NCBI GenBank assembly: GCA_938743325.2
Contig: OW568876.1
Coordinates: 1-64,000, forward strand
Direction: 5' to 3'
From: Pycnococcus provasolii
Lineage: Eukaryota; Chlorophyta; Pseudoscourfieldiophyceae; Pseudoscourfieldiales; Pycnococcaceae
DNA: 64,000 nucleotides
The first letter of the stretch is position 1, and each line of letters opens with the position of its first letter. Below are positions 1 to 64,000 of this stretch, piece after piece. The notes under the pieces were generated by a model. That model made no database searches, was not told the origin of the DNA, and worked only from the letters and a program-made list of their open reading frames with translations. The position numbers and the translations under genes are program-made.

Positions 1-288
1 CTAACCCTAACCCTAACCCTAACCCTAACCCTAACCCTAACCCTAACCCTAACCCTAACCCTAACCCTAACCCTAACCCTAACCCTAACCCTAACCCTAA
101 CCCTAACCCTAACCCTAACCCTAACCCTAACCCTAACCCTAACCCTAACCCTAACCCTAACCCTAACCCTAACCCTAACCCTAACCCTAACCCTAACCCT
201 AACCCTAACCCTAACCCTAACCCTAACCCTAACCCTAACCCTAACCCTAGACGTAACCCTAGACGTAACCCTAGACGTAACCCTAACC
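1..288. repeat. Telomere, CCCTAA repeats
   Basis: Uninterrupted 6-bp CCCTAA repeats run to about position 248. They are followed by three copies of a 12-bp variant (CCCTAGACGTAA) and a last CCCTAACCCTAG. The G-rich strand is TTAGGG and points off the left edge, so this is the physical left end of a chromosome. TTAGGG is the vertebrate/fungal-type repeat; land plants and many green algae use TTTAGGG. Confidence 0.97.
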
Positions 289-480
289 CTAGTTTGTAAA
301 CCCTAATCAGGGATCCGGGTACCTAACCCCAGGGTTAGCCCTAACCCTCACGCTAACCTGAGGGCTAACCCTCGCCCTAACCCCAGGGTTACGCCTAACC
401 CAGAACCTAACTTTGACCCTAACCCCAGGGTTAGCCCTTACCCTGGGGTTAGGGTCAAGGTTAGGTTCTGGGTTAGCTTC
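289..480. repeat. Degenerate telomeric sequence with 78-bp palindrome
   Basis: This stretch is a mosaic of CCCTAA- and TTAGGG-like words in both orientations, many as the palindromic word CTAACCCCAGGGTTAG. At 397-434 and 437-474 two 38-bp arms are inverted copies with two mismatches (36/38) around a 2-nt centre, so a single strand could fold into a long hairpin. It lies directly inside the telomere. Confidence 0.85.
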
Positions 481-487
481 TAGGTTA

Positions 488-533
488 TGGTGGTGGTGGT
501 GGTGGTGGTGGTGGTGGTGGTGGTGGGGGGGGG
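488..533 (+). repeat. (TGG)n microsatellite with poly-G end
   Basis: About twelve TGG triplets are followed by a run of G. The tract marks the inner edge of the degenerate telomeric sequence and is simple sequence, not coding. Confidence 0.9.
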
Positions 534-859
534 AGCAATTGTTGATGCAATTGTTGACTGGATAGACTAATTTGATTGATGCTACAACGGCCGGAAGAGG
601 ACCTGTGAGGTCCTCTTGCAAGATGTTCCCCCGGGGGCTGCCGGGCAGCCGGCCCGGGGCCTCTTCCCCTACCACTCTTGCATTCTACACCTACGACGTA
701 CTGTGGTGAGCAATGCTTGAAAAGCCTTCAGTGACATTTCCACGGTCCACCCAAAGCTTCGGTCCTCCATATTCAACGCCGATGAGAAGGCATGACATAT
801 CCCTCCCCCGTCGACTTGAATATCAATAGTACACGTGGTATTTCCACTCCGATTTCTCC
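534..859. other. Subtelomeric spacer with GC-rich hairpins
   Basis: No supported gene. It contains a perfect 10-bp-arm palindrome at 595-617 (AAGAGGACCT, 3-nt loop) and directly after it a run of nested GC palindromes at about 625-657. The remaining sequence is unique within this window. Confidence 0.6.
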
Positions 860-920
860 AAACCTCCCCGTCACGTGATTAGACCTCCCCGTCACGCGAT
901 TAGACCTCCCCGTCACGCGA
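860..920 (+). repeat. Left inverted repeat (3 x 21 bp)
   Basis: The repeat is three tandem copies of a 21-bp unit of the form acctccccgtcacgcgatta. The outer copy contains a CACGTG palindrome and the inner two have CACGCG. The reverse complement occurs at 6080-6140 with one mismatch. Confidence 0.95.
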
Positions 921-1051
921 TCACGCCCCCCAACCTTGAAAATAGTAACTCCGACCTTTTTGGTTGACGTATTCCGGGGAGGTTGGTAATGATGGCGCCT
1001 CTCCAGGTAAGGCTCCCTCCTTCCTATGCAAACCACCTTTCCGTGTCCGCC

Positions 1052-1120
<69 letters not shown>

Positions 1121-1839
1121 TGAGGTATAAGAATAATAACAACAGGTTTAGGAGGAGCTCGTTGCTTCTTTGTCAACATCGTCCTCCTCCTCGTCATCCT
1201 CATCAGAATAATAACAATCAAGCTATGGTGATGTCTCTCTCCTCTGCTGGCTCCTCTGATCCTCATCATCATCGTCAACGCCTGTCATCATGGCTCTCGT
1301 CATCCCTACACATCACGGATACCCATAACTACTACATCCAACTCGCCCTCCACAGACTCCGCTCATCCCCCCTCGCATCGCAAAAGGCACTCGCCGCACA
1401 CATCACACAACATCACGCTCCCTCATTAACCTCCTCCTCCTCCACCCTCACCACAGCTCTCTCCCAGTACGCCGCCTCCCCACAGGGAAGGAAAATTCAA
1501 AACACTTCTGACACGTTGCGTCGCCTGCAACTTCAGCTCGCATCCACACAAAAGTTCGTCACGCAAGAAGAACAAACTCCGCGCACAGTGTGCGCGCGCC
1601 GCCTCGCGCCTTCCGACGCTCATCGCCACCATTGACACCATCACCGCCGAACTTGCCACCCTACAAGCCAACTGCGTCGAATATCAACATCTTCTTTCAC
1701 GTCCGATCCAAACTTCACGCGAGGAGCAAGAATGCCAGTCTCCTCGAGGAGAGCACGCGCGGTGCTGCTGGCACTCGAGACGCTCGCATCAGCGTCCTCA
1801 AGGAACCTGCGCATCGTCTGCACGGCGAGCGCGTCAGTG
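921..1839. other. Element left arm: hexanucleotide repeat and unassigned frames
   Basis: The arm holds (CGTCTG)n, about 11.5 copies at 1052-1120, then roughly 700 bp of open but compositionally odd sequence upstream of the fibre repeats. Parts of 1570-1730 look like helical coding sequence, possibly the front of the fibre region. No family could be assigned and the area appears broken. Confidence 0.5.
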
Positions 1840-2982
1840 ACGAGCGATGCGTCGGTGATCATGACGAGCGCGGCATCTACGACGGTGACGACCGGATCGA
1901 CGCTGGACGTGTCGAGCACGGGCGCCGACGACGGTGACGAGCGGATCGACGCTGGACGTGTCGAGCACGGGCGGCTGCGACGGTGACGAGCGGATCGACG
2001 CTGGACGTGTCGAGCACGGGCGCCGACGACGGTGACGAGCGGATCGACGCTCGATGTGTCGAGCACAGCGGCTGCAACAGTGACGAGCGGATCGACACTC
2101 GGCGTGACAGTGGCGACCGACGCGACGGTATCTGCGGGCGGCGACGTGTCGATGACGAGCACGGGCAAGACGACTGCGACGTCGACCGGCTCCGACATCT
2201 CGGTGTCGGCGCCGAGCGCAGACGCGAAGGTGTCAATCGCGTCCGGTGGCTCGACGACGGTGACGAGCGGCGACGACGTCGACGTCACCGCGGAGGACGC
2301 AGTGACGATCACATCAGGCGAGGGCGGCATGCGTCTGCAGTCGACTGGCCAGCTGGCCGCGTCGTTCTACGGCGCGGTGCAGCTGAGCAGCACGACCGGA
2401 CCGATGTCCCTGAGCACGGGCGCGGGTGGCGCGTCGCTGGTGTCGCTGGGCGCGGTCCTCGTGGACGCTGACGGCTCTGGCACAGGCCGCCTCGAGGTCC
2501 GCGCCGGCGCATCGGGCGTGGACGTGGACGCTGTCGGCGACGTGTCAGTGACGAGCGGATCGACGCTGGACGTGTCGAGCACGGGCGCGACGACGGTGAC
2601 GAGCGGATCGACGCTGGACGTTTCGAGCACGGGTGCCACGACGGTGGCGAGCGGATCGACGCTGGACGTTTCGAGCACGGGCGCTGCGACGGTGACGAGC
2701 GGATCGACGCTCGGCGTGACAGTGGCGACCGACGCGACGGTATCTGCGGGTGGCGACGTGTCGATGACGAGCACGGGCAAGACGACAGTGACGAGCGGAT
2801 CGACGCTGGACGTGTCGAGCACGGGCGCTGCGACAGTGACGAGCGGATCGACGCTCGATGTGTCGAGCACAGCGGCTGCGACAGTGACGAGCGGATCGAC
2901 ACTCGGCGTGACAGTGGCGACCGACGCGACGGTATCTGCGGGCGGCGACGTGTCGATGACGAGCACAAGCAAAACTTTGTAA
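1840..2982 (+). pseudogene. Fibre-type repeat protein remains (virus/phage-like), fossil
   Basis: The plus strand encodes repeats of about 16 residues (48 bp) of the form GATTVTSGSTLDVSST, interrupted by longer variants with VTVATDATVSAGGDVSMTST. This Ser/Thr/Gly/Val repeat style, predicted to form beta-structure, is typical of tail-fibre and surface-fibre proteins of phages and large algal viruses. The longest continuous piece is at 2032-2982, and the repeats begin earlier in other frames, so the gene is broken with a few breaks. The exact source virus is unknown; a secreted host adhesin is the alternative. Confidence 0.55.
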
Positions 2983-3029
2983 AATTTTGCTTTCTTAATC
3001 AAGGAGACCTGGTCGTGGCTAGGTTCCGC

Positions 3030-3066
3030 GCAGCGCTGTGGGGGGGGTGGGGGGTGGGGGGGGGGA
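3030..3066 (+). repeat. Poly-G tract
   Basis: Runs of 6-9 G separated by single T lie just after the fibre region. The tract has quadruplex-forming potential and no coding role is seen. Confidence 0.7.
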
Positions 3067-3116
3067 TGAATTGCAAGGAAGGTAAGCAATAAAATATTCA
3101 TTAAATATTGAAAATA

Positions 3117-3381
3117 AATTGAAAATAAAAAGAGGGCGCATAAATAATGGAGTAGGAAGGGGGTTTTCTTTGCCATGCAACAGATCCAGTAAGCCAATAT
3201 ATTCAATCATCAAGAGACGAGCACGTCGTCATCATGACCGTCGTCGTTGGAATTGAAAATAAAAAGAGGGCGCATAAATGGAGTAGGAAGGGGGTTTTCT
3301 TTGCCATGCAACAGATCCAGTAAGCCAATATATTCAATCATCAAGAGACGAGCATGTCGTCATCATGACCGTCGTCGTCGG
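3117..3381. repeat. Tandem duplication, 134 + 131 bp
   Basis: Copy 1 is 3117-3250 and copy 2 is 3251-3381. They are nearly identical, differing by a 3-nt gap and two substitutions that I could see. Copy 2 carries the 3' end of the reverse-strand frame at 3341-3583, so copy 1 holds a detached duplicate of that gene end. Confidence 0.9.
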
Positions 3382-3583
3382 AATGCACCTCGACGTTGAT
3401 GCGCCGTAGAAGCTCGATGGTCTTCGCCCTCAGATTAAGGCGTGTCTTCTTGCGGGCTTTACCAGTCGTGGCCTTGTGCGTGATATACTCGTGGGTGTCG
3501 GCGACCCTTTCGGCGAGCGCCACGAGCAAGTCTGGGTTCAACTTGGTCGTGCCCAAACTGTCTGCGTTGATCTGGATGTTCAT
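3341..3583 (-). CDS. Small hypothetical protein inside the element
   Basis: An 80-residue reverse-strand frame starts at ATG 3583. Its composition looks coding: a hydrophilic helical N-terminal half, a Lys/Arg-rich middle (GKARKKTRLNLRAK) and an acidic Asp/His tail ending DDDMLVS. I do not recognise a family. It faces away from the adhesin pieces starting at about 3590. A longer frame upstream of this ATG overlaps those pieces antisense and is probably spurious. Confidence 0.4.
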   Translation of the reverse strand: MNIQINADSLGTTKLNPDLLVALAERVADTHEYITHKATTGKARKKTRLNLRAKTIELLRRINVEVHSDDDGHDDDMLVS

Positions 3584-3589
3584 GTTCTT

Positions 3590-3985
3590 GTATGGTTCAA
3601 GGGCGTCATCGACTCCGTGGCGGTGTACTCCCGCGTGCTGTGCGCGGAGGAAATCAAGGAGCTGTACAAGACTTGGGACTACGCCGCGCTGTTCGGCACC
3701 GGCAAGTCCACGACGGTGTCGGTGCCCGCGCTCACGGCGCCCAAGGGTGCCGCTGGCCTGCTCACGACGTTCTACGCCGCGAACGGCCTGAAGACGCAAA
3801 AGATGTTCACCGGCACGGAGAACTTTGGCAGTGCGAGCCCCCTTCGGCGGGGCACCGACTGACGGCTGGTCCGCGCAGATCACCGGCTACATCTACGCTC
3901 CCATCTCTGACGAGTATTACTTCCACGTCATGCGAACCGCTGGAGCGAGCGCGCGATGGCCGAGGCGTTGAACCCGCATCCCACG
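3590..3985 (+). pseudogene. LamG-like and PA14-like adhesin remains, fossil
   Basis: A piece reading GVIDSVAVYSRVLCAEEIKE matches the end of a LamG/concanavalin-type jelly-roll domain. It is followed by a PA14-like stretch (GYIYAPISDEYYFHV). Such carbohydrate-binding modules occur together in adhesins and in surface proteins of large DNA viruses. The gene lacks its front and is broken; it shares plus orientation with the fibre repeats about 600 bp upstream and may belong to the same original locus. Confidence 0.5.
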
Positions 3986-4174
3986 ACACCTGCTGGCTTT
4001 AAGTCGAGCTAGATTGCATCGTTGTTGTATGCTGTTTGTCGTCCGGCGCGATTGTAGGGCAGTTTGCCCCCTGATTCTGCCCGGAACGAATAATGTTAAA
4101 ACCAAAAGTATATCTCCTTACACCATCTTTATTCATGATTCCCCGGTTTCCCCCACACCACTAGTCCACCACTC

Positions 4175-5935
4175 TCAAGCGTTGTACTTTCCACACATCT
4201 GCTTTTTAGATTGGGGCCCTATCATGTGCTTGCCCCCCTCTGGTCCAAGCATTCCACAATTGGTGCACTTCCTTTTGGGTTTATTGCGCCAATCTTGCGG
4301 TATCTGGCGTGGCATTTTCTTTTGCGAGACATCGCATTTGCAGTAGGTTGCCATATCCAATCCCGCGACTGCGTAGAATTTCGAGCACGCGGCGCACTCA
4401 AAAGCCGGAAGGGCAGCGCGTGCCTTGGGGATTCCCGTGAGACGCGTCGTCTTCTTGCCGTCGTCCTCTGCCGGCTTAAGCGCGACGTTCCAGCGATTGC
4501 TCACAGCTTTGTCCGACCGGTTGTTGCCCAGCGCATGCGCGATCTTCGACCACTTGTTGCCGAGCTCTCGCTGTAGTGCGATAATCTTCGCATCTTCGTC
4601 ACGCGAAAAAGGCTCGCGATTCACCCCTGTGTCAAGGTGAGTAAGCCATCGCTGACGGCAGCTCTTGCCATCGCGCTCCACACCCATCTTCAAGGAGATG
4701 CCGTGCCAGTCTCTCGCGCCGTGCGTTTGCACAAGCTGACGAAGTTTGCTGTCCTCCTCGTCCGACCAAAGCACGGTCACACGATTCACGCCTGTGGCAT
4801 CGGCGAGTTTCTGCTGCTTTTCCTGCTGCTTTTCCGGCTTAAGCGCGTTGTACCAGCGATTCTGCACAGCATTGTTCGACCGGTTGTTGCCCAGCGCATG
4901 CGCGATGATCGACCACTTGTTGCCGAGCTCGAGCTCTCGCTGTAGTGCGATAATCTTCGCATCTTCGTCACGCGAAAAAGGCTCGCGACCGGCGAGTTTC
5001 TCCTGCTTTTCCTGCTTTTCCGGCTTAAGCGCGACGTTCCAGCGATTCTGCACAGCTTTGTCCGACCGGTTGTTGCCCAGCGCATGCGCGATCTTCGACC
5101 ACTTGTTGCCGAGCTCTCGCTGTAGTGCGATAATCTTCGCATCTTCGTCACACGAAAAAGGCTCGCGATTCACCCCTGTGGCAAGGTGATTAAGCCATCG
5201 CTGACGGCAGCTCTTGAAATCGCGCTTCCCACCCATCTTCAAGGAGATGCCGGACCAGTCCTTCGCGCCGTGCGTTTGCACAAGCTCACGAAGTTTGCTG
5301 TCCTCCTCGTCCGTCCAACGCATGTGCTTTTGAACATTGCAGTCAGCCAGTTGGACGTTCGATGTGTCGATGTCCCTGCCCAATTGGTGCATTGGATCAA
5401 ATTTGCTGTGCTGCAGATTCGGACACGCAGCCGCCACTTCACCACTTTCGAGCACGCCGGGTGGCAATGATGGATGAGCAGAGGCAGGTGGTGATGTTGT
5501 TGTAGGCGGCAGCACTGTGTTGGTGTTGGTGTTGGTGTTGTTCAGCGGCTGCATTTTCAAAGGTACCGTCGTCGTCGTCGTCAAGGTGTTTTCCACCTTG
5601 TGCTGAATCTGCTCTTGCTGCACCCTCTTCTTCTTTTGTGCTTGCATGGCATCGAGAACCGCCAGAGCTGCGAATCCACCACCAAGTCTAATTCTTTTCG
5701 CTGAATTATGCAGCTCGTCGTCGTCGTGATGACGAGATGTCTTCTCTCCTCCTCCTCCTCTCCCATCAGCATCACCAAGATGATGACGACGACCACCACC
5801 ATTATCACTATCATCACGGAGATGATCCTCCTCCTCGACTGACCCATGATGATTACCAAGAGCCTCATGAGCATCATCAGCAAGAGGGAGCGCATACGGT
5901 TCATGGCGCTCGACTGCAGATATTTTGACCATCAT
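4175..5935 (-). CDS. Myb-like protein with five SANT repeats
   Basis: 586 residues from ATG 5935. The N-terminal 180 residues are low-complexity (His/Asp/Gly, Asn-Thr repeats). Five Myb/SANT repeats follow: an R2-like unit starting RWTDEEDSKLRELVQTHGAK, an R3-like unit starting REPFSCDEDAKIIALQRELG, an extra R3-like unit, then a second R2-R3 pair. The C-terminal 75 residues have CxxC, CxC and CxxC cysteine groups suggesting a zinc-binding fold. The role is presumably sequence-specific DNA binding in the nucleus. The R2-R3 block is duplicated at DNA level (about 4508-4675 versus 5056-5220 nearly identical), so the expansion is recent. The frame is fully open, and it lies inside the inverted-repeat element, so it may be element cargo rather than a host regulator. 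Confidence 0.8.
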   Translation of the reverse strand: MMVKISAVERHEPYALPLADDAHEALGNHHGSVEEEDHLRDDSDNGGGRRHHLGDADGRGGGGEKTSRHHDDDELHNSAKRIRLGGGFAALAVLDAMQAQKKKRVQQEQIQHKVENTLTTTTTVPLKMQPLNNTNTNTNTVLPPTTTSPPASAHPSLPPGVLESGEVAAACPNLQHSKFDPMHQLGRDIDTSNVQLADCNVQKHMRWTDEEDSKLRELVQTHGAKDWSGISLKMGGKRDFKSCRQRWLNHLATGVNREPFSCDEDAKIIALQRELGNKWSKIAHALGNNRSDKAVQNRWNVALKPEKQEKQEKLAGREPFSRDEDAKIIALQRELELGNKWSIIAHALGNNRSNNAVQNRWYNALKPEKQQEKQQKLADATGVNRVTVLWSDEEDSKLRQLVQTHGARDWHGISLKMGVERDGKSCRQRWLTHLDTGVNREPFSRDEDAKIIALQRELGNKWSKIAHALGNNRSDKAVSNRWNVALKPAEDDGKKTTRLTGIPKARAALPAFECAACSKFYAVAGLDMATYCKCDVSQKKMPRQIPQDWRNKPKRKCTNCGMLGPEGGKHMIGPQSKKQMCGKYNA

Positions 5936-6079
5936 CGTCAACGTGGGTGAAAATGAAAACGCGCTCTATTCGACCCGGATCGGGATTTCAGGGGGGAAAA
6001 TCGGTTACGATTTTCCTGATCAAAATATCTACAAGGAACGGCCAGCAGGGAATCCCCCTGCCAATCCCGTCCTTTGGAT

Positions 6080-6140
6080 TCGCGTGACGGGGAGGTCTAA
6101 TCGCGTGACGGGGAGGTCTAACCACGTGACGGGGAGGTTT
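6080..6140 (-). repeat. Right inverted repeat (3 x 21 bp)
   Basis: This is the reverse complement of 860-920 with one substitution, inside the CACGTG-bearing outer copy's neighbourhood. Similarity stops at the outer boundary on both sides, as expected for element ends. Confidence 0.95.
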
Positions 6141-6468
6141 TCTCTCTGATTAGTAAAGTAAACCCTAGTAGGGTTTGGATAGAAACACGACAGGAGTGGA
6201 GAGTGATTGTTAACCCCTACTTTTTTTAACCCACGACCGACCCGGGTGCACCCAGGTGGAAAAATGGGTGCTGACACGACAAAATCGGAAAATCCCCTTC
6301 CTGCCCCTCTCCTCCCACTCCTCCTCCTGTTCCTCTCGCCTTTTCTGTTCAGCCACGTTGGCCACCCACACAGTCGACACCCCCCCCTTTTTTTTTGTCC
6401 TCCTTTATCCAGCCACGCACACGCTCGCACACGCACACACGCTCACGCACACGCACACTCACGCACTC
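6141..6468 (+). promoter_or_regulatory. Upstream region of the SnRK1 gene
   Basis: Spacer between the element and the first host gene. A telobox-like inverted pair (AAACCCTAG...AGGGTTT) is at 6160-6176. A long CA-rich tract (CGCACACACGCT-type) at 6411-6467 directly precedes the start codon and probably is the 5' UTR. Confidence 0.5.
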
Positions 6469-8184
6469 ATGGCGTCCGCCAAAGACGCACCCGCTACAAA
6501 CCCAAACCAACCTCCCTCCAACCAAGGTGGTCAGATTGCGAATCCCACAGGCGTCGTCACGCCCACAGCCGCGACGGCGGAACTGCACCTGCCCAACTAC
6601 CGCCTGGGGAAAACGCTTGGCATTGGCTCGTTCGGAAAGGTCAAGGTCGCCGAGCACATACTGACGGGGCACAAGGTTGCGGTAAAGATTCTCAACAAAA
6701 AGAAGGTGAGATCGATGGAGATGGAGGAAAAGGTGAGGCGGGAAATCAAAATACTCAGGCTGTTCATGCACCCGCACATCATACGCATGTACGAGGTGAT
6801 TGAGACGCCAAACGAAATCTACCTCGTCATGGAGTACGTCAAGGGAGGAGAGCTGTTCGACTACATCGTGGAGAAGGGTCGGCTGTACGAAGAGGAAGGG
6901 CGCTCGTTCTTCCAGCAGATTGTGTCCGGCGTCGAGTACTGCCACCGGAACATGGTCGCGCACCGTGACCTCAAGCCGGAGAACCTCCTCCTTGACAGCC
7001 GAGGGAATGTGAAAATCGCCGACTTTGGACTCTCGAACGTCATACGCGACGGAAGGTTCCTCAAGACGAGCTGCGGATCACCGAACTACGCCGCGCCGGA
7101 GGTCATCTCAGGACGGCTGTACGCCGGACCGGAGGTTGACGTGTGGAGCTGTGGCGTAATTTTGTACGCGCTGCTGTGCGGAAGCCTGCCCTTTGACGAC
7201 GAAAACATTCCAAACCTCTTCAAAAAAATCAAGGGAGGCATCTACAACCTGCCAAGCCACCTGTCGCCAGGCGCACGCGACCTCATCACGCGCATCCTCA
7301 TCGTCGACCCGGTGAAGCGCATCACCATCCCTGAGATTCGCTTCCACCCGTGGTTCAGCCTTCACCTGCCAAGGTATCTTGCCGTCATGCCGCCGGATGC
7401 AGCCACGCAGTCGCTGTCGCTGGATGGCGAGACACTCGACGAGGTGTGCAGGCATGGATTCGATCGAATGTTCGTCGTCGAGTCCATCCACGCTAGACTT
7501 CAGAACAACGCCACCGTCGCGTACTACCTCATCTTGGATGCGCGAAGGCTCAACGCGGCTCCGGGCACCGGCGGGTACCTGCAGGCTGACATCGACGTGC
7601 CAGCGGCGCAGCAAACAGCCTCCTCCGCCGCCGCAGCCGCGGCTGCTGCCGCGGCGGCGGCTGCAGCCGCCTCCACACATCCGGGCATGCATCCAGGAGC
7701 GCATCAGCATGCGCAGTTCAGCATGGCACCCGAGGGCCAGTGGAGGCCGTCGTTCGCCGCGCAGGCGATGATGTCCCAGCGCGTGGTGGCGGAGAAGCGG
7801 TGGACGCTGGGCATGCCCGCGCGTGCACATCCAAGCGAGCTCATGGGTGAAGTGTACCACACGTTGCGAGCTGTCGGCGCGATGTGGAAAAAGAAGGCGC
7901 CGTACTGCCTTCGATGCATCGTTCCTTTGCCTCAACGCTCGCCGAAGAGTCGAGACAGCGACGATGCGGACATGCGCATGTCGAGTGACACCGGCGGGGC
8001 TGCAGCGACAGACGCGCAGCGATTCCTCAAGGTGGAGTTGCAGCTGTACAAGGTGAAAGAAGGACGCTACCTGCTCGATGTTCTGAAGGTGTATGGCGAG
8101 CTCTACGCGTTTCTTGATTTGTGCAGCCGCCTGACGACTGTATTCTCGTGGCGCTCCGTTAGCTCTTCATCACTCTTCTCGTAA
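6469..8184 (+). CDS. SnRK1: SnRK1/AMPK alpha-type protein kinase
   Basis: 571 residues; start chosen at ATG 6469, because the in-frame ATG 71 codons upstream would add only a low-complexity His/Thr leader. Kinase domain about 44-296: glycine loop GIGSFGKV, catalytic Lys73, HRDLKPEN with Asp167, DFG Asp185, and T-loop FLKTSCGSPNYAAPE with the activating Thr at 200. A UBA-like autoinhibitory segment follows at about 326-368, then a poly-Ala linker, and a C-terminal KA1-type region (about 440-565) that binds the beta and gamma subunits. By family, this is the energy-sensing kinase of plants, acting in cytosol and nucleus. No key residue is missing. An AATAAA signal lies 5 nt after the stop (8189). 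Confidence 0.95.
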   Translation: MASAKDAPATNPNQPPSNQGGQIANPTGVVTPTAATAELHLPNYRLGKTLGIGSFGKVKVAEHILTGHKVAVKILNKKKVRSMEMEEKVRREIKILRLFMHPHIIRMYEVIETPNEIYLVMEYVKGGELFDYIVEKGRLYEEEGRSFFQQIVSGVEYCHRNMVAHRDLKPENLLLDSRGNVKIADFGLSNVIRDGRFLKTSCGSPNYAAPEVISGRLYAGPEVDVWSCGVILYALLCGSLPFDDENIPNLFKKIKGGIYNLPSHLSPGARDLITRILIVDPVKRITIPEIRFHPWFSLHLPRYLAVMPPDAATQSLSLDGETLDEVCRHGFDRMFVVESIHARLQNNATVAYYLILDARRLNAAPGTGGYLQADIDVPAAQQTASSAAAAAAAAAAAAAAASTHPGMHPGAHQHAQFSMAPEGQWRPSFAAQAMMSQRVVAEKRWTLGMPARAHPSELMGEVYHTLRAVGAMWKKKAPYCLRCIVPLPQRSPKSRDSDDADMRMSSDTGGAAATDAQRFLKVELQLYKVKEGRYLLDVLKVYGELYAFLDLCSRLTTVFSWRSVSSSSLFS

Positions 8185-8342
8185 TATGAATAAAAGTATG
8201 CTGTTGAAACTCCCACCACACACACAAGAAGCAGTCACACAGTGACCCGACCCCCCCCCCCCCCCAAAAAAAAAACCAAAACCAAACCCGAAATCCATCC
8301 CGCCAAAAAGAACATATCATCAGTTGATATAATAATAATAAC

Positions 8343-9908
8343 ATGTCGTCTGAAGATGTGTTCGCGTCATCTTTCGTCTGGAACGTCGTCGCGCAGGTTG
8401 TCGGACGTGGCGCGACGTTCACGGCGAACGTGTTCGTCGCGCGATCAGTGGCGTCGAGTGACTACGGCATCGCACACGTGCTCGTCGCGCCTTTGCACGC
8501 CGCGGTGATCGCACTCGCCCGCGACCCGGCAAGACGCGCGTGCTCACGCGCAACTTTGGATGCACCAAAAGCCGACCTTACGGCGTCTGTGCGCATATCG
8601 CAACTCGCCGTTCCAATTGGACTGCTTGCGGGCGTATTCCTCACGGAGTCTGTATTGTTCACGCGAAGGGTGCAGGGCGCCGCATCCGCACAAACGGCAT
8701 TCGCGGCAAGAGTCAGCTTGCTTGGCGCAGTCTTCGAGCTCGCGGCGGAACCGATGCATACAAGGGCACACGCAGCTGGGAAGTACCACGTGCGAAGCTT
8801 AGCTGAAAGTGCCGGACACTGGGCACGCACGATCGTACTCGTCGTGTGCTGCCGTCTCGTGGAGTCGCCCACCGTCGCCATTTTCGGGTATGCGGGAGTT
8901 GCGTACGGCGTCGCCGTGCTTGCCGTGTACGCGACTCTCTCCCCCGCGAGCGCGGCTTTGGAATGGGCGCGAACCTCGTCCGAGGTGACGAAAGAAAACA
9001 ATCACGGCAGCAAACGTCCTTCGTCGTCGCCGCTGTGGGGCGTGTACCGCTCCTTCGCGCAGCAGAGCGTGCAGAAGGCGATCTTGGCAGAGGGTGAGAA
9101 GCTGTTACTGTCCATCACGGCGCCTGACGCAAACCTAGGTCCATATGCCGTAGCAAGCAACCTTGGTTCTCTCGTCGTTCGCACCGTGTTCCTACCGACG
9201 GAGGAGGCGGCGTTCACGACGCTCAGCCGTGGTGGTGCGGACGCATTCGCCATCTACTGCCACCTGCAGCGACTCATGCTGGTGATATCCATCTTCGCCG
9301 CCGCCGCCGGACCGCCTGTGTGCACGAGCCTTCTCGCGCTTCTGTACGGACAGCGATATACTGGTGGTGTGGACGGATCGGAAGCGGTGGCGTGCCTTAC
9401 GTGGTACGCATGGTACGTCGCTGCGCTGGCTGCCAATGGAGTTGCGGAATCGCACGTTCACGCCACCGCTGTGGGTGCAGAGCTCTCGCGCGCGAACGCC
9501 GTGCTCGCCGCCGCCACCGTGGCGCACATTGCACTTTGCTCATTTCTAGCAAGTCCGCTTGGAGAGCTCAGACTTGGCATGCGACCGAGCGTGGGGCTGG
9601 TGATCGCGGGCTTGGTTGGCAGTGTCGCACGACTCGTGTACAACGCACGGTACGCGGCAATGAGGTTTCGTACCACGCCCGGTTCGCCGTCGCTTGTGCC
9701 TTCCACGTTCACGTTCATTGTGGGAGGTTGTCTGGCGATGGCTAGCCGTGCCTTGGGTCACATGGAACTACAGCCTGCCATTCACGCTGTAGGCGCCGTG
9801 GCGCTAGGAGGCATTGCCCTCGTGATGGTTACTTTTGTTGAAAAGGATGCGATTATGGCGCTCGTTCGAGGACGCTATCGTCGTAGTACTCGTCAGCACA
9901 GCGACTAA
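8343..9908 (+). CDS. RFT1: RFT1-like ER glycolipid membrane protein
   Basis: 521 residues, rich in hydrophobic segments along its length. The N-terminus (FVWNVVAQVVGRGATFTANV, then VARSVASSDYGIAHV) and the following Arg-rich DPARRACSR segment match the RFT1 family. RFT1 is needed for N-glycan assembly in the ER and was proposed to flip Man5GlcNAc2-PP-dolichol; its flippase role is debated. Start ATG 8343 follows an AT-rich leader. It is co-oriented with the kinase gene, 158 bp away. Length is normal for the family. Confidence 0.85.
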   Translation: MSSEDVFASSFVWNVVAQVVGRGATFTANVFVARSVASSDYGIAHVLVAPLHAAVIALARDPARRACSRATLDAPKADLTASVRISQLAVPIGLLAGVFLTESVLFTRRVQGAASAQTAFAARVSLLGAVFELAAEPMHTRAHAAGKYHVRSLAESAGHWARTIVLVVCCRLVESPTVAIFGYAGVAYGVAVLAVYATLSPASAALEWARTSSEVTKENNHGSKRPSSSPLWGVYRSFAQQSVQKAILAEGEKLLLSITAPDANLGPYAVASNLGSLVVRTVFLPTEEAAFTTLSRGGADAFAIYCHLQRLMLVISIFAAAAGPPVCTSLLALLYGQRYTGGVDGSEAVACLTWYAWYVAALAANGVAESHVHATAVGAELSRANAVLAAATVAHIALCSFLASPLGELRLGMRPSVGLVIAGLVGSVARLVYNARYAAMRFRTTPGSPSLVPSTFTFIVGGCLAMASRALGHMELQPAIHAVGAVALGGIALVMVTFVEKDAIMALVRGRYRRSTRQHSD

Positions 9909-10175
9909 CACAAGCTTGTATCCTACCTGTAAAGACAATTGTCTCTTGAAGTGATGGAGTTATATGATGGCGCCTGCCATATGCAATCCCGCGCACAATC
10001 TGCTCTTCTGCTACGAAGAACTACTGGGTCGGCGGTGTGGGTTGGTGTGTATCTAACAAGCTTTCACTCAGATGCAATCCATTACTGCCGAAACTCTCAC
10101 CAAAAAAAAAGGGGGGGCACAAAACCGTGGAACAGCAACCATGCACACGCCAATTCGTCTGACGACGACGAATTA

Positions 10176-11147
10176 CTACATCATGTTCTTTGTTAGTTGA
10201 CTCACCCACACGGAGTCGTCGGTGTCAAAGTAGAGGGTCTGGTCCAGAAACAAGAGATCGCTCACAGTCATCCTGGGCTCGATGTCTGGTCCATCGCCCG
10301 TTGCCAATTTCGTGACAAACGCATCTTCATCCGTCAGAGCTCGACCCTCCAGCGAAGCGAGTGCCAACTCCGCCGCATGGCCATGGATTTCATGGCCAGC
10401 GAGTTTCAGAAGCTGTCGAGCCGTCTCCGGGCCGACCCACCCCTTGCCTTCTTTGTCTGCCTTCTTGAATGCATCAGTGAGCAGAGCATTACGCTGCTCG
10501 CGGAGTGTTTTGGGGATGTGGTCGTCGTCATCGCTGCAACGCTGCATTGCGATATCGGAGATGCTTGCAGCGTTCGTCTTTTTTTCGCCGAGATATTCCC
10601 AGCGTTGTGCGGCGGCGAGCAGGAGCTCGGGCTGCATGCCAAGACTTTGCGCGAGTGTTACGAGCCTCTCCAGCGATTGGCAGAATGAGCCGTGCTCCTC
10701 CTCGTCCAGTCCACATTCTTCCACCTCCACAAAGCTCACGTGCTGATCCCAAACGTCTTTGTAGTGAAGCAAGCGCTTGTACAGCTCTGGGTCTTCAGAG
10801 TCCTTGAACTGGTTGACGTACGTGCTCAGCTTCTCTTGCGCCTTTTTAAGAGTTTTGTCGACTGGCTCGCGAGACTTAGACGATGGAAATGACAGCACGG
10901 CGTTTTCTTCTCCGCCATCCCCTGCCATGATTATCTCGCGCGAAGCCGCCAAGTGCAAACCCTCAAAGTCACTCTTTGGCTTTTTTGTTTCGTCCTCCGG
11001 CGTGTATGTTGAGTCGTACACCATCGCACGTGCCTGCCACGATGCCCACATCGCACCGGGACGGACCGTGCGGCGCTGCTGGCTGCCGCCGAGTGGGCGG
11101 ACGGACGTCTTGGATACTAATCCATTCGTACGTGTCGTAATCATCAT
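10176..11147 (-). CDS. Conserved hypothetical protein, probably organelle-targeted
   Basis: 323 residues from ATG 11147. The first 40 residues are rich in Arg, Ser and Thr and poor in acid, like a transit peptide. The middle is helical and acidic. A segment at about 225-265 (AFKKADKEGKGWVGPETARQ) resembles an EF-hand-like helix-loop-helix, but the loop does not have a clean calcium-binding pattern. I do not recognise a named family. It is convergent with RFT1 (267 bp) and divergent from the lipid-transfer-like gene. Confidence 0.75.
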   Translation of the reverse strand: MMITTRTNGLVSKTSVRPLGGSQQRRTVRPGAMWASWQARAMVYDSTYTPEDETKKPKSDFEGLHLAASREIIMAGDGGEENAVLSFPSSKSREPVDKTLKKAQEKLSTYVNQFKDSEDPELYKRLLHYKDVWDQHVSFVEVEECGLDEEEHGSFCQSLERLVTLAQSLGMQPELLLAAAQRWEYLGEKKTNAASISDIAMQRCSDDDDHIPKTLREQRNALLTDAFKKADKEGKGWVGPETARQLLKLAGHEIHGHAAELALASLEGRALTDEDAFVTKLATGDGPDIEPRMTVSDLLFLDQTLYFDTDDSVWVSQLTKNMM

Positions 11148-11456
11148 CGCCGAGATCGCCGAGGTTTTTTGTGAGTTTTATTTTGATCCTGTTGTGTGAC
11201 AGTGTTGGAGCCCCCGGGCAGCCGGGGCCACAAAGAAGAAGGTGCTGATGACTCGGCAGTCCAGTCGGCAGCCGGCATCCGAATCGTTTCGGGTTTTGGC
11301 CTTTGGGTGTGGGTGTTAACTTTATTCAAATTTGTTTTGACCGGCGTTCTGTCAGGTACATACTACATACTACACTCCGGGTGTCGTCTTGCTTGTCCCT
11401 TCGATCGAGGAGTCGTCGTCGTCGTCATCGTCCGTCCTTCTCCAGCCGTTCTTCTC
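11148..11456. promoter_or_regulatory. Head-to-head intergenic region
   Basis: Shared upstream region of the reverse gene at 10176-11147 and the forward gene at 11457. No telobox or other recognisable site was seen. The forward reading frame is open through part of it, but its upstream codons lack a convincing start. Confidence 0.4.
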
Positions 11457-12761
11457 ATGGCGTCCACTACTTCTACGACTACGACTACTACTGCTGCTAT
11501 TATGAGAACGAAAGGATGCCGTCGCCTCAAAGCACTTGCCGCAATGTCCTCCTCCTACTCGTCTGCGCTGCTGCTCGTGCTTCTGCTTGCTGTAAATGCT
11601 GTTGTTGGTGTGCATGCAGCCGGTGAAGAAGACGCTGGATTCGCAGCAGCGACGACGACGTCAACAACAACAGCAACAACAGGAGAAGGGGGAGTACAGC
11701 TTGAGGCGGAGGAGCAACAGTACAATAGGTGGTGGTTTGCGCCGTGGGAAGCCGGAACCGGCGATGTGGACGAGCAGACTGTCATCATAAGGCGAAGCAG
11801 CAATGACGGCACCACCACCACGACGATGACGACGATGGTAGCAGCCAAGTCGTCCTTTAGTAGTAGTACTAGCAGCAGTCTTGAAATCACCATGTCTCTG
11901 TGCCTCGCGAACGAACGATGTGCGGCAATTGGACTGACGCAAGGAAGCTGTTGTCCCACCTCGGCTGGTTTCATGCTCAATTGCTGCGAGGTGCCACCTC
12001 CACCTCATCTTTTCGATTCATCCTTTGTTGCGGAGGCATCGGAGGGGAGTGGCGAAGGGTTGCTGTGGCAGGAGAAGGATCCGTGCGAACGTCCACTGAA
12101 CAACGCAGCGTCGGCATGCTCAGCATCTGCCGTCAAAGCGAGTGGTAGCCTTTCTGCGTGTTGCGCCGCGCTCACTGAGATTGCTGGTGTGGGACTCACC
12201 ACCACGACGACGATCACAGCATCATCATCATCTTCTTCGAATGACACGACATCAGCAACACTCATCGCAGGTGGAGGCGGAGGAGATGCGCCAAAACAAC
12301 AACAACAGTCTTCTGACGACGCAAAGACGACGACGACGATAAATTGCCTATGCACACCAGATGATGGAACACCATCTCCCGCGTCTCTCGTAGACCTCAT
12401 TGGAGAAACGAATTCGACTGACTCAATGACGAATGCGCTTCGAGATTTGTCCATGTATGGCTGTGGAAACGCCGAGTTCGTCAATCTCGTCGAGGCCCTG
12501 CCGTGTGTACGTCCACTCAACTTCAACAGCAGCCGCACAACGACAACGACGACGACGACGACGTTGCCACTTGACATAGACTGGTCTTCTGTTCAAGCCA
12601 AGTCAATGGTGGAGCTTGACAACGACGTATTCGCTGAAGACGCGTTCACCTCGGACTCCTCCTCCCCCTTAACTTCTTCATCGCACAACAATCACCACCA
12701 CAGCTTCATTTTGTTTTTTCACGCCGCCGTCGCATCAGCGGTGGTTTGGCACGTTGTTTGA
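11457..12761 (+). CDS. Secreted, probably GPI-anchored, lipid-transfer-like protein
   Basis: 434 residues from ATG 11457. A signal peptide is visible around LLLVLLLAVNAVVGVHA; ATG 11544, just before it, is an alternative start. A first cysteine group (CLANERC, CC, CC) is at about 140-180. It is followed at about 200-360 by the full 8-cysteine order of plant non-specific lipid-transfer proteins: C, C, CC, CLC, C, C (DPCERPL, SAC, SACCAAL, CLCTP, YGCG, LPCVRP). The C-terminus ends in a hydrophobic stretch after a Ser-rich spacer, as in GPI-anchored LTPs. Spacing within the motif is stretched by Thr/Ser/Gln tracts. Likely acts at the cell surface. Confidence 0.7.
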   Translation: MASTTSTTTTTTAAIMRTKGCRRLKALAAMSSSYSSALLLVLLLAVNAVVGVHAAGEEDAGFAAATTTSTTTATTGEGGVQLEAEEQQYNRWWFAPWEAGTGDVDEQTVIIRRSSNDGTTTTTMTTMVAAKSSFSSSTSSSLEITMSLCLANERCAAIGLTQGSCCPTSAGFMLNCCEVPPPPHLFDSSFVAEASEGSGEGLLWQEKDPCERPLNNAASACSASAVKASGSLSACCAALTEIAGVGLTTTTTITASSSSSSNDTTSATLIAGGGGGDAPKQQQQSSDDAKTTTTINCLCTPDDGTPSPASLVDLIGETNSTDSMTNALRDLSMYGCGNAEFVNLVEALPCVRPLNFNSSRTTTTTTTTTLPLDIDWSSVQAKSMVELDNDVFAEDAFTSDSSSPLTSSSHNNHHHSFILFFHAAVASAVVWHVV

Positions 12762-13024
12762 CTCGTCGTCATTCTTTTAGTTGCTCTTCGTTTCATGTAC
12801 ATATTCACGAATGACAACGAACAAAAACAAACACGATTCTGTTGATTTCTTTTAAGTAACTCGACTTTTCACTTTTTACATCTGTCAATTTTGTCACACA
12901 AAAGTTTTCCCTGATGATCAGGGGGGGAGGGGCTAAACTGGGTAGATTTTCGCACTGAAAATCCCCAAACCTTATCCGTGAGAAGGTGGTCCACTGTTTG
13001 TTTCGCAGCCGCCGTTGGTTGGTG

Positions 13025-14167
13025 ATGGCGCTGTCCTCCTCCCCCTGCTCCTCCTCCTCCGGCTCAAGCTCTTGCCGGATAAACCGCACGCGCCGGCACC
13101 GCCAACTTGGCAGAAAAACAAGAAACCTTCGTGTATGTGCAGCAACAACCACGGCTTCGTCCATGGAGGTGTTCGCGGACTTCTGCGACGAGATGCAGGA
13201 ACGCATATGTAAGGCTGCGGAGGAACTCGACGGTGACACGACCGCAACATTCTGCAAGGACGAGTTCACGAGGCCAGGAGGGCGAGGGTGCACGCGCGTT
13301 CTGCAGGGCGGACGCTTGCTCGAGAAGGCTGCTGTGAATGTGAGTGTTCTCAGCGGAACGCTCACACCAGAACGCGCACAGGCCATGCGGCAGCGAGGGC
13401 GCGACGGCGTCGACGCAATGGGAGGCCAGCCGTACGCCGCCGCGGCGCTTAGCCTCGTCTTTCACCCGCGATCGCCGCACGTGCCAACGCTCCGTGCGGA
13501 TGTGAGGCTGTTCGCCATCGACGGAGGTGATGGCGGTGGTTGGTATGGTGGCGGGTGTGACCTCACACCAAACTACCTCGAGGAGCAGGACATCGTCGGC
13601 TTCCACAGCCACTGGAGAGATGTTTGCGCGAAGCACGACGCGAAAGGTTCGGACGGAATCTACCGGCACTGCAAGGCGCACTGCGACGAGTACTTTTACA
13701 TCCCGGCGCGTGGAGAACACCGTGGTACGGGAGGCATTTTCTTCGATGATGCGCACACGCTCGAGGCCATAGGCGGACCAAGCAGTGGTGCCGACGATAT
13801 GCAGGCGGTGGACGCATTCACGCGCGACGTTGCTGAGAACCTCCTTCCGAGCTGGGAACCCATTGTCGCGCGTCGGCGTGGCACGCCCGTGACGGATGCG
13901 GAGCGTGAGTGGCAATGTCGACGCCGAGGTCGCTACATCGAATTCAACCTGCTGAACGACCGCGGCGTGCGCTTTGGCCTCGTGAACGCGCCGCCTCCGG
14001 GCCAAAAGGATGTTCCGCTGCCTCGCATGGAGAGCATCATGGTTTCCGCCCCGCCGGAGGTTCGGTGGACGTACGTCGGCGATGCCGACAACAGAAGACC
14101 AGAGGGTGATCGTGAGGAGCAGATGCTCGAGGTGCTTCGCAATCCACGCGACTGGATTCCCAACTGA
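13025..14167 (+). CDS. CPOX: Coproporphyrinogen III oxidase, oxygen-dependent
   Basis: 380 residues from ATG 13025 (the frame is open upstream but without ATG). It converts coproporphyrinogen III to protoporphyrinogen IX in heme and chlorophyll synthesis, normally in the plastid stroma. The first 45 residues (Ser/Arg-rich) look like a plastid transit peptide. Family motifs are visible: CTRVLQGG, LSLVFHPRSP, WYGGGCDLTP (about 173-182), HCDEYFYIPARGEHRGTGGI and RRRGRYIEFNLLNDRG. Length is normal. AATAAA at 14175-14180. It is convergent with the gene ending at 14244, 76 bp away. Confidence 0.96.
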   Translation: MALSSSPCSSSSGSSSCRINRTRRHRQLGRKTRNLRVCAATTTASSMEVFADFCDEMQERICKAAEELDGDTTATFCKDEFTRPGGRGCTRVLQGGRLLEKAAVNVSVLSGTLTPERAQAMRQRGRDGVDAMGGQPYAAAALSLVFHPRSPHVPTLRADVRLFAIDGGDGGGWYGGGCDLTPNYLEEQDIVGFHSHWRDVCAKHDAKGSDGIYRHCKAHCDEYFYIPARGEHRGTGGIFFDDAHTLEAIGGPSSGADDMQAVDAFTRDVAENLLPSWEPIVARRRGTPVTDAEREWQCRRRGRYIEFNLLNDRGVRFGLVNAPPPGQKDVPLPRMESIMVSAPPEVRWTYVGDADNRRPEGDREEQMLEVLRNPRDWIPN

Positions 14168-14243
14168 CCAATCCAATAAAAAAAGAAAAATGTAGTTTCG
14201 TAGTTTCATTATGTAACACAGATAGATGCTGCTTTTCGCCTCG

Positions 14244-16205
14244 TCAACCTCGCACAAGCCATCCTCCGAAAACGCTCTCGTGCAGCCGCAGGATTTTCCT
14301 TCGCACTGTTCGTGCAGACCTCCTGACAAGTTTGCGAGCATCGTGCCAAGGATCTAGAAGCAGCGTGGGAATCCAGTAGCTGGGGTAGAAGAGCACGTGC
14401 ACGAGTAGATTCACGCCGCGTCGCACGCGACTTCCAGAGGGGCGCAGAGCGTCGAGCGCACGCCGCGCGTGCCGTCGCACGTCCTTAGATGGGTAGAATG
14501 GACCGCCAGGCTGCATGTAGCGATACAGAGCACCCTCAAGGCGTAGCTGGTGCGCCGCAGGCACGAGCGTCTCGAAGTCGCGCACGTGTTCCAGGGCATG
14601 CACGCCGTCGAGGCAGCGCAGCAGCGCAGACTCGTCGCCGGCGAGAGATGGCAGGAACGAAGCCACCTCGTCCGCGAACAGCGCGAAGAACGTCAGCTGC
14701 TGCTGGTGCTGGTGCTGGTGCTGGTGCTGGCGCTGCTGCTCGTCATTCGTCGTGGAACCACCATGGATGAGGCTCAGAAACCCGCGTGCGACGCTTTTGA
14801 ATGCGAGGTACTCGGGAGCGGCGTCACTTTCGCCCTCGGTAGACGAGGCAGCCGGTGGGTCTGGGAGGGACGCAAGCAGTGGCGCAAGCCGTAGAACGCT
14901 TTCTCCGTTCGCGAGCACCACGGTTGGCGGCTCGTAGAACAGGCTATACCTGGCGACGAGCGCGAGCAGGCGACGCTGTATGTCGCTGTGCAGGAAGCAC
15001 GGCCGCCCGATGTCGTTGCTTGCGGGTATGTCGTCGAATGGCGTGGCGGCGGGAGCACGTCTCAGCTGAAGGGCGTAAACCGCAAGATGAAAGCAGCGGC
15101 GATAGCGGCCGGCACCAGCCTCCACGTCAGCCTGGAAGAGCATCGACAGGCCGTCGCAGATGAGATCAAGGCTCCTCTCCCAGGAAAAGGTGTCCTGTGC
15201 CGTTGCAGATGGCGTTGCTGCCGAAGCTGCTGCCGACTGTTTTTTCGAGCTGGCTCGTGCAAAGCCGTCTCCTCCAAACAGCGACCACGGCGCGAGCAGG
15301 AGAGCGTAGAGAGGTGGCTGGTATGGGAATGAGCGCAGCGTGTTCAGCAGCACGAGAAGCTCGCGCGCGGGCGAGTCGTTGGCGTGTGCAAAGCTCGAGG
15401 CGGCGACAAAGTCGCTCAGTACCTCGTAGTACCTCGGTCGCCCGACAGATATGCCGTCGACGCCGTCGAGCCGTTCGTGCCGTCGATATCTGCGGTACGC
15501 CGTCTCGCGACTTCGAGCGGCGGCAGCCACCTTGTTGTTGGCGATGGGATGCGCGCTGATGGAGTGCGCGTTCTCGCCCTCGCTTTCGAGCACGTCGCGC
15601 GCCTGTGGCAAGACGTGGCGACAGAGGTCCGCGAACAGGTAGCTCAGCGCAGCCTCGCGCTGGTCTGGACCCCGCGAAGTCGCCTCCGCCGCACGGCGAA
15701 GGCGCTTCGTGACATTTCCGTACAGCTTGCGGCGCAGCGTCGTGTCGTGGCGGCGGTGGTTCGTCTGTCCGTGGAAGCGTTGGTTGTAGTCGTGGTGCGG
15801 TGGCAATGCACTGCTACTGCTCGCCGTAGACGACGACGCGCGTCTGCTCGCCCCACTGCCCCCCGCTGGTGGTAGTGGTGTTGCAGCAGCTGCTGCTGCT
15901 GTTCCAGCCGCTGCTGTGATTGCTGTGCCAACACTCGGCGGTGACGACGACATGACCGGCGTCACTGCGTCCTTCTCGTCGTCGTCGAATCGCACGCTTC
16001 GCATGGACGGTGACCGCGGCACAGGCGACTCTATCGGCGAGCTACGCCCGTTGTTTGCTTGCGCCTTTGTCTTTGCGGTTGGCGTCATGGATGCGAGCCA
16101 CGACAGCGAGCGCGCCCATGAGGCTGCGGAGTCTTCGTCGTGTAGCGTGGCTGTGGAAGTGGAGGAGTGCGAGGAGGAGGTGGCGGACGACATGGAAGTT
16201 GGCAT
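14244..16205 (-). CDS. Conserved hypothetical protein, 653 aa
   Basis: The start is placed at ATG 16205, where the Ser/Thr-rich N-terminus begins; the frame stays open upstream. The first 150 residues are low-complexity. The rest is a helical domain with recognisable blocks such as RRKLYGNVTKRLRR, YYEVLSDFVAASSFAHA and LVLLNTLRSFPYQPPLYALL, and a basic C-terminus with hydrophobic segments (LLVHVLFYPSYWIPTLLLDP) suggesting membrane association. A His/Gln repeat interrupts it. I recall nothing that names the family; it reads as a genuine single-exon gene. Confidence 0.75.
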   Translation of the reverse strand: MPTSMSSATSSSHSSTSTATLHDEDSAASWARSLSWLASMTPTAKTKAQANNGRSSPIESPVPRSPSMRSVRFDDDEKDAVTPVMSSSPPSVGTAITAAAGTAAAAAATPLPPAGGSGASRRASSSTASSSSALPPHHDYNQRFHGQTNHRRHDTTLRRKLYGNVTKRLRRAAEATSRGPDQREAALSYLFADLCRHVLPQARDVLESEGENAHSISAHPIANNKVAAAARSRETAYRRYRRHERLDGVDGISVGRPRYYEVLSDFVAASSFAHANDSPARELLVLLNTLRSFPYQPPLYALLLAPWSLFGGDGFARASSKKQSAAASAATPSATAQDTFSWERSLDLICDGLSMLFQADVEAGAGRYRRCFHLAVYALQLRRAPAATPFDDIPASNDIGRPCFLHSDIQRRLLALVARYSLFYEPPTVVLANGESVLRLAPLLASLPDPPAASSTEGESDAAPEYLAFKSVARGFLSLIHGGSTTNDEQQRQHQHQHQHQQQLTFFALFADEVASFLPSLAGDESALLRCLDGVHALEHVRDFETLVPAAHQLRLEGALYRYMQPGGPFYPSKDVRRHARRALDALRPSGSRVRRGVNLLVHVLFYPSYWIPTLLLDPWHDARKLVRRSARTVRRKILRLHESVFGGWLVRG

Positions 16206-16557
16206 TGTGCTGGAGTGCAAAAAGCGACCAACGCGAGGCGAAGGAAGGGAAAGGAAAAGGGAAAGGGGAAGGAGGGGAGGGGGCGGAAAAAGGGCGGGCA
16301 CCTGTCCTGTCCCGATCGACTAAAGGTAACTATCGACTTTCTAGTTCTCTATCTTAGTCGGGGATGCGATATTTCATGGCATACACAAGGTGCCCCTTGC
16401 CACCATGGCAAGCACAAGGGCAAGGGTTAAAGGGCGGGACAGACACGACAGCCTGGACGAGAGAAGTCTTCCGTAGTACTAAGTTAAGATACATTGTACG
16501 TAGCCAACAAGGTGGTGGTGGCGGTGTTGTTCAACCCACCACACATCGACGACGCAG
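16206..16557. other. Spacer between two reverse genes
   Basis: It holds the upstream region of the 14244-16205 gene and the 3' region of the RNA-binding protein gene. A short perfect palindrome (CTTGCCA, 3-nt loop, TGGCAAG) is near 16396-16412. No gene seen. Confidence 0.5.
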
Positions 16558-17796
16558 CTATCTCCCCTTCGTCTTCTTCACGCGTGTGCCCTGCCACGAC
16601 TTTGCATGATCCGACGCAGCGGGAGTCGCGCGCGGGCGATGCTCGTGCTTCACCTTCTTCTTCTTGGCTGGGGGAGCTGCCGCAGACGCGCTTGTCGCAC
16701 GGCCTGCTGTCGTCGACGTAGACGTCGACGGCTTGCGCGCCTTCGAGATGCGAAGTGCCCGATTGCGCAGCGTGAATGAACCCCCGAGCGCCTCGTGCGC
16801 GGCTATTTTCGACACGAAGAGCACGTATGCGATACCCTTGCCCTGTACCGCGGTGCCCGATCCACCCGAACCACGCACGACGCGCACAGCCTCGACGACG
16901 CGCGGACCGCCAAATGCGCTCAGAACCTCCTCGTCGTCTGCATCAAACGGAAGGTTGCCCACGAACAGCGTGCGCGCCGTGTCATACGACACGTGACCAC
17001 CCGCGCCGGATGCAGCCGCGGCCATGTCGACGCGAACGTGCCGACCACCAAGCTCGGACATGTTGTGCGCGAGTGCCGCGCGAGCGCTGTCGACGTCAGT
17101 GAAGCAGACGTACGCGTTCATGGAATTTCGACTTGGGTCGAGACCAGTCCTTGTGATGGCCACCGCCTTTCGCGGCGCCTTGGTATCCGCCGAAAGCGGG
17201 ATGCTCCTCAGCCTCACACTTTCCACACGCCCGTAGCTTGCGAAAGCCGTCTTGACTTGTTTTCGCGTCGCTGTCACGGGAACATTTCCGACGAATATCG
17301 TGCGTTCCAGCTTATCTTGATCCGTCGCGGGTGCGCCACGACGCTTGTCGCCATCGTCGTCGTCGCCGTCGTCGTCGTCGCCACCATCGTCGCCGCCGCC
17401 GTCGTCGTGACGCGACGACTTCTTCTCCCCGTCTCTCTTTCGCTTCTCACTCTTTTTGGACTTCTTGCTTGTTTGCAGTTCCTCGCGGTCTCCTCCTCCT
17501 CCTCCTCCTCCTTTTGCACCTTGCTCGTCATCGTCACTCTCACCCTCGTCTTCTTTCGCCGCCGCAGGACGACGAGGTGGTTGCACAGGCACCTCAATCG
17601 TCGGGGTATTCGCTGCGTAGTCGCCATCACTGCGGTAGAAGGGGTTGGACGTCGGCGAGAAGAATGCCGCGACTGCTGTGCCTTCGTCGTCTTCGCTGCC
17701 TTGCTTCTTGGACTTGGACTTCTTCTTCTTGCTGCTCTCCTTTGGCGACTGCGCGGACGACGACGCAAGCCACGACGCGAACGTGTCAGCCACCAT
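16558..17796 (-). CDS. RBM34/Nop12-like nucleolar RNA-binding protein
   Basis: 412 residues from ATG 17796. A basic and acidic low-complexity N-terminus (Lys-rich and Asp/Gly-rich) is followed by two RRM domains: about 164-265 (RNP2 TIFVGNVPV, RNP1-like NAYVCFTD) and about 279-360 (RNP2 TLFVGNLPF, RNP1-like GIAYVLFVS). The tail is rich in Lys and Ala. Two adjacent RRMs with a long insertion in the first, plus the basic tail, match the RBM34/Nop12 family, which acts in 60S ribosome biogenesis in the nucleolus. Divergent from the plastid L4 gene. Confidence 0.8.
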   Translation of the reverse strand: MVADTFASWLASSSAQSPKESSKKKKSKSKKQGSEDDEGTAVAAFFSPTSNPFYRSDGDYAANTPTIEVPVQPPRRPAAAKEDEGESDDDEQGAKGGGGGGGDREELQTSKKSKKSEKRKRDGEKKSSRHDDGGGDDGGDDDDGDDDDGDKRRGAPATDQDKLERTIFVGNVPVTATRKQVKTAFASYGRVESVRLRSIPLSADTKAPRKAVAITRTGLDPSRNSMNAYVCFTDVDSARAALAHNMSELGGRHVRVDMAAAASGAGGHVSYDTARTLFVGNLPFDADDEEVLSAFGGPRVVEAVRVVRGSGGSGTAVQGKGIAYVLFVSKIAAHEALGGSFTLRNRALRISKARKPSTSTSTTAGRATSASAAAPPAKKKKVKHEHRPRATPAASDHAKSWQGTRVKKTKGR

Positions 17797-18076
17797 GGCG
17801 AAAAAGTTTCTCCCAAAGGTATGTACCGCACCGCCGCCAGCCCGACTTTACTTTTTTTCCAACCCCCATTTGAAAATTCGATTTGGGGGTTTGCTTGCCC
17901 TTGGCAGATCCACGGGTTTTGCGCTGAAGCGGTATCCCCTCCTTCCTATTTTTCCTGGCTCAGGAGTCGTCGGGTTCCCTTTTTCCCCTATCCACTCCTT
18001 CCGCCTTCCCCTTCCCTCGGGCGACGACCGCCTCCCGAAGGACAACCACACGCACACCCACAATAACAACAGCCAC
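17797..18076. promoter_or_regulatory. Head-to-head promoter, RBM34-like / plastid L4
   Basis: 280 bp serve two translation-related genes. At 17909-17939 it carries a block (TCCACGGGTT, short gap, GAAGCGGTATCCCC) that recurs upstream of the S29 gene at 48299-48328 in the same orientation relative to the ribosomal protein gene. Confidence 0.5.
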
Positions 18077-18859
18077 ATGGCGCCCGTGATGATGCGAGCA
18101 AACGCAGCGCGAGCACCCGCCGCACCAAAGCACACGGGGGCAGCGCGCGGAACCGTCGCGCGTGCTCCTCTCGCGGCACGTGCTCCCGCGCCCAGGGACA
18201 TCTCGTGCCTTGCGGCAACGCTCGAGGTGCTGTCCGTCGATGGCGCAAAAAGTGGCTCGGAGACGCTCGAGCTCGACAGCGCGGCGGATGATACGGCGGA
18301 GGGACTCGTGCACCGCTACATCGTGATGATCCGTCAGAACATGAGGCAGGGAAACGCTTCGACGAAGACGCGAAGCGAGGTGCGTGGAGGCGGACGCAAG
18401 CCGTCGAAGCAGAAGGGCACGGGAAATGCGCGCATGGGCTCGAGGCGCACGCCGCTGCGCCCTGGTGGTGGCGTGGTGTTCGGCCCAAAGCCGAAGGACT
18501 GGTCCATCAAAATGAACAAGAAGGAAAAGCGACTTGCGTTGGCAACCACGCTCATGAATGCTTCGTGCGACACCGTCGTCGTCGAGGACCTCGACGGAAA
18601 GTTCTCCGACCGAAAGACGAAGAACATGGAGGCGGCTCTGCAGGCGTGGGGCGTGGGCCGCGACAGCAAGGCTGTTCTCATTACAAAGGAGCTGAGCGAC
18701 GACCTGACGATTTCTGGACGCAACATCGAGCGTCTCGCTCTGCAGGACATGGCTTCGTTGAATGCGTACGACATTCTCAACGCTGACCGCATTCTCATCG
18801 AGAAGTCGGCGGTGTCTGAGCTGAACGCTCGATTCGGCGGCAGCTCGACGGAGGCGTAA
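18077..18859 (+). CDS. RPL4: Plastid ribosomal protein L4 (uL4c)
   Basis: 260 residues from ATG 18077. The first 50 residues, rich in Ala, Arg and Pro, are a plastid transit peptide. The mature part matches bacterial-type L4: MRQGNASTKTRSEVRGGGRK, KGTGNARMGSRRTPLRPGGG, then the Rossmann-like second half (VVVEDLDGKFSDRKTK, KAVLITKEL). L4 binds 23S rRNA and lines the exit tunnel of the large subunit. The frame is open far upstream, but that part overlaps the divergent promoter and gene. Confidence 0.95.
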   Translation: MAPVMMRANAARAPAAPKHTGAARGTVARAPLAARAPAPRDISCLAATLEVLSVDGAKSGSETLELDSAADDTAEGLVHRYIVMIRQNMRQGNASTKTRSEVRGGGRKPSKQKGTGNARMGSRRTPLRPGGGVVFGPKPKDWSIKMNKKEKRLALATTLMNASCDTVVVEDLDGKFSDRKTKNMEAALQAWGVGRDSKAVLITKELSDDLTISGRNIERLALQDMASLNAYDILNADRILIEKSAVSELNARFGGSSTEA

Positions 18860-18988
18860 AGTTGTGCCGGTTCAGGTAATATCACAACGAGTTTGCTGAA
18901 AATGTAAAACTTTCCGCTTTCTCTGGAAACTTTTTCTTATCATCATCGCCCCAAAATTGAAAGAAAAAAAACACCTGATGAAGTATTG

Positions 18989-19480
18989 TTACAGTTTACT
19001 GCTTGGGCCTTCTCCTCCGCGCTTCTTGCTTTCAACAAGCTGGCGCTCCACCTTAGCGTTGAGAAACTTCGTGTGACGCCCCTGCGCTACTCTGACACGC
19101 CTGTTGTTGATGGTCGCCTCGAGGTTCACCTCGATGACAGCAACGCTGCGAGTTTTTGTAAGAACCTTCGCATGCACGTGCACGACGCTACCCAGAGGCG
19201 TACCTTTCAGAAAGGTCGTGTTCAGGTCTAAGCTTACACCGAGAGTATCGCTGACCGTCGCGAGTGCCGCTGTTCCAAACACGTCGACAATCGTCGCGAC
19301 GGCACCTCCGTGCAACGTACCGTACCTGTTTGCGAGATTTTTGGTGACGTCGATGTCGCAGGCGAACGTTCCCTTTTCGCTGTCAACGCGCACGGATGCC
19401 GGCACGACAGCTGTGACGATGTCGCGGTCGAAGCCCACAACGTGCGCCAACTCCGCGAGAAACGACTCGGCGGCGGCCAT
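18989..19480 (-). CDS. Hotdog-fold acyl-CoA thioesterase (ACOT13/THEM2-like)
   Basis: 163 residues from ATG 19480. The signature NRYGTLHGGAVATIVDVFG at about 50-68 is the active-site segment of the 4HBT/PaaI-type hotdog thioesterases, with the helix carrying the catalytic acid. Further family features are LDLNTTFLKGTPLGSVVHV and the terminal strand region. It likely hydrolyses acyl-CoA; substrate and compartment cannot be told. Convergent with L4, and only 90 bp from the start of the divergent ABC1K gene. Confidence 0.85.
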   Translation of the reverse strand: MAAAESFLAELAHVVGFDRDIVTAVVPASVRVDSEKGTFACDIDVTKNLANRYGTLHGGAVATIVDVFGTAALATVSDTLGVSLDLNTTFLKGTPLGSVVHVHAKVLTKTRSVAVIEVNLEATINNRRVRVAQGRHTKFLNAKVERQLVESKKRGGEGPSSKL

Positions 19481-19570
19481 CCTCCGGTGCGGCGGTGAAC
19501 GTTACTTCGGGCAGTTCGGGGCGGACAGTGATTCCAAACCCCCAACCGGCTTCGCCGTGGCCCGCCTTGC

Positions 19571-21490
19571 ATGGGCGCTCTCCTCCTAGCCACAAACGAA
19601 GCGTGCAAACCGAGGATCGCGACGATGGAAGCGTCGTCGAGTCTGCTCATGTCCGCGCCACCGCGCTCTTCTCCAGCCTTCTATTGCCACGAACAACTCA
19701 GACAGCAGTTCGCGTCCAAACCTCTGCTCGTATCCGCACGAGCTGCCACCATCGTATCCACGCTATCCACGCTGCGCCTGCGCGCCGTGATCGGGTACGT
19801 GCCCGCGCCGCAGCGTGCGCTCCTTCTCAAAGACGCGCTCATACGACTCGGGCCTGCTTGGGTAAAGCTCGGGCAGATGCTTGCGACGAGACCGGATATC
19901 ATGCCCGCGCCGCACAGAGCTGCGCTGCGCGAGCTGCACGACTCCGTCCCACCGTTCGATGGTGAGGTGGCGATGCGCGTCGTGCACTCCGAGCTACCGA
20001 ACGCGTCAACCGCTTTCAAGCGCATCGATACCACGCCCGTCGCAGCGGCGTCGCTGGGACAAGTGCACCGCGCTGAACTTGCGGACGGACGGCGCGTTGC
20101 GCTGAAAATCAGAAGACCGGGCGCGGCGGACGCGCTCAGGCTCGACGCGCACGTCTTGCGCCGCATAACCGAGGTGCTCGCGTCGTCGAAACTAGCGTCG
20201 CCGGCGGCGCCCACCATCGTCGACGAGCTCATGGCTGCAGCGTTCGAGGAGCTCGACTACACGCGCGAGGCGGAAAAGTGCGCGGCGTTTCGAACACTCT
20301 ACGGCAACGAGCACGGAGTCGTCGCGCCCGCCGTGCATCGCCATCTCACCACGGAGCGCGTGCTATGCCTCGACTGGGTCGACGGCGCCAAGCTCGACGA
20401 TGCGAATGCACTCGCGGATGTTGGCGCAAGCAGCGATGCGGCGCGGAGCGAGCTGCTGCGCCGTGGCGTTCGGCTGAGCTGCAAGCAGCTGCTCGGCGTC
20501 GGGCTCATGCACGCGGATCCACATCCGGGCAATCTTTTAGCAACGCCTCGCGGGAACCTCGCGTACCTCGACTTTGGCGCATGCATCGTCGTGCCACCTC
20601 CCGACCGCGCGGCGTTTGCGCGAAGCATCGTTCATTTCATGAATCGCGATGGAGCTCGGCTTGCGGATGATCTTCATGCCCTTGGATTTCTGCCAGAGGA
20701 GGCGGATGCCCGCAAGGCGGCGACTGCGCTCACGGAGGCGTTGCAACGAGACGACGACAGCGGCGGCAGCGGCGACGGCAACGGCGGCTCACAGATGGCA
20801 ATCACGCGTGCGGCGGCGGCAGTCGTCTCCGCGCTTTCGCAGCCGGACATTGGATTTCGCGTGCCACAGCGCCACGCGACCATCGCGCGTGCGCTTGCAA
20901 GCCTCGAAGGAACAGCCAATGCGCTATACCCGGGCTTCGACGCAGTGAGAGCCGCATACCCTGACGCAGTGCGCGAACTCATTCGGGCTGATGACGGTGA
21001 GCTTCTCTGGCAGCTCTCCGTCGACGAGCGTGGTGGCGTGCGATGGGATCGCGCAAAGGCACTGCTGGCCACATTGCGCGGCGCTGCGGAACAGAGGCGA
21101 CAGCAACGTGGCAGTGTGTCGTCGTCGTGCTCCTCCCCCTCCTCCTCCTCTTCTTTTGGGAAATTTTTGCCAGATCCGCGCGAGGAGAAGGAGGATGCCG
21201 AACTTCTTGCACGTGCCGCCGAGTCGGCAGCTCGACGCCTATTGTCGCCTGACGCCGACGCGACCCGACACGCACTCGCCGACGGCCTTCGTGCGTCTCT
21301 GTTAGGTGGAGGCATTTCGAGCGCAACGGTACCAAGCATCGCCAGCGTTGGCCGCATCTCACGCGCCGCGATGCGCCTGCTATCGCGCGCGCCGAAAGCT
21401 TGGGCGCGCGTTGCCCGTGTACCTTTGCGTGCAGCCTGCGAGCGTGGAATTTTGGCCGCAAGCCGCGCCGTACGCACGGGCAACATCTAA
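19571..21490 (+). CDS. ABC1/UbiB (ADCK) atypical kinase
   Basis: 639 residues from ATG 19571; Met19 is an alternative start. Family motifs in order: KLGQMLATRPD (KxGQ), VAAASLGQVHRA (Ala-rich loop), VALKIRRPG (catalytic Lys), EELDYTREAEKCAAFR, HADPHPGN and YLDFGA (metal-binding Asp). These proteins act in plastids or mitochondria on quinone and prenyl-lipid metabolism. The C-terminal 200 residues (Ser-rich insert, then helical) are lineage-specific. Targeting is unclear: the N-terminus is short on a classical transit peptide. The 90-bp divergent promoter is shared with the thioesterase. Confidence 0.92.
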   Translation: MGALLLATNEACKPRIATMEASSSLLMSAPPRSSPAFYCHEQLRQQFASKPLLVSARAATIVSTLSTLRLRAVIGYVPAPQRALLLKDALIRLGPAWVKLGQMLATRPDIMPAPHRAALRELHDSVPPFDGEVAMRVVHSELPNASTAFKRIDTTPVAAASLGQVHRAELADGRRVALKIRRPGAADALRLDAHVLRRITEVLASSKLASPAAPTIVDELMAAAFEELDYTREAEKCAAFRTLYGNEHGVVAPAVHRHLTTERVLCLDWVDGAKLDDANALADVGASSDAARSELLRRGVRLSCKQLLGVGLMHADPHPGNLLATPRGNLAYLDFGACIVVPPPDRAAFARSIVHFMNRDGARLADDLHALGFLPEEADARKAATALTEALQRDDDSGGSGDGNGGSQMAITRAAAAVVSALSQPDIGFRVPQRHATIARALASLEGTANALYPGFDAVRAAYPDAVRELIRADDGELLWQLSVDERGGVRWDRAKALLATLRGAAEQRRQQRGSVSSSCSSPSSSSSFGKFLPDPREEKEDAELLARAAESAARRLLSPDADATRHALADGLRASLLGGGISSATVPSIASVGRISRAAMRLLSRAPKAWARVARVPLRAACERGILAASRAVRTGNI

Positions 21491-21540
21491 AAATATTTCA
21501 TTTGTGTTGTAAAAATAAGTAAAATGTATATAATATCTTG

Positions 21541-22518
21541 TTACAACTGCTTTGCTCTTCCAATCGCCTTTTGGATGCCCGTTGCTTCAACCACCTCGGC
21601 GGCAAATGCCTTGGCTGTCGCGCGATCGGGCAACTCGAACAGCAAGCGGCGGCGCGGCAGCTTCCAGATAGCATCCTCGACGAGCGCGTCCATGCGTGCC
21701 TTGAGCACGTCACGCGCCTCCTGCTCAATGCGTTCCACCTCCTCCACGGCGGCATGCAGCTCTTCGAGCTCCGCCTTAGCTTGCTTAAGCACGACCACCG
21801 CCGCAGCCACTTCCGGATGCTGGTTTCCATGCCCTTTCTCCTTTATGGCTCGCACGACGTCGCCCTGCTCCCTCACGCGCCGTTCCGCCATGTCGAATTG
21901 CTCACGGGTGGGAAGGCGTTCGCGAGCCTCGGCACGTTCGCGTTCGTCGTCCAAGTCGTTTTGCGCGTACCGAACGTCGTCGTCGTCGACAAGGTGCGCG
22001 CCGTGCTTGGTGGCGACTTCGAGGACCCACGCTCTCAGCGGCGCGTCGACGTGCTTCTCAACTCTCAGCGGGCTCGTGTCCACGCCGACTTGGTCTTTCG
22101 ACTCAGATCCCGAGCCTCTGTGCAGACATATAGACGGCACGGCCATCGCGTCGCACCAGAGCAGCCACGTGTTCACGAGCGGCGCCCCTCCTCTCTCTCG
22201 CCTGTATCCCGTTCCCTTTGTGCACACGTACCCAGCGCGCTGTCTTGCGACGTCGAAATCTTTCGCCTCGTCTGCGTTGAGCCTGTGAGCGACGTTGCGG
22301 CTTCCCGTGCCTCTCTTTCTCGCGGCGTCTCCTTTGCTAATTCTCCGAACATCCTTAACGGTGGGACGCACGTCGTCGTTCGGCGTGTTGACAGCCGGCT
22401 GGGGCAGCGTCGGCGTCGTGACGGTCGCGCCCGCGTTCCCCTGCACAGCTCGTCGTTGCGTTCGTCGTCGCCATACTGCGCGCGCGCGTGTTCCGTGTGC
22501 GATCACGTTGGCGAGCAT
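21541..22518 (-). CDS. Plant-type hypothetical protein with WHEP-like helix pair
   Basis: 325 residues from ATG 22518; the frame is open further upstream without ATG. The Arg-rich N-terminus resembles a transit peptide. A conserved-looking block at about 68-135 contains GTGSRNVAHRL, GTGYRRERGGAPLVNTW and DAMAVPSICL. At about 210-255, RRVREQGDVVRAIKEKG and the following helix match the WHEP-TRS pattern normally attached to aminoacyl-tRNA synthetases, but no synthetase domain is present. A helical tail follows. Function unknown; RNA or protein binding is an inference from WHEP. Convergent with ABC1K, 50 bp. Confidence 0.7.
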   Translation of the reverse strand: MLANVIAHGTRARAVWRRRTQRRAVQGNAGATVTTPTLPQPAVNTPNDDVRPTVKDVRRISKGDAARKRGTGSRNVAHRLNADEAKDFDVARQRAGYVCTKGTGYRRERGGAPLVNTWLLWCDAMAVPSICLHRGSGSESKDQVGVDTSPLRVEKHVDAPLRAWVLEVATKHGAHLVDDDDVRYAQNDLDDERERAEARERLPTREQFDMAERRVREQGDVVRAIKEKGHGNQHPEVAAAVVVLKQAKAELEELHAAVEEVERIEQEARDVLKARMDALVEDAIWKLPRRRLLFELPDRATAKAFAAEVVEATGIQKAIGRAKQL

Positions 22519-22933
22519 CACACGAGAGGGAAGTGTGAGAGGTGGTTGGGCCCCTGGTACGACGAAGTTGTGTGGTCCCAAACGAAGGACGACGAAAAGG
22601 AGTCCAGCAGTGGCCCTAGCCCTGGTTCAGAGGGGGATCCCCTCCTTCCCTCCCGCACCAGGAAGAAGGGCGAGGGAAGGGCGTGCGAGGAGGCCGGGCC
22701 GGGTTTGGTTTGGTAACGAAGCCTTTTATCCGAGCAAGGCGTATTGTTTGTGCGGGCCCTTCCCTTCATGTGATGTGGGGAGGGGCAGAGGAGAGGAGGG
22801 GGAGTGCCAGTCCAAGTATCACGAAGGGGACTTTTGGTCCTGGTCCTGTTCCAGCGAATGCGGGAAACCCTCCTCTTCCAACCCGCCTACGTCAACAACA
22901 ACACACAAGCGAAAGAAAGACGCGTCGGCAGAC
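22519..22933. promoter_or_regulatory. Head-to-head intergenic region upstream of DLD
   Basis: 415 bp, G-rich on the plus strand with GGGGATCCCC-type words near 22630. No further gene. The DLD frame is open through it, but the residues are low-complexity and lack family similarity. Confidence 0.4.
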
Positions 22934-24469
22934 ATGTCCGTCGCCATGGCCTCGTTCGCAACAAGGATGGTCAAGAGAGTCACCGTCCTCTCCACGAAGC
23001 AACTCGCACCGCTCGCCTCGCAAACGGCGGCGATGCAACTCGCGCGCCCGTTCGCGTCAGCGGCGGCGGGGGAGATGCAGGACCTCGTCGTGATCGGGGG
23101 AGGGCCTGGAGGGTACGTCGCAGCCATCAAGGCGGCTCAGCTCGGAATGAAGGTGACGTGCGTCGAAGGACGAGGCTCGCTCGGAGGAACGTGCCTGAAC
23201 GTCGGGTGCATCCCTTCCAAGGCGCTGCTCAACGCCAGCCACCACTACCACGACGCTAAGCACAACTTCGAGAAGTACGGAATCACCGTCGGCGACGTCA
23301 GCATCAGCGTCGAGGGCATGATGAAGTCCAAGGATGACGCCGTCACGGGGCTCACGTCGGGTATTGAGGGACTCTTCAAGAAGAACAAGGTGACGTACTC
23401 GAAGGGCTGGGGTAGCATTCCCAAGTCCGGTGAGGTGAAGGTGGCGCTCAGCGAGGGTGGCGAGGAGACGATTCAGACGAAGAACATTCTCATCGCCACC
23501 GGCAGCGAGGTGACGCCGCTTCCCGGCGTGACCATTGACGAGGAGCGCATTGTCAGCAGCACGGGCGCCATCGCGCTCAAGGAGGTTCCTAAGCACCTTG
23601 TCTGCATCGGAGGCGGCATCATCGGGCTGGAGATGGCGAGCGTCTGGTCGCGCCTCGGCGCGGAAGTCACCGTCGTCGAGTTCCTGCCGCACATGGTTCC
23701 CAGCATGGACGGCGAAATCCGCAAGACGATGGAGCGACAGCTCAAGAAGGAAGGATTCAAGTTCAAGTACAAGACGAAGGTGACGGCTGCCGAGCGCAAC
23801 GGAGACTCCATCAAGCTGACGATGGAGCCCGCGGCGGGCGGAGATGCGCAGACGCTTGAGTGCGACTACGTGCTCGTATCCATCGGGCGCCGCCCATTCA
23901 CGGAGGGACTTGGCCTCGAGGCACTTGGCGTCAAGATGAACCGCGGGATGATTGAGGTGGACCACGACTTCAAGACGAACGTCCCCGGCATTTACGCCAT
24001 TGGCGACTGCATTCCCGGACCCATGCTTGCTCACAAGGCTGAGGAGGATGGCGTGGCGTGCGTGGAAACGATGGCTGGTAAGCACGGACACGTGAACTAC
24101 GCCAACGTGCCGAGCATCCTGTACACGCACCCCGAGGTGGCGTGGGTAGGCCTGACGGAGGAGCAGTGCAAGGAGCAGGGCATCGAATACACCAAGGGAA
24201 CGTTCTCGATGATGGCCAACTCGCGTGCACGCGCCAACAACGACTCCGCCGGTATGGTGAAGTTCGTCGCTGAGAAGGGCACGGATAAGATTCTTGGAGC
24301 GCACATCATGGGCAACGCTGCCGGAGAGCTCATCATGGAGTGCGCGCTTGCCATGGAGTACGGTGGCTCGACCGAGGACATCGCAAGGGTCTGCCACGGT
24401 CACCCCACGCTGTCTGAAGCTGTGAAGGAGGCAGCGATGGCCACGTACGACAAGCCAATTCACATGTAG
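22934..24469 (+). CDS. DLD: Dihydrolipoyl dehydrogenase, mitochondrial type
   Basis: 511 residues; start ATG 22934 gives a mitochondrial-like presequence (basic, no acid, to about 45). FAD motif VVIGGGPGGYVAAIKAAQLG follows at about 52-71. The redox disulfide is GGTCLNVGCIPSK with Cys87 and Cys92, the NAD motif CIGGGIIGLEMASVWSRLG, and the C-terminal active-site HGHPTLSEA with the catalytic His-Glu pair. It is the E3 subunit of pyruvate, 2-oxoglutarate and branched-chain dehydrogenases and of glycine cleavage. The presequence and close resemblance to mitochondrial E3 argue against the plastid isoform. Length normal and no missing residue. Confidence 0.96.
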   Translation: MSVAMASFATRMVKRVTVLSTKQLAPLASQTAAMQLARPFASAAAGEMQDLVVIGGGPGGYVAAIKAAQLGMKVTCVEGRGSLGGTCLNVGCIPSKALLNASHHYHDAKHNFEKYGITVGDVSISVEGMMKSKDDAVTGLTSGIEGLFKKNKVTYSKGWGSIPKSGEVKVALSEGGEETIQTKNILIATGSEVTPLPGVTIDEERIVSSTGAIALKEVPKHLVCIGGGIIGLEMASVWSRLGAEVTVVEFLPHMVPSMDGEIRKTMERQLKKEGFKFKYKTKVTAAERNGDSIKLTMEPAAGGDAQTLECDYVLVSIGRRPFTEGLGLEALGVKMNRGMIEVDHDFKTNVPGIYAIGDCIPGPMLAHKAEEDGVACVETMAGKHGHVNYANVPSILYTHPEVAWVGLTEEQCKEQGIEYTKGTFSMMANSRARANNDSAGMVKFVAEKGTDKILGAHIMGNAAGELIMECALAMEYGGSTEDIARVCHGHPTLSEAVKEAAMATYDKPIHM

Positions 24470-24608
24470 GCTGATATGGACCGTGCGTTGATGGTTGAAA
24501 AGCATTTAAAAGGGTTCTATGGTAACAAAAATTCACACAATAATAAAAATTTGGGTGGGAGGGGGGAAGGGGCGTAGAGGCTCCTCCACATTTCGATGGA
24601 GAGAGATG

Positions 24609-27554
24609 TCAAGAAGTTGACTCGTCGTGCTTGCTCTTGCCACGCATGCCAATAGCACGTCGAAGCGAAAACTTCTTCTTCGCGGAGGACTCTGCATCCT
24701 CCGCGGAGGACGTCGAGTCGAGCACGGCACCCGCAGCCGACTGAACGTTAGAAGAATAGTCGGGCTGCTCACGCGGCGGAGGCGGTGGAGGCGGCCGAGA
24801 TGCAGGTGACTTGCCGCCATTCATCTGTTCCATCTTTTCCTCGATGAAGCACATTACGACCTTTTGAATTGCCTGGCTTGTAGCAGGAGTCACCTGGATG
24901 CCATATGCCGTACTTCCATTGTCAGATGGCACCTCGAAGATGAACGTCCCCGACTCTGAATTCACGGCAAATTGCGCAAGCTCAAAAAGGCTAAAGGCAT
25001 CCTTGCGGTTCGACAGAGCTTTTGCGCCACTCGATTTGGGATCCGCCGCCTCGAGTTGAATGCCCTGTCCAGAGATGCGAACGTTGCACTCGCACAGAGG
25101 TACTGGCATTCCTTCTCCCGACTTGGATTTCGGTGCGAGGAACATCCCACGTATGCACATCGATGAGTTGTCCAGCTCCATCGCCGGCTTTCGCGGCGGT
25201 GGAGGCGGTGGTGGCTTCTTTGCCTGTTCAGCTGCCTCGAGCTCGGCAGCAAGACCGTACTTCTCCTCCTCGACTTGCTTCATACGCGATTCCGCGCTGG
25301 CGAGCTGTTCGCGAAGGTCCCTCTCCAGATCCACCGCCGCGGACTTGCTCCTTTCTCTTTCCGCCTCGAGCTCGGCAGCAAGACCGTACTTCTCTTCCTC
25401 GACTTGCTTCATACGCGATCCCCAGCTCTCGAGCTCGGCAGCAAGACCGTACTTCTCCTCCTCGATTTGCTTCATACGCGATTCCGCGCTGGCGAGCTGC
25501 TCGCGAAGATTTTGCTCGTGCGATCCCGACGACGAAGCGCTTTCCCTCGCCTGCTCAATTTCCTCGATGAGGCCGTACTTCTCCTCTTCCAGAGATTCCA
25601 CGCGCGATGACTCCGCTGCGAGTTGTTCGTTCAGGCTCGCGTGCTTCGCGCGAAGAGCGTCGAGAGCCTTTGCCGTGCCTTGGCTTGATTCTTCCGCTTG
25701 TTTAACAGCTGCACTCGCATTGCGCTCATTTTCTTCGAGCTCTCTCTCGAGAGTTGCGATGCGCTCGCGCAGACGCTCGCTCTCTGAATCCACGGCTTGC
25801 GCACGTTCTGCCGATTTCGTGGCTTCGGCAAGCTCCGTCTCCAGCTGGAAAAGGCGCACGCTCATCGCCTTCAGGTCCTCATTGCCCTTCCGAGATGATT
25901 CGTTTGACATCGATTTATATCGATCGCTTTCCGCTTCCGCCTTAGATCGTGCCGCGTCCAAATCGGCAATGCGCTCTTCAAGTGATCGCAACTTGCCTTG
26001 CAGATCGCCCACCTCTTTCTCGCCGCCACGAGACTTTTTGTCAGCCACCTTCTCCAGCCTCTCCGAACGTTCGCGCTCATGTCCGAGCTCCGCCTTCAGA
26101 TCTGAGATACGCTGCTCGTACCGCTCGCGGGTCTCGCTATCACCATCTGTGGCAGCCTGATCTGCAGCGCGGAGACGCGCTTCTAGCTCATTCATCTGTT
26201 CTTGCAACGCCGCTTTTTCCGCTGTCGCCTTCTGGGCATTCGCCTTTGCTTCTTCGCAGCTCCCCTGCAGCTGCTTGACACGCTCCTTGAACTTGCCCAG
26301 AACTTCCGCATGACCAGTCGCGGCCTGGTCTGCCGTCGCTTTCGCCTCATCGCGCTGCGCTTCCGCATCAACATTTGCCTTTGCCAATGCATTTCTCTCC
26401 ACCGACATCTCCGCAGCCTCGCCACGTGCCGCAGCCTCTTTTGCCTCAGCGTGCGCAACTTTCTCAAGCGCCTCTTTCGCCTTCGCCTCAGCCGTCACAA
26501 CGCGTGCCTCCAACTCCTTCGCTTCTTTCGAGCCTGATTTCGCAGCGCTTTCAGCCGCCTTTTCACGCGCCATCACCCGTTGCTCGAGCTCGGATCGTTC
26601 TGCCGCGCTATCCTCCTTCGCTCTTCTTGCGTCTAGTTTTGCCTGATCGAACAAAGTGCGCAGATCTTCAACCTCCTTGGTGCGCTTTTTGTACTCCGTC
26701 TGATGCTGCTCATCCTTGTCAGCCGCAGCACGCTTGGACTCGGCAATGTCCGCGCGCATTTCCTCTAATTGCTTCGCGAGCTCAGCCGCCTCCTCGCTCT
26801 GACTGCTTGCCGCCGCCGCCGCCTGTTTTCTCAAAGCCTCCACCTCGCGGAGCGCGTCCTCAGAAGCCGCCTGCGCTGCCGTCTCCCTCTTCCTGCGGCT
26901 CTCCACCTCGATTTCCAGCGACGAACGCTCCGCTTCAAGCTGTACCACACGAGCATCCTTCTCCCTCACTTGTCGCTCCGCAATGTCGGCGCGCCTCGTG
27001 GCAGCATCGAGCTGTTTTCCTGCCCACGTGCTCGTGTGAGTTATTGTCGTGGGAGTTGGAGCTGAAGGTGTTGTCGAAGCGGTAAGGCGAGCTGCCAGGG
27101 CACGTCCGGCGGCATCAGCATCCATAAGGCGAGCTGCCAGGGCACGTCCGGCGGCATCAGCATCCATAAGCTCCTCCTCGAGTGCCACGATGCGCTCGCG
27201 CAGGTGTGCCACCTCCTCTTCCGAAGCGGCGAGTCGGCCTTCCGCACGCTCCGCATCCACTGTCCTCCGCCGTGCCTCCGACTGGGCGTGCGCGACGATG
27301 TCCTGCGCCATGCTCAGGCTTGTGACGGCGTGCTCCACGCCCCCGAACGGCGCAAGAGCACGTTCCGCCCGACCCAGCCTTCCACGCAGGTCGTCCACCT
27401 GCGCCGAAGCTTCCGCAGCTGCGGCAGCAGCGCGGCTCGCCTCCGCCTCGGCCGCGGCGACGTCGCGCTCGTTGTACCTGTTTGCGAGTGCGTCGAGCGA
27501 TGCTTCGAGTCGCCGTATGCCCGAGGTGGGTATGTTCTGCGAAAGGCCGGGCAT
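24609..27554 (-). CDS. Long coiled-coil protein with C-terminal globular domain
   Basis: 981 residues; start placed at ATG 27554 because the upstream open frame is Arg-rich and overlaps the divergent promoter and the gene at 27881. Nearly continuous coiled coil from about 20 to 800, with repeated blocks of the form ESRMKQVEEEKYGLAAELE near 700-800 and a duplicated 42-bp DNA segment (27080-27165). A Pro-rich hinge (PPPPPPPRKPAMELD) precedes a 130-residue domain with beta-type patterning (RGMFLAPKSKSGEGMPVPL, AFSLFELAQFAV, GTFIFEVPSDNGSTAYGIQV), perhaps PH-like. Family not recognised; a scaffold or cytoskeletal role is inference. Confidence 0.75.
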   Translation of the reverse strand: MPGLSQNIPTSGIRRLEASLDALANRYNERDVAAAEAEASRAAAAAAEASAQVDDLRGRLGRAERALAPFGGVEHAVTSLSMAQDIVAHAQSEARRRTVDAERAEGRLAASEEEVAHLRERIVALEEELMDADAAGRALAARLMDADAAGRALAARLTASTTPSAPTPTTITHTSTWAGKQLDAATRRADIAERQVREKDARVVQLEAERSSLEIEVESRRKRETAAQAASEDALREVEALRKQAAAAASSQSEEAAELAKQLEEMRADIAESKRAAADKDEQHQTEYKKRTKEVEDLRTLFDQAKLDARRAKEDSAAERSELEQRVMAREKAAESAAKSGSKEAKELEARVVTAEAKAKEALEKVAHAEAKEAAARGEAAEMSVERNALAKANVDAEAQRDEAKATADQAATGHAEVLGKFKERVKQLQGSCEEAKANAQKATAEKAALQEQMNELEARLRAADQAATDGDSETRERYEQRISDLKAELGHERERSERLEKVADKKSRGGEKEVGDLQGKLRSLEERIADLDAARSKAEAESDRYKSMSNESSRKGNEDLKAMSVRLFQLETELAEATKSAERAQAVDSESERLRERIATLERELEENERNASAAVKQAEESSQGTAKALDALRAKHASLNEQLAAESSRVESLEEEKYGLIEEIEQARESASSSGSHEQNLREQLASAESRMKQIEEEKYGLAAELESWGSRMKQVEEEKYGLAAELEAERERSKSAAVDLERDLREQLASAESRMKQVEEEKYGLAAELEAAEQAKKPPPPPPPRKPAMELDNSSMCIRGMFLAPKSKSGEGMPVPLCECNVRISGQGIQLEAADPKSSGAKALSNRKDAFSLFELAQFAVNSESGTFIFEVPSDNGSTAYGIQVTPATSQAIQKVVMCFIEEKMEQMNGGKSPASRPPPPPPPREQPDYSSNVQSAAGAVLDSTSSAEDAESSAKKKFSLRRAIGMRGKSKHDESTS

Positions 27555-27880
27555 GGCGCAGGTTGCCGAGACTTGTGTGAAGTGGGGAGGGAGGAAAGGG
27601 AAGGCAACGGCAACGTTCGGCAAGACGGCCGTTTCCCCCCTTCTCACTTCGCAGCAAGAGCAGAGGGGCGGGCGGGGAAAGGCCGAGGTTTTTTCTGGTG
27701 CCGACCTGAGAGCCCGTTGCCATTTCCCGGGGTTTCGTGCGAGGGGCGACCTATCCTCCCACTCACTTTCCTCCCCCTCCCGGGTCCCCCCTGACTCCCC
27801 TCCCCTCTCCCCCTTTTCGGATAGACGCCCCTTTTCCCCTTTTCCCCTTTTTCCCCTTTGCACTCTTTTTCTTCGCCGCC
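27555..27880. promoter_or_regulatory. Head-to-head intergenic region
   Basis: Shared upstream region of the coiled-coil gene and the S1-domain gene. The right half is a C/T-rich tract (repeated TTTTCCCC) running up to the start at 27881. No other feature seen. Confidence 0.4.
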
Positions 27881-29143
27881 ATGCTGGCGACGGCCAACTC
27901 CTCCGCGCGCGCACCACGACCGCGAATAGGCGCTCGCGCGCAGAATAGATGCGCGCACGTGCCGCACCGCACACGCGCAAAGGCGAGTGACGCCTCGGAG
28001 CACGCACCCGAGAATGCCGACTTCGAAGACGACGACGACGACGAATCGGGCGCCGTCTTTTACCACACCCAGCCTTCCGACTACCCGGACGACGCAAACC
28101 TCTTCCGAGGACTCGACGTGGAACTTGGATTTCACGCTGACCTCAAGGAAAGCACAAAGCCTGCGCTCGAACTCCTGCCGCCGGAGGAAAGGAAGAAGGC
28201 GGAACGGGACTGGTTCTACGTTCCCGAAGGCGGTTGGCCCACCGAAAAAGACTACCTGTCGCGCAAGGTGTCTTACGTCAGCGAAGCGGAGGACGTCGAA
28301 TTGTCCGACGCTCACGACGACGCCGATGCACGAACACCGCTCGGCGAGCTGCGGGAGGGGCAAATTCTTGATGGCGTCGTCAGCGGAATCAACTTTGGAC
28401 TTGGATGCTTCGTTGACGTTGGCGCGCACAACGACGGCGTCGTGCGAATGACCAAGGACGAGTGGATGCTTGGCGAGGACCCGGAGTGGAGCCTTGAGCC
28501 TGCAGAGAATTATCCACGTCAACAGCTGAGGTGCGCAAGCGAAAAGCACGGCGGTGGTGGAACGCCGGTAAAGGTTATGGTGAAAAAGGTGTGGGCAAAC
28601 GATAACAAACGATTTCGCCTGCCTCTCGAACTCGTACTTCTCGAGCCAGACCTCAGCCGCTTCATGAAGAGGCAGTTGCAGGGTGCTGCCGATGGCCACT
28701 ATCCTCCGCTGAACTTCTACGCTGGCGAGGACTTCTTCGAAGTGTGCGAGGCGGTGGGCCGACCGACCATCAGGCTGTACCCGTCGGCGGCGGGGGGAGG
28801 TGGTGCCGCGGCACCGCCCACGGGTGGATACTCGGAGACTCTGTGGCGCCGGAACATCGACGGATCGCTGTCAGATCGCTTCACCGTGACGAGCGATCCG
28901 CTAGAACGTTCGCCATACTTCAACATGGCGCTCGCCGCGGACGCCAACCCGGAGGATGCTCGTCATTCGACGTACCATCAACAAGACCACGACCTTGCGC
29001 CTGGCGCACCCTCGGGTGAATTTGGCATGCCTCGTCCGACAGTTGAGATTGCAGTGCGTGAGGGCGATCGCGTACACGGCGGTAGCCATGGCGGTGAGAT
29101 TGTGATTGCACGGCCTGTCCCTTCAGACGACGCGATCGTGTAA
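27881..29143 (+). CDS. S1 RNA-binding domain protein, plastid-targeted
   Basis: 420 residues from ATG 27881. The Arg/Ala-rich first 40 residues look like a plastid transit peptide. A conserved acidic block with RDWFYVPEGGWPTEKDYLSR precedes an S1 domain at about 158-250 (GQILDGVVSGINFGLGCFVD). The C-terminal half has no named domain. A single S1 after an acidic N-terminal block recalls pTAC10/PAP3 of the plastid RNA polymerase complex, but I cannot confirm that. Likely binds RNA in plastid gene expression. Confidence 0.7.
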   Translation: MLATANSSARAPRPRIGARAQNRCAHVPHRTRAKASDASEHAPENADFEDDDDDESGAVFYHTQPSDYPDDANLFRGLDVELGFHADLKESTKPALELLPPEERKKAERDWFYVPEGGWPTEKDYLSRKVSYVSEAEDVELSDAHDDADARTPLGELREGQILDGVVSGINFGLGCFVDVGAHNDGVVRMTKDEWMLGEDPEWSLEPAENYPRQQLRCASEKHGGGGTPVKVMVKKVWANDNKRFRLPLELVLLEPDLSRFMKRQLQGAADGHYPPLNFYAGEDFFEVCEAVGRPTIRLYPSAAGGGGAAAPPTGGYSETLWRRNIDGSLSDRFTVTSDPLERSPYFNMALAADANPEDARHSTYHQQDHDLAPGAPSGEFGMPRPTVEIAVREGDRVHGGSHGGEIVIARPVPSDDAIV

Positions 29144-29265
29144 ATACAAAGTCTGGCTGCAAACTTCTATCACAGCGCCACCCAACCCCAACGTGTTTTA
29201 CGAACAGTGCGTCCTACGGGTAGGTTGTTAAGGTTAATAGCGAAGAGCCGCCGCTTACAAAAATG

Positions 29266-30074
29266 TCAACCCATGTATATGGGAGGTAGGCCCGCACCCG
29301 GTGCGACGACGGGTGGCGGTGGTGCGGCGGCATACAGCAAGTGCGGCGGAGGGAATGCGGGGTTGTAAGCGTATGGCATGTGCGTCGACACGCCGTGACT
29401 CCAGCTGCGCAACGCCTGCACGGTAACACGAATGGTCAGCGAGTCGTGGTGAAGTCGCGCGAATGCATCGTCTGTCTTGCACAACCTCGGGTGGGACGCG
29501 ACCACGCCCCACGCGTCGGCAGGGCGAGGGCCGCTCGTCTGGCCGCGTCCCGCGGTGACGTGGGCCTTGCCAGTCGTCGCGTCAACGACGCTCACTTCGT
29601 GCAGGAAGAGCTGCCCACTTGCGTACGCGTCTGGGCTCGTAATAAACACGGAGACGTGCCCTTGGTGTTCTGGTGTGCAACCGCCAGGGAACACCTCCAG
29701 CCTGCACCTCAAGCCGCCAACTGTGAAGTAGTCGCTGCACGCGCGCGCGCCGACGCCTAGGCTGTGAGCAAGGCGAAAGCCGGCGAGCGTGTGCCTGAGT
29801 GTTGGTTGTGAATTCGTTGGGTGCAAGGGTTTTAAAAATGGAGTTAAGTTAGTTGCATTTCACGCCTAGGTTGTGGTCAAACTCGTATGTTTGTTGAGTT
29901 GAGTTGAGCGACGCACTGGTGACTTCCCGCGACGGTGTCTGCGACAGTTCGCGACGCGGTGGGCATCGTGCCAACTCCGAACGTGGAACCCGAGTTCGGG
30001 AAGATGTGCGCGTGGTGCCTGCCCGAGTGCGCGCCGTTCCAGTAGAACATGGCATCGGGCGGTGGGAACGCCAT
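29266..30074 (-). CDS. MATH-domain protein (BPM-like, no BTB), one intron
   Basis: 228 residues from two exons: 30074-29917 and 29794-29266, with a 122-nt intron (GTGCGT...CTCAG). The junction restores SRTVADTVAGSHQ-HTLAGFRLAHSLGVG, matching the start of the MATH domain in plant BPM proteins (SRTV..TVNGSH). The domain continues with YFTVGGLRC, VFPGGCTPEHQGHVSVFI and HHDSLTIRVTVQ. Plant BPM proteins carry MATH plus BTB and serve as CUL3 substrate adaptors; here the frame ends after a Pro-rich tail with no BTB, so it may only bind substrates or act as a regulator. Intron support is strong because it repairs the family motif. Confidence 0.85.
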
Positions 30075-30416
30075 GCTTCTCCGGGACGATAGACTAGCCG
30101 GGCAAGGGGAACGAGGAGGTGCGAGGCGAACGCTGAAGGAAGGGGTCGACGAAGGGAAGGGGTCGAGGTGTCCTTCATCCATATTGGTCGGGGCACGAGA
30201 AGGACGAGAAGGACTTGTCGTTCGCCCTCCCCTCCCCTCCCCTTGACCACGTCCCTGCACTCGTCGTCAACAAGGCACAAGCTGGCAGAGTGGATCAACC
30301 TCCTCCTGCCCTCCTCAACCTCCCCTCCTCCCCTCCCGAGCGCACACTCCGACCGCTGCTGCCTCACACCTCACACCTGGCGAGCAACGGCAAACTGGGT
30401 GGTCGTCGACGCCACT
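30075..30416. promoter_or_regulatory. Head-to-head intergenic region
   Basis: 342 bp between the MATH gene and the gene at 30417. It is C/T-rich on the plus strand with GGGAAGGGG-type words. No additional gene; both sides have open but low-complexity frames. Confidence 0.4.
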
Positions 30417-31274
30417 ATGGCGCACGACTTCCTGAGAACGTTGCGCATAGAGGCGACGCCTGGCGCCGCAGAGAGATTCTTAAGGGCACGCACGGTCGTA
30501 GAGGCAAAAGTGGCGTTCGCAAACGCAGAACGCGCGCAAGGGCAGAGCCTTGACGGAGGGGCCGCGGTCGCGGGCCTCGACGAACGCGACATCGACGAGG
30601 CGCCGTCGCCACGTGCTTGGACGCCTATGCTCATGCGTGCAAGCCCGGGCGTAAGCGCGACGGCGAGTTACTTCGACCGTTCACGCGAAAGGAGTGCGTC
30701 GCCTTCGCCTTCGCCTTCGCCTTCGATGTACGCCCATGGGCGTTTCGCGCTCGCCACTCCGGGAGCTGAGAACGCGTCACCAACGGACGTGCCCGTGCAG
30801 AGCCGCGACGGGCGTGGCCGCGAACGCGTCTGGCTCGGGCCGGCGTCGCCGAGCCAGCTGTTGCACTCGGGAAGTCCAGAGGCTGACATCGTTCCCACGA
30901 CGCAGCGTGGTGAGTCAGCGACCATAGTTGCTCGCGTCGCAGCAAAGCGCGTGAAGGCACCTCATCCTGCACGTTTTCACATCGACGGCTCGTCGCGCGA
31001 CGACGTCACGCGAAAGCGCGACTTGCGCGACGACGACGCCGTTCGCGTGGTTGAGCGCGTGGTTGTGTTCCACGACGAGGAGGTGACTTCGTTCCGCGAC
31101 CCGAACGACAGGTACCGCAACAAGGCGCCTCCCGACCGCCATACCGAGGCCAGTTTGGCGAAGCGCCGTGACCCCGACGACGCGAAGCTTGGCGACGCTC
31201 GCGTTCCCGGCTCTCGCGGTTGGCGCGGCACGCCCGTGAAGCGCGACTGGACGATCGCCGGTCCGTTCCGGTGA
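30417..31274 (+). CDS. Hypothetical protein, 285 aa
   Basis: Start at ATG 30417 (MAHDFLRTLRIEATPGAAER). The first 60 residues are helical. A Ser-Pro repeat (SPSPSPSPS) follows, then a highly charged Arg/Asp-rich region with RVVERVVVFHDEEV. It looks mostly disordered in the C-terminal two-thirds. I recognise no family. Codon composition is like its neighbours, so it reads as a real gene. Confidence 0.65.
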   Translation: MAHDFLRTLRIEATPGAAERFLRARTVVEAKVAFANAERAQGQSLDGGAAVAGLDERDIDEAPSPRAWTPMLMRASPGVSATASYFDRSRERSASPSPSPSPSMYAHGRFALATPGAENASPTDVPVQSRDGRGRERVWLGPASPSQLLHSGSPEADIVPTTQRGESATIVARVAAKRVKAPHPARFHIDGSSRDDVTRKRDLRDDDAVRVVERVVVFHDEEVTSFRDPNDRYRNKAPPDRHTEASLAKRRDPDDAKLGDARVPGSRGWRGTPVKRDWTIAGPFR

Positions 31275-31718
31275 CGCGCCGCGCCGCGCCACCTGAATAC
31301 CTACCCCTTGTCGCGCAGGAGAGCCTGAGTGTGAGCTCTGCCCCTGAAATTGGTGTTGGCAGGTGCAGGACGAGCAAGAGCTCTGTACATTACACGACCG
31401 ACGTTGTAACCTCCATGAACTATAAAGCTTACCTATTCTATTATGCGCACATAACCTTAACCACCGTAGGAAATCCCCAACCCCTAAAGTCGTATCCCCC
31501 AAACGTAAAACCCCAACCCCCCGCGCTCCGGTATTCGTTGTTGACTTCCCCAATGGGACAATTCCCCCTCCCATGATGCGTTGAAGGGAACTGACAGATA
31601 CATGCTCGGCCTTCCCCCTTCCCTTCCCGTCCTTCCCTTCCCGCTTCCCAACAACACATACTCCTTTCACACTCATACAACAACAACAACAACAACAACA
31701 AGACTATAAAAAAGAACG
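31275..31718 (+). promoter_or_regulatory. EB1 upstream region
   Basis: 444 bp. It contains AT-rich sequence, a run of A/C-rich words (ATCCCCAACCCCTAAAG, GTATCCCCCAAACG) near 31470-31510, a C/T-rich stretch, and a (CAA)n tract at about 31678-31702 in the probable 5' UTR just before the EB1 start codon. Confidence 0.5.
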
Positions 31719-32861
31719 ATGTCCGCGGCGAACGTGGGCATGATGGACGCCGCGTACTTCGTCGGAAAGTCCGAACTACTGCAGTGGGCAAACAAACTAC
31801 TCGGACTCTCGCTCACCAAAATTGAACAGTTCGCATCCGGGGCGGTGCACTGCCAGCTCATGGACGCTGTGCACCCAGGATGCGTGCCCATGCACAAGGT
31901 CAACTTCGACGCAAAGTCCGAGTACGAGTTCGTCAACAACTACAAGGTGCTCCAGACGGTGTTCGACAAACTCAAACTGCAAAAGCACATCGAAGTTTCC
32001 AAGCTTGTCAAGGCGAGGCCGCTCGACAACCTCGAATTCGCGCAGTGGATGAAGAGGTACTGCGACAGCGTCGCGGGGGGGGCAAACCCAAACTACAACG
32101 GAAAGGAACGACGCGCGCAGGCGAAGGGAGGAAGCTCGTTCCTCAACAGCAGCAACAACAAGGGGGGAAGGCAAGCGTCCGCAAAGGCGAACGCCGCGCC
32201 CAAAAACCAGGCGCGTGCCGCATCCAACGCGCACGCCTCGTCCTCAAGCAACAACGCCAACGGCGCCACGAACATCGACGCGGCTGCCAAGTCAGGAAGT
32301 ACCAACAGCAACAATTCCGAGCGACCACAGAGCCGCAGGCGAAGTCGAGGAAGTGGAGAATACCGCAAGCAGATTGACAACATGAGCTCGAGCGTCGCGG
32401 AGCTGAAGCTCACCGTTGAAAGCGTGGAGAAGGAGCGCGACTTCTACTTCGCGAAGCTGCGCGACATCGAGATTCTCTGCCAGCGCGACGAGCACGCCAA
32501 CACACCGCTCGGCCTGGCTGTGAGCCAGATCCTCTACGCCATGGACGAGCAGAGCGCGCAGGACGTGCTCAACGGAGGCGGCGCTGGCGAAGCTGAGGAG
32601 AAGAAGGAGCCTGAGGCGGCGGAGGCGCCGGCGCAGCAGCCGGTTGCCGAGCCTGAGGTGCGCCCTGCTGCTGACGTTGTCGCCCAGCCGCCTGTGAATG
32701 AAAATCTCACGGCGGTGCCAACGCCGACGAGCACTGCGAAGCAGAACCTGATTCGACTCGACTCGTCAACCTCCAGCTTTGGCAAGAGCCCGCTCGTGTC
32801 CGCAGAGCGCTCCCCGCTCGCTGGCGTTGAGTCAAACACAGGTCGCGTGTCCATGTGCTGA
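31719..32861 (+). CDS. EB1: EB1-type microtubule plus-end binding protein
   Basis: 380 residues from ATG 31719. N-terminal calponin-homology domain about 10-118 (SELLQWANKLLGLSLTKIEQ, VNFDAKSEYEFVNNYKVLQ, LVKARPLDNLEFAQWMKRYC). A basic, Asn/Ser-rich linker follows to about 213, then the EB-homology coiled coil at 215-262 (VAELKLTVESVEKERDFYFA). EB1 tracks growing microtubule ends and recruits partners. The tail ends RVSMC rather than the EEY/F that binds CAP-Gly proteins in animals and fungi; some plant EB1 proteins also lack it. Poly-Ala/Pro/Glu low complexity fills 285-340. Confidence 0.93.
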   Translation: MSAANVGMMDAAYFVGKSELLQWANKLLGLSLTKIEQFASGAVHCQLMDAVHPGCVPMHKVNFDAKSEYEFVNNYKVLQTVFDKLKLQKHIEVSKLVKARPLDNLEFAQWMKRYCDSVAGGANPNYNGKERRAQAKGGSSFLNSSNNKGGRQASAKANAAPKNQARAASNAHASSSSNNANGATNIDAAAKSGSTNSNNSERPQSRRRSRGSGEYRKQIDNMSSSVAELKLTVESVEKERDFYFAKLRDIEILCQRDEHANTPLGLAVSQILYAMDEQSAQDVLNGGGAGEAEEKKEPEAAEAPAQQPVAEPEVRPAADVVAQPPVNENLTAVPTPTSTAKQNLIRLDSSTSSFGKSPLVSAERSPLAGVESNTGRVSMC

Positions 32862-33166
32862 TCGGCGCAAAGATATGAAGCAAAAGAAACAAAATTGCAA
32901 GTAAAAGAGGGGCAGAAAAAGAGGTGGCGGTTAACATGAACAATGAAACGGCGCGAGAATGAGGAAAAAAAAGGTGAAAGGACATTTAAGAAATATGAGA
33001 GGGTGTGTGGTACTATGGTTAAACCCATGAAAAAAACAAAAAAACAAAAAAAAAACAAGGAGTAGAAAGCGTTGTGCCATTCATTTGTTTGAAGGAAATT
33101 CACTCTTTACAGTCGAGTAGGTTGGTAAAAACAAGAGAGAGAGAAGATTGTGATCTTCCTCCCTCT
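32862..33166. other. Convergent 3' regions
   Basis: 305 bp of A-rich 3' flanking sequence between EB1 and the ankyrin gene, with A-tracts near 33030-33060. No gene seen. Confidence 0.5.
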
Positions 33167-34274
33167 TCACCAAATGCCAAGCCGAGCACCAGGTGCCGCC
33201 GAAGTCGACGTTCCCAAGCCGTTTCCCGCAGTCTCCCAGGCTGCTGCTGACCTGCCATCTTGCGAGATGGGCAAACCACCAAAAACACTGCTGCCGGGAT
33301 TCTGAATAGGACTAGGACTCGGGGTGGCAGCAAAGGCGCCAAGAGGAAGGCTGCCAATCGCGGCTGCAGGCGGCTGCGCTGTCCCCGCCTGCGGCGGCAC
33401 CGCGGCTGACCAGCCCAATGCTGCTGCGGCGAGAGGCGCCGCGGGTGCCGCCGCAGGTGCCGACGTGGCAGCCTTGTTGTCCCAGCCGCCACCGTTTCCC
33501 GTGCCACCAAACAGGCTCGTTGAAGTTCCGTATGTCGACGAGCCTGCAACGAACGATCGATTCACTGCCGATGTCGCAGGTCCTAGGCCAAGTCCAAGGC
33601 TGTCTGTCAAACCCTGGCCGAGCCTCTCAAGCGACGACGGCGATGGTGGTGCAGCAAATGCGCCGAGCGGGAGCTTTTGCGCAGTCGCCATCGACGGCGA
33701 TGGTGGCGCAAGCGCTGAAGCCGGCGGTGCACCCAGGTCCCATCCGAGCGGAGCTTGTCTCCGGGGCTGTTGCTGGGGAGCTGGCGCCTGAGGCGCGGAA
33801 GCGGCGGTCACTGCCGCCGCCGCAGCGGCAGCGGCAGCAGCGACGGAGGATGGCTGCTGCTGATGACGGTGCTGCTGAGATGGCGGCAGGTGCATCGAAG
33901 CAGGCTGCTGAGATTGCAACGCAATGTGCTGGTGATGCTGCATAGGCGGTGGCTGTGGATGCTGCTGCGTCTGCTGCTGCTGGGGAATCATCATCGACGG
34001 TGGCGGTACAGAAAGATGTCCAGGCGTCTGCTGCTGCGGCTGCGGCATCGCTGGCTGCGGCACCACCTGCGGATGTAATGTCGAGTGGTGCTGCTGATGA
34101 TGATGCGGTGGCGGCATATGATGCTGATGCTGATGCTGGGGCAGCGGCAGCGGCAGCGGCTGCTGTGGCTGTGGCTGCTGATGCACCTGCGGCTGCGCCT
34201 GCACCGCCCCATTTGCAACACCTCCCCGAATTCGTCCACCGCGTCTCGGTGGCGACGATGCAGGCAAAGGTACC

Positions 34275-34313
<39 letters not shown>

Positions 34314-36655
34314 GGCATTAATGTTGGAGGTGCAATGGCGATAGACGCAGGCTGCTGCTGCGCTTGCTTCGGCGGCGCGGCTGACGGTGGAGCCCCCGAG
34401 GCTGCCACCGCCGCCGCCGCCGCCGCGGCTGCTATCTTCGCTTCGGCTGCTCTCTGCTGATGTTTGAGACGCTGCTGACTTCGCCGGCTCGTGGGAGGCT
34501 TGTCACCCTCTCGTCGTGAACGCGACGGACTAGGAGGCGCGGCTGGTGCAATTTGATTGCCCGCCGCAGCCGCCATTGCTGTCGTCTCGTCGCGCGGATC
34601 CCAGTCGAGCGCGCCACCTCCCCAACCAGGTCCAAGTCCAAGCTGCATACGCTCAGCCGCGAGGCGGTTGTTCTCCTCCTCCTGAGCCTTGCGTGCAGCC
34701 TCCGCCTCCTCACGCGCTTTCTCCTCAGCCACCTTCGCCATGACGGCCGCAAGCGCCTTATCCGCGCGGCTGACCAGGCCTGGGTTGAGGAATGCGCATG
34801 CGGCACCCTTCCCTTCGGCGACGAGCGCCTCGAAGTTTGCGCGAGACTCCGCGGTTGTTGGTTCATTGTTCTGCAGAGACTTCATCGCCGCTTCGAGCGC
34901 CGCCTTGACGTCCTGAGCACGCATCACCTTCGCGGTGATTTTCTTGGCATACTTGACGGATGCGCCAACCTTGGCGGCAGCCTCACTTGCAAGCTCAAGT
35001 CTCTTCAGCGCTTCCCTCTGCTCCGCCGGGTCGTACCCGCACGTCTGGCACGCCTGGCAAGCAGCCTCAAGTTCCTTCCGAGCTTGGGAGGTGGAGTCGT
35101 CGACGGCGACGTCACCGTCTGTTGGTTGTGGTGGGGACCCTGCTGCTTCTCCTGCTTCTCCTGCTGCTGCTATAGGTGGTGGTGTTTTCGTCGTCGCAGC
35201 GGAGTTGCCATTGCTGTCTGCAACGGGCGGAGTGAGTGGTGCGTCTGCTGGAGGCGCCGATGGCGTTGTAGGAGTAGTGGAGGCCGCTGCTGCTGCTGCT
35301 GCTGCTGCTTCTTGCTTGCCTCTTCTACTCTTCTGCTGCGGCTGCGGCGGCTGTGCAGCTGCGACTGAGGTGCTAGCTCCCGCGGTGGGTGTGGAGGCGT
35401 TCGTCGTCGTCGTCGTCGTCGCAACCTCCTGCTCCTTTCTTTTCTCCTCTTTTTTCGCCTTCGCCTTCGCCTTTTTGCCTTTCTGGCTCTTCGCCTTCTT
35501 GCTCTCCTCTTCCTGGGCAAGCTCTCGCAGAAGCTCTTCCATGTTCGCCTCCGCCTCCTTTTCACGCTGCGCGAGCCTCTCCGGCGTCTCCTCCTGCCTC
35601 ACGTTGCTAGCCTGCTGCTGCTGTCGCTGCCTCTGCATGCGCCGATTTTGCATGCTCTTCCTCTGGCTGAGGCGACGCAGCGCGCTGACTGCTGCCGGCC
35701 TCGCGTTCTCCTCCGCGAGGTCCGCGGGCGTGCACCCGTCGTCGTCGCAGGCGTCCACCTCCGCGCCGCTCTCGGCGAGAACGTGAACGCAGTCGATGCT
35801 CCCGTACTTCGCCGCGTGGTGCAGCGCCGTTCGTCCCTTGTCGTCTCGCGCATCTACCTCGGCGCCGCAGCTGAGCAGCGCGGCGGCGGCGGAGCAGCGG
35901 TCGGAGAACACGGCGATCATTAGCGCGGTGTACCCGTTCCAGTCACGCTCCTCTGGCTTGGCGCCAGCCTTGAGAAGGGCGGTGACGGTTCCCGCGTGTC
36001 CATTGGTTGCGGCGTGCATCAGCGGCCGACCTCCACGCACGTCGTCGGTACGCTCGAGGTCCGCGCCCATATCAGCGAGCATGACAAGAACTGCCGTCTG
36101 TCCAAACTGCGCCGCAGTTAGCACGAGTTCCCCGGCCACGTCTCGTCGTCCTTCCTCGGGAACGCGTTCGAGAAGGTCACGGCACTCATCGCACAGCCCT
36201 CTCTCCACCGCCTCGAGCAGCTTGGCTGAGAGCGAGCGCGTCGCGGCGTTGTCTGTGGATGCGGTATCTGTGTCGGTGTACACCGCGTCGAGATCCTCTA
36301 TGGACGTGTCGTCGTCGTCGTCGTCGTCGTCGTCGTACTCGGAGTCGTCATCATCCTCGGAGTCGGAGTCGTCGACGTCGTCAGCGTCCGAATCGTCCAC
36401 GTCGTTGTGGTGTTGGTGGTGGCGGTGCTGCTGCTGCTGCTGCTGCTGACTATGGTGGTGTCGTGCAACCTCTTTTGTCGCCTCGATGAGCAACTTGTTG
36501 GCAGCTTCTGCAGACAGCGGACAAGGTGGTTGCTGTTTCTGCTGCAGCTGACAAGGCTCAAAAGAAGATGGCGGCAAGCCGGAGGAGGAGGAGGAGGAGG
36601 AGGCGTGATTATTTGTGGTTGCATGAGCAGTCCCTCCGTTGCAGTCGCCTGAAGA

Positions 36656-36694
<39 letters not shown>

Positions 36695-37216
36695 GGTTGT
36701 GTAGGTGCTGGTGCTCGTGGACGTTGATGCTGCGCCGCCGCCGCCGCTGCTGCTGCTGCCGCCGTTTCCATCCTTGGAAGACGGAGGGTCGACGTACGGC
36801 GCCAGAACGGCGGTAAGTGCGTCAATGCGGTTTCCAAGGTCGTCTCGACCTAACCTTCTCATGCACTTCGGGCACGTGCAGAAGGCGCTGTACCCGCCGT
36901 TCGCTCCTATTGACGCGTTCGACGCACCAGCCCCTCGCCTCTCGTACCCGTCGACGTACTCTATCAAAGCGTCGTCGTCGTCGCAGACGACGTCCAGTCC
37001 ATCCTCCTCGTCGCTGAGAATGTACTCGTCAGGCAAGAGCTGCGCGAGCATGCGCTCCGTGACTCGTGTCGCGCGAGCGTACGATGCCGCCGCAGCGGCG
37101 TTCTGCTGCTGCGAGCTTCCGCCACTCACGTGCGCGTTCTGCGCGAACGACGCCGCCAGCGACGCGGATGCCGCCGCGGAGGCGGCGGCAGCTGCGCGCG
37201 ACGTTGTTCGCGGCAT
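33167..37216 (-). CDS. Ankyrin-repeat protein with long poly-Gln/Ala tracts
   Basis: 1349 residues from ATG 37216. Ala-rich N-terminus; a small Cys-containing segment FCTCPKCMRRLG near 112; poly-Ser, poly-Ala and His/Gln tracts; a very acidic run; then ankyrin repeats at about 325-510 (GRPLMHAATNGHAGTVTALL, GYTALMIAVFSDRCSAAAAL, GRTALHHAAKYGSIDCVHVL). A Lys-rich coiled segment follows, then a helical domain at about 715-800 (KELEAACQACQTCGYDPAEQ), and 500 residues dominated by Gln, Pro and His. CTG/CAG runs cause the poly-Gln tracts. Probably a protein-interaction scaffold; partner and compartment unknown. One open frame this long argues that it is functional. Confidence 0.8.
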
Positions 37217-38324
37217 GTGCAGTGTTGTGTCAGTCAGAAAGCTGTGCTGCCTGTGTGCTGTGCTGTGCTGTGCGTGTGGTGGTTGTGGTGGACGGCGGGC
37301 GGAGGCGCCCGGAATGGGACGCGAGAGAGAGGGGGAGGGAGGGGGAGGGAGGGGAGAGAGAGGGGGAGCGCGTCGACTGCTTTGCTTTGCTTTGTTTTCT
37401 GCCTCTGGGCTGCTGCGCCAAGAAGAGGAGGAGAAGAGAGGAGGGTTTTCAGGGTTTCAGGGTTAGGTTTTCGACGGGGGGCCTGGGCTGGACAAATACC
37501 ATCATCCCCGTCCTTTTGATTCGCCTCCCGCGCTGGATTTCACTATTTCAGGACGGAAAAACTGCCATCAAAGTGGTGGGAAGGAAAAAGGGGGCAGGAA
37601 TGTAGTTCGGGGTTTGCTCCCCAGATTCATGGGGAGGGAGTGAAATTCATTTTCGTTCAAGGTTAGAGCGAGGAGTGATGTGGAGGGCTCCATTTGGGTG
37701 GGAGGGACCCGTCCACTCACGCGTGATTGGGAATGGGTTGGTTTCCCCGCCCATTCTTTCATTGCTTCCCCCCTTCAGCCCTTCCCAGGTGCCCGCGGGG
37801 CAGGGGAAGCAGGTCCCAGGCACCCGGCATTCTTTTTCGCCTGCCTCATCTTCCCTTTTGGTCGTGGATTTCAGACTTGTCACCGGCCCCGATAAAGATA
37901 CGCTCCGGCCCAGAAACAGAAACGACTGAGAGGTCCACGGAGGCTGGCTTTGCTTTTCCCCGGGTAGGCATTTGGGAAGGCGCGCGGCCCCAGGAATCCG
38001 CCCTCATCATCGAAGCGTGATTGGAGGTCTCCGCACCACACAGCTGCCCCCCGCCCCCCCCCGCCCCCGGAGCAGGTTGACCCGGGAAACCGCGTCAAGA
38101 GGAGGCACAACATCCGACCAAACTCCCGGTGACACACGCCGCCGGCCTACTCCACAAGGGCTCCTTCACACCATCACACGCTACTCGCACTTCGCGTAGC
38201 AGCACTCGTGCCAACACACACACGGCTCCTACCACCACGACAGCGCTGTCAGAAGCCTACCACTACAGAGGCTTCACCCAAATTTCACATCAGCAGTTGC
38301 ACATTTGCATAATTCACGTAAAAC
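37217..38324. other. Head-to-head intergenic region, 1.1 kb
   Basis: The largest gene-free host stretch. It contains an AG-rich tract at 37318-37370, telobox-like words (AGGGTTTCAGGGTTAGG) at 37449-37468, several GGGG-containing words and C-rich runs near 38047-38070. Open frames here are short and low-complexity; I see no gene. Confidence 0.5.
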
Positions 38325-39695
38325 ATGGCACTCGCTGTCGCCAACCTGCACGCAGCCACGCAGCAGCAGCACCCGCACCCTATGGCGCACACCACCAACT
38401 CGGACATTCAGGAACATGCCACGCCAGGAACGTCGCAGGATGATGACGCAAATGTTTCCAAGAAGCGAAAAATACAAAGCCTGCTCTGTGATGAGGAGGA
38501 AAATGCAGCCGTGTACGAAAAGACGGATAAGGAGGACCAGACGACACCGCTTCCTCCTCAACCTCACGCCGCCTCGGCAGTCACTCCTCACGCCCACCAC
38601 CAGCAGGCTCAGGCTGCCGCTATCATGGCGGCTGTCATGGCGCAGCACCAGCAGCAGGATGCCGCGGCTGATGGTGCCTCTCAGCACGGGACACAACAAC
38701 ACCCTCCCGTGCTTCCCACGTCAGACGGCCTGCTCGTGCAAACGCCGTGGGGCATGGTGCTCCACCCTAACCACTGCACGTGCGCGACGTGCACGTCGTA
38801 CCATGGCCAGACAACGCCGAAGCAGCGAGACATGCTGGCATCCGCGTTGCAGAAGCAGCAGCTCGATGCCATCATCCAGCAATTTGCGGCTGCACAGGCT
38901 GCTGCAGCACAGGCGGCTCTCGCATCGGCACACCAGCAGCAGCAAACACCACCCGCGTTGCGAGGCATCACCTCGGCGCTCCCGCCACCTCCTCCTCCCC
39001 CTCCGAGGAGCAGCAACAAGGGACCTTCCACACCGCCACCGCCACCGCCGCCACCGCCACCGCCACCTGTGGGCAGAGAGGCTACGAGCGAGCTTACGTT
39101 GGGTGCTGACCACCACGCGCCGACGAGCAGCGGGAATACGAACAGCAACAAGAAGACGGGAGAGGCGAGCATGCGGCGCCTGCCTGGCGCGACGGTGGCG
39201 GGCAGCGGATACCGCGGCGTGAGCAAAGCCTCGAAAGGCATGTGGCGCGCGGTGCTGTGGCTCGACGGATGCGGACGGCAGCAGTACCTCGGCCAGTACG
39301 CGACACCCATCGAGGCGGCACGCGCGTACGATCGCGCCGCACTGCGAACCAAGGGTGTTCGCGCGGTTCTCAACTTCCCCGAGGAGGCTTCGGGCTACGA
39401 CATGTCAGGAAACGCGGCTCTGCCCGCGTCCAGGCTTGGCGTCGAGAGCAAAGCCTCGCCAACGAGCAGCGCCGCGGAGGCTGGCGTGGCTCCGAGGCGG
39501 CATCGCGCATCCGCCAAGCTGAGCGCAAAGCGCGCAAAGCGTGCACGCTACGACGACTACGACTACGACGACTACGACGACGAGGAGGAGGAGGAGGAGG
39601 AGGAGGGCGGAATGAGTGCTCTTGAGGCGCTGCTCGTTGTCGCGCAGCAGGCTACCGACGGAAGCACGGACGAAGAGGATTGGGTGGTGGAATAA
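38325..39695 (+). CDS. AP2-domain transcription factor-like protein
   Basis: 456 residues from ATG 38325. The N-terminal 290 residues are rich in His, Gln, Ala and Pro, with a possible nuclear signal (KKRK) near 47. One AP2 domain lies at about 295-353: GYRGVSKASKGMWRAVLWLD, QQYLGQYATPIEAARAYDRA and NFPEE, with the YRG and RAYD elements intact. A basic patch (SAKLSAKRAKRARYDDY) and a Glu-rich acidic run follow, then ALEALLVVAQQATDG. A single AP2 domain indicates DNA binding in the nucleus; targets unknown. Confidence 0.88.
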   Translation: MALAVANLHAATQQQHPHPMAHTTNSDIQEHATPGTSQDDDANVSKKRKIQSLLCDEEENAAVYEKTDKEDQTTPLPPQPHAASAVTPHAHHQQAQAAAIMAAVMAQHQQQDAAADGASQHGTQQHPPVLPTSDGLLVQTPWGMVLHPNHCTCATCTSYHGQTTPKQRDMLASALQKQQLDAIIQQFAAAQAAAAQAALASAHQQQQTPPALRGITSALPPPPPPPPRSSNKGPSTPPPPPPPPPPPPVGREATSELTLGADHHAPTSSGNTNSNKKTGEASMRRLPGATVAGSGYRGVSKASKGMWRAVLWLDGCGRQQYLGQYATPIEAARAYDRAALRTKGVRAVLNFPEEASGYDMSGNAALPASRLGVESKASPTSSAAEAGVAPRRHRASAKLSAKRAKRARYDDYDYDDYDDEEEEEEEEGGMSALEALLVVAQQATDGSTDEEDWVVE

Positions 39696-40592
39696 ACATC
39701 GTATCTTACACCTTCGTTGTGTTGCGTCGTTTGGACGGACACCACCGAAACTTTCTAGGCTGGCGAGTGAGCGTATTTTTGACGACGGCTTTTTTGGTTG
39801 CCAGAGGACGCGGACGAGAACTACAACCTTCACTTTTTGACCCCATCGACGAGGGCTGTGGTTTATACGCGTGTTCACAAGGCCCAATTGCGGCACGGTT
39901 TTCCATACATCATCACCTAACTTACCTTAGTAATCTTAAATCGAAACTTTAATATCAACCATCAACCAACACGTGACGTTCGTTCCCCGCGGCCTTGTAG
40001 GGTGCAGGGTGGGGCGGTTTTTGGCGCGTGACGTTTTCGTTTTTTCGGATGAGGGGGAGGCCAAAAGCTTTTCTGCTCTCTGCTTTTCCCTTCCCCCCCT
40101 TGAAATGACGTTTCTTGTCAGGGATAACGACCGATCGACCCCCTCTTCCTCCTCCTCCAAGCAGCTTCGTTTGCCAGCCAGCAAGGGGGCGATTGGAGTC
40201 CTTCCTACCACCCCAGAATGAGCTGGCTTCCGCTCGCTAAAAGGTTAGTCGCTGCGTGGACTTGATCCAGAAGTTGAATGCATGGGCATGGATTGATTGG
40301 GCAGGCCGGACGTCACAACTCACAGGACAGAGGAGAGGGCACCCTAAACCCGAACTCCCATGGCTGAAACGTCCCTCTCCTTCTCCCTCCCACCCCCCTG
40401 GGGGTCCCTTTCTTTCTAAGGTAGGTTCTTCTTCTGCGCCACCAAGACGCCTTTTTCGCCCTTTTGCCACTCCCCCACCGCCACGAGCCAGCCTGCAGGC
40501 GCACACACAACCACCCTTCGCGCCGACAGCAGCCCATCACGCCAGCCGCGCAAGAAGTCTCGCGCAGCACCCTCTGCCCCCCCCCCTGGTGC
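39696..40592. other. Intergenic region upstream of PRA1
   Basis: 897 bp without a supported gene. It contains the AP2 gene 3' region, an E2F-like word TTTTTGGCGCG at about 40018-40028 and a C-rich tract before the PRA1 start. The PRA1 frame is open back to 40464 but lacks family similarity there. Confidence 0.5.
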
Positions 40593-41543
40593 ATGGCTGC
40601 GGCGTCCACCACGGGCACTCCTGGTGTGCGGCCACGTATTTCGTCCATACTCAGAAACAACACCACCAACAACACCACCCACCAGCCAATGCTCTTCCAG
40701 TCCAACCCGCTCTCGCTCGCGCTCGACACGAAGTACGTCGACGCGTGGTCGCGCAACGAGGTCATCAACGTGCGCGATGGAAGGAGGTACAGGCGCTCGT
40801 CGCTTCCCGCGCTCGCCAACCTGCCGCCGGCTGTCGCGGCGGCGTCCGTCACAGGGCAGCACGCCGGAACGCCCGCGAGGAGCAAGGCGTCGTCCATCAC
40901 CATGCTCACAGTCGAGGACCTGCTGTACCCCGCACGACCTTGGCGCGAGTTCTTCTACCAGGTTGGTTCCTACGGCGTTCCCACGTCAAGGTGGGAGGCG
41001 ACGAGGCGACTCGACGCCAACGCCGTGTACTTCCTGAAAAACTACCTGTACGTGCAGCTCGCTTGCGTGCTGTACGCGCTCTGGGAAAGGCCGCGAAGCC
41101 TTCTCGGCCTTGCCATCGCAGTCAAGACGTGGGACGTTCTGCGCGAGTACGGAAGCGACCCGAGAACAGATGTCGAGGGATTCGCGTACCGCGCAACGTC
41201 CTTCGCCACCATGCTCGGATGCTGGCTCGTTCTTGTGAACACCACCGTGTTTCCCACCATAAGCCTAGGCATACTCATGGGTTGTGCCGTCGTGTTCGTG
41301 CACGCGCTGCTGCGACGCATGCCACCGGGACGGGCGGTGGGTAGCGAGTACGACGTCGACCACGGGGCAAGTTCCATGCTCAACCTGGCGCTCGAGGCGG
41401 CACCACAGGCACAGCAGGCTAGACCACGTGCCGCCGCCGCCCCCGCCGCCTCGACCTTGGCAATCGAGGCACCGCCTCCGACGATGGCGATCGAGGCACC
41501 TCCCGCCACGGATGAGGCTACTGCCGCAGCACCACAATTGTAA
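40593..41543 (+). CDS. PRA1-family (prenylated Rab acceptor) membrane protein
   Basis: 316 residues from ATG 40593. The PRA1 core is at about 110-250: RPWREFFYQVGSYGVPTSRW, then LKNYLYVQLACVLYALWERP and two hydrophobic hairpins (FATMLGCWLVLVNTTVF, LGILMGCAVVFVHALL). The family sits in ER and Golgi membranes and binds prenylated Rab GTPases during vesicle transport. The N-terminal 110 residues and the Ala/Pro-rich C-terminus are lineage-specific. Convergent with the methyltransferase gene, 78 bp. Confidence 0.85.
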   Translation: MAAASTTGTPGVRPRISSILRNNTTNNTTHQPMLFQSNPLSLALDTKYVDAWSRNEVINVRDGRRYRRSSLPALANLPPAVAAASVTGQHAGTPARSKASSITMLTVEDLLYPARPWREFFYQVGSYGVPTSRWEATRRLDANAVYFLKNYLYVQLACVLYALWERPRSLLGLAIAVKTWDVLREYGSDPRTDVEGFAYRATSFATMLGCWLVLVNTTVFPTISLGILMGCAVVFVHALLRRMPPGRAVGSEYDVDHGASSMLNLALEAAPQAQQARPRAAAAPAASTLAIEAPPPTMAIEAPPATDEATAAAPQL

Positions 41544-41621
41544 ATGAAAAACAAGTAGTCTACGAAATATTGATACACACAGACAATTACATCCTCTTCC
41601 TTCTCCTGTGTCTTTTTTTGA

Positions 41622-42623
41622 TCAGATGTCGTCGTCGTCGTCGTCGTCGGGCTTGTTGCTCGTGCTGTAGTTGAGTCCCTTCCGCAGCACGAATGTTGCA
41701 TTCAGCCGCGACGCTGTCTTCAAGCTCTCGTGACTTGTCGCCCAGCTGTCGCCGCCGGGAGCAAACTGCTTGAAGCACGTCGATCGACACGAGGGGTCGA
41801 GCAGCGCCTCAAGCTCGTCATCCTCGTCGTAGTTCGTCACCGGCTGAAGGCCCACCTCGCGTGCAATCGCCTCGAACGCGTTGCGAAACACCATGAATTC
41901 CGTCGATCCTTGCCCACCATCCGTGACGGTGTCCGTGATGGCGCACGTGTATGCGCTGCCGAACGTGTGGTACGCTCCGGGCCACCTCGCCTCGAGGACG
42001 AGCATGGGTGTGTCAAGCAAGTTCTTTCCGTCGAGCGTTTCCAGCACGGTCGTGCCGAGAGGACACGCGCCGATGAACAGTCCATCGTTGCTGAGCGCGC
42101 TTGCGACATTGCCGAGGAAAGCGCGAAAGCTCGACTCACTCGCCCAGAAGTAGTGCACGGCAAACATGCAGCACACGACATCGTACTTGCGCGGAAACGA
42201 CACGGGTGACTGGCCGAGCTGGTCCGTTGCCGCGAACGTCGCCTGGGGTGGTGGGCCGGCGGCATCCTCCGGCGGCTTCCACGTGACCATCGTCTCCTCC
42301 CACCGCTTCTTCGCCTCCTCGATCTCGCCAGGGCTGAGGTCGTATCCAAGCACCTCGCTCACGCCCGCGTCAAGCCACTTCTGAATGTCTCCGCCACGCC
42401 CGCAGCACAGGTCCGCGAGCGCCACCTTCCCTCCGGTTCGCTGCTTCGCACGTCTCACCGCGTAGTTGATGAGTGCTCGCTTCACGTTGTTGTGGTACCG
42501 CTTGAGCGCCGCAGCCGCTCCCGACGCACGTGCAGCTCGCGCCTGCGTCGCTGACACGGTCGTAGAGGCGTGGCTGTCGTAGTGCGCGCGCATGAGCTCG
42601 ACCGTCGCGTTTTCCGTCGCCAT
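41622..42623 (-). CDS. mRNA cap guanine-N7 methyltransferase-like protein
   Basis: 333 residues from ATG 42623. The segment KRYHNNVKRALI followed by DLCCGRGGDIQKW (SAM-binding motif I, residues 71-83), then LGYDLSPGEIEEAKKRW and DVVCCMFAVHYFW, is the core of the cap-0 methyltransferase family, which methylates the 5' cap guanosine. There is no guanylyltransferase domain. Lower similarity in the C-terminal half and an Asp-rich tail leave room for a paralogous RNA methyltransferase. Confidence 0.88.
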   Translation of the reverse strand: MATENATVELMRAHYDSHASTTVSATQARAARASGAAAALKRYHNNVKRALINYAVRRAKQRTGGKVALADLCCGRGGDIQKWLDAGVSEVLGYDLSPGEIEEAKKRWEETMVTWKPPEDAAGPPPQATFAATDQLGQSPVSFPRKYDVVCCMFAVHYFWASESSFRAFLGNVASALSNDGLFIGACPLGTTVLETLDGKNLLDTPMLVLEARWPGAYHTFGSAYTCAITDTVTDGGQGSTEFMVFRNAFEAIAREVGLQPVTNYDEDDELEALLDPSCRSTCFKQFAPGGDSWATSHESLKTASRLNATFVLRKGLNYSTSNKPDDDDDDDI

Positions 42624-42840
42624 GGTCGGAGCAGATTTGGGCAACACTAACCCCGAACTGCGGAGTTGGGGGTTTGGTTGGCTTGATTATGCGACCGGGA
42701 CCCGGGGCCTTCGAAAGAGCTTCGTTCGAAGGAGGCCTCGGAGGGGAAAGGTCCTCCGAAAAAGATTCCAGATCGCCACTTCCGGTCCGCCGGTGCGCGC
42801 GCGAGTTAAGCCTGCCTCAACAACGCTACGATAGCTGTGT
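42624..42840. promoter_or_regulatory. Short head-to-head promoter
   Basis: 217 bp between the cap methyltransferase-like gene and the transporter gene. A telobox-like word CACTAACCCC is at about 42645-42654 and a G-rich inverted counterpart (GTTGGGGGTTTGG) lies just downstream. Confidence 0.4.
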
Positions 42841-43956
42841 ATGCAACGGCGCCCCGCCAACATGGGATCGAAGGAGACTCTGCAGGAAGGCAAGGCGGAC
42901 GAGGCCTTGGCGCAAGGCGCACCTGCGCCTGCACCGATACAGTACGCGACCATGGCGTTCTGCATAATCGGCATCGTCGGAACGCTCATGGTGTACGCCG
43001 TGCTACAGGAGCGGATCATGACAATGCCCTACGGTGAGGAGGGAGTGCACTTCTCGGCAAGCCTCTTCATCGTGCTGATCAACCGCGTCATCACGTGCAC
43101 GACCGCGGCGGCCACTACCGTCGTGCGCAAGGAGGACATAAGGCCAGCCGCACCGCTGTACTGCTACGTGCTTGTCAGCCTGAGCAACGTCGTGGCCACA
43201 ACTTGCCAGTACGAGGCGCTGAAGTATGTGTCGTTTCCTGTTCAGACGCTCGCTAAGTGCGCGAAGATGATCCCCGTGATGGTCTGGGGTCTTATCATCC
43301 TGGGCAAGCGATACAACTCGAAGGACTACCTGCTCACGCTCGTCGTGACGCTCGGCTGCGCGGTCTTCATGGGAACGGGTGCGACGAAGAGCAAGCGAGC
43401 CAAGGCTGGAGGCTCGGACTCCATCTACGGGCTGATGCTCATGTGCGGCTACCTCGGCTTTGACGGCTTCACGTCCACGTTCCAGGAGAAGCTGTTCAAG
43501 AACTACAAGATGTCCACGTCGAACCAGATTTTGTACGTCACGCTCAGCTCTTCGTGCTTCGCGCTCTTTGGCCTACTGAGCGCCGGCCAGCTGTTCCCCG
43601 CGCTTGCGTTCGTAACAAAGTACCCGGAGTGCCTGCGCGAGATGCTGATGCTATCGGTAGCCGCGACGCTGAGCCAGAACTTCATTTCCTTCACGGTGAA
43701 GAGGTTCGGCGCGCTGTTCTTCGCGACGGTGATGACAACGCGGCAGCTCCTGAGCATCCTGCTGAGCTGCGTGCTGTTCGCTCACCCAATCACGTGGTCT
43801 CAGTGGGGCGGCACGGCGATGGTGTTTGGCAGCCTGTACTACAAGGCATTCGCGGGCAAGTCGAAGGACTCTTCGAGTTCGACTTCGAGCGACGCCAGCA
43901 AGGCGAGCGCGATCGGCGCACTACCAACGGGCAGCGGCGGCAACGGTCAGCCTTAA
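42841..43956 (+). CDS. UAA-family nucleotide-sugar/PAPS transporter
   Basis: 371 residues from ATG 42841; ATG 42862 is equally plausible. About ten hydrophobic segments run along the protein. Family features: YAVLQERIMTMPYG after the first segment, EALKYVSFPVQTLAKCAKMIPVM, GYLGFDGFTSTFQEKLF and RQLLSILLSCVLFAH. These fit the UDP-sugar/PAPS (SLC35B) transporters of Golgi or ER; the substrate cannot be assigned from sequence alone. The tail is Ser-rich. AATAAA at 43968-43973. Confidence 0.87.
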   Translation: MQRRPANMGSKETLQEGKADEALAQGAPAPAPIQYATMAFCIIGIVGTLMVYAVLQERIMTMPYGEEGVHFSASLFIVLINRVITCTTAAATTVVRKEDIRPAAPLYCYVLVSLSNVVATTCQYEALKYVSFPVQTLAKCAKMIPVMVWGLIILGKRYNSKDYLLTLVVTLGCAVFMGTGATKSKRAKAGGSDSIYGLMLMCGYLGFDGFTSTFQEKLFKNYKMSTSNQILYVTLSSSCFALFGLLSAGQLFPALAFVTKYPECLREMLMLSVAATLSQNFISFTVKRFGALFFATVMTTRQLLSILLSCVLFAHPITWSQWGGTAMVFGSLYYKAFAGKSKDSSSSTSSDASKASAIGALPTGSGGNGQP

Positions 43957-44343
43957 GAAAGAGCCTCAATAAATTTTTAAGAAAAGTACACGTATTGACT
44001 ATTGGTAAGCCTTCGAGGACCGCATTATTGATTCCCTTCGGGTTAGGGTTAGGGTAATCGCGATAGGGTTACCAACCTACGGTAGTTAGGGTTACGGTGC
44101 GGGGCCTACCCTTGTCGACGTGGGGTTGGAAAAAAACGCCGTTTGTTTTCTCGCCCCTGAGAAACCCTCCCTCCTTTCCTTCTCCCCTCCCCTCCCCTCG
44201 AGGCTGAGGCTGAGGGCGCTGCTTCCCTTCCCAACCCCACTCTCTGCCGCGTCATTCTACACGCTCCCTTTGCCACGCTCACTCACTGCGCGTGCGTCAC
44301 AACTCACACAACTCACACCTCACGTACACATACACATATCACA
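43957..44343 (+). promoter_or_regulatory. MBF1 upstream region with telomeric words
   Basis: At 44040-44096 there are GGGTTAGGGTTAGGGT, AGGGTTACC and TTAGGGTTACGG, in the G-rich orientation on the coding strand. A C/T-rich and CA-rich leader follows up to the MBF1 start. Confidence 0.6.
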
Positions 44344-44769
44344 ATGGCGGGACAGTGGCAAGGCCAGGACTGGGAGCCGGTCGTGATCCGCAAGAAGGGA
44401 CCAGCCCCAGGCTCGTCCGCCAAGGACCCCAAGTCGCTCGCCGCGGCGATCCGAAGCGGCGCACAGGTGGAAACGATGCAGAAGTTCGGGGCGGGGACGA
44501 ACAAGCGAGGCGGGGGACCGTCCAACGCGCAGAAGCTGGAGAACGACACGGAGAACCTCAGTCACGAGCGTGTGAGCTCTGAGCTCAAGAAGATGATCCA
44601 GCAGGCGAGACTCGCGAAGAAGATGACGCAGGCGCAGCTCGGCAACGCCATCAACGAGCCGCCGAAGACGGTGCAGGAGTACGAGAACGGAAAGGCAATC
44701 CCAAACAACCAGGTGCTTGGTAAGATCGAGCGTGCCCTGGGCGTGAAGCTGCGTGGCAAGAAGAAGTAA
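44344..44769 (+). CDS. MBF1: Multiprotein bridging factor 1
   Basis: 141 residues from ATG 44344, normal length. N-terminal MBF1 region (QDWEPVVIRKKGPAPGSSAK, GTNKRGGGPSNAQKLEND) and C-terminal helix-turn-helix (about 82-136) with MTQAQLGNAINEPPKTVQEY. By family it bridges transcription factors and TBP in the nucleus and is involved in stress responses and translational fidelity. Convergent with VPS23, 98 bp. Confidence 0.96.
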   Translation: MAGQWQGQDWEPVVIRKKGPAPGSSAKDPKSLAAAIRSGAQVETMQKFGAGTNKRGGGPSNAQKLENDTENLSHERVSSELKKMIQQARLAKKMTQAQLGNAINEPPKTVQEYENGKAIPNNQVLGKIERALGVKLRGKKK

Positions 44770-44867
44770 ATAGTTTTGGAAAAAATCAATCGCTTTTTGT
44801 CTTTACTACTATAGTGGGCGTCGGCGGGTGGGGGAGAGAGAGAGAGAGAGTTTGTGGTGATGGTGAA

Positions 44868-46194
44868 TCAACTTCGCGCCGCCATGGGGTTCACACCCTC
44901 CAGCGTAGCCACGTGACTTGGGTGGCGCGATGCTGACGGCGCGGACGTTGCGCCAGCCGAAGCCAGCGTCGATAACAGCTTGTTCTGCTTAGCTCTCTCG
45001 AAGAACTGCGAGCGGCACAGCATTCTCGTGTGCTTGAGGTAGTCGCCAGCCTCCACCGCACCGTGCCGAAACGCATCCTCGAGTGCGTACAGCGCATCCT
45101 CAATCGCAAGGTCCTCCGCGCGTGCTGCCAGCAGCTGCGCGCCGCGTGGGTCGCGCGCAGTCACAGCCTCATCGAAAGGAGGCTGGACGACGCTTGCCGC
45201 CGACGCATCGCCGTTCTCCGCCGCGCTGCGCGCCATGGCCACAGCCTCCGGATGATCCTTCAGCCAGCCCTTCATGCGTGTCGATGCCTCGCTCAGCTGG
45301 CCCACGCTGTTCTCCAGCGCCTCGCGCTCCGCTTGCAGTTCCCGGCACCCCTTCTCGAGCGTCTTCCCGCGCTCCTCCAGCGCGTTCTGCTCCTCGAAAA
45401 GCGACTCGAGCGTGCGCTGCTCGTGCTGCTGCTGCGAGCTGAGCGCAACGCCGATTCGGTGCGTGATGCGCGCGATGGCGTCCGTGCGGAATGTCGAGCG
45501 AGGCGTCTGTGGCCTCTGCTGCTGCTGCGACCCAGCCGCAGCACTTCCCGAATACGCCGAGGCTGCGGCGCTCGCCGACGCCGACGCCGCGCCTCCGTTG
45601 CCGTGCGGTTGCATCGGGTTCGCGAACGTCTGTCCTCCATTATGCTGCTGCTGCTGCTGCTGCTGGCCTGGTGGCGACCCGCCGACGCTGAACGCCTGTG
45701 CAACGCCCGGCGGCGGCGTCCACCCTGGCGGTTTGGAGAAGAGTGGCGGGTCCCTTGAGAAGAGGGTGGACAGCGACCGTCCGAGGTCGACGAGGTTGGC
45801 ACGCGGGTGCATCCACCCACGCAGGAAGTCGCACGACACCTTTCCGCTGGGGTCAACGGACGAGTGCCTCGGCTTGACGATCATGTCTGGGGTGGGGCAC
45901 ACGTATACGAGCGGCGCGCTTCGCGGGTACGCCTCGAGCAGAAAGATGGTGACTGGCACGTTGTACCTGACATTCTGGTAGAACATGGGTATGGTTCCCT
46001 CCGTTCTGAGCAGGTGCGCGTTTCTGCCGTCGTTGTGCGTGTACGTTCCGTTCTTCACCTGCAGGCTTGGGAATTCTCGGAGGAGGTCGAGCAGGTGCTG
46101 CCTGATGGTCCACTTCGCATCCTCGGCGTACGGCAGTGCGTGCTGTCCTCTTTGCGAGAGCACGCTGTTGAGGTACGAGACGACCGCCTGGCTG

Positions 46195-46236
<42 letters not shown>

Positions 46237-46274
46237 GTTTGGTGGTATCCGTTTCCTCCTCCGAAGAACGCCAT
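44868..46274 (-). CDS. VPS23: ESCRT-I subunit VPS23/TSG101
   Basis: 468 residues from ATG 46274. A poly-Gln run near 15 precedes the UEV domain at about 28-165 (TYTHNDGRNAHLLRTEGTIP, YPRSAPLVYVCPTPDM, WMHPRANLVDLGRSL). UEV domains resemble E2 enzymes but lack the catalytic Cys, as here. A Pro/Gln/Ala-rich linker, a coiled coil (about 285-345) and the C-terminal steadiness box at about 395-440 (YALEDAFRHGAVEAGDYLKH) follow. Sorts ubiquitinated cargo into multivesicular bodies. Confidence 0.94.
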
Positions 46275-46766
46275 CGAGCACGTCCCTTCGAAGACGCGCG
46301 CAAAAAAAACAGCCGGGAATCGGAGAGAGGGGGCGAATCCACATATTGCGCGGGTGAGACCAGCCAGAGAGGGGGAGGGAACCTGGAGAGGGAGCTCCGG
46401 AGGGGAAGAAGAGAAGAGGACGCCGAGGAAACCACCTGACGCGAAGCATCCTACGAGCTAACCCTAGTTTGGGGGAGGGGGGAGGAACCCGAACCCGAAC
46501 CCTAATCAGGCGTTCAGCAGGGTTAACCCTAACCCTAACCCTAACCCTAAACCCTAAACCCTAACGGTGTGTCCTCCCTCCCCCTCCCTTCCTCCCACCC
46601 TTTTCCTCCGCTTTCAGGACTCGCTTTTGCTTTTCCTGGTGGCTTTTCCAGGTGGAGGGACTGAGGGAGGTACCTTCCCTTCCGTCCGTCATCAGCACGC
46701 TCCCTGTCCTGTCCTGTTCTGTTTCATTGTATCCCACGCACGCTTTCTGCCTGTTTGCGGTTCACA
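46275..46766. promoter_or_regulatory. Head-to-head promoter VPS23/PMI with interstitial telomeric repeat
   Basis: A CCCTAA array at 46522-46565 (TTAACCCTAACCC then two CCCTAAA units) and isolated GCTAACCCTAG at 46457-46467. The array includes both CCCTAA and the plant-like CCCTAAA unit. Confidence 0.75.
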
Positions 46767-48077
46767 ATGCTCAAGCTCAAGGTGCCCGCGCAGAACTACG
46801 AATGGGGACAGGTCGGCGCGGATAACCCGCACGTCGCTGTGCTGGGGGCGGCCAACGCAGACGCGACCATCGACGCGAAGAAGACGTACGCGGAACTGTG
46901 GATGGGAACGCACCCGTCAGGACCGGCGGTCGCCGCCTTGCCTGAGGGTTCCGCGGGCACGCTCTCCTCGTGGCTTGCCGAAAGGCCGAAGGTGCTCGGC
47001 GAAAAACTGCTCGCGAGGTTCGAGCAGGCGTCTGCTGGCAACCTGCCGTTCCTATTCAAGGTGCTCAGCATCAGAAAGGCGCTCAGCATTCAGGCACACC
47101 CCGACAAGAAACTCGCGGAGAAGTTGCACGCCGAGAAGCCGGACGTCTACAAGGATGACAACCACAAGCCGGAGATGACCATCGCACTGACGAAATTTCG
47201 CGCACTCTGCCAATTCATGCCAAGGCAAGAAATACGCCAGATGCTCAGGGAGATTGAGGAATTCAAGTTGATCATGGGTCTTCAGGAGTACGAGACGTTC
47301 TACGAAGACGCATTCTTCGAAGACAAAATATACAACGAGCACTTCAAAACCGTATTCCAGTCGGTGCTCAAAGTATCCCCGGCGCAGTTGAAGGAGGTGC
47401 TCGCGCAGCTGACGAACCGCATCGGGAAAATTCCGGAAGGGGAGCGTACGGAGAGGCAGGCGCTCGTGCTCGAACTCAACGAGCAGTACCCCGGCGACGT
47501 CGGCATATTAACCGCGATGTTCCTGAACTTGGTCTCGCTTGAGCCAGGCGAGGGGATCGTGCTCGCGGCGAACGAGCCGCACGCCTACCTCGCGGGCGAG
47601 TGCGTCGAGTGCATGGCAACGTCCGACAACGTCATCCGCGCGGGACTCACGCCGAAGTTCAAGGATGTGCCGACGCTGATCGACAACCTGACGTACAACA
47701 ACGTCAAGCCGACAATTCTTCGACCCGAGGCGGTTGGTGCGATGCGCACGTACAACCCTGGTCCGGACTTTGATGAATTTGAGGTTCGTGACATCCGCGT
47801 TCCGGCCGGTGCAACGCACGACGGCGACCCGATCGAGGGTGGCACGATCATGCTCATATTCGAAGGCGAGGCGACTTGTGTGGTGGGGTCCACGGAGGAC
47901 TTGGAATTGATTCCCGACGAGTCGGAGAAGGGCATGTACGCCAACACGTCGTTCGAAATGAAGAAGGGTGAGGTGTACTTCGTCGGCGCGAACGTGGGAT
48001 ACAGCATGGAGAACACGGGAAGCGGCGAATTGCGGGTCTTTTTGGCCACCTGCAACTCGCTCGTTTACAGCAGGTGA
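46767..48077 (+). CDS. PMI: Mannose-6-phosphate isomerase, type I
   Basis: 436 residues from ATG 46767. It interconverts fructose-6-P and mannose-6-P, feeding GDP-mannose for glycans and ascorbate. Type I zinc-enzyme features: AELWMGTHPSGPA, SIQAHPDKKLAEKLH (zinc-binding Gln/His), DDNHKPEM (Glu ligand), and LAANEPHAYLAGECVECMAT with the last His ligand. SDNVIRAGLTPKFKDV is the conserved tail of the active site. Length normal; cytosolic, no targeting peptide seen. Confidence 0.96.
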   Translation: MLKLKVPAQNYEWGQVGADNPHVAVLGAANADATIDAKKTYAELWMGTHPSGPAVAALPEGSAGTLSSWLAERPKVLGEKLLARFEQASAGNLPFLFKVLSIRKALSIQAHPDKKLAEKLHAEKPDVYKDDNHKPEMTIALTKFRALCQFMPRQEIRQMLREIEEFKLIMGLQEYETFYEDAFFEDKIYNEHFKTVFQSVLKVSPAQLKEVLAQLTNRIGKIPEGERTERQALVLELNEQYPGDVGILTAMFLNLVSLEPGEGIVLAANEPHAYLAGECVECMATSDNVIRAGLTPKFKDVPTLIDNLTYNNVKPTILRPEAVGAMRTYNPGPDFDEFEVRDIRVPAGATHDGDPIEGGTIMLIFEGEATCVVGSTEDLELIPDESEKGMYANTSFEMKKGEVYFVGANVGYSMENTGSGELRVFLATCNSLVYSR

Positions 48078-48672
48078 GAACTTAAGAGGTGAAAAGTATT
48101 TTAATGCATAATTTTTTTATTCCAAACAAGTGAAAATCAGGGTAGAAGCAAGAAGACGTGTACTGCACCTGTTATTAACATATGGCAGGTCCATGACTTG
48201 TGGGGTGAGGTGGCAGGCTGGCTCGCTCTCTCGAGGTATGAAATTGGGGGTTTAGTGGGGGTTTAGGCGACCTCAAATTGTTTTGGGGGTTCCACAAGTC
48301 CACGGGTTCCCACCGAAGCGGTATCCCCCGGGCCTGTTTTTTTTCCGCCGCCTCCTCCCCGCCCGGGCACGACGCCCTGCGCCTCCATTCCCGTTGCTCG
48401 AGGTACGTGTGTCGAGAGAGAGAGATGGGCGGCGTCGGAGGGTGAGGTCTGTGTGTGTGTGTTAGCGCGCGCGCACGCACGCACACATACACACGCGCAC
48501 GCGCGTGTGTGTCTGCGTGTATCCTTGCTGTGCGCGTGCAGCTCAACGGAGTTGGCGACGATTCGGTGTGCTGTGTGGTGATGGGATTTGTGGATCTAGG
48601 AAAACAAACAACACACACACTGACTTCTTTTTTATATTCACACAACGTACAGGTTTCAAAACACACGTCACC
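48078..48672 (+). promoter_or_regulatory. S29 upstream region with shared RP-gene block
   Basis: 595 bp. At 48299-48328 the TCCACGGGTT...GAAGCGGTATCCCC block seen upstream of plastid L4 recurs. GGGGGTTT words lie at 48245-48300 and a GT/GC/CA alternating tract at 48448-48512. No gene. Confidence 0.5.
48403..48652 (+). other. Possible 5' UTR intron of the S29 gene
   Basis: A good donor (GAG|GTACGTGT at 48403) and a pyrimidine-rich acceptor (ACGTACAG| at 48652) enclose 250 nt, leaving a 20-nt leader before the ATG at 48673. Inferred from splice signals only. Confidence 0.4.
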
Positions 48673-48843
48673 ATGGGACACGACACAATCTGGAACAGCC
48701 ACCCGAAGAAGTACGGTCTCGGCTCGCGTCACTGCCGTGTGTGCAACAACACGCACGGACTCATCCGTAAGTACGGATTAAATATCTGCCGACAGTGCTT
48801 CCGACAGTACGCGAAGGACATTGGATTCGTCAAGTACCGCTAA
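48673..48843 (+). CDS. RPS29: Cytosolic ribosomal protein S29 (uS14)
   Basis: 56 residues from ATG 48673, exactly the usual eukaryotic length. The zinc ribbon [20 protein letters not shown] gives two CxxC pairs, and the C-terminal [11 protein letters not shown] is typical. It is a small-subunit protein close to the mRNA path. AATAAA at 48967-48972. Confidence 0.96.
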
Positions 48844-49081
48844 GCTATCAGCCAGCCAAGCCGACAGTCCCGTTCGGTTCGGTTGTACACTTGTCGTGTG
48901 CTGCATCGGTGCACAAAAATCCTGCCTTCCACGACTCTTTTGTAATGACCGTGGGATTTCCTTGAAAATAAAACAAAACATACGTCTTTCATTACTATAT
49001 GTTTTGGAAATAACACACACGCGCAGCACACGGCAAGAGAGAAGGAGAGAGTGGTGAGCGCCGCAGGACGTGCGAAGGCTA

Positions 49082-49796
49082 TTACTTCTTCGCGTCTGCG
49101 TTCACTTTCATGCCGCCCTTCTCAAGAGTAAAGCTTCCCTTGGTCGTGTACTTTCCCTTGGCACCTCGGTAGCCTGCAGACGGGTCGGAGAACTGCGGCG
49201 GGTCCAGCGGAAGTCCCGCGCGTTTCGTGCTGTACACGCTCCCGTAGTCAAACCAGCGCGTGTGACGCTTAAGCCTGCTGTGCGTGTTCGGTTCCTTCGC
49301 CACGACGTACGTCCAGCCCTGGTTACTTGCGAAGTGCTCCGCCGCCTCGCGAGTGTCGAACGTCAGGTGGCTGTATCCGACGTTCGCGAGCGGGTCTGAC
49401 GTGCTCGTCCATCCCATGAGCGGGTTTTCCCACCTCCCTCCGTACTCAAACTCAATTTTCCACTTTCCCAAGCAAGCCAAGCCCTGCTGGCTCGGCGGGC
49501 GCGCGGGGCTGTAGATGGTCACCTAAACACAGTATTTTTGTATTGTTTTAGAGAGGTTGTCAGTTTCCTTGCTGAGTCACACGGAGAAAGCCCACGCAAA
49601 GACCAAAAAAAAAACCCGCGCAGACGCATAATAATAGGCCAAGGGCGACGAGTCAAAGTTCCCTACGTACCTTTCGCTGGTAGGTGGATTCCGGCGAGCC
49701 CGCGACTATCCCCCACGACGTTGCGTACGCGCGCACTGCTGACGCGCAAGCGAGCGGGCGCGCCCCCTGGCCCGCGAAGGCTGCGAGCGCGAACAT
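49082..49796 (-). CDS. NDUFS4: Complex I 18-kDa subunit NDUFS4, one intron
   Basis: 188 residues from two exons: 49796-49671 (42 codons) and 49522-49082, with a 147-nt phase-0 intron (GTACGT...TTTAG). The junction gives [19 protein letters not shown], matching the family (RKVLIYSPAR in plants). The core [35 protein letters not shown] and HTRWFDYGS follows. Exon 1 encodes a mitochondrial presequence. Accessory subunit of the matrix arm near the NADH module. The C-terminal 50 residues extend beyond the animal form. Confidence 0.93.
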
Positions 49797-50039
49797 GAGA
49801 GTGCGGTTGGACGAGCGAGGTCGACGACGCGTTCGTTGAGAAAGGGACGAGAACAGCCAGCCCGGGGGGTGGGTTCGCTCAGGAGAGGAGGGACGGAGCC
49901 ACCCGGCCAAAGAGAAGAGAACAACGTTGCCGAATAACCCTAACCCTAACCCTAACCGAATTCGGCTTCCGCTCGTCGTCTCCCTCGTCCTTCTCCTGAT
50001 GTTATCCACTTTTTCGCATCGTCCTCCGCGCTCGTTCGC
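49797..50039. promoter_or_regulatory. Head-to-head promoter NDUFS4/HIBADH with interstitial telomeric repeat
   Basis: AACCCTAACCCTAACCCTAACC at 49935-49957, almost four CCCTAA units, inside a 243-bp divergent region. Confidence 0.75.
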
Positions 50040-51089
50040 ATGAGCCTGTCTATAGGTCGGTCTTTACGTGCTGCTTCGTTCTGGCGTACACTGACCTATA
50101 CGCAAACACAGCCTCTCGCGCGACGACGACGTCTACCACCGGCTCATAGCTTAAGCACCATGGCGGCGGCAGCGGCACCGTTCCAACCGGCGTTCGACGC
50201 AAGCGTGCCCAAGTCCACGCGCGTCGGATTCATTGGAACGGGAATCATGGGCGCGCCCATGGCGCAGCACATAATGGACGCAGGATATCCACTCACCGTA
50301 TACACGAGAACCAAGTCCAAGGCTGAGCAACTCATCGCAAACGGTGCCGAGTACGCCGCATCACCCGCTGAAGTCGCAGCGGCGTCCGACGTCGTGTGCA
50401 CCATGCTAGGTTTTCCCAAGGACATCGAGCAGGTTATCCTGCACCCTGAAACGGGCGTCGTCGCGAACCTAAAGCCTGGCTCTGTCGTCATTGACTTCAC
50501 AACTACTGAGCCTGTATTGGCCGAACGAATTGCAGCAGAAGCGAGTGCAAGAAACGCGGGTGCGTGTGACTGCCCCGTTTCTGGAGGAGACAAGGGCGCA
50601 AAGGCGGCCAAGCTGTCAATTTTTTGCGGAGCGGAACCAGCCGTGCTTGAGTCCGTCAAGCATGTGCTCGCATGCCTTGGAACGGCATTTCCCATGGGAA
50701 TCCCTGGCAAGGGGCAACACGCGAAAATGGCAAACCAAGTTGCCATCGCGACGACGATGATTGGACTGTGCGAATCGATGGTCTACGCGTCCAAAGCGGG
50801 CCTGAACGTCAAAGACTTTCTCAACGCCATCGCGGGCGGCGCGGCGTACTCCAAGAGTCTCGAGCTTTATGCCGACCGAATCACGGGCGGGGACATGGCG
50901 CCGGGATTCATGGTGGAGCACTTTGTGAAGGATCTCGGAATCACTCTGCGTGAATGCGAGCGCATGAAAATATCTCTCCCTGGCCTCTCCCTCGCACATT
51001 CGCTCTATCTGAGCGTCATATCTCTCGGACACGAGCGATCGGGAACGCAGGCTTTGATCAGAGCACTTGAGACGATGAACGGCAGCTAA
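50040..51089 (+). CDS. 3-hydroxyisobutyrate dehydrogenase-family oxidoreductase
   Basis: 349 residues from ATG 50040; the next ATG (50160) would remove the basic, Ser-rich presequence-like leader, suggesting mitochondrial or plastid import of the longer form. NAD(P)-binding motif VGFIGTGIMGAPMAQHIMDA, substrate loop DCPVSGGDKGAK, and GKGQHAKMANQ with the catalytic Lys. The family covers 3-hydroxyisobutyrate dehydrogenase, glyoxylate/succinic semialdehyde reductase and tartronate semialdehyde reductase; the substrate cannot be fixed here. Confidence 0.88.
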   Translation: MSLSIGRSLRAASFWRTLTYTQTQPLARRRRLPPAHSLSTMAAAAAPFQPAFDASVPKSTRVGFIGTGIMGAPMAQHIMDAGYPLTVYTRTKSKAEQLIANGAEYAASPAEVAAASDVVCTMLGFPKDIEQVILHPETGVVANLKPGSVVIDFTTTEPVLAERIAAEASARNAGACDCPVSGGDKGAKAAKLSIFCGAEPAVLESVKHVLACLGTAFPMGIPGKGQHAKMANQVAIATTMIGLCESMVYASKAGLNVKDFLNAIAGGAAYSKSLELYADRITGGDMAPGFMVEHFVKDLGITLRECERMKISLPGLSLAHSLYLSVISLGHERSGTQALIRALETMNGS

Positions 51090-51227
51090 ATTTTCTCAAT
51101 CAGTAATATGGTGGATGACACTTTTTTTCTACGACTGGCGGTGGGTGGAAGGTACAGTATTATGTAAAGTCATAACAGTCTAATATGGTGGATACTATGG
51201 TACAAAAGTTTTAGTAGTAGCAAGTTC

Positions 51228-52814
51228 TTAGCCGTGCACGTGCAATCGTCCCGTCTCTTGGAGAATGCGCAGGCCGTGGCTATGCGTCAAATCATCCATC
51301 AGCGGCACTTCCGGCTTGAAGCCATCCTTGTTGGGATAGTACAGCTCCATCGCATTGGAGCCGCTTCGATACCGCGCGCGAAACCGCTTGTCGCGCTTAA
51401 GCCGCGTGTCGCCCTCCGCGCCAGGCGCGGCGATGGCAACTCCGTACACGTGAACCTCCGAGCACAGCTGAAGGCTTAGTAATGAGGCGAGGAAGATTTG
51501 ACTAAGCGTCGGTGCCGAGTCCTTGTAGCATCCCAGCTCGAGCGTGCGTATCGTCTCGCGGACGCGCTCGTGTGCATCGTGGATGCGCTTCAGCAATACT
51601 GGACTGAGCAGGTACCTCCGATTGCCCGGAAACACCTCGGTGAAAGGTGCAAACGCGTTGTGATCCGGCGCGCGCACCTGACCGCCCACCTCGCCAGGCT
51701 TGGACGCAATGCCGGGCACGCTCATGAAGTACACAACCTTCTCAGGACTAGGCACGCCCTGCGCCCACCACGTGCTCGCGGTGACGACGCTCTTCGTCTG
51801 GTTCGTCACAACCTCCGTGCCAAGCAGGCTGTGCACCATTCTCGCGTAGTCACCAGCCACGAGCCTGTGCGTGGTGCGCGATCCAACGTCGCGCTCGAAG
51901 CCTTGCGTGGGCGCGTTGTCGAAGCGTAGCACCATCGCGTGCCCGTCAATCTCGTCGCCCCAGCCCTTGCTGACGACGCGCCCCTTGCCGCCAGATGTTG
52001 CGTTGTAACCGTCCAGGATGTGCTTGCTCGAAGACACCACCGCGCACGTCTTGTACGCAGGCTTCCAGTTCTCGCGCGGAAGAAACGGCGTGACTCCGCT
52101 GAGGCTGACTGCCCACGTGAGCGCGCACGCCTTGGTGCGGCACAGAACGCGCGGGTACTTCTTCATGCTCTTGGCACTGACAATGAGGTCGACATCCTCG
52201 TCGAAGCTTCCCTTTTCGCTGAACGGCCGGCCGAGCGTCTGCAGCACCTTCTCGAGTCTCAGCGAGAACACTTCGGTCGAGCAGTCCGGTCCCGTGAACG
52301 TGCGGTGGCACACGCAGACGCCGCTCGGCAGGCACTTTCCCTTACCCGAGCACGCGCTGGGGCACGTTGCTTGGCTGCAGTCTTCGCCCGAAAAGCCGCT
52401 CTCGCAGATGCATGTGCCGTGTTCGCACATACCGCGCCCGCTGCAATCGTTCGCGCAGTCGCCGTCCCCATCCGTGTCGTCGATCGGCTGCGTCGTCGCC
52501 TTGGCTGCTAGAGGCGAGCAGTCGAGGTTGCCGTCTATGCCCGTCTCCCGGTCGTTATCGATTCCGAGTCGCTGTGAGAGCAGGACGCATACCTGTTGAT
52601 CGCGTGTGCGTGTGTGTGTGTGTGTGTGTATTGGTTCGAGGTCAGATCAAAGGTGCGAAAGAGGGAGAACACGAAGGGCTCTCGGACTGGAATTGAGGGG
52701 AGCCCTTGCAAGGTGTGATTGATTGCGACGTACGACGACGAGGTTAATGAACGGCCAGTACTTGACGACGAGCCAGAGCGCGTTGGCCGGAGAAGCGCCG
52801 CCCGTCGCTGCCAT
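51228..52814 (-). CDS. Sialyltransferase-like (GT29) protein with EGF-like repeats, one intron
   Basis: 481 residues from two exons: 52814-52734 (27 codons) and 52592-51228, with a 141-nt intron (GTACGT...CAACAG). The join completes a type II signal anchor (ALWLVVKYWPFINLVV-VCVL). Two EGF-like modules at about 74-130 follow (CSGRGMCEHGTCICESGFSG, CSGKGKCLPSGVCVC). The catalytic part has the sialyl motif L region (TCAVVSSSKHILDGY ... GDEIDGHAMVLRFDNAP, VGSRTTHRL), an S-like motif (APTLSQIFLASLLSLQLCSE, VHVYG) and a late His region. Probably a Golgi glycosyltransferase; plant homologues are not proven sialyltransferases. A second in-frame acceptor 21 nt downstream (CTCACAG) is a weaker alternative. 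Confidence 0.85.
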
Positions 52815-53108
52815 CCGGATGTCCCTGCCCTTCCTTCCCTCACTCGCTCGCTCCGTCGCGTCTTGTCGTCGGCGAGAAGTTAACCGAGGAGGGGGGGGGG
52901 GGGGGCGGACGAGAGCAAGGGACGGACAGACGCCAAGAGGGGCAAGGGAGGGCAGGGCTACGATAGGGTTTAAGGGCTAGGGTTACCCTTAGGGTTGCGG
53001 CCCTTCGCCTTCGCCTTCGCCTTCGCTTGTGGTACAGGTAACTCGTCCCCGTCCTCCCTCCCCCTTGCTTTCTCCACCACGCGTTTTAGTTCCCCTCCGT
53101 CGACCGGG
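52815..53108. promoter_or_regulatory. Head-to-head promoter GT29/SelU with telobox words
   Basis: A G-run near 52890-52903 and telomere-like words (ATAGGGTTTAAGGGCTAGGG, ACCCTTAGGG) at 52971-52996, followed by CTTCGC repeats at about 53003-53027. Confidence 0.6.
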
Positions 53109-53995
53109 ATGATGGCCGCTCGTCTCATGGCTCGGGCCAGCCCTCGTCGTCTGGTGGCCCGCCGTAACGCCGTGGTTGCGTCGTCGTCGCGCGCGGTGCC
53201 GTGCTCCGTCACGCCCGAAGGAGTCGCCACTGTCAATAACAAAAGCGTGTCGTACGGCGCCACGCTCAAAACAGCCAGGCTCGTCAACTCCTCAGGCACG
53301 ACGACCGTCGGTGACGCAATTGGAGACAACGGTGTCGTTGTCTTCCTGCGACACTTGGGCTGGTAAGTCTACCTCTAACCATCCATGGCAGATGAACAAC
53401 AATCACTAACAACCTAACACACTAAATGAAATAGACTGTATTGCTGGTCGCATGCGAAGGAGGTTCGTCTTTTTTGCTTTGATTTGCTTCTTCTCGTGCT
53501 GAAATACAATCACTGACGCCATCAAACCTTCGACATTAGTGGTCGTCGGCAGTGGACGACCTCCCTGAGGGTATGCGACTTGTGATGCTTTCTATCGGCG
53601 ACGTGGAAAAACTCAACCAGTTTCTGGACGCGAATCCGGAAGTCACCCGCGACTTGATGTACGTCGACGCATCCGAGTACAAGTTTGATGCTTACAACGA
53701 CGCAGGTCTCGCGCTCATTGGCGATAACGAGGCGCAGAGTGCGGAAGCCGCGAAAGACATGAAACCTCCTGGATTCACGACTGGACAGTGGTGGACGTAC
53801 CTCACAAGCGTGATGAAGTTGTCTCCCGTACCGAAGGACATGAAGTTTGGCGAGATTCCAGAAGGCGTCAAGCGTCTCGGAGGCACTTTCGTCGTCGAAA
53901 ACGGCAAAATCACCGCCGCTTGGATCGACCCTCTACCTGGCTCATACCCAGAGCCTGCGGAGGTGCTTCGAACAGTCGAAAAAGTGGCTGCTTAA
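53109..53995 (+). CDS. SELU: Prx-like2/SelU-type thioredoxin-fold protein, probable selenoprotein
   Basis: 245 residues from three exons: 53109-53362, 53435-53462 (28-nt microexon) and 53540-53995; introns of 72 and 77 nt with GT-AG ends. Exon 1 ends VVVFLRHLG-TG and exon 2 begins with A, giving an in-frame TGA at residue 85 followed by LYCWSHAKE, i.e. a UxxC motif where relatives have CxxC (FLRHFGCxxC). Exon 3 continues in phase (WSSAVDDLPEGMRLVMLSIG, then GGTFVVENGKITAAW). Total coding length is a multiple of three. A SECIS-like stem-loop lies 66 nt after the stop. The basic N-terminus suggests organelle import. Family role: peroxiredoxin-like antioxidant or prostamide-synthase-type reductase; exact substrate unknown. 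Confidence 0.88.
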
Positions 53996-54754
53996 AAAGG
54001 ATTTTTTTTTTCACTTTTGCAAGCTTTTTTTTTTCAAGGACGAACGAAATACAGTACAGCGTGACGCGTCGTGTGCGCGAAAATAGGATCTGGATTTCCT
54101 TCGCACACGCGCTGATAATAATCACTGTGAGCTCGTTCTTTTGATGTAAATCGAACTCTTTCTCTTTTTTCCTCGCCGACGTGCCGTTGTGAACGGCGGC
54201 AGGACACACACACCTCTGCACGCGTACCAGCCGTAGCAGCTTCACGCTTAAAATAGGATGCACTAGTTGGTGGTGTGTGATTTGTGACGTTGTGTGCACG
54301 AATACCCCTCAGCTCGGTTCTACAGCGCCATTATCTAACAAGGTAATTTGAGGCTGGCACGTTTCACCCGTGTGACGGGTGTTAGAAACCTTCATCCTAG
54401 AGGATTTGAACTGGAAGGATCAATTTCCTGGGGTGAAAAAAAATTCACCCCGGTTGGCGATCACGGGGAAACCAGTCATAACCGTCACCGATCCCCGGCT
54501 AATTCCTACCCCTTGGACCCGCTCCCCCCCCACGGCCAACCCGAAAGGGACGGCCCCCCCTCCCTTCCATCCCCCCCTCACCTCAGCACACACGCAGTAC
54601 GCACCTTAAGAGGTACGGTACCGGTAGCGTGTAGTAATCTTACGTAGGTAGGTACTGCATTTATGTTTCTACACAGTCACAGCAAGGAAAAAAACCGCCG
54701 CCGTCGCCGTCGCCGTCGCCACCGCCACCGCCACCACGCCAAGTGTATCCTATC
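53996..54754. other. Convergent 3' region after SelU
   Basis: Besides the SECIS element this 759-bp stretch has no gene. It holds poly-T runs near 54003-54040, a C-rich stretch near 54525-54580 and a (CCGTCG)/(CCACCG) microsatellite at about 54693-54738 just past the stop of the translocator gene. Confidence 0.5.
54056..54126 (+). promoter_or_regulatory. SECIS element, type II, in the SelU 3' UTR
   Basis: Core 54061-54116. The non-Watson-Crick quartet is TGAC (54062-54065) opposite TGAT (54113-54116): U-U, G-A, A-G, C-U. Above it is an 11-bp helix (with one bulged T at 54069), then AAAA at 54080-54083 in the apical bulge, then a 4-bp helix (AGGA/TCCT) with an 8-nt loop. Below the quartet, ACAGT/ACTGT can form helix I. 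This is the SBP2-binding signal that recodes UGA as selenocysteine. Confidence 0.85.
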
Positions 54755-56014
54755 CTACTTCGCAGCCTTCTTCTCAGCCATCTGAGCAAGCGAGTACAGG
54801 AACACGCCGCCAACTGCAACCAACGCCGCGATCCAGCCTTGCATGGTGATGGTGTTCTTCAGCACGACAACCGAGGCAACAATGATGACGACGCGCTTGA
54901 CGGTGTTGGCGATGCTGTGCGAGAGCGGCGAAAGTTCCGCGAGCGCCTGGTAGCTCGTCTGGTTGTACGTGTGGTACAGCACAGAGCCGACGGTGAGGAA
55001 GATGGGGAAACCCCACGCAGCCTCCGCGTAGTTAAGCTTCACCATAGCTGCCTGCGCATCCGCGAACGCCGTGCCGAGGTGCGCACCTTCCGCCAAGAGG
55101 CTGAACGGGAGGAGGAGGACGGAGCTGACGATCGCGATGCCGGCGTAGAGGTTGATGCCCCGAAGTCCTAGGTCTGCCTGCATTTGCTTGCTCGTCACAC
55201 CGCGAAAAGCGCACGCGATGTTCGACACCATCGCCATGCTGAACGCAAGCATGGAGAAGTTGATCTCCGTCGCCGAGCTCAACGCCACGCCCACAACCAC
55301 GGGAAACAAGCTCAGCCACGTCCACACGGAGTAGCGTTTGCCGAAGAAGAGGGTCAGCAGCACGACCGAGCATACGGGTTCCGCCGCCTTGACCACCTGC
55401 GTGATTGAGACGGAGCTGAACTTGTAGCTGACGCACGCGCTGACGTGCGCGATCAGGTGCAGGATGGACGTGGGAAGCAGCACCTTGCACTTCTTCCACG
55501 TCAGCCCACCTTCTGGCGCGGGGAACACCTTGGTGGCCCACAGCGCGAGCATAAGTGCGGCGCCGGTGGCGATTTGAATCCAGCTTAGCAGCCACGGGTA
55601 CGGGAAGACGGTGAGCGTCTTCTTATTGAAGATGGCGAAGCATGCGTTCAGGAAGAACCAGCCACACAGGCTCGCCGCGATGCGCGCTTGCCTCCACTTA
55701 TCTCCCTCGTCTTCGGCAGGTGCGTCGATCGCATCCGCGCCCGCCGCGGCTTGCACGTCCCTTGTTGGTGTGGAATTGTAGGTTCGCCTTGAACGTGACG
55801 ACGCTGACAAGCCTCGCGTTCGCTGCTGCTTCTCCCCGGGATAGCAAGCGGCTATCACGTGTCTGTCTCGCGTCTGTGTTGACTGCTGCAGCTGCAGCTT
55901 CTGCTTCTGAGCGTGCGCCGACTTGCTGACCCGCCTTGCAGAAGTCGACGGAGTACAGCTGCGTAAAGACTGTAGACCTCTCCCAGAGAGGTTGACGAAG
56001 CTGCAAGGGGCCAT
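54755..56014 (-). CDS. Plastid triose-phosphate/phosphate translocator family protein
   Basis: 419 residues from ATG 56014. About 110 residues of Ser/Arg/Gln-rich transit sequence precede a drug/metabolite transporter core with about ten membrane helices: WFFLNACFAIFNKKTLTVFP, YKFSSVSITQVVKAAEPVCS, LTLFFGKRYSVWTWLSLFPV, FRGVTSKQMQ and TYNQTSYQALAELSPLSHSI with NTVKRVVIIV. The KAAEP and TVKR elements are those of plastid phosphate antiporters (TPT, PPT, GPT, XPT). Exchanges phosphorylated C3, C5 or C6 compounds for phosphate across the inner envelope; subtype not resolvable here. Confidence 0.93.
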   Translation of the reverse strand: MAPCSFVNLSGRGLQSLRSCTPSTSARRVSKSAHAQKQKLQLQQSTQTRDRHVIAACYPGEKQQRTRGLSASSRSRRTYNSTPTRDVQAAAGADAIDAPAEDEGDKWRQARIAASLCGWFFLNACFAIFNKKTLTVFPYPWLLSWIQIATGAALMLALWATKVFPAPEGGLTWKKCKVLLPTSILHLIAHVSACVSYKFSSVSITQVVKAAEPVCSVVLLTLFFGKRYSVWTWLSLFPVVVGVALSSATEINFSMLAFSMAMVSNIACAFRGVTSKQMQADLGLRGINLYAGIAIVSSVLLLPFSLLAEGAHLGTAFADAQAAMVKLNYAEAAWGFPIFLTVGSVLYHTYNQTSYQALAELSPLSHSIANTVKRVVIIVASVVVLKNTITMQGWIAALVAVGGVFLYSLAQMAEKKAAK

Positions 56015-56742
56015 GCTTGCTTGATCTGAAGTGACACGACGAGACGAAGGGAGACTAAACGTAAAGTTTACGACGAGAGAGAAGAGAGGACGAATAAATG
56101 TAAGAGGACGAGAGAAGAGGTTGAGGACGAGGTGGAGGGGAGGGGAGGGGAGCGGGTTCTGGCGGCTGGGACAAGGCACAAGGAAGGGGGTGGTTGTTGC
56201 ACCCGGCCAGTGGGTTGCCAGTTCCCAGTGGCTGAGTGGGGTGGCAAAGGATAACCACCTCCTCCGCAGTCCGCGGCCGCAGCAACCTCACCAACTCGGG
56301 CTGTCGGGAACAGAACAGAACAGAACACCTCGCCCTATCGTAGCTAAGGTTACCCTAGAAGAGAAGAATTCAAATGCATGCACGTCGCTGTCAGTTCACA
56401 GGTTCACAGGAAGAAGATAGACTACCTTTAGGTCCCCTAGAAACCCTAACCACCCTTCCTAGGGTAACCCTAACCACCCACCTCGGGATAACCCTAACAC
56501 CCAAGCTTGGACCCTAAAACCCTAACTTTATCTTTGTTCCCTCCTTCTGAATGAGAGGTCTGGTATCTGGGGATCCGTTGTTGGATGCCCCTCCCTCCTT
56601 TTCTGCAGTTCTTCCGCGATCCCTTCCTCCCCCTCCCCCCTTTCCCTTTTTCACCATCCACCCTCCGCGCAGACAGACATCTGCTGTGGCGGCTCACATC
56701 ACATCACACCGCACCGCACAACACCGCACCGCACCAGAAGCA
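56015..56742. promoter_or_regulatory. Head-to-head promoter with interstitial telomeric words
   Basis: Several telobox words at 56450-56527: AAACCCTAACC, GTAACCCTAACC, ATAACCCTAAC and AAACCCTAAC, spaced by 15-30 bp; GGTTACCCTAG at 56349. Also a repeated GAGGACGA tract near 56085-56135. Confidence 0.7.
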
Positions 56743-57098
56743 ATGGCGGCTCTGCGCTCACTCTTCGTTTGTCACTCCGCCCGTGGTCTTGTGGCTGTTT
56801 TGCCCTCTCCTTGTGCTCACGGGGGGCAACTTCAGCTTCCTGTGGTGAATTTTACTTCCGGGAGACAGAAGCTGCAAATCAGCTCATCAGCAGCACGCGA
56901 CGCTCTGAACGACTACTCGGCAACCAGGAGTAGTAAGACTTCTTCGAAGCAGATTTCACACGCCCTTCGCAAGCCGCCAACGTTTTCGTCGCCAGTTTTT
57001 ACGTCCAGAGGATTCGCGTGTGACGCCGCATCGTCGTCGTCGTCGTCGTCGACAGCCACAACAAGGAATACTGATGTTCACGAAGGAAACGTCATAGG

Positions 57099-57129
<31 letters not shown>

Positions 57130-59040
57130 AACAGTTCGACGGAAGATGCGTCGAAGCTCGCAAAACGACAGGCCATAAAACTGCGTGACCGCATGAGCAG
57201 GCTGCTCGAAAGAGGGAGAGCAAGACAAGCAAGCCTGCTGTTCGACCCGTACGTCGTGAGAGCGGCGGGCGCACACGGGCACGTCGACGACGCGAGGAGG
57301 TGCCTCGAGACGCTCATGTACAGCGCGCACGCAGTTGGTGACGTCGACGTGTGCACCGCGGCGCTCGAAGCGATGGACAGAATGCTCGGAGAGAACAAAG
57401 TCGCGTCGGCACGCGCGAGGTGCACGCTCATCAGCACGCTCGCGCGCGCGGGAAAGACGGACGACGCGCGCCGTGCGCTGAGCGAGCTATTCACATCCAT
57501 CGAATCCGCACCACCCAGCGCCATGCCGCCACCTGGCGTGCTTGCCATCGCGGTGTGCGGGCTGAGCTCCGCGTGCCGCAAACGTGGCGACTTCGATGGG
57601 TCGCTGCAGGCGCTGAAGTGGGCGGATAAGGTGCCCGTAACGCACTTCACCGCGTGCAAGCTCGCGACGGAGCGCCTTCTCGTCGCGGCGTGCTTCTACA
57701 ACAACGAGGAGATGGAGGTTTCGAGAACGCTTCGACGAGCGGCGAACGTGCCGCCTCCACGCGACCTCGCCACGAACGCTCCCGATCCAAGCAGGCGACG
57801 CACACCCATGGCATTGCGCGTGGACGCCGTCTGGGGCGATCACGCGCAGCCTCTGCTCTACGACGGATATGGCGACGATGCTGCTTCGAGGGCGGACGCG
57901 TGCTCGTCGTCGCTGCTTGCATCGGCGTACGCTCGGGCCCTCGGCAAGGCGAACGACGTCCGCGGAGGCGTGCACGCGCTGGCCGCCATCGCGCTGCCCG
58001 TCTTGCAGCGAGCGCGCAACGCGAACGCGAACGAGACTGGCGCGCGAGCCGCGCGCGCCCCGCCAGAGGTGGAGGAGTCCGCGACCATGGCGCTGAATGT
58101 CGTGCTCGAGTCGGCTCTGCTTCGCGGCGACTCGACGCGAGATGTCGTCCTCGGGTGCCGCGTCCTTGACGAGCTGGCGACTGGAGCGCCGACCGGCTTT
58201 CAGCAGAACGTTCGCACGGAGATGGTTGGCAAGCGACTACGCGCGCGCCGCAAGAAGCTAGGCAAAGGTGTCGACGACGCTCGTGATCCGATCCCACATC
58301 CGGCGACGGCGGCAGAAAGCATCGTGCGCTCGCACGCCAGCCTGCCGCGTGGTGAAGAGCGTTCGCTCGAGTTTCTGCGCAACCGGAGCGTTCGCCTGCT
58401 GACATCAGCTTCGCGCAAGGTGCCAGGACAGACGTCGGACATTCTCCTGCATGCGGGCGATGTCCCGTACGCGAGTGATCAGAATCGCGAGAAAATGGCT
58501 GAGCGCGAGTGGGCAGCCCTTGCTCGGTACCACGCGATGCGATACGCCGCGGGAGATGACATTCCTCGCGGTAGTGTGCCGCGCCCTCCATCTAAGGATG
58601 CGGTGTCGACAGCATCCAGGGACCTCGCCGCGAGCCGTGCGAACCTCGGCTACGGCCCGTCCGGCGACGCAGACAGTGCGCTGACGCTGCACGCATACGT
58701 GCACGCCCTCGGCACGGTGGCTGCGTTCGACGAAGTCGTCGCGACGCTCGCGGACGCTCCGACAAACGCGTTTGCGTCTCGCGTGTGGCACGCGGCGCTG
58801 TCAACCGCAAGGCGATGGGCTCGTCCTGACGTGTCCCGTCGCGTGCTCAAGCTTATGGCTGAGCGCGACGAGATTCCAAACGCCTTGCATCACGCCACGC
58901 ACCTGGGCGCGCTCGCTCGAAAGGGTTTGCACGGCGATGTGGAGGAATATTACAACAGCCTTCCTCACCCTATTAAGCAGGATGCCGACGTGGCGACCGT
59001 TATGAGCAGAAGTCGCGACGACAGCGGACTTGTTTTGTAA
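56743..59040 (+). CDS. Helical-repeat (PPR-like) organelle protein
   Basis: 765 residues from ATG 56743; upstream open codons are low-complexity. The Arg/Ser-rich leader suggests organelle import, with poly-Ser and poly-Gln runs before residue 135. From about 160 on, repeated helix pairs resemble pentatricopeptide units, e.g. RARCTLISTLARAGKTDDAR, PGVLAIAVCGLSSACRKRGD, ALTLHAYVHALGTVAAFDEV and NALHHATHLGALARKGLHGD. The repeats are degenerate, so a PPR role in organelle RNA processing or translation is likely but not certain. Confidence 0.72.
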
Positions 59041-59181
59041 CAACATATCTGTAAAGACCACTTTTTGTTTTGGACCGCCCAAAAACAATAAGACGCCCAG
59101 CCGCGGTAAGAGAAGGGAGGGTTGTGGTGGGAAGCACGAGCGAGAAAAGAAGAAAGGGGATAAGAAGGCGGTTTGTCTACT

Positions 59182-59787
59182 TTATACGAGCGACACCTGC
59201 GCGCCGAGCTCGATGAGCTTCTTCTGCAGTTCCTCCGCCTGTTCCTTTGGCAGGCCCTTCTTCACGACGCACGGTGCACTTTCCACGAGTTCTTTCGCCT
59301 CCTTCAGTCCCAGGTCCGTGGCTGTGCGCACCTCCTTAATGAGCTTGATTTTCTGACCCGCGTCGAATGCGTCGAGCTGCACGTCAAAGTCCGTCTTCGC
59401 CGGCGCCGCCTCCTCGGCGGGCGCGTCGTCCGCCGCCGCGGGCGCCGCGCCAGCCGCTGGCATGGCCATGGGCATAGCTCCCATGGCGAACCCTCCCGCG
59501 GGCAGTTCGACGCCGAGTCTATCTTTGAGCAGTTCGGTGAGGTCAGCCGTTTCCAGGAGCGTGAGTGCTGTGATCTCGTCCGCAAGTTTCATAACTTTCT
59601 CAGACGCGGCTGGAGCATCTTCCGAGGCTGCGGCGGCGGCCTCTGAGCTGAAGCTCTGATTCGGAGCACCCATGGAAAGAGCAGCGAAGCTGAGAGCACG
59701 TGAACAAGAATCTGAAGAAGACAGACCACCACATAGACCAGGAAGAGGAAGACCTCGGAGAGACGTAAGGAGCCTGAGAGAAGACAT
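59182..59787 (-). CDS. Mitochondrial ribosomal protein L7/L12 (bL12m)
   Basis: 201 residues from ATG 59787. Presequence of about 55 residues, then the N-terminal dimerisation segment (VMKLADEITALTLLETADLT), an Ala/Pro hinge (about 98-130) and the C-terminal factor-binding domain (KTDFDVQLDAFDAGQKIKLI, KEVRTATDLGLKEAKELVE). Wording of the N-terminal segment is closer to mitochondrial than plastid L12. Stalk protein that recruits translation GTPases. The C-terminal VSLV and total length are usual. Confidence 0.93.
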   Translation of the reverse strand: MSSLRLLTSLRGLPLPGLCGGLSSSDSCSRALSFAALSMGAPNQSFSSEAAAAASEDAPAASEKVMKLADEITALTLLETADLTELLKDRLGVELPAGGFAMGAMPMAMPAAGAAPAAADDAPAEEAAPAKTDFDVQLDAFDAGQKIKLIKEVRTATDLGLKEAKELVESAPCVVKKGLPKEQAEELQKKLIELGAQVSLV

Positions 59788-60322
59788 GGTAGCTAGGGGA
59801 AACGAAACACGACACGACACGACGGGAAAGAATAAGCGAAGGGGAAGATCCAAGGGCGGGGGAGGATGAGGGCTATGGCGGAGAGGGACGTTGCGTGGTG
59901 GGTTGGGCCGGAGGAGAAGGAGGCGCTGGCCCTCAAGAACCCGAATGACACAACCCTAACCCGAATGCCAGAAGAATGCCATAACCCTAACCCGAATGCA
60001 AGAATGACATAACCCTAACCCGAATCCCTCCCTGCATCCCTCGAGGAAATCACTTACTGTTTGTACGAGAGTTCCCTTCCTGGCAGGCTGGCATGCATTC
60101 TTGAGGTGCCTTGTGGAACACCTTCTGGAGAGAAGTCCCCTCTAAAAAGTAAAAACCGTGGGTATCGTGGTTCTGGGAAGGATCCCCTCAACCCCGAGCT
60201 CCTTCACCTCTCTTGTCCTTTTTGTGTCTCCCTCCCCCTCCCCCCTTTCCCTGCTCCAGTGCCACGCGTGATTTCCGGATTCGTATCTGTCAGTCGCTCA
60301 CGCCATTTCCCCCTCTTCCTTC
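59788..60322. promoter_or_regulatory. Head-to-head promoter with telomeric tandem repeat
   Basis: Three copies of a unit ending in AACCCTAACCCGAATG with ACA(T) before it, at 59943-60024, i.e. telobox pairs phased at about 25-35 bp. The rest is unremarkable. Confidence 0.7.
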
Positions 60323-61810
60323 ATGCGTCGCCTACGTGCCGACAACGACAACGCCAATGAACCTCCGACTTCACAGATTGGCACGCGTCTCTCTGATAAG
60401 GCCAACGCGATACGCGCGCGCATTCCGTCCGCCAAAAAACTTCAAGAGAATGTCTTGAAAAATCTAGCAGTGCGCGCCAAACACCTCGTGCTCGGATCAA
60501 CGACCGCGCTCGTCATCGCACTCACGATGTCAACGCTCGTCAAACAAAAATACGGAGCGCACGCCGAGGCGGTGCGTGCGAAATCGGAGGAGAAGCGCGC
60601 AAGAAACGCGCGACTGAGAGAAGCGAGACTCGCGACGGCACAGCCTCTGAGATATGCGTGCGCAAACCTCCTCCAGTTCATCACGCTCATGCTCGACGAC
60701 CAGCTCGCGTTTCGCGCGCACTGGATCGAACACGAAAATGCTTGCGTGAACAACATGGCGTTCCAGCTGAGCTCCGTTTGCCACTTCATCGTCGCTCTTC
60801 AGGATGTCCAGAAATTCGAAGGGCTCGGCTACGAGGATATTTGGCAGTACGAGGTGATGAAGAAGCTCAAAGACATTCTGCGCGTGCTCTACGAGAGAAA
60901 CACGGATTACGCCATTTTCCCAGGCGCCGGTGACCGGCTCGCGTGCGCGCTAATCGCGGCGGCGCCGATGGTCAGGACGAACGGCGTACTCGCTCGATTG
61001 CGCGATCATTATTGCCTTTTCGAGCATCGACGCGACTACTACCCACACTCCATCAATCCTCTGCGCCTGCTTGAAATTGAAGTCAGGGAGGTTGGCGAAT
61101 GCCTTCGCGACGTTGCTGCGTGCACTCATGACGTAAACGGCAAGACGCAAACGGTTCCAAGTTTGATTGCCTTTTTGCGCCATGGGGCGGAGGTGGACCA
61201 TCAACAACAACTTGCCCGCCGGAAGGCTGCTGAGCAAATCGTCGAAGGTGCACGTGCACTACCCGCCTGTTCCGCTAGCAGCGAATTAGCAATCTACCCT
61301 GACCCATCATCCTTTTATTACCCCCTGCCGATGCTGCATCAAGAAGCGTCATCGGCGGCGGCGGCGGCGGCGGCATCAACTCGCACCAAGCCCATCGACG
61401 ATCTGCGGGAAAGCGTGCGCGAGGTTATTCATTTGCAGCTGGGCGGGTCCGCGACTGGATGCTTGCCCAGGCGGTCCTTGCTTGCTGCGCGCTTGCGTCT
61501 CAGGAGGGTCGCAGCTTCCCTCACGAGTTTAATCAAAACGCTTGATCGTCCACTGCCGGAGCTCGAGAAGATTAGGAAGGCGAAGATTCGACGGGAAAAA
61601 AAGGTGCAACCAGCGGCAGTGATGACGCGACAAGAGCGGCGACAGGAACGCGCAAGAGTGAGGTGGAAGCGTGCGTACCTGTGGACCCTCGGACGTTACG
61701 TTCCAGTGCCGCCGGTTGTCCCTTGGCATCGTAGTCGCCTCGCTGCTCGTGTAGTTGGCGGCGTGGTGATAGCGAGCGGCTTACTCGGACGCAAGCTTTG
61801 CTTGTGGTAG
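60323..61810 (+). CDS. Hypothetical membrane protein, 495 aa
   Basis: Start ATG 60323. Basic N-terminus, one clear hydrophobic segment at about 57-73 (LVLGSTTALVIALTMSTLV), then a helical domain with RYACANLLQFITLMLDDQLA, VCHFIVALQDVQKFEGLGYE and HSINPLRLLEIEVREVGECL. A poly-Ala run separates it from a basic second helical part and a short hydrophobic C-terminus. No family recognised. Convergent with RAD51C, 55 bp. Confidence 0.7.
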   Translation: MRRLRADNDNANEPPTSQIGTRLSDKANAIRARIPSAKKLQENVLKNLAVRAKHLVLGSTTALVIALTMSTLVKQKYGAHAEAVRAKSEEKRARNARLREARLATAQPLRYACANLLQFITLMLDDQLAFRAHWIEHENACVNNMAFQLSSVCHFIVALQDVQKFEGLGYEDIWQYEVMKKLKDILRVLYERNTDYAIFPGAGDRLACALIAAAPMVRTNGVLARLRDHYCLFEHRRDYYPHSINPLRLLEIEVREVGECLRDVAACTHDVNGKTQTVPSLIAFLRHGAEVDHQQQLARRKAAEQIVEGARALPACSASSELAIYPDPSSFYYPLPMLHQEASSAAAAAAASTRTKPIDDLRESVREVIHLQLGGSATGCLPRRSLLAARLRLRRVAASLTSLIKTLDRPLPELEKIRKAKIRREKKVQPAAVMTRQERRQERARVRWKRAYLWTLGRYVPVPPVVPWHRSRLAARVVGGVVIASGLLGRKLCLW

Positions 61811-61865
61811 TAGACGACTGTAATTTGTGTGTGTGTGTGTGTATGTGTGTTTTACAACAATTCAA

Positions 61866-63029
61866 TCATTGCTCAGCAGGAGCCGCCACATCATCACGAC
61901 TCCGCTTGTCTCCCACCATCACCGCCGCCGACGTGCTCTTCACGCCGCGAATGCCGTCGGCGACAACGCTGTACCACGCAGTTCGCGTTGGGAGACGGGG
62001 ACTCTTGGCGAGCGTTGCACACCTCTCAGGTGCCACAGACTCGCCTAGCGAGTCGTCCCACGCGAGCGTAAGCCGGCTCGTGCTGCAGTGAGCCCACGTC
62101 TCGCCGAGCGCGGGAATGACGCGCGCGGCCGAGTTCGCATTGCCGCTGTCGCCAGCCGCGGCGGCGGCCGCCGCCGCGATCTCGCCGCCACTCGGACGAC
62201 CACCCTTCGTCGTCACCTGATTCACGACGACGATCGCCACCTCGCACTCGTCTGCAACGCGCTGCAGCGACGCCGCGAGGCCCGTGAGCACGCGGCTGCG
62301 CTGCGCAAAGTCGCCTCCAAAGTCGTGACGGAAGGGAAAGGCGACGGAGTCGAGCACGACGAGGCGCACGGGTCTCGCGCACTTGGCGATGAATCCAGGA
62401 AGAGCGGTGACAGCCGCGACGAGCTCGACGTGGCTGTATGCGCGAAAGTAGTGCAGGCGCTGCAGCATGCCTTCTGTCGTGAGCGCGTCCGCGTCCGCCG
62501 CCGCCTCCGGCCCGAGCCGGCCTCGCATCCTCGCGAAGTGTCGTCGCACACCCTCGCACATTTCCTCGAATCGTTCCGCCATGAAGCTTCCCTCTGTGTC
62601 GATGTACACGGCGTCTCCGTCCACACCACCAAGTCGTGCGGGAACCTGCACGCTCGCTCCGAGTTGCATAGCGAGCTGCGTCTTCCCCACGCCTGGCACG
62701 CCGCACACTTCGGTGACTTCCCCCAGCGCGACCCCTCCCCCGAGCACGTCGTCGAGTGTGCGGCAGAACGTCACGACGTGTCGCCTCGTTTCCTCGCGCT
62801 CTAGCATCTGGAGGGCGGACTGCGCGCCTAGTAGCGGTTGAGGTGCTGCGAGCGCACGAGGTCTCAGGGAAGCGACGATTGCGGACGCTTCGGATAGCGG
62901 GATGTGCGCTTCCGCCGCGAGGTCCATGGGCGCCAGGTTGAGGAAGTCCGACTTGGACCTGAACCCCGCGCTGATGAGCAGTGCGCGCGTCGACGGCGAC
63001 ACGTCGAGCGCGAGCACGTCGTCCGCCAT
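61866..63029 (-). CDS. RAD51C: RAD51 paralogue, RAD51C-like
   Basis: 387 residues from ATG 63029. N-terminal helix-hairpin-like domain (about 1-60), then the RecA core: Walker A GVPGVGKTQ at 110-118, the YIDTEGSF segment at 142-149, LHYFRAYSHVEL, Walker B VRLVVLDSV at 221-229 and IVVVNQVTTKGG. The order and the LGGGVALGEVTEVCG lead-in fit RAD51C better than XRCC3 or DMC1. Acts in homologous recombination with other paralogues. A basic motif (KRSRDD) near the C-terminus could be nuclear targeting. Confidence 0.9.
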   Translation of the reverse strand: MADDVLALDVSPSTRALLISAGFRSKSDFLNLAPMDLAAEAHIPLSEASAIVASLRPRALAAPQPLLGAQSALQMLEREETRRHVVTFCRTLDDVLGGGVALGEVTEVCGVPGVGKTQLAMQLGASVQVPARLGGVDGDAVYIDTEGSFMAERFEEMCEGVRRHFARMRGRLGPEAAADADALTTEGMLQRLHYFRAYSHVELVAAVTALPGFIAKCARPVRLVVLDSVAFPFRHDFGGDFAQRSRVLTGLAASLQRVADECEVAIVVVNQVTTKGGRPSGGEIAAAAAAAAGDSGNANSAARVIPALGETWAHCSTSRLTLAWDDSLGESVAPERCATLAKSPRLPTRTAWYSVVADGIRGVKSTSAAVMVGDKRSRDDVAAPAEQ

Positions 63030-64000
63030 CGTTCGCGTTGTTTTGTGACGAAGAGGGCGCAAAGATGACAGACGGAGCCGGGGGGGCGGGAAAATGGCCA
63101 AGGGGAAAGGGGAAGGGGAAACCCCCAACTGGGAACCCCATACGTCCTGCCTGCCTGCGCGCGATCCGTCTTTCTCCATCCTCTTTGCTCTTTGCTCAAG
63201 TCTCAACTGAGGCTATCCAATAATACCAGCGACATAGTAGTACGTGAGCGTTTTTTGGGAGGTAGACGCCACGCCAATTAAGGTAGCAGCATCGGGTCTA
63301 CTGCCAGCGGCGGCGGCGTCCTCGCGCTGTCTGTATAATACAGTATCACGATGCGACACCAGCCGGCGATCGATGTGCTCGCCGCTATGGAGGAGTGAGA
63401 CGTTGGTCTGATACTTTAATACAGAGTTGCATAAATAGTTACATTTCTTCACACAAGCCTTTTTATTCAAAAAAAAAGCTCAAACAAGTTATATGTACAC
63501 AGTAGTAGACCATAGTAGTCTAATAAATACCTGAAAGATGTGGGTTGGATGTAATGAGTGAGTGAGCTCGTGGTTTTGTTTTGTATTTTTGTGTTCCCCA
63601 TTTGATTTGTCTGTATTTGAAGTGGCGCGCCGGGTCGTCAATTTTGCACCGGTCGCTCCGTGGAGAGCGGGGATTTCATCTTGGCCGAGGAAGTTGGGCA
63701 CACGCCGCCACAGATAATCACGGTTGAATCTCCCAAAGACGACGCATCGTCTGGGTAACATCGGTCGTAGGCGGCAGGCCAGGCTTTTGATATCGGCCAT
63801 AAAGTAGTATGGTGCTGTACTGGTGTCATACAATGGATGACTATGTGCAAAAGACTCGCTCATATTGTTTTTGTTTTTTATCGGAGAGATTCCCATTTGC
63901 TATTGCATATGAAATCATTCACCAGTACGCGAGCGAGCGAGCGAGCGAGCAAGCAAGCAAGCGGTCAGTAACACCCACCCACCCACCCAAGAAAACAACA
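63030..64000. other. Right end of the window, no supported gene
   Basis: Promoter and 5' region of RAD51C up to about 63210, then about 790 bp of lower-GC sequence with AT-rich words and no convincing frame. The longest reverse frame (63489-63896) has no domain or coding-like composition. A (GAGC)n/(AAGC)n tract at 63931-63962 and an ACCC repeat close the window. Confidence 0.45.
63086..63093 (-). promoter_or_regulatory. E2F-like site upstream of RAD51C
   Basis: GCGGGAAA, i.e. TTTCCCGC on the gene strand, 57 bp upstream of the RAD51C start codon. It matches the E2F/DP consensus TTTSSCGC common in S-phase genes. Confidence 0.5.

Follow-up and report, generated by a model that had tools for sequence, protein, structure and literature searches.

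Contig 16 of Pycnococcus provasolii raises the question of whether a redox protein can be encoded by three exons whose splicing itself creates a UGA codon for selenocysteine (Sec). The gene lies within bases 1-64000 of this contig, the 64,000-nt stretch of DNA that was analyzed (hereafter, the window), and the genome scans covered 32,333,900 bases in 46 contigs. An initial annotation of the window had read the gene as a SelU-type selenoprotein.

A UGA codon split by an intron

The gene was resolved into the following features.

53109..53362, + strand: exon 1, with a start ATG at 53109 or 53112; an Ala/Arg/Ser-rich N-terminus, then VVVFLRHLG; the last bases are TG
53361..53362, + strand: bases 1 and 2 (TG) of the Sec codon, which intron 1 separates from the third, the A at 53435
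53363..53434, + strand: intron 1, phase 2, 72 nt, GTAAGT...TAG, 37.5% GC
53435..53462, + strand: exon 2, a 28-nt microexon; the first base is the A of UGA, followed by LYCWSHAKE
53463..53539, + strand: intron 2, 77 nt, GTTCGT...TAG, 40.3% GC
53540..53995, + strand: exon 3, the rest of the AhpC-TSA_2 domain, with the stop codon TAA at 53993-53995
53362/53435 and 53462/53540, + strand: predicted splice joins, GGGCTG to ACTGTATTGC and GAAGGAG to TGGTCG, respectively

When translated, the joined exons gave one frame with a 738-nt CDS encoding 245 residues and a single internal TGA at codon 85, in the spliced context VVVFLRHLG-U-LYCWSHAKEW. The border between exon 1 and intron 1 reads TGG TAA in genomic DNA, and the GC content of the exons (53.6-63.8%) exceeds that of either intron. 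The initial annotation had described a complete protein from three exons upon removal of the 72-nt intron 1, TG joined to A in frame at the redox position, and a 28-nt microexon next to the split codon; its exons, introns and frame are confirmed. It had also stated that no other intron 1 would provide a Cys codon at the redox position. We enumerated the frame-keeping GT-AG or GC-AG pairs for intron 1, with an intron length of at least 30 nt and intron 2 fixed (n = 21), and indeed none of the 21 yielded Cys there. The pair at 53363-53434 was the only one to retain both RHLG and LYCWSHAKEW, and it yields TGA. An open frame was obtained from 11 pairs (8 GT-AG and 3 GC-AG), all of which delete RHLG and the Sec position; LYC is retained by only one of the 11, which uses a GC donor.

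Both junctions are also present in a deposited gene model. RI054_13g67220 of Pseudoscourfieldia marina (P0001; 206 aa) maps back onto the window DNA with 2 of 206 residues different, beginning at the ATG at 53112. It forms five exons, which contain the two junctions of the Sec gene and two extra introns, at 53232-53295 (64 nt) and 53571-53620 (50 nt). These extra introns shift the frame and then restore it, with the UGA avoided and the motif region out of frame: W-A-D-C of P0001 corresponds to TGG GCT GAC TGT over the join on the window DNA, the other frame of GGC TGA CTG. The two extra introns resemble annotation artefacts and may reflect a pipeline steering round a stop. The prediction that ordinary gene finding would break the gene in two came close, but the P. 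marina model instead has extra introns and a shifted frame at the active site. According to PMC11130579, the 18S rRNA genes of P. provasolii and P. marina are 100% the same; P0001 is therefore support from a near-identical gene and not a sign of deep conservation.

Family assignment and conservation at the Sec position

The Pfam family AhpC-TSA_2 (PF13911) matched residues 103-224 only, at 28.2 bits against a cut-off of 27, and was also matched by 13 of the 16 aligned relatives at E 0.01. Searching NCBIfam at E 1 gave a single match, to the SelL-related redox protein family NF040769, which was partial and, at 41.1 bits, did not reach the cut-off of 120. No family member was found in two sequence searches of the PDB, one of which gave two unrelated matches (E 0.34 and 0.53) and the other none. 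In a structure model of a relative (P0003), not of the protein itself, a strand at 106-111 is followed by Trp at the Sec position (117) and a helix at 118-129, with block pLDDT values of 86-91; the motif thus follows a core strand and stands at the start of a helix. In thioredoxin folds, CxxC is usually found at the start of a helix after a core strand.

Similar to Selenoprotein U (SELENOU / Prx-like2), which occurs in green algae and diatoms, the protein has an AhpC-TSA_2 domain and UxxC in place of CxxC, and is encoded by a green alga; unlike in SELENOU, its Sec codon is split by a phase-2 intron beside a 28-nt microexon. It differs from the NF040769 proteins in falling far under their cut-off and in having one Sec and one Cys, whereas SelL has two Sec residues, two residues apart (PMC3316567). 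We describe the protein from its sequence as SelU-like, not as a proven SelU, since it may belong either to SelU or to the neighbouring SelL-related Prx-like group. The SelU-type identity originally proposed holds for the domain and for UxxC; the exact subfamily may be either of these two. Of 36 algal genomes, more than half have a Sec-containing SELENOU, which is among the commonest algal selenoproteins (PMC7539508), and SelU is reported from O. tauri and T. pseudonana (PMC2375036).

A second sequence of this type is present in the genome.

404596..404871 of contig 15, - strand: SelU-like paralog (L007) with an unsplit TGA

The TGA of the paralog is at the same codon, in LLRHFG-U-VFCWSAAKDW, and the flanks of this position are conserved. 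About 23 codons past the TGA, the paralog shifts frame by one base. By hand reading, a 59-nt GTGAGT...CCAG stretch starts one base before the TGA, and its splicing would restore the frame and delete UxxC. The paralog may therefore have an intronised Sec codon, be a pseudogene or contain an assembly error.

Forty relatives were collected from two protein searches, the second of which scored the 8000 candidates sharing most words. The codon is skipped via introns in two (P0001 and P0019), and six read through the Sec position, with Trp in four, Asp in one and Cys in one. The Trp relatives (P0003, P0004, P0005 and P0007) are environmental and have the motif G-W-P/L-Y-C; the Cys form, FLRHFG-C-LAC, is from a distant relative. 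In 32 of the 40, some of which were judged on their first 32 residues only, the alignment begins after the Sec position. Eight of these 32 start with MFCW, in which M is the residue directly after the Sec position; the first residues of P0036-P0038 are unaligned. Downstream of the codon, P0002 shares 99% identity with the protein over 147 aa. The pattern among the relatives fits a stop at the Sec codon, with W introduced by gene callers reading TGA as Trp; W could also be genuine, and introns and contig ends also shorten such proteins. If the Trp codons of the relatives are TGG, the Sec position is less conserved. Among pattern matches to the DNA behind the relatives, 0 of 68 in viral_contigs and 0 of 36 in genome_contigs were confirmed. 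The expectation that relatives have Cys or Sec at this position agrees with the Cys relative and the paralog TGA, but not with the four Trp and one Asp.

Sec machinery and a SECIS-shaped element

The initial annotation had proposed a search for Sec machinery elsewhere in the genome, and this machinery was found. A genome scan identified tRNA-Sec (69.5 bits, anticodon tca), and genome searches identified SepSecS, eEFSec (best PDB match at E 2.9e-115), an L7Ae domain of SBP2 type in a 1161-aa open frame (a PDB search with this domain at E 1e-3 gave SBP2 alone), and SelD.

757116..758039 of contig 14, - strand: SelD (L022), fused behind a pyridine-nucleotide-disulfide-reductase-like part

Read by eye, the active site of this SelD appears to have Cys rather than Sec. 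TGA was present inside four of five GPx matches and two of three Rdx matches. From their motifs, we take the two TGA-bearing Rdx matches to be SelT and SelW; the TGA of the GPx, SelT and SelW genes is presumably at the Sec position of these families. The six loci (L013, L015, L016, L017, L018 and L019) are probable further selenoproteins, namely four GPx, one SelT and one SelW. Their TGA is contiguous, and three of the six have a SECIS shape, with a weak one for L015. TGA is likewise unsplit in the contig 15 paralog, although the exon-by-exon matching used favours unsplit codons and these counts do not measure rarity.

Downstream of the split-codon gene, a candidate element was found in the 3' region.

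54050..54130, + strand: SECIS-shaped element with the quartet UGAC at 54062-54065 and UGAU at 54113-54116, an A-rich apical loop and a 4-bp mini-stem

The hairpin is 66 nt past the TAA and 549 nt past the UGA; for mammals, PMC3316567 gives UGA-to-SECIS distances of 207 to 5207 nt. Helix II has 11 bp with one bulge, and the mini-stem is predicted when the quartet is held unpaired. Free folding of 54040-54140 gave a z value of -2.18, with 4 of 200 shuffles as stable, and paired some bases otherwise.

Under strict settings, the SECIS scanner found this element and that of SelW, and missed those of SelT and GPx. Relaxed settings were then used for the shuffles, the window and 19 other loci of the genome. 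When the 305-nt 3' region was dinucleotide-shuffled 2000 times, 14 of the shuffles reached the score of the element, and one other, unrelated place in the window (both strands) outscores it. In the 19 control loci (125,454 strand-bases, some of them overlapping, as in L008 and L009), four places score at least 9 and one scores at least 11, beating the element. A control place scoring 14 is about 1.4 kb from the Rfam match at L011 and was counted as chance; one scoring 9 coincides with L011 itself, the top Rfam SECIS_1 hit genome-wide.

589446..589507 of contig 3, - strand: L011, Rfam SECIS_1 at 24.6 bits, below the cut-off

This place, given by both scanner and Rfam, may be a real SECIS. Among the seven other TGA-bearing genes, the SECIS shape was convincing in three and weak in a fourth (L015); the scanner found none at the contig 15 paralog. 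A genome-wide Rfam SECIS_1 search at E 10, in which 133 of 326 candidates were scored, listed neither the element described here nor those of SelW and SelT, and a window scan at E 5 gave no SECIS family. The covariance search of the 3' region proposed as a check thus produced no Rfam SECIS match.

The quartet is preceded by G, which is also the case in the 3' regions of SelW, SelT and one GPx gene of this genome. O. tauri elements, as described in PMC2375036, have G before the quartet in all but one and a long mini-stem in most. The element found here shares with these Ostreococcus elements the unpaired G preceding its quartet and the presence of an apical mini-stem; unlike them, it has a mini-stem of only 4 bp, and its helix II has a one-base bulge. 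MAFFT did not bring the helices of three SECIS candidates from this genome into alignment. The fold had initially been called canonical: its core, loop and position fit, but it has G instead of A before the quartet, the green-algal form.

Probable decoding of the split codon and its alternatives

The splice geometry, the UGA position, the paralog TGA, the SECIS-shaped element and the Sec machinery together support the initial interpretation. It is highly probable that the gene encodes a Prx-like2 (SelU-like) selenoprotein, with a UGA made by splicing and decoded as Sec through a SECIS and the machinery of the genome. Removal of intron 1 would join TG to A and place UGA in the frame of U-x-x-C, where it would be decoded by tRNA-Sec, eEFSec and the SBP2-type protein, with Sec insertion directed by the putative SECIS downstream. 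The selenol and the Cys three residues on would then form a redox pair, in what its family suggests is a thioredoxin-fold redox protein.

Three other explanations have to be weighed against this one. If Trp (TGG) were ancestral and the TG-A join had arisen by recent mutation, truncating or inactivating the gene, W would be expected in relatives, and it is indeed present in the four environmental ones; furthermore, the end of exon 1 and the first base of the intron together read TGG. However, the P. marina model also implies a UGA across this junction, the corresponding codon of the paralog is TGA, and most relatives lack an aligned residue up to and including this position, although introns or contig ends could also be the cause. 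The sequence downstream is conserved, as seen in P0002, and is followed by a SECIS-shaped element; moreover, the W forms are metagenome gene calls, perhaps of TGA under a Trp code. We consider this explanation very unlikely. Different splicing in vivo, by which the UGA would be skipped and a shortened protein lacking the redox motif produced, would agree with the 11 open pairs and with the absence of an internal stop from the deposited P. marina model. All 11 pairs, however, sacrifice RHLG and the Sec position, the one that keeps LYC needs a GC donor, and the P. marina model, which shares both junctions, bypasses the UGA solely through two extra short introns. Such splicing is highly improbable. 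The chance that the nuclear code generally uses TGA as a sense codon, as internal TGA codons in several genes might suggest, is close to negligible: the genes concerned encode GPx, SelT and SelW, whose TGA is at what we take to be the Sec position, and by mechanical count TGA terminates 10 of the 21 ORFs of at least 400 aa in the window.

For the preferred reading, a UGA decoded as Sec, the location of the last exon junction, 27 nt past the UGA, is also relevant to mRNA stability. Under the 50-55-nt rule that usually applies to mammalian NMD, termination at this UGA would be spared; by the standards of animal cells, the Sec codon lies within the 50-nt NMD-exempt zone and would have an exon-junction complex positioned shortly downstream of it. 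Green algae may not follow the mammalian distance rule. The split codon and microexon might be more than incidental, with splicing coupled to decoding or the mRNA spared when selenium is short, and with retention of intron 1 (TGG TAA) switching between a truncated and a Sec form; we regard this as very unlikely.

SelU selenoproteins are common in algae; what is unusual here is the gene structure. Phase-2 introns inside codons are ordinary, and split Sec codons are therefore expected now and then among selenoprotein genes. No report of an intron-split Sec codon was found in the open-licence papers covered, which is weak evidence. Since the UGA is created by splicing, ordinary gene prediction gets the gene wrong: the recoded codon is absent from genomic DNA and is missed by searches for in-frame TGA, and in the public annotation of a near-identical gene the active site is translated in a different frame. 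The selenoproteome of Pycnococcus is apparently undescribed, and this gene adds to it. The gene is also a naturally occurring case in which to ask whether decoding or mRNA decay responds to an exon junction located at a Sec codon.
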